Positions 1-9,663 of a stretch of 9,663 bases of DNA are shown here, in pieces. A program made the translations under genes and the position numbers. The stretch comes from Candidatus Hydrogenedentes bacterium CG07_land_8_20_14_0_80_42_17 (GTDB taxonomy: Bacteria; UBA8481): positions 1 through 9,663 of the forward strand of contig PEWQ01000199.1 of assembly GCA_002780065.1 (NCBI GenBank). Reading direction: 5' to 3'. The notes beneath the pieces are model-generated. The model searched no databases, was not told where the DNA came from, and was given only the letters and a program-made list of their open reading frames with translations. Every line of letters begins with the position of its first letter. The first letter of the stretch is position 1.

Positions 1-19
1 TGCGCATGCTTATCGTGCG
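1..19. repeat. Truncated copy of the intergenic structured repeat
   Basis: The 12-mer CGCATGCTTATC at 3-14 is identical to 5576-5587 inside the twin-hairpin element upstream of the TPR/SLT-like gene. Both copies continue with GTGCG, reached here directly and there after six extra bases (CAGCAC). Similarity ends soon after, and the copy is cut by the window edge. GGAGGCAG at 51-58 may be a further degenerate end (compare GGAGGCAC). The match is short, but it is GC-rich, intergenic and collinear. Confidence 0.5.
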
Positions 20-109
20 TGGCTCTCTTCAAAAAAACTTATTAGTAGGGGCGGAGGCAGTGAATAATGAACCTTGATTTTTTAGGGAAAATTCAGAAAA
101 TAAAATTAT

Positions 110-1954
110 ATGAATTACACTTCGTGTCGCCTAGTCTCTGCATTTAATTTTAGCAGATCATTTCTGATAATTCTTATGCTCCTCATTTCTTCATGCTACG
201 AGTCGAAAACAGTTGCACAAGATAAAGTTCAAATCTGCTCTGATAGCTCCTGCACTTCTTTAGCAATTTCAACAATGATCAAAGGCAATGAAGATCTTTC
301 TCTTCTCAATACTGCGCTCGATACTGCAGGCTTTATTCTATCGGATATCGCCATTCCAAAAGATAAACTCAATTGTTCTTCGCTGCATCCTCTAGTTTCG
401 GAATGCATGGATTCACCAATTGAATCAATCGGCAGAATCGAAATCTTCTCTGAAAAGTTGTTATCGTCATCTTCGCCTGAATCTGCTTTACAAACCATAT
501 TAGAAGCAATCTATCACGATTCGGAGCTCGAAACCTTTCACGAAACTTTTCTTGAAAGTTTGAATTCTAGTTTTAAAATTTTGAATTCCGTGCCGCAAGA
601 AAATTTTGCCGCGCCGCTTATTGAAGATGAAGAGAATTTAACTCTGCTTGAAGAGCACTATGCGGCTCCGAAAGTGCGGAGAGAAAGCAGACGCCTCGGT
701 GAAAAAGCCTTCTCAGTAAATATTGCGCGATTGCTGAAGAGTGCATTGAAAATTCTTCATGAAAATAATTACCATTTTTCCATTCCTATTTCCTGCCTAA
801 GAGACTTACCTATCGGAATCAAAGGAAATATTAAGTCTGCGATCAGAACAGAAATCGGATGGATTGTTATCGGCGGAGAAGATGAAAACGAGTATCCGCC
901 CGGACTTGCTGTAATCATTGATAAAGGCGGAAATGATATTTACACCGATCCGGCTAATGCCGATTCCGGAGTATCTATTGTCATTGATTTTGGGGGAGAC
1001 GATTTATATCGAGGAAAAATAGCGAGCTCAAAACGCGGCATTGCCATTCTGATCGATTACAATGGTAACGATCTGTATGAAGGAACCGAATTCACAGAGG
1101 CATTCTCTGATGGCGGAATAGCTCTGCTTTGGGATGAATCAGGTAATGACACATATTCCGGAAATATAGCTGGCGAAGCGTTTGCCGTTGCCGGAGTTTC
1201 TCTGCTGTTTGACAAGAGTGGAGACGATGAGTATCGAATCGGTTCATTCGGCCAAGCAGTAGCCGGTCCGAACGGAACAGCTATTTTGTGCGATGTCTCG
1301 GGAAACGACAGATATGTTGCGCTAGGAGGCTCAAGCGATGTAATACGAGATCCGTCTCAGAGACTTTCATTTTCTCAAGGATTCTCAACCGGACTCAGGC
1401 CCGGCTCTGCAGGCGGATTTGCTATGCTTGCTGATGGTGCCGGCAACGATATGTATCAAGCGTCGCTCTTTGCAGAAGGATGCGGCTACTGGGGAGCAGT
1501 CGGCGCATTGACAGATTTTTCCGGCGACGATATCTATCTTGCTCATCAGTATGCAGAAGGCAGTGGAGTCCATCTTGCAGTCGGTTATCTTATCGACGAA
1601 AATGGTTGCGATCAGTATCAATCTTTCAGCGTCTCGCAAGGTTGCGGCCACGATATTGCAGCAGGAATTCTCTTTGATAAAAGCGGCAATGATTTATACC
1701 GAGCAGACAATCTCTCACAGGCCGCGGGCAACGCAAACGGATTCGGATTTCTTTTCGACGAGGATGGAGACGACAATTATCTTCTTGATGGAAAGAGCCA
1801 GGGGCAGGGTTATGGCGTATATGAAGCAGAAACTCGAAGATACGGTTCGATCGGCATATTGCTCGATTCAAGAGGAAGAGATAATTACTCGATGAAGGGA
1901 AAAGATTCTTCTATCTGGATTCAAGGGGATGGCGGAGTTGGAATCGATCGATGA
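110..1954 (+). CDS. Exported lipoprotein with twelve DxxGxDxY repeats (beta-solenoid-like)
   Basis: Function unknown. The N-terminus looks like a lipoprotein signal: Arg7 and Arg16, a hydrophobic core at 18-26, and lipobox I-S-S-C with Cys29 as the probable lipidated residue. Residues 30-265 show no motif I recognise and are rich in Ser, Glu and Leu. From 271 to 593 there are twelve copies of a D-x-x-G-[NDCR]-D-x-Y motif, with the first Asp at 271, 293, 316, 342, 368, 395, 442, 469, 496, 523, 550 and 586. The commonest spacing is exactly 27, and many units also carry a [SA][QE]GxG box and a G-x-L-x-D strand. This looks like a stacked beta-solenoid. The motif resembles RTX calcium-binding repeats (GGxGxDxL) but occurs once per 27 residues instead of every nine. 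ATG 110 is the first start after an in-frame TAA at 101-103. The nearest purine-rich stretch (AGGGA, 84-88) lies rather far upstream, so the ribosome site is weak. It overlaps the next gene by ATGA. Confidence 0.85.
   Translation: MNYTSCRLVSAFNFSRSFLIILMLLISSCYESKTVAQDKVQICSDSSCTSLAISTMIKGNEDLSLLNTALDTAGFILSDIAIPKDKLNCSSLHPLVSECMDSPIESIGRIEIFSEKLLSSSSPESALQTILEAIYHDSELETFHETFLESLNSSFKILNSVPQENFAAPLIEDEENLTLLEEHYAAPKVRRESRRLGEKAFSVNIARLLKSALKILHENNYHFSIPISCLRDLPIGIKGNIKSAIRTEIGWIVIGGEDENEYPPGLAVIIDKGGNDIYTDPANADSGVSIVIDFGGDDLYRGKIASSKRGIAILIDYNGNDLYEGTEFTEAFSDGGIALLWDESGNDTYSGNIAGEAFAVAGVSLLFDKSGDDEYRIGSFGQAVAGPNGTAILCDVSGNDRYVALGGSSDVIRDPSQRLSFSQGFSTGLRPGSAGGFAMLADGAGNDMYQASLFAEGCGYWGAVGALTDFSGDDIYLAHQYAEGSGVHLAVGYLIDENGCDQYQSFSVSQGCGHDIAAGILFDKSGNDLYRADNLSQAAGNANGFGFLFDEDGDDNYLLDGKSQGQGYGVYEAETRRYGSIGILLDSRGRDNYSMKGKDSSIWIQGDGGVGIDR
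920..1888 (+). repeat. Coding repeat region: 12 DxxGxDxY units
   Basis: This part of the first gene encodes residues 271-593. Unit spacings in residues are 22, 23, 26, 26, 27, 47, 27, 27, 27, 27 and 36. The 47 and 36 values look like one 27-residue unit plus an insertion. Tyr is present in all twelve units and the second Asp in all twelve. The residue before that Asp is Asn or Asp in ten units, Cys in one (D496 unit) and Arg in the last (D586 unit). The DNA of the units has diverged while the protein motif is kept, which argues for an old, selected repeat and not a recent tandem expansion. Confidence 0.85.
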
Positions 1955-2649
1955 AAAAAAATATTTTCGCCGGAGGATTTTTTATTTTATTCGTTTCGAT
2001 TCTTCTTTTCGCAATGCCTGCAGAAGCGGCAGAGGAAGAGTTAAAAGACTCGGAAAAAATTTGGCAGAATGCGTTTCTCATTCTTTCGACAGGAAGTGCA
2101 GAGTATCGGGATTCATACAGCGAATCCGAAAAACTATTAGTTAACGGAGATTCAAAAGCATTAGAATTTATTGTAAAGTTTTTCGATCCTGAAATTCCCC
2201 GCGAGTGGTATTCGATTCAAAGAATTGCCGAAGTCGGCGGAGAGACATACTCCGACGCATTTTTGCATGCACTCTCAATTGCTGAAACAGATACGAAGCG
2301 GGTTCCAATTATCTTTGCGCTCGGTAAAACACAAAACAAAAAAGTAATAAACGCAATTCATTCCTATCAGTCGAACACCGACACCAGAATTCGTGCGGCT
2401 GTTGCCGCGGCTTATGGCGAGCTTGCGGCGCTCGAAGCAAAAACACCTCTTCTGCAATTAATTTCTGACTCTTCATTCGCCGTGAGAAGAATTGCTGTTG
2501 ATTCACTCGCTCGTATTCAGAAAAAATTTCCTTTAGAATTTTTCGATAGTGAGACTTTCGAGATAATCGAGCGTTTGCTGAACGATATTGATCCTTGGGT
2601 AAAAAGGAAAGCAATAATGCTTCATGAAATTATTTTATTAAACCAATAA
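1951..2649 (+). CDS. Exported HEAT-repeat protein
   Basis: The 232-aa product has a clear Sec signal peptide: Lys2-Lys3, a hydrophobic stretch at about 5-22, and AEA before the likely cut at 26/27. Residues 27-110 are helical and unassigned. From about 114 to 228 there are HEAT-like helix pairs, with hallmark segments near D144 (DTRIRAAVAAA), D173 (DSSFAVRRIAVDSL) and D212 (DIDPWVKRKAI). HEAT repeats form alpha-solenoids for protein binding, so a periplasmic scaffold or adaptor role is inferred; no catalytic motif is visible. Its ATG shares ATGA with the stop of the preceding gene, with GGAG at 1934-1937, so the two are probably translationally coupled and may act together. Its last six codons and stop overlap, on the opposite strand, the tail of a decayed hicA gene, so the present C-terminus may not be ancestral. 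Confidence 0.85.
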   Translation: MKKNIFAGGFFILFVSILLFAMPAEAAEEELKDSEKIWQNAFLILSTGSAEYRDSYSESEKLLVNGDSKALEFIVKFFDPEIPREWYSIQRIAEVGGETYSDAFLHALSIAETDTKRVPIIFALGKTQNKKVINAIHSYQSNTDTRIRAAVAAAYGELAALEAKTPLLQLISDSSFAVRRIAVDSLARIQKKFPLEFFDSETFEIIERLLNDIDPWVKRKAIMLHEIILLNQ

Positions 2650-2850
2650 ATTCTTCAACTGTTAAACCAGCATTGCGGATAAGAACGCGAAGAGTGCCAA
2701 TTGAAAGTTCTTTATGTTGCGGAATTGATAAATTTACTCTCACATTTTTTTTGACTTTACAACATGACTTCCCACTTGCCACATAATACGCTATCCTGCT
2801 CAAAGAAAAGCTGACACTGCTTCTCTTCCTGAAATATTTGCCAGTATCAC
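2630..2850 (-). pseudogene. hicA: Decayed HicA-family mRNA interferase toxin
   Basis: The reverse strand, read from GTG at 2850 (the exact original start is uncertain), gives ANISGREAVSAFL, stop, AG, stop, RIMWQVGSHVVKSK. After a one-base shift it gives NVRVNLSIPQHKELSIGTLR and then VLIRNAGLTVEEFIGLIK and a stop at 2632-2630. This is the HicA/YcfA layout from end to end: SGRE.V..L..AG at the start, the QxGSH motif with the catalytic His, an HKEL segment, GTLR, and AGLTVEEF at the tail. HicA is a small RNA-binding ribonuclease paired with HicB. Three lesions are visible: TGA at 2802-2800, TAG at 2793-2791, and a -1 shift in a run of eight T on the + strand (2745-2752). No hicB is present. The tail runs 20 bases into the 3' end of the HEAT gene. 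Identification is from remembered family pattern, but the match covers nearly the whole domain. Confidence 0.8.
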
Positions 2851-2946
2851 ATGAAAAATCATTCGATAATCACCTCTGCATTTTATTATTGCATGACAGG
2901 CTTTACTCCTCAATTTAACCGGATTTTTAAAGTCAGTGAGAATAGT
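2851..2946 (-). pseudogene. Possible RelE/ParE-family toxin C-terminal fragment
   Basis: In the same reverse frame as the start of the hicA remnant, directly upstream of it, a 32-codon stretch after TAA (2949-2947) reads TILTDFKNPVKLRSKACHAI and then IKCRGDYRMIFH. The pattern NP..L..KA followed by R.GDYR.IF resembles the C-terminal half of RelE/ParE-type toxins, where R-x-GDYR-h-h-[YF] is a familiar signature. There is no start codon, no N-terminal half and no antitoxin, so it can only be a fragment. It may have been fused to the hicA start by a deletion. The match is short and the call tentative; chance similarity is possible. Confidence 0.4.
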
Positions 2947-2964
2947 TTAGGTTATGTTTATTTT

Positions 2965-2981
2965 TTGGCATTTCGTTTGCA
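2965..2981 (+). promoter_or_regulatory. Sigma-54-type -24/-12 promoter
   Basis: TTGGCA at 2965-2970 and TTTGCA at 2976-2981 match the sigma-54 core (TTGGCAC-N4/5-TTGC). The invariant GG (2967-2968) and GC (2979-2980) are separated by exactly 10 bases. Transcription would start near 2992, leaving about 26 nt before the ATG at 3018, with the ribosome site in between. It would serve the Ig/TPR gene and the patatin gene. Sigma-54 promoters need an activator ATPase bound upstream; no such site can be recognised here. Confidence 0.5.
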
Positions 2982-3005
2982 CTAAAATGACAGTATACTG
3001 AATTG

Positions 3006-3010
3006 AAGGT
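3006..3010 (+). promoter_or_regulatory. Ribosome binding site that fixes the start at ATG 3018
   Basis: AAGG at 3006-3009 lies 8 nt before ATG 3018. The longest open frame begins with TTG at 3003, which overlaps this site and has no site of its own, so ATG 3018 is preferred. Confidence 0.6.
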
Positions 3011-3017
3011 GAAGAAG

Positions 3018-3983
3018 ATGTATGGAATTAAACTAATAAATTTACCGAATAACCGAATGCCTGAACACATAATAGCATTTTCTCTTCTATTTTTCTTTTT
3101 AGTTCCGGCTTTTGCCGAAACTGCGAATGCGAATAGTTCTCGACCAGACACCTTTATCGAGGTTGCTCCATCTATCCGCACCGATACAACCTCTCAAAGA
3201 ACTCGCAGCCGCCAAACTGCTCCTATTCTTAGCGTGAACCCTGTTCTGCGCGGTCCTGCGATTGACACCGTTCCTCCTCACTCAACACCTGTCCGTGAAA
3301 CAGCAATTCGCTCTGCAATATCGGATACAAAACCCGCAGTTCCTGAAGAAAAGATTAATGCAATCACAACACCAACACCGAGAATAAGAATTGAATCGCC
3401 GAAATCAGAAAGCGATACAAGTTCATATTTGAGAACTGCTGTCATGGTAGAAGTTCCTGAGATAAAAACTCCGTCTGTAATGGTTCTTCGATTCGAGTTG
3501 GAAACAACTACGGTTCAATCCGACGTTCCATTTCCAATTCGTTTAAGGGTGCTGGACGAAAACGGTTTTCCTGCCGCGGAATACTCAGAACCGATATGGT
3601 ATGAATCTTTATTTGGAGTAATACCTGTTGTTTCGAGTTCAAAATGGCAATCAGGCATGTTCGAAGACACCGTTCTTATTCGTCGTCCTGGAAAAAATGT
3701 CATGCTCATCGCTACATCCGGCCGCGCCTCAGGCTCTATAGTTCTCGAAGTGAAGCCTCCACAACCCGACAGTTCCACTTGGCTCGCTTTAGCCGAAACT
3801 AAACTCACCGAAGGTAAATTCGACGACGCAGTTTATTACTTCAAACTTGCATCTTCTCTTACTCCTCAAGGCGATCCTCAAATCGAAGAGCGCCTCGCAA
3901 AATTATATCTTTCGCGCGGCGAATGGAATAAGGCTCAAGAACATTATCAAAAAGCGTTGCGCGCAATTGCCGGCTCGAAATAA
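3018..3983 (+). CDS. Exported Ig-like/TPR protein
   Basis: The product is 321 aa from ATG 3018 (326 if TTG 3003 is used). A signal peptide has its hydrophobic core at about 17-32 and AFA before Glu at the likely cut; its n-region is unusually long (about 16 residues). Residues 35-150 are a low-complexity linker rich in Thr, Pro, Ser and Arg, as in spacers of secreted proteins. Residues 154-246 look like a beta-sandwich (Ig-like or Big-type): alternating hydrophobic strands ending in IVLEVK. Residues 254-318 hold two TPR-like helix pairs (WLALAETKLTEGKFDDAVYY; LAKLYLSRGEWNKAQEHYQK). TPRs bind partner proteins, so a periplasmic adaptor is inferred; there is no enzyme motif. The stop lies only 4 nt before the patatin gene, so the two are probably co-transcribed, from the sigma-54-like site upstream. 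I do not recognise a named family. Confidence 0.8.
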   Translation: MYGIKLINLPNNRMPEHIIAFSLLFFFLVPAFAETANANSSRPDTFIEVAPSIRTDTTSQRTRSRQTAPILSVNPVLRGPAIDTVPPHSTPVRETAIRSAISDTKPAVPEEKINAITTPTPRIRIESPKSESDTSSYLRTAVMVEVPEIKTPSVMVLRFELETTTVQSDVPFPIRLRVLDENGFPAAEYSEPIWYESLFGVIPVVSSSKWQSGMFEDTVLIRRPGKNVMLIATSGRASGSIVLEVKPPQPDSSTWLALAETKLTEGKFDDAVYYFKLASSLTPQGDPQIEERLAKLYLSRGEWNKAQEHYQKALRAIAGSK

Positions 3984-3987
3984 CAGA

Positions 3988-5349
3988 ATGAAAAAAATAT
4001 TAATTGCGGCTCTGATCTCCATCTTAACAATCGAATATGCTTATGCTGAGGGAAAATCCGATTACGAAGAAGCTTTGGCATGGAGAAACTTTGTGACATC
4101 AGAGACACGGCCTGTAATCGGTATTGCGTTTGGCGGAGGCGGAGCCAGAGGAATGGCGCACATCGGAGTTCTTCGCAGTCTATTGAAATCAGGAATACCT
4201 ATCGAGCGGGTCACAGGCACCAGTATCGGAGCTTTCATCGGGTCGCTATATTCTTCAGGCGCTTCAATAGATTCAATTGAAGAACTTGCTTTATCTACAA
4301 ACTGGTCCAATCTAATCGAACTTAAAACTTCCAGAATAAGCATCTTTTCAACCAGAAGGCTTGAAGAATTTATCGAATTTCATCTTCAAAGGCTTCGTAG
4401 AAATTCTTACGATTCTAATATTATTTTTGAGACTGCTGTAAATTATCCGAAATTAAACTCTTCCGAGATTCAATTTGCAGATTTAAAAATTCCATTTGCA
4501 TGCGCGGCAACGGAACTTTATTCAGGTTCAATTATACTTTTCGATTCAGGCAGTGTAGCAAACGCCGTTCGCGCATCCTGCTCTATTCCAGGGCTTTTCG
4601 AACCGGTGCAGACCGACCATCAATTGCTGATCGACGGAGGCGTGCTCATGAACCTTCCTGTCTCACTCTGTAGAAAAATCGGAGCGGAAAATGTTATTGC
4701 TGTTGATGTTGAATCAGACACAACAGAAAAGCTGTCAGGACTAATGGATATACTTTCTCAGATAATTAAGATTCAAGGCTATGCTTTAACGGAAAACGAG
4801 CGAAAACTTGCGAATGCTGTAATAGAGCCATCTGTAGGCGCAATAAAAATAACTGAGCTTGAGCGGGCGGATGAAGCTGTCCGCCGCGGAGAAATTGCCG
4901 GCGCGGCAGCCGCAAAAAAGATCCGAAGAAATTTATTAGAGCTGAATGAAGATACCGAATTTTTTCAAATTACCGCAGATGATATCTCCGGAATAGAAAA
5001 TGTTATCAAACAGCTTCGCACTCAAAGAAATGCAGGTTCGATACTTAAAACTTCCGAATTAACCTCTGCGCTCGCCTTATCAAGCAAATTGGGGCTGGAT
5101 CGCGAGGCATTGGCGCTTTACCGAACTGCTCAACCTAGCGATACTTTGTCTTTATTTTCCGCCGAACTTTCGTCGATAAGACTAAAACTTTCCGATCAAG
5201 CAGACACCATTCTTCAATCACTTTCAGCGAAGCAACTACCTGAAAACTACTGGTGGGAACTCGCCGCCGCCGCAGTGATAGCAAATCAAAATAAAATCGA
5301 AGAAAAAATTCTAAATCGAATTAAAGAAAGAAGACTTGATGCTGATTAA
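3988..5349 (+). CDS. Exported patatin-like phospholipase
   Basis: The 453-aa product has a signal peptide (Lys2-Lys3, hydrophobic 4-15, AYA before the cut at 20/21). The patatin domain spans about 44-290. The glycine-rich oxyanion loop is GGGGARG at 49-55, the nucleophile Ser79 is in GTSIG (77-81), and the second dyad residue is Asp216 in DGG (216-218). These are the complete Ser-Asp dyad motifs of patatins, which hydrolyse acyl esters of glycero(phospho)lipids, so it should be active, in the periplasm or beyond. Residues about 300-453 are helical and Leu/Ala-rich, somewhat TPR-like; they do not look like the POTRA/beta-barrel tail of PlpD-type secreted patatins. The open frame extends upstream to 3847 inside the previous gene, but ATG 3988 gives the signal peptide and a 4-nt gap. 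No clear ribosome site is seen, so translation is probably coupled to the gene before it. Confidence 0.88.
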   Translation: MKKILIAALISILTIEYAYAEGKSDYEEALAWRNFVTSETRPVIGIAFGGGGARGMAHIGVLRSLLKSGIPIERVTGTSIGAFIGSLYSSGASIDSIEELALSTNWSNLIELKTSRISIFSTRRLEEFIEFHLQRLRRNSYDSNIIFETAVNYPKLNSSEIQFADLKIPFACAATELYSGSIILFDSGSVANAVRASCSIPGLFEPVQTDHQLLIDGGVLMNLPVSLCRKIGAENVIAVDVESDTTEKLSGLMDILSQIIKIQGYALTENERKLANAVIEPSVGAIKITELERADEAVRRGEIAGAAAAKKIRRNLLELNEDTEFFQITADDISGIENVIKQLRTQRNAGSILKTSELTSALALSSKLGLDREALALYRTAQPSDTLSLFSAELSSIRLKLSDQADTILQSLSAKQLPENYWWELAAAAVIANQNKIEEKILNRIKERRLDAD

Positions 5350-5350
5350 G

Positions 5351-5377
5351 ACGTCATGGAGGCACAGGCGCTACGCG
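5351..5377. repeat. Fragment of the intergenic repeat, copy A
   Basis: The 19-mer ACGTCATGGAGGCACAGGC at 5351-5369 recurs exactly at 5520-5538. Positions 5358-5377 also match the reverse complement of 5613-5632 at 18 of 20 bases. The fragment therefore starts like either end of the full element and continues like its right end in inverted orientation. It begins two bases after the patatin stop codon. Confidence 0.8.
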
Positions 5378-5380
5378 CGT

Positions 5381-5519
5381 ATGAGAAAAAATATCATTTT
5401 GTTGAAAGCACTCTTGTGGAACGAGGTAAAATAATTGAAAAATGAAAATTGGAAAAATAAAATTTTCAATTTGCACTTTCCAATTTGCACTTTCAAATAT
5501 AATAACATTGCAATGAGAA
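5381..5519. repeat. AT-rich linker with hairpin and 14-bp tandem repeat
   Basis: Between the two GC-rich repeat copies lies an AT-rich stretch with no credible gene. TGAAAATT (5443-5450) and AATTTTCA (5461-5468) form an 8-bp inverted repeat around a 10-nt loop. CAATTTGCACTTTC is then repeated twice head to tail at 5467-5480 and 5481-5494. ATGAGAAA occurs near both ends (5381-5388 and 5513-5520). Confidence 0.75.
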
Positions 5520-5632
5520 ACGTCATGGAGGCACAGGCACCCTTGCGTCAATGGACGCCACGCCTGTACAAGCGACGCATGCTTATCCAGCACGTGCGAG
5601 GGCGTCCAGAGACGCGTAGCGCACGTGCCTCC
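5520..5632. repeat. GC-rich twin-hairpin intergenic element, copy B
   Basis: The element is bounded by GGAGGCAC (5527-5534) and its inverse GTGCCTCC (5625-5632). Inside are two hairpins of the same design. Hairpin 1 has ACAGGC/GCCTGT (5533-5538 with 5562-5567) around GCGTC-AATG-GACGC (5545-5558). Hairpin 2 has a 9-bp stem GCACGTGCG/CGCACGTGC (5590-5598 with 5620-5628) around GCGTC-CAGA-GACGC (5602-5615). An alternative pairing joins TGGACGCC (5552-5559) with GGCGTCCA (5601-5608). About 64% of 5521-5630 is G or C, far above the flanks. It resembles a REP/BIME or small MITE-like repeat; a structured RNA leader for the next gene is the alternative. Confidence 0.75.
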
Positions 5633-5658
5633 TATTCCTCATTCGGTCGAGTGATGCA

Positions 5659-7758
5659 ATGAATTTAATTGCGGCAATAATAATTTTAGTCGTGTCGAGC
5701 ACAAATTCTTATGCGAGTTCAGAATCCGATACTTATTTTTTGCAAGGACTTTTAGCAATGAATAGCAATAAAATTGTCTTAGCAGAAAAATATTTCGACT
5801 CAGCCGCTGTAATGTCCGATTCTTCCGAATGGATTCAGTTATTCCAGGCAAAAATATATCTTGCAAAGAGCGATACCGAACGCGCAAAGGCTTTGCTCGA
5901 CGAATTATCCGTAAAAGGAAATTCCCGCATCAGCTTTGATGCCGCAATGTTTAGAGCGGAAATCGTTACGGAATCCGAAACCGCATATAGTTCTATGAAA
6001 TCCTTGCTCTCATTCATTGACGATTCCATTTACGGAGCTGAAGCGGCATACCTATGCGGTGAGATTCTTATCAAAAGCGGAGATACCGAAAGCGCACTGA
6101 AAATATGGACTGAGCTATCAATGCTCTTTCCAAAATCGGAAGAGGCATATAAATCCGTTCTAAAAATATCGGAGCTATCGGAATCTCTGAACTCTTTCGA
6201 GCCTTATTTACTTTATCGAATGGCAAAATGCGCGTTCGAACACGGAGATGCTCAAACAGCTTCAATGCTCTTGAAACCGCTTACACGCCGCAGAGTCGAC
6301 AGACGTTTGAGAGACGACATACTGCTTCTTCAGGCAGAGGCTGACTTCAAACTCAGTTCATATCGAGAAGCATTTGAATCGTACCGCGACGCGGCGTCGG
6401 TTACTCAAAATCTTTTGAAAAGGGAAAAAGCGGAATTGGGATTAATTCTATGCAAACTCTATATCGGCGATTCCGAATCCAGAGCGGCCGCACTTAAAAC
6501 AATTAAGCAAAGTAAACTCGAAGACAGGCTGGCGGACACAATTGCAATGCTTGCGAGTTTAATGAGATGCAGAGGAGACAGTGAAACCTATTCTGATTTA
6601 ATGCAGGTTATTTCGACGCCGACCTTTGAAAGCTTTATCCATGAATACCATCGCGCAGTGTCAGATAGCTCGCTCGCCATAAACTGGAGAACTGCTCTGG
6701 ATGTTGCGGAGCGAATCGAGGACTCTTTCGATAAGGCGCTTGCATCGGCATTGCTGGCTGAAAACTCTCCTCTTTCTGCCGCAGATTTATGGCGTCAGAC
6801 AATAAGTCTTGGCGCCAGCAATTATTTAATTCTGCTCGCTGAAGATAATATTACCAAAAAAAATGATTCGAATCGCGCTACGCTCGAAGCGGATGCTCTT
6901 TTAAATGCTGCTCTGCGTGAATTCAATCTCGGAAGAATAAATTCAGCTTTTAGTTTATTCAGAGTCTTGCGGTTGAGTTATCCCGGTACTGTTGCAAGTT
7001 TTGAAAGCGAAAAAATCTCAAGAAAAATTATCGAGCCGTATTTCAGAATTGATTCGAAATTAAACAGAGATTTACAGACCGCACAGATTTTAATTGAAGG
7101 AAAAGCTTTTCAGGAAGCAATCAATATTCTCAAAGGCAGGTATGATCCTGCGTCAGTAATGCTTCGCATCGATGCTTACGAAAAAAGCGGATTATTTCAT
7201 AAATCAATACGAGAAGCTGAAGATTTCATAAATAACATCTCTATGAATATCACTCTTTTCGATATTCCTGAAACTTTTCTGATTCATCTCTTTCCGATTC
7301 CTTACAAAGAACTATTCAGGCAATGCGGTGAGTCATACGGCATCGACCCTGCGCTTCTGGCATCGATTGCGCGCATACAAACAAGATTCGATCCTTATTT
7401 TCAATCAGGTTACAGAGTTGGAATTGCCGGAGTCGATGTCGATGCAACTACCTTTGCAAAAAATTTCATAGACGCACCGAAGCTTGAGCCTTTTGAACTG
7501 CTGATTCCTTCAAAAGCTGTTGCTCTGCAAGCATGGCTTCTCAAAAATCTAAAATCTGCTGTCAATGATTCTGCACCTTATAAAATTGCGAGCGCATATT
7601 ATTCAGGACCGGCAAATTTGCCGAATATCGTCAATTGCAAAAATGAGCTCGAATGGATCTCATCTCTGCCCTTTAAAAGTGCTCGTGTATTTGCATTGGA
7701 TTTTCAATATGCTTACTCAATATACAAAAAATATTTTCAGGTAAACCGTGCGAGATGA
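5659..7758 (+). CDS. Exported TPR protein with degenerate lytic-transglycosylase (SLT-like) domain
   Basis: The 699-aa product has a hydrophobic signal segment at 3-14 with SYA before the likely cut at 19/20, though its n-region lacks Lys/Arg. Residues 22-540 are a long run of TPR-like helix pairs (first near 24-58), as in the alpha-superhelix of Slt70-type enzymes. Residues 545-695 follow the SLT layout: PIPYKELF..C.ESYGIDPAL, then ARIQTRFDP, VGIAGVD, AYYSGPANL, and a closing WISSLPFKSAR..A..Y.YSIYKKYF. Soluble lytic transglycosylases cut peptidoglycan using a Glu in the ES motif. Here that position is Gln574-Thr575, and the GLMQ motif is GIAGVD (588-593), so it is probably inactive and may bind the wall instead. 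ATG 5659 is the first start after an in-frame TAG at 5617-5619. No ribosome site is seen, and the GC-rich repeat element ends 26 nt upstream. The next gene starts 1 nt after its stop. Confidence 0.82.
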   Translation: MNLIAAIIILVVSSTNSYASSESDTYFLQGLLAMNSNKIVLAEKYFDSAAVMSDSSEWIQLFQAKIYLAKSDTERAKALLDELSVKGNSRISFDAAMFRAEIVTESETAYSSMKSLLSFIDDSIYGAEAAYLCGEILIKSGDTESALKIWTELSMLFPKSEEAYKSVLKISELSESLNSFEPYLLYRMAKCAFEHGDAQTASMLLKPLTRRRVDRRLRDDILLLQAEADFKLSSYREAFESYRDAASVTQNLLKREKAELGLILCKLYIGDSESRAAALKTIKQSKLEDRLADTIAMLASLMRCRGDSETYSDLMQVISTPTFESFIHEYHRAVSDSSLAINWRTALDVAERIEDSFDKALASALLAENSPLSAADLWRQTISLGASNYLILLAEDNITKKNDSNRATLEADALLNAALREFNLGRINSAFSLFRVLRLSYPGTVASFESEKISRKIIEPYFRIDSKLNRDLQTAQILIEGKAFQEAINILKGRYDPASVMLRIDAYEKSGLFHKSIREAEDFINNISMNITLFDIPETFLIHLFPIPYKELFRQCGESYGIDPALLASIARIQTRFDPYFQSGYRVGIAGVDVDATTFAKNFIDAPKLEPFELLIPSKAVALQAWLLKNLKSAVNDSAPYKIASAYYSGPANLPNIVNCKNELEWISSLPFKSARVFALDFQYAYSIYKKYFQVNRAR

Positions 7759-7759
7759 A

Positions 7760-9577
7760 ATGAATATTAAGAAAACTTTTTCGCCATTTTTTTTGCTTGT
7801 CGCATTTTCAGCTCTCTTCTTCTTTCTGTTAACATCAGGCTACGGCATAGGAACTGAAGATTCTGCGGAACTTGCAGGAGGAGCGCGCCTATTGACCATG
7901 GTGCATGCTCCAGGCTATCCGCTTTATCTTATAGTTGGAAGACTTGCATCAGCTCTGTCCGAAATTCCAGGGAAAGGTCTTGTCTATCTTTCAGTATTCT
8001 CGGCGACTCTTACCGTAATTTTTTTGTTTCTATTTCTCAGAACTGAATATTCCGAAAGCGCCGCGGCTGTAGCTTCATTCACTCTTCTCTTCTGCCAAGG
8101 CTTCTGCGAATCCGCTGTTCAAGTCGAAGTATATGCTATCTCGTTGCTACTCATAATATTGCTTCTCGGAATTTTATTTCGATTTGGAGCTGGAACTGAA
8201 CAGCCCAAAAAACTCAGCTCCTTCTTTGGCTTTGCTCTCGGTCTGACATTAGCGCATCACATGGGAATTCTAATTCTTTTGCCTGTTATCTTCCTCTATC
8301 TGTTCTTCATTTCAAAAGAAAAAAAATCTGTATGCTGGCTTGATATATTTCTCTTCGCTTTGCCGGGCATCAGTTTTTATTTTGTGCTTATGATACTTTC
8401 GACTAGACAGAATCTGCCCGTCATAGGATGGCCTCCGATAAAAGATTTCAGCGAGCTCATTAACGTTGCTTCGGGAGCGTCTTTTAAGAAATTGCTCTTT
8501 GCAGTGCCTATTGAGAAGGCAATAGCCAATATGTTGTTATTTCCTCTTCAAATCTTGTCATGGTTTCCACTTGCAGGAATAATTCTGAGCGCTATCGGCA
8601 TAGTTATTTCTCTTCGAAAAAATCTAAAATTTTCGCTTTTGCTTCTTGCAGTAATAATCATTACCATCATTCACGCTTCAAACTATAAAGTGCTCGATCC
8701 CGAGGCATTTCTTTTGCCGGCGGCACTACCTGCCGCATGGTTTGCGGCTCCGGGATTTCAATTCCTCATCGATAAAGCAAAGCTGACAGCTAAAGCTCAA
8801 GCAGTTCTTGTTATCGCATTTTTTATTATCGCGTTTTCAGGAAGAATTTTTTCCGGAGGTATAATGACTTCTGCGATGAATTCTTTGCCGATAGATGTTT
8901 CACGCGTTGTTCTAAATTCGCATGCAAGCGATTCCGAGCCTGCCTTGATCTGGGCGGACTGGCGGTATTATCCGACGCTTAGATACTTCCAGATAGTTGA
9001 AGGACTTGGAGGCAATGCGACAATCGAGCTCGATACAACTTCGAAAACACCTGGAGTTTCGTGGCGCGAAGGAAGAACTTACGCGATGAGTCCGTCATTT
9101 GAACTCGGAGAAAAATACGCGCTGATTATGGAAAACATGCAATGGCGCGTGGCCGATAAATTTATATTCGATTCGGAACCTCGATATCGAGTTTCATCGG
9201 ACACGGCATTATTGAATCTTGGAGGAATCGATATTCTCAAAGTAGAATATCCGGATACAATACGTGTCGGCTCAGCTTTTGACGTAGAAATATCGTTTAC
9301 TCGAAACAATAAGGCGGCGTCAGATACAATACTTGGAGAGGTAGTCATTATGTTCAATAAGTCGCCAAGAATTTCGGTTCCGTTTGCGCCGTGGCTATGG
9401 CATTTCAAGCCAAGTTCGTTGGCTCAAGACCGAATCTACTTAGAAAAGGTTCAGGCTCTTATTCCAAGTGCTCACAAAAGCCAGCTTGATATAATAAATC
9501 CTTCGATAACATTGAGATTGGAAACATCCGACAGCAAAGTCTGGAGCGGAATTGGAGAGCTGAAGGTAAAAAAATAA
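7760..9577 (+). CDS. DUF2723-type multi-pass membrane protein, probable GT-C glycosyltransferase
   Basis: The product is 605 aa from ATG 7760. GTG 7748 would add four residues and overlap the previous gene by 11 nt; ATG is preferred because it sits 1 nt after that stop. TM1 is at about 8-26, followed by the DUF2723 signature: acidic DSAE (D34, E37) in the first external loop and HAPGYPLY (49-56), then GRL and an SxxSATL helix. About ten membrane helices reach roughly residue 365. An Asp/Glu in the first periplasmic loop is typical of GT-C enzymes that use polyprenyl-phosphate sugars, and the DUF2723 family includes the eukaryotic O-mannosyltransferase TMEM260, so transfer of a sugar to an envelope protein or glycan is inferred. 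Residues 366-605 form a soluble, probably periplasmic tail with a beta-rich last 110 residues. It is co-transcribed with the TPR/SLT-like gene, which may be a substrate or partner. Confidence 0.8.
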   Translation: MNIKKTFSPFFLLVAFSALFFFLLTSGYGIGTEDSAELAGGARLLTMVHAPGYPLYLIVGRLASALSEIPGKGLVYLSVFSATLTVIFLFLFLRTEYSESAAAVASFTLLFCQGFCESAVQVEVYAISLLLIILLLGILFRFGAGTEQPKKLSSFFGFALGLTLAHHMGILILLPVIFLYLFFISKEKKSVCWLDIFLFALPGISFYFVLMILSTRQNLPVIGWPPIKDFSELINVASGASFKKLLFAVPIEKAIANMLLFPLQILSWFPLAGIILSAIGIVISLRKNLKFSLLLLAVIIITIIHASNYKVLDPEAFLLPAALPAAWFAAPGFQFLIDKAKLTAKAQAVLVIAFFIIAFSGRIFSGGIMTSAMNSLPIDVSRVVLNSHASDSEPALIWADWRYYPTLRYFQIVEGLGGNATIELDTTSKTPGVSWREGRTYAMSPSFELGEKYALIMENMQWRVADKFIFDSEPRYRVSSDTALLNLGGIDILKVEYPDTIRVGSAFDVEISFTRNNKAASDTILGEVVIMFNKSPRISVPFAPWLWHFKPSSLAQDRIYLEKVQALIPSAHKSQLDIINPSITLRLETSDSKVWSGIGELKVKK

Positions 9578-9663
9578 AGAATGTGGTGCGTGATGCGTGG
9601 TGGGGGAACAAGCACCCATATTTTTTCCCTCTATTCCCTCTCGAAATAAGTATTGTGTCCCTC

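What the first reader, a model, noticed from the sequence alone, without database searches (positions are those of the whole stretch)
7291..7746. SLT-like domain with the catalytic Glu replaced by Gln
The C-terminal domain keeps the lytic-transglycosylase order of motifs (YGIDPAL, R-I-x-x-R-F-D-P, AYYSGP, the closing Tyr-rich helix), but the catalytic ES is Gln574-Thr575 and GLMQ is GIAGVD. The frame is intact and the fold motifs are kept, so this looks like a retained non-catalytic peptidoglycan-binding or scaffold protein, not a dying gene.
Basis: partly seen in the sequence, partly recalled or inferred. Interest (0 to 1): 0.7.

Follow-up and report, generated by a model that had tools for sequence, protein, structure and literature searches.

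The report
Retained but inactivated cell-wall-cutting enzyme relative
This gene encodes a secreted relative of a bacterial cell-wall-cutting enzyme (a soluble lytic transglycosylase) whose fold is kept but whose active site has been dismantled; its only known counterpart, in a distant relative, shows a similar but not identical loss, so it probably works as a structural or regulatory protein rather than as an enzyme.

Summary
ORF 5659-7758 (699 aa: probable signal peptide, TPR superhelix, C-terminal SLT domain) passes Pfam's SLT cut-off, and Gln574 sits exactly at the catalytic Glu of Slt70 (E478); 27 of 27 comparison domains have Glu there. GLMQ (now GIAG), the Asn of AYN and the Glu-Thr of the closing ETR motif are also gone. 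The domain model (pLDDT 87) matches Slt structures at Z up to 20. However, it too lacks GLMQ, the Asn and the closing Glu, and has lost the Tyr that the window protein keeps; the two share non-canonical residues such as Arg586 and Asp593. So Gln574 is not the conserved feature: the cleft was probably dismantled before the split, and different leftovers were lost afterwards. Four ordinary SLT genes remain in each genome. Best reading: a non-catalytic Slt paralog acting as periplasmic scaffold or regulator beside a patatin and a TMEM260-like membrane protein. Non-catalysis is well supported, by sequence and modelling only; the scaffold role is inferred; peptidoglycan binding is unproven.

The parts
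5659..7758 (+). CDS of the Slt-like protein, 699 aa
   Evidence: open frame; ortholog L024:3537-5792 found by two searches
5659..5718 (+). probable signal peptide (residues 1-20, MNLIAAIIILVVSSTNSYAS)
   Evidence: read by eye: hydrophobic stretch plus AxA-like site; the ortholog also begins with a hydrophobic leader; not tested with a predictor
5722..7218 (+). TPR / alpha-superhelix region, about residues 22-520
   Evidence: Pfam TPR_19 and ANAPC3 over cut-off; model pLDDT mostly 70-88 to about residue 280, lower after; Foldseek hits are TPR superhelices
7267..7755 (+). SLT-like domain, residues 537-699
   Evidence: Pfam PF01464 over cut-off; Slt profile 53 bits; domain model pLDDT 87.3, pTM 0.83; Slt structures at Z 15-20
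7378..7380 (+). Gln574 codon, at the catalytic Glu position (Slt70 E478)
   Evidence: E in 27/27 comparison domains and in the ortholog
7420..7437 (+). GIAGVD 588-593 in place of GLMQIM; Asp593 shared with the ortholog
7594..7611 (+). AYYSGP 646-651; Tyr647 kept (Slt70 Y552), Asn replaced by Tyr648
7678..7686 (+). Ser674-Ala675-Arg676 in place of the closing Glu-Thr-Arg
   Evidence: the ortholog has KAR
3003..3983 (+). neighbour: TPR-containing secreted protein, first gene of the conserved cluster
   Evidence: ORF; ortholog L024:494-2014, 32% identity
3988..5349 (+). neighbour: patatin-like phospholipase (probable start MKKILIAALIS)
   Evidence: Pfam Patatin E 1.8e-31; start position; ortholog L024:2011-3531, 42% identity
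7760..9577 (+). neighbour: TMEM260-like multi-span membrane protein; an alternative GTG start at 7748 overlaps the Slt-like gene
   Evidence: Pfam TMEM260-like E 4.1e-16; the first ATG of the ortholog's frame overlaps its Slt-like gene; 38% identity

Best explanation
An exported, non-catalytic paralog of soluble lytic transglycosylase (Slt). The active site was dismantled in an ancestor of the window's lineage and of J006 (loss of GLMQ, of the AYN Asn and of the closing ETR Glu/Thr); later the window lineage changed Glu574 to Gln and the J006 lineage lost the AYN Ala-Tyr. Shown by sequence and model: SLT fold, loss of catalytic residues, retention in a conserved gene order. Inferred: no cleavage activity; a job as periplasmic scaffold or regulator in which the TPR superhelix and the SLT-shaped domain hold protein partners (peptidoglycan enzymes such as the active-looking Slt encoded in the same genome, or the patatin and TMEM260-like proteins next door), possibly while still touching glycan.
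For: SLT membership by Pfam, Slt profile and fold. Catalytic column Q against E in 27/27; GLMQ Gln, AYN Asn and closing Glu absent in both orthologs but invariant in the panel. Of 31 strongly conserved columns 17 are changed in both orthologs; nine residues are identical in both and never seen in the panel, so the altered state is likely shared and inherited. The same Glu-to-Gln change is what crystallographers use as an inactive mutant: Slt E503Q (6fcq, 6fc4), MltE E64Q (6ghy, 4hjy), by entry titles. Gene order TPR protein, patatin, Slt-like, TMEM260-like is kept, with short or overlapping junctions in J006. Each genome has four further SLT genes with good scores, so the housekeeping activity is covered. 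Precedent for inactive wall-enzyme folds as regulators: DipM (PMC10336132), PrgK LytM (PMC11323569); for an LT modulating a partner: LtgA with Ape1 (PMC7083599).
Against: No biochemical data. Only one ortholog is available, at 24% identity, so selection strength cannot be measured; the gene diverges faster than its neighbours (32-42%) and than the active Slt C domain (50%), which fits relaxed constraint too. The ortholog keeps Glu-Ser. The J006 domain scores only 12 bits on the Slt profile, has no SLT hit in Pfam and none in the PDB. No partner has been identified. The domain model used 23 SLT sequences in its alignment, so its fold is partly imposed.
Confidence: 0.6

Rival explanations
1. A glycan-binding protein: the SLT cleft still holds peptidoglycan or free glycan strands without cutting them, as Glu-to-Gln mutants of active LTs do, and the TPR part recruits other proteins.
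For: Q574 mimics mutants that were crystallised with ligands (6fcq with bulgecin, 4hjy with chitopentaose). Tyr647, equivalent to Slt70 Tyr552, and the fold are kept.
Against: The Gln of GLMQ, the Asn of AYN and the closing Glu, which usually line the sugar cleft, are lost in both orthologs, and J006 has also lost the Tyr. Binding was not testable here.
Confidence: 0.22
2. A gene under relaxed constraint on its way out, with no remaining function that selection maintains.
For: Fastest-diverging member of its cluster, 24% identity against 32-42% for the neighbours and 50% for the active Slt C domain; the two orthologs lost different catalytic residues.
Against: Uninterrupted frames of 699 and 751 aa in two families of one order; normal codon-position composition; probable signal peptide, TPR part and gene order kept; shared new residues.
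Confidence: 0.12
3. An active but altered glycosidase using a displaced acid, for instance Asp593, which both orthologs place at the Slt70 Met498 column.
For: Asp593 is identical in both orthologs and never seen in 27 comparison domains. Goose-type lysozyme has an Asp just after its GLMQ motif (own knowledge). The SLT domain of PrgK turned out to be a muramidase (PMC11323569), so SLT chemistry can drift.
Against: Enzymes of this fold known to work keep the catalytic Glu; the window protein does not. Most of the cleft is changed.
Confidence: 0.06

Closest known systems
E. coli Slt70 / P. aeruginosa Slt (soluble lytic transglycosylase, GH23, PF01464)
   Same: Helical N-terminal superhelix followed by an SLT domain; Z 15.2-20.0 over 163-166 residues for Slt and Slt70 rows; Slt70 is the best PDB sequence match
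   Different: Catalytic Glu, GLMQ, AYN Asn and closing ETR Glu replaced; no sequence match to the N-terminal part of Slt70 was found
The canonical Slt of the same genome (G000 contig 186, 773 aa)
   Same: Same architecture, TPR then SLT; weakly similar over both parts
   Different: Keeps EES, GLMQ, YNAGP and ETR; its C domain is 50% identical to its J006 ortholog
DipM and other inactive LytM-domain regulators; LytM domain of PrgK
   Same: A degenerate peptidoglycan-hydrolase fold retained to regulate active enzymes (PMC10336132, PMC11323569)
   Different: LytM metallopeptidase fold, unrelated to SLT; a regulatory role is shown for those, only inferred here
LtgA of Neisseria
   Same: A full-length Slt-type protein that also modulates a partner, Ape1 (PMC7083599)
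   Different: LtgA is described as an LT with a working active site

Membership tests
SLT domain family (Pfam PF01464, GH23-like fold) | sequence profile over the curated cut-off | tested here: met
   23.8 bits, cut-off 21.3; 24.5 bits in the genome search
SLT domain family (Pfam PF01464, GH23-like fold) | lysozyme-like SLT fold | tested here: met
   model pLDDT 87.3; P. aeruginosa Slt Z 20.0, rmsd 2.5, 164 aligned; caveat: the alignment contained SLT sequences
Active lytic transglycosylase (Slt type) | catalytic Glu followed by Ser/Thr | tested here: not met
   Gln574-Thr575; E in 27/27 comparison domains; the ortholog has Glu-Ser
Active lytic transglycosylase (Slt type) | GLMQ motif | tested here: not met
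   GIAG here, GIGA in the ortholog
Active lytic transglycosylase (Slt type) | AYNxG motif | tested here: not met
   Ala and Tyr kept, Asn replaced by Tyr648; the ortholog has VKI at A-Y-N
Active lytic transglycosylase (Slt type) | closing ETR motif | tested here: not met
   SAR here, KAR in the ortholog
Active lytic transglycosylase (Slt type) | release of 1,6-anhydro-muropeptides | not testable with these tools
   needs biochemistry
Non-catalytic regulator of wall enzymes (DipM-like by function) | binds and changes the activity of a peptidoglycan enzyme | not testable with these tools
   no interaction data

The most novel reading that the evidence does not exclude
A family of pseudo-lytic-transglycosylases, inactive since before the split of two families of a poorly sampled bacterial phylum, forming one membrane-periplasm module with a patatin and a TMEM260-like glycosyltransferase-type protein, the SLT-shaped domain serving as a docking platform.
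Probability: 0.3. Interest if true: 0.6.

Novelty: new variant of a known kind. Interest (0 to 1): 0.42.

Why it matters
Inactive relatives of wall-cutting enzymes are known regulators for the LytM fold; the open-access papers searched gave no described inactive Slt-type lytic transglycosylase (only one paper, on another subject, holds both 'lytic transglycosylase' and 'pseudoenzyme'). A naturally inactive Slt kept in an operon would give a test of whether the LT fold itself can be a scaffold, separate from cutting, a question raised by the LtgA work. It also warns that annotation by Pfam hit alone would call this protein a transglycosylase.

Tried and rejected
E558 as the active-site acid: rejected, 16 residues before the catalytic column. 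Full-length structure with two sequences: C-terminal part unusable (pLDDT about 30), so the domain was folded with more SLT sequences. More orthologs: none found among 386 genomes beyond J006 (next best 41 bits against 1400), nor in viral contigs; a genome-collection scan with the neighbouring TMEM260-like protein returned only J006. TPR-only hits (BamD, YbgF, FlcA models) lie far under their cut-offs and were not taken as family assignments. The J006 'Q' at the GLMQ column is an alignment slip (VDQ shifted); realignment gives Ala. A sequencing error at Gln574 alone (CAA is one base from a Glu codon) cannot be excluded in a draft genome, but would not restore the other motifs. A named taxonomy for the window was not obtained; only its relation to J006 (same order, different family) is known, and J006's database name may not match its placement, since only two genomes of the phylum are held.

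Full report
Observation. The window holds one 699-aa frame at 5659-7758. Pfam finds TPR repeats and, at residues 552-656, the SLT domain with 23.8 bits against a cut-off of 21.3. The best solved-structure match by sequence is E. coli Slt70; in that alignment Gln574 faces the catalytic Glu with no gap between the start of the domain and the catalytic residue.

Chance or real. A domain model made with 25 aligned sequences reached pLDDT 87.3 and pTM 0.83. The top structural matches are Slt of Pseudomonas (6fbt, Z 20.0, rmsd 2.5, 164 aligned), 5o2n 'Lytic transglycosylase in action' (Z 19.4, rmsd 2.9, 163 aligned) and Slt70 (1sly, Z 18.8, rmsd 3.0, 166 aligned), covering essentially the whole domain. 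The fold is partly imposed by the SLT sequences in the alignment, but the Pfam and profile hits, which are independent of the model, agree.

Which catalytic residues are gone. In 27 distinct comparison domains the catalytic Glu, the Gln of GLMQ, and the Tyr and Asn of AYN are invariant; the closing Glu-Thr is invariant after realignment. The window protein lacks the Glu, the GLMQ Gln, the Asn and the closing Glu-Thr, and keeps the Tyr. A published description of Slt70 names the Glu, the following Ser, GLMQ and AYNxG as active-site elements (PMC550655). Several crystal entries matched by the model are titled inactive mutants with the same Glu-to-Gln change, Slt E503Q (6fcq Z 19.4, 6fc4 Z 15.2) and MltE E64Q (6ghy Z 16.1).

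The ortholog. A search of relatives found one full-length counterpart in genome G001, same order but another family. Gene order is the same: TPR protein, patatin, Slt-like protein, TMEM260-like protein. In J006 the residue at 574 is Glu, followed by Ser. But J006 has GIGA for GLMQ, VKI for AYN and KAR for ETR, and Pfam does not recognise its domain. Of 31 strongly conserved SLT columns, 12 are kept by the window protein, 11 by J006, and 17 are lost by both. Nine residues are identical in the two and never seen in the panel, including Arg586, Asp593 and Ala675. The simplest account is an active site dismantled before the split, then different leftovers lost in each line; Gln574 is one of the later changes. 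This history rests on two sequences.

Is the gene maintained? Both frames are uninterrupted; both proteins start with a probable signal peptide, read by eye; the N-terminal part is predicted as a TPR superhelix. The Slt-like pair is 24% identical, its SLT domain about 26%, against 32-42% for the neighbours and 50% for the C domain of the canonical Slt pair. So the protein evolves fast, yet has not been lost. dN/dS could not be computed at this distance.

Other SLT genes. The window's genome has four further SLT genes at 104-120 bits, J006 four at 102-106. One is a TPR-SLT protein of 773 aa with all motifs intact. The Slt-like protein is thus an extra member, not the cell's only Slt.

Mechanism. 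Most likely it does not cut; it serves as a periplasmic scaffold or regulator. Shown: fold, lost residues, conserved context. Inferred: inactivity, partners, role. Precedents for the principle are DipM and the LytM domain of PrgK and the partner-modulating LtgA. A glycan-binding role is the main rival; it is suggested by Gln574 and Tyr647 but weakened by loss of other cleft residues. A displaced acid at Asp593 is the least likely but most interesting enzymatic rival; that the Met498 column of Slt70 lines the cleft is from my own knowledge of the structure, not tested here.

Novelty. No inactive Slt-type lytic transglycosylase was found in the open-access papers searched; this search is limited. 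It is a new variant of a known kind: a pseudoenzyme of the Slt family in a lineage with two sampled genomes.

Noticed in passing
window 5351-5658: The gap between patatin and the Slt-like gene is a high-copy interspersed repeat: 70 matches, mostly partial, in the 2.4 Mb genome, many at contig ends; the 17-mer GTCATGGAGGCACAGGC occurs 22 times, its reversed control 0 times. In J006 the same junction is 5 bases, so the repeat appears to have been inserted into an operon.
   Followed up: partly
window 110-1954: 614-aa protein with about a dozen repeats of the type (S/G)G(N/D)D-x-Y, spaced 27 residues in places; no Pfam or NCBIfam family over cut-off.
   Followed up: no
window 1951-2649: HEAT-repeat protein with a hydrophobic leader whose start overlaps the stop of the repeat protein before it; Pfam HEAT_2 E 8.3e-14.
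   Followed up: no
L024 8094-9152: In J006 the conserved cluster is followed by a recA-like gene; the window ends before this point, so it is unknown whether the order continues.
   Followed up: no
L002 1294-3615: The canonical Slt of the window's genome scores 199 bits on the NCBIfam model for BB0259-type flagellar assembly lytic transglycosylase, under its cut-off of 234.
   Followed up: no
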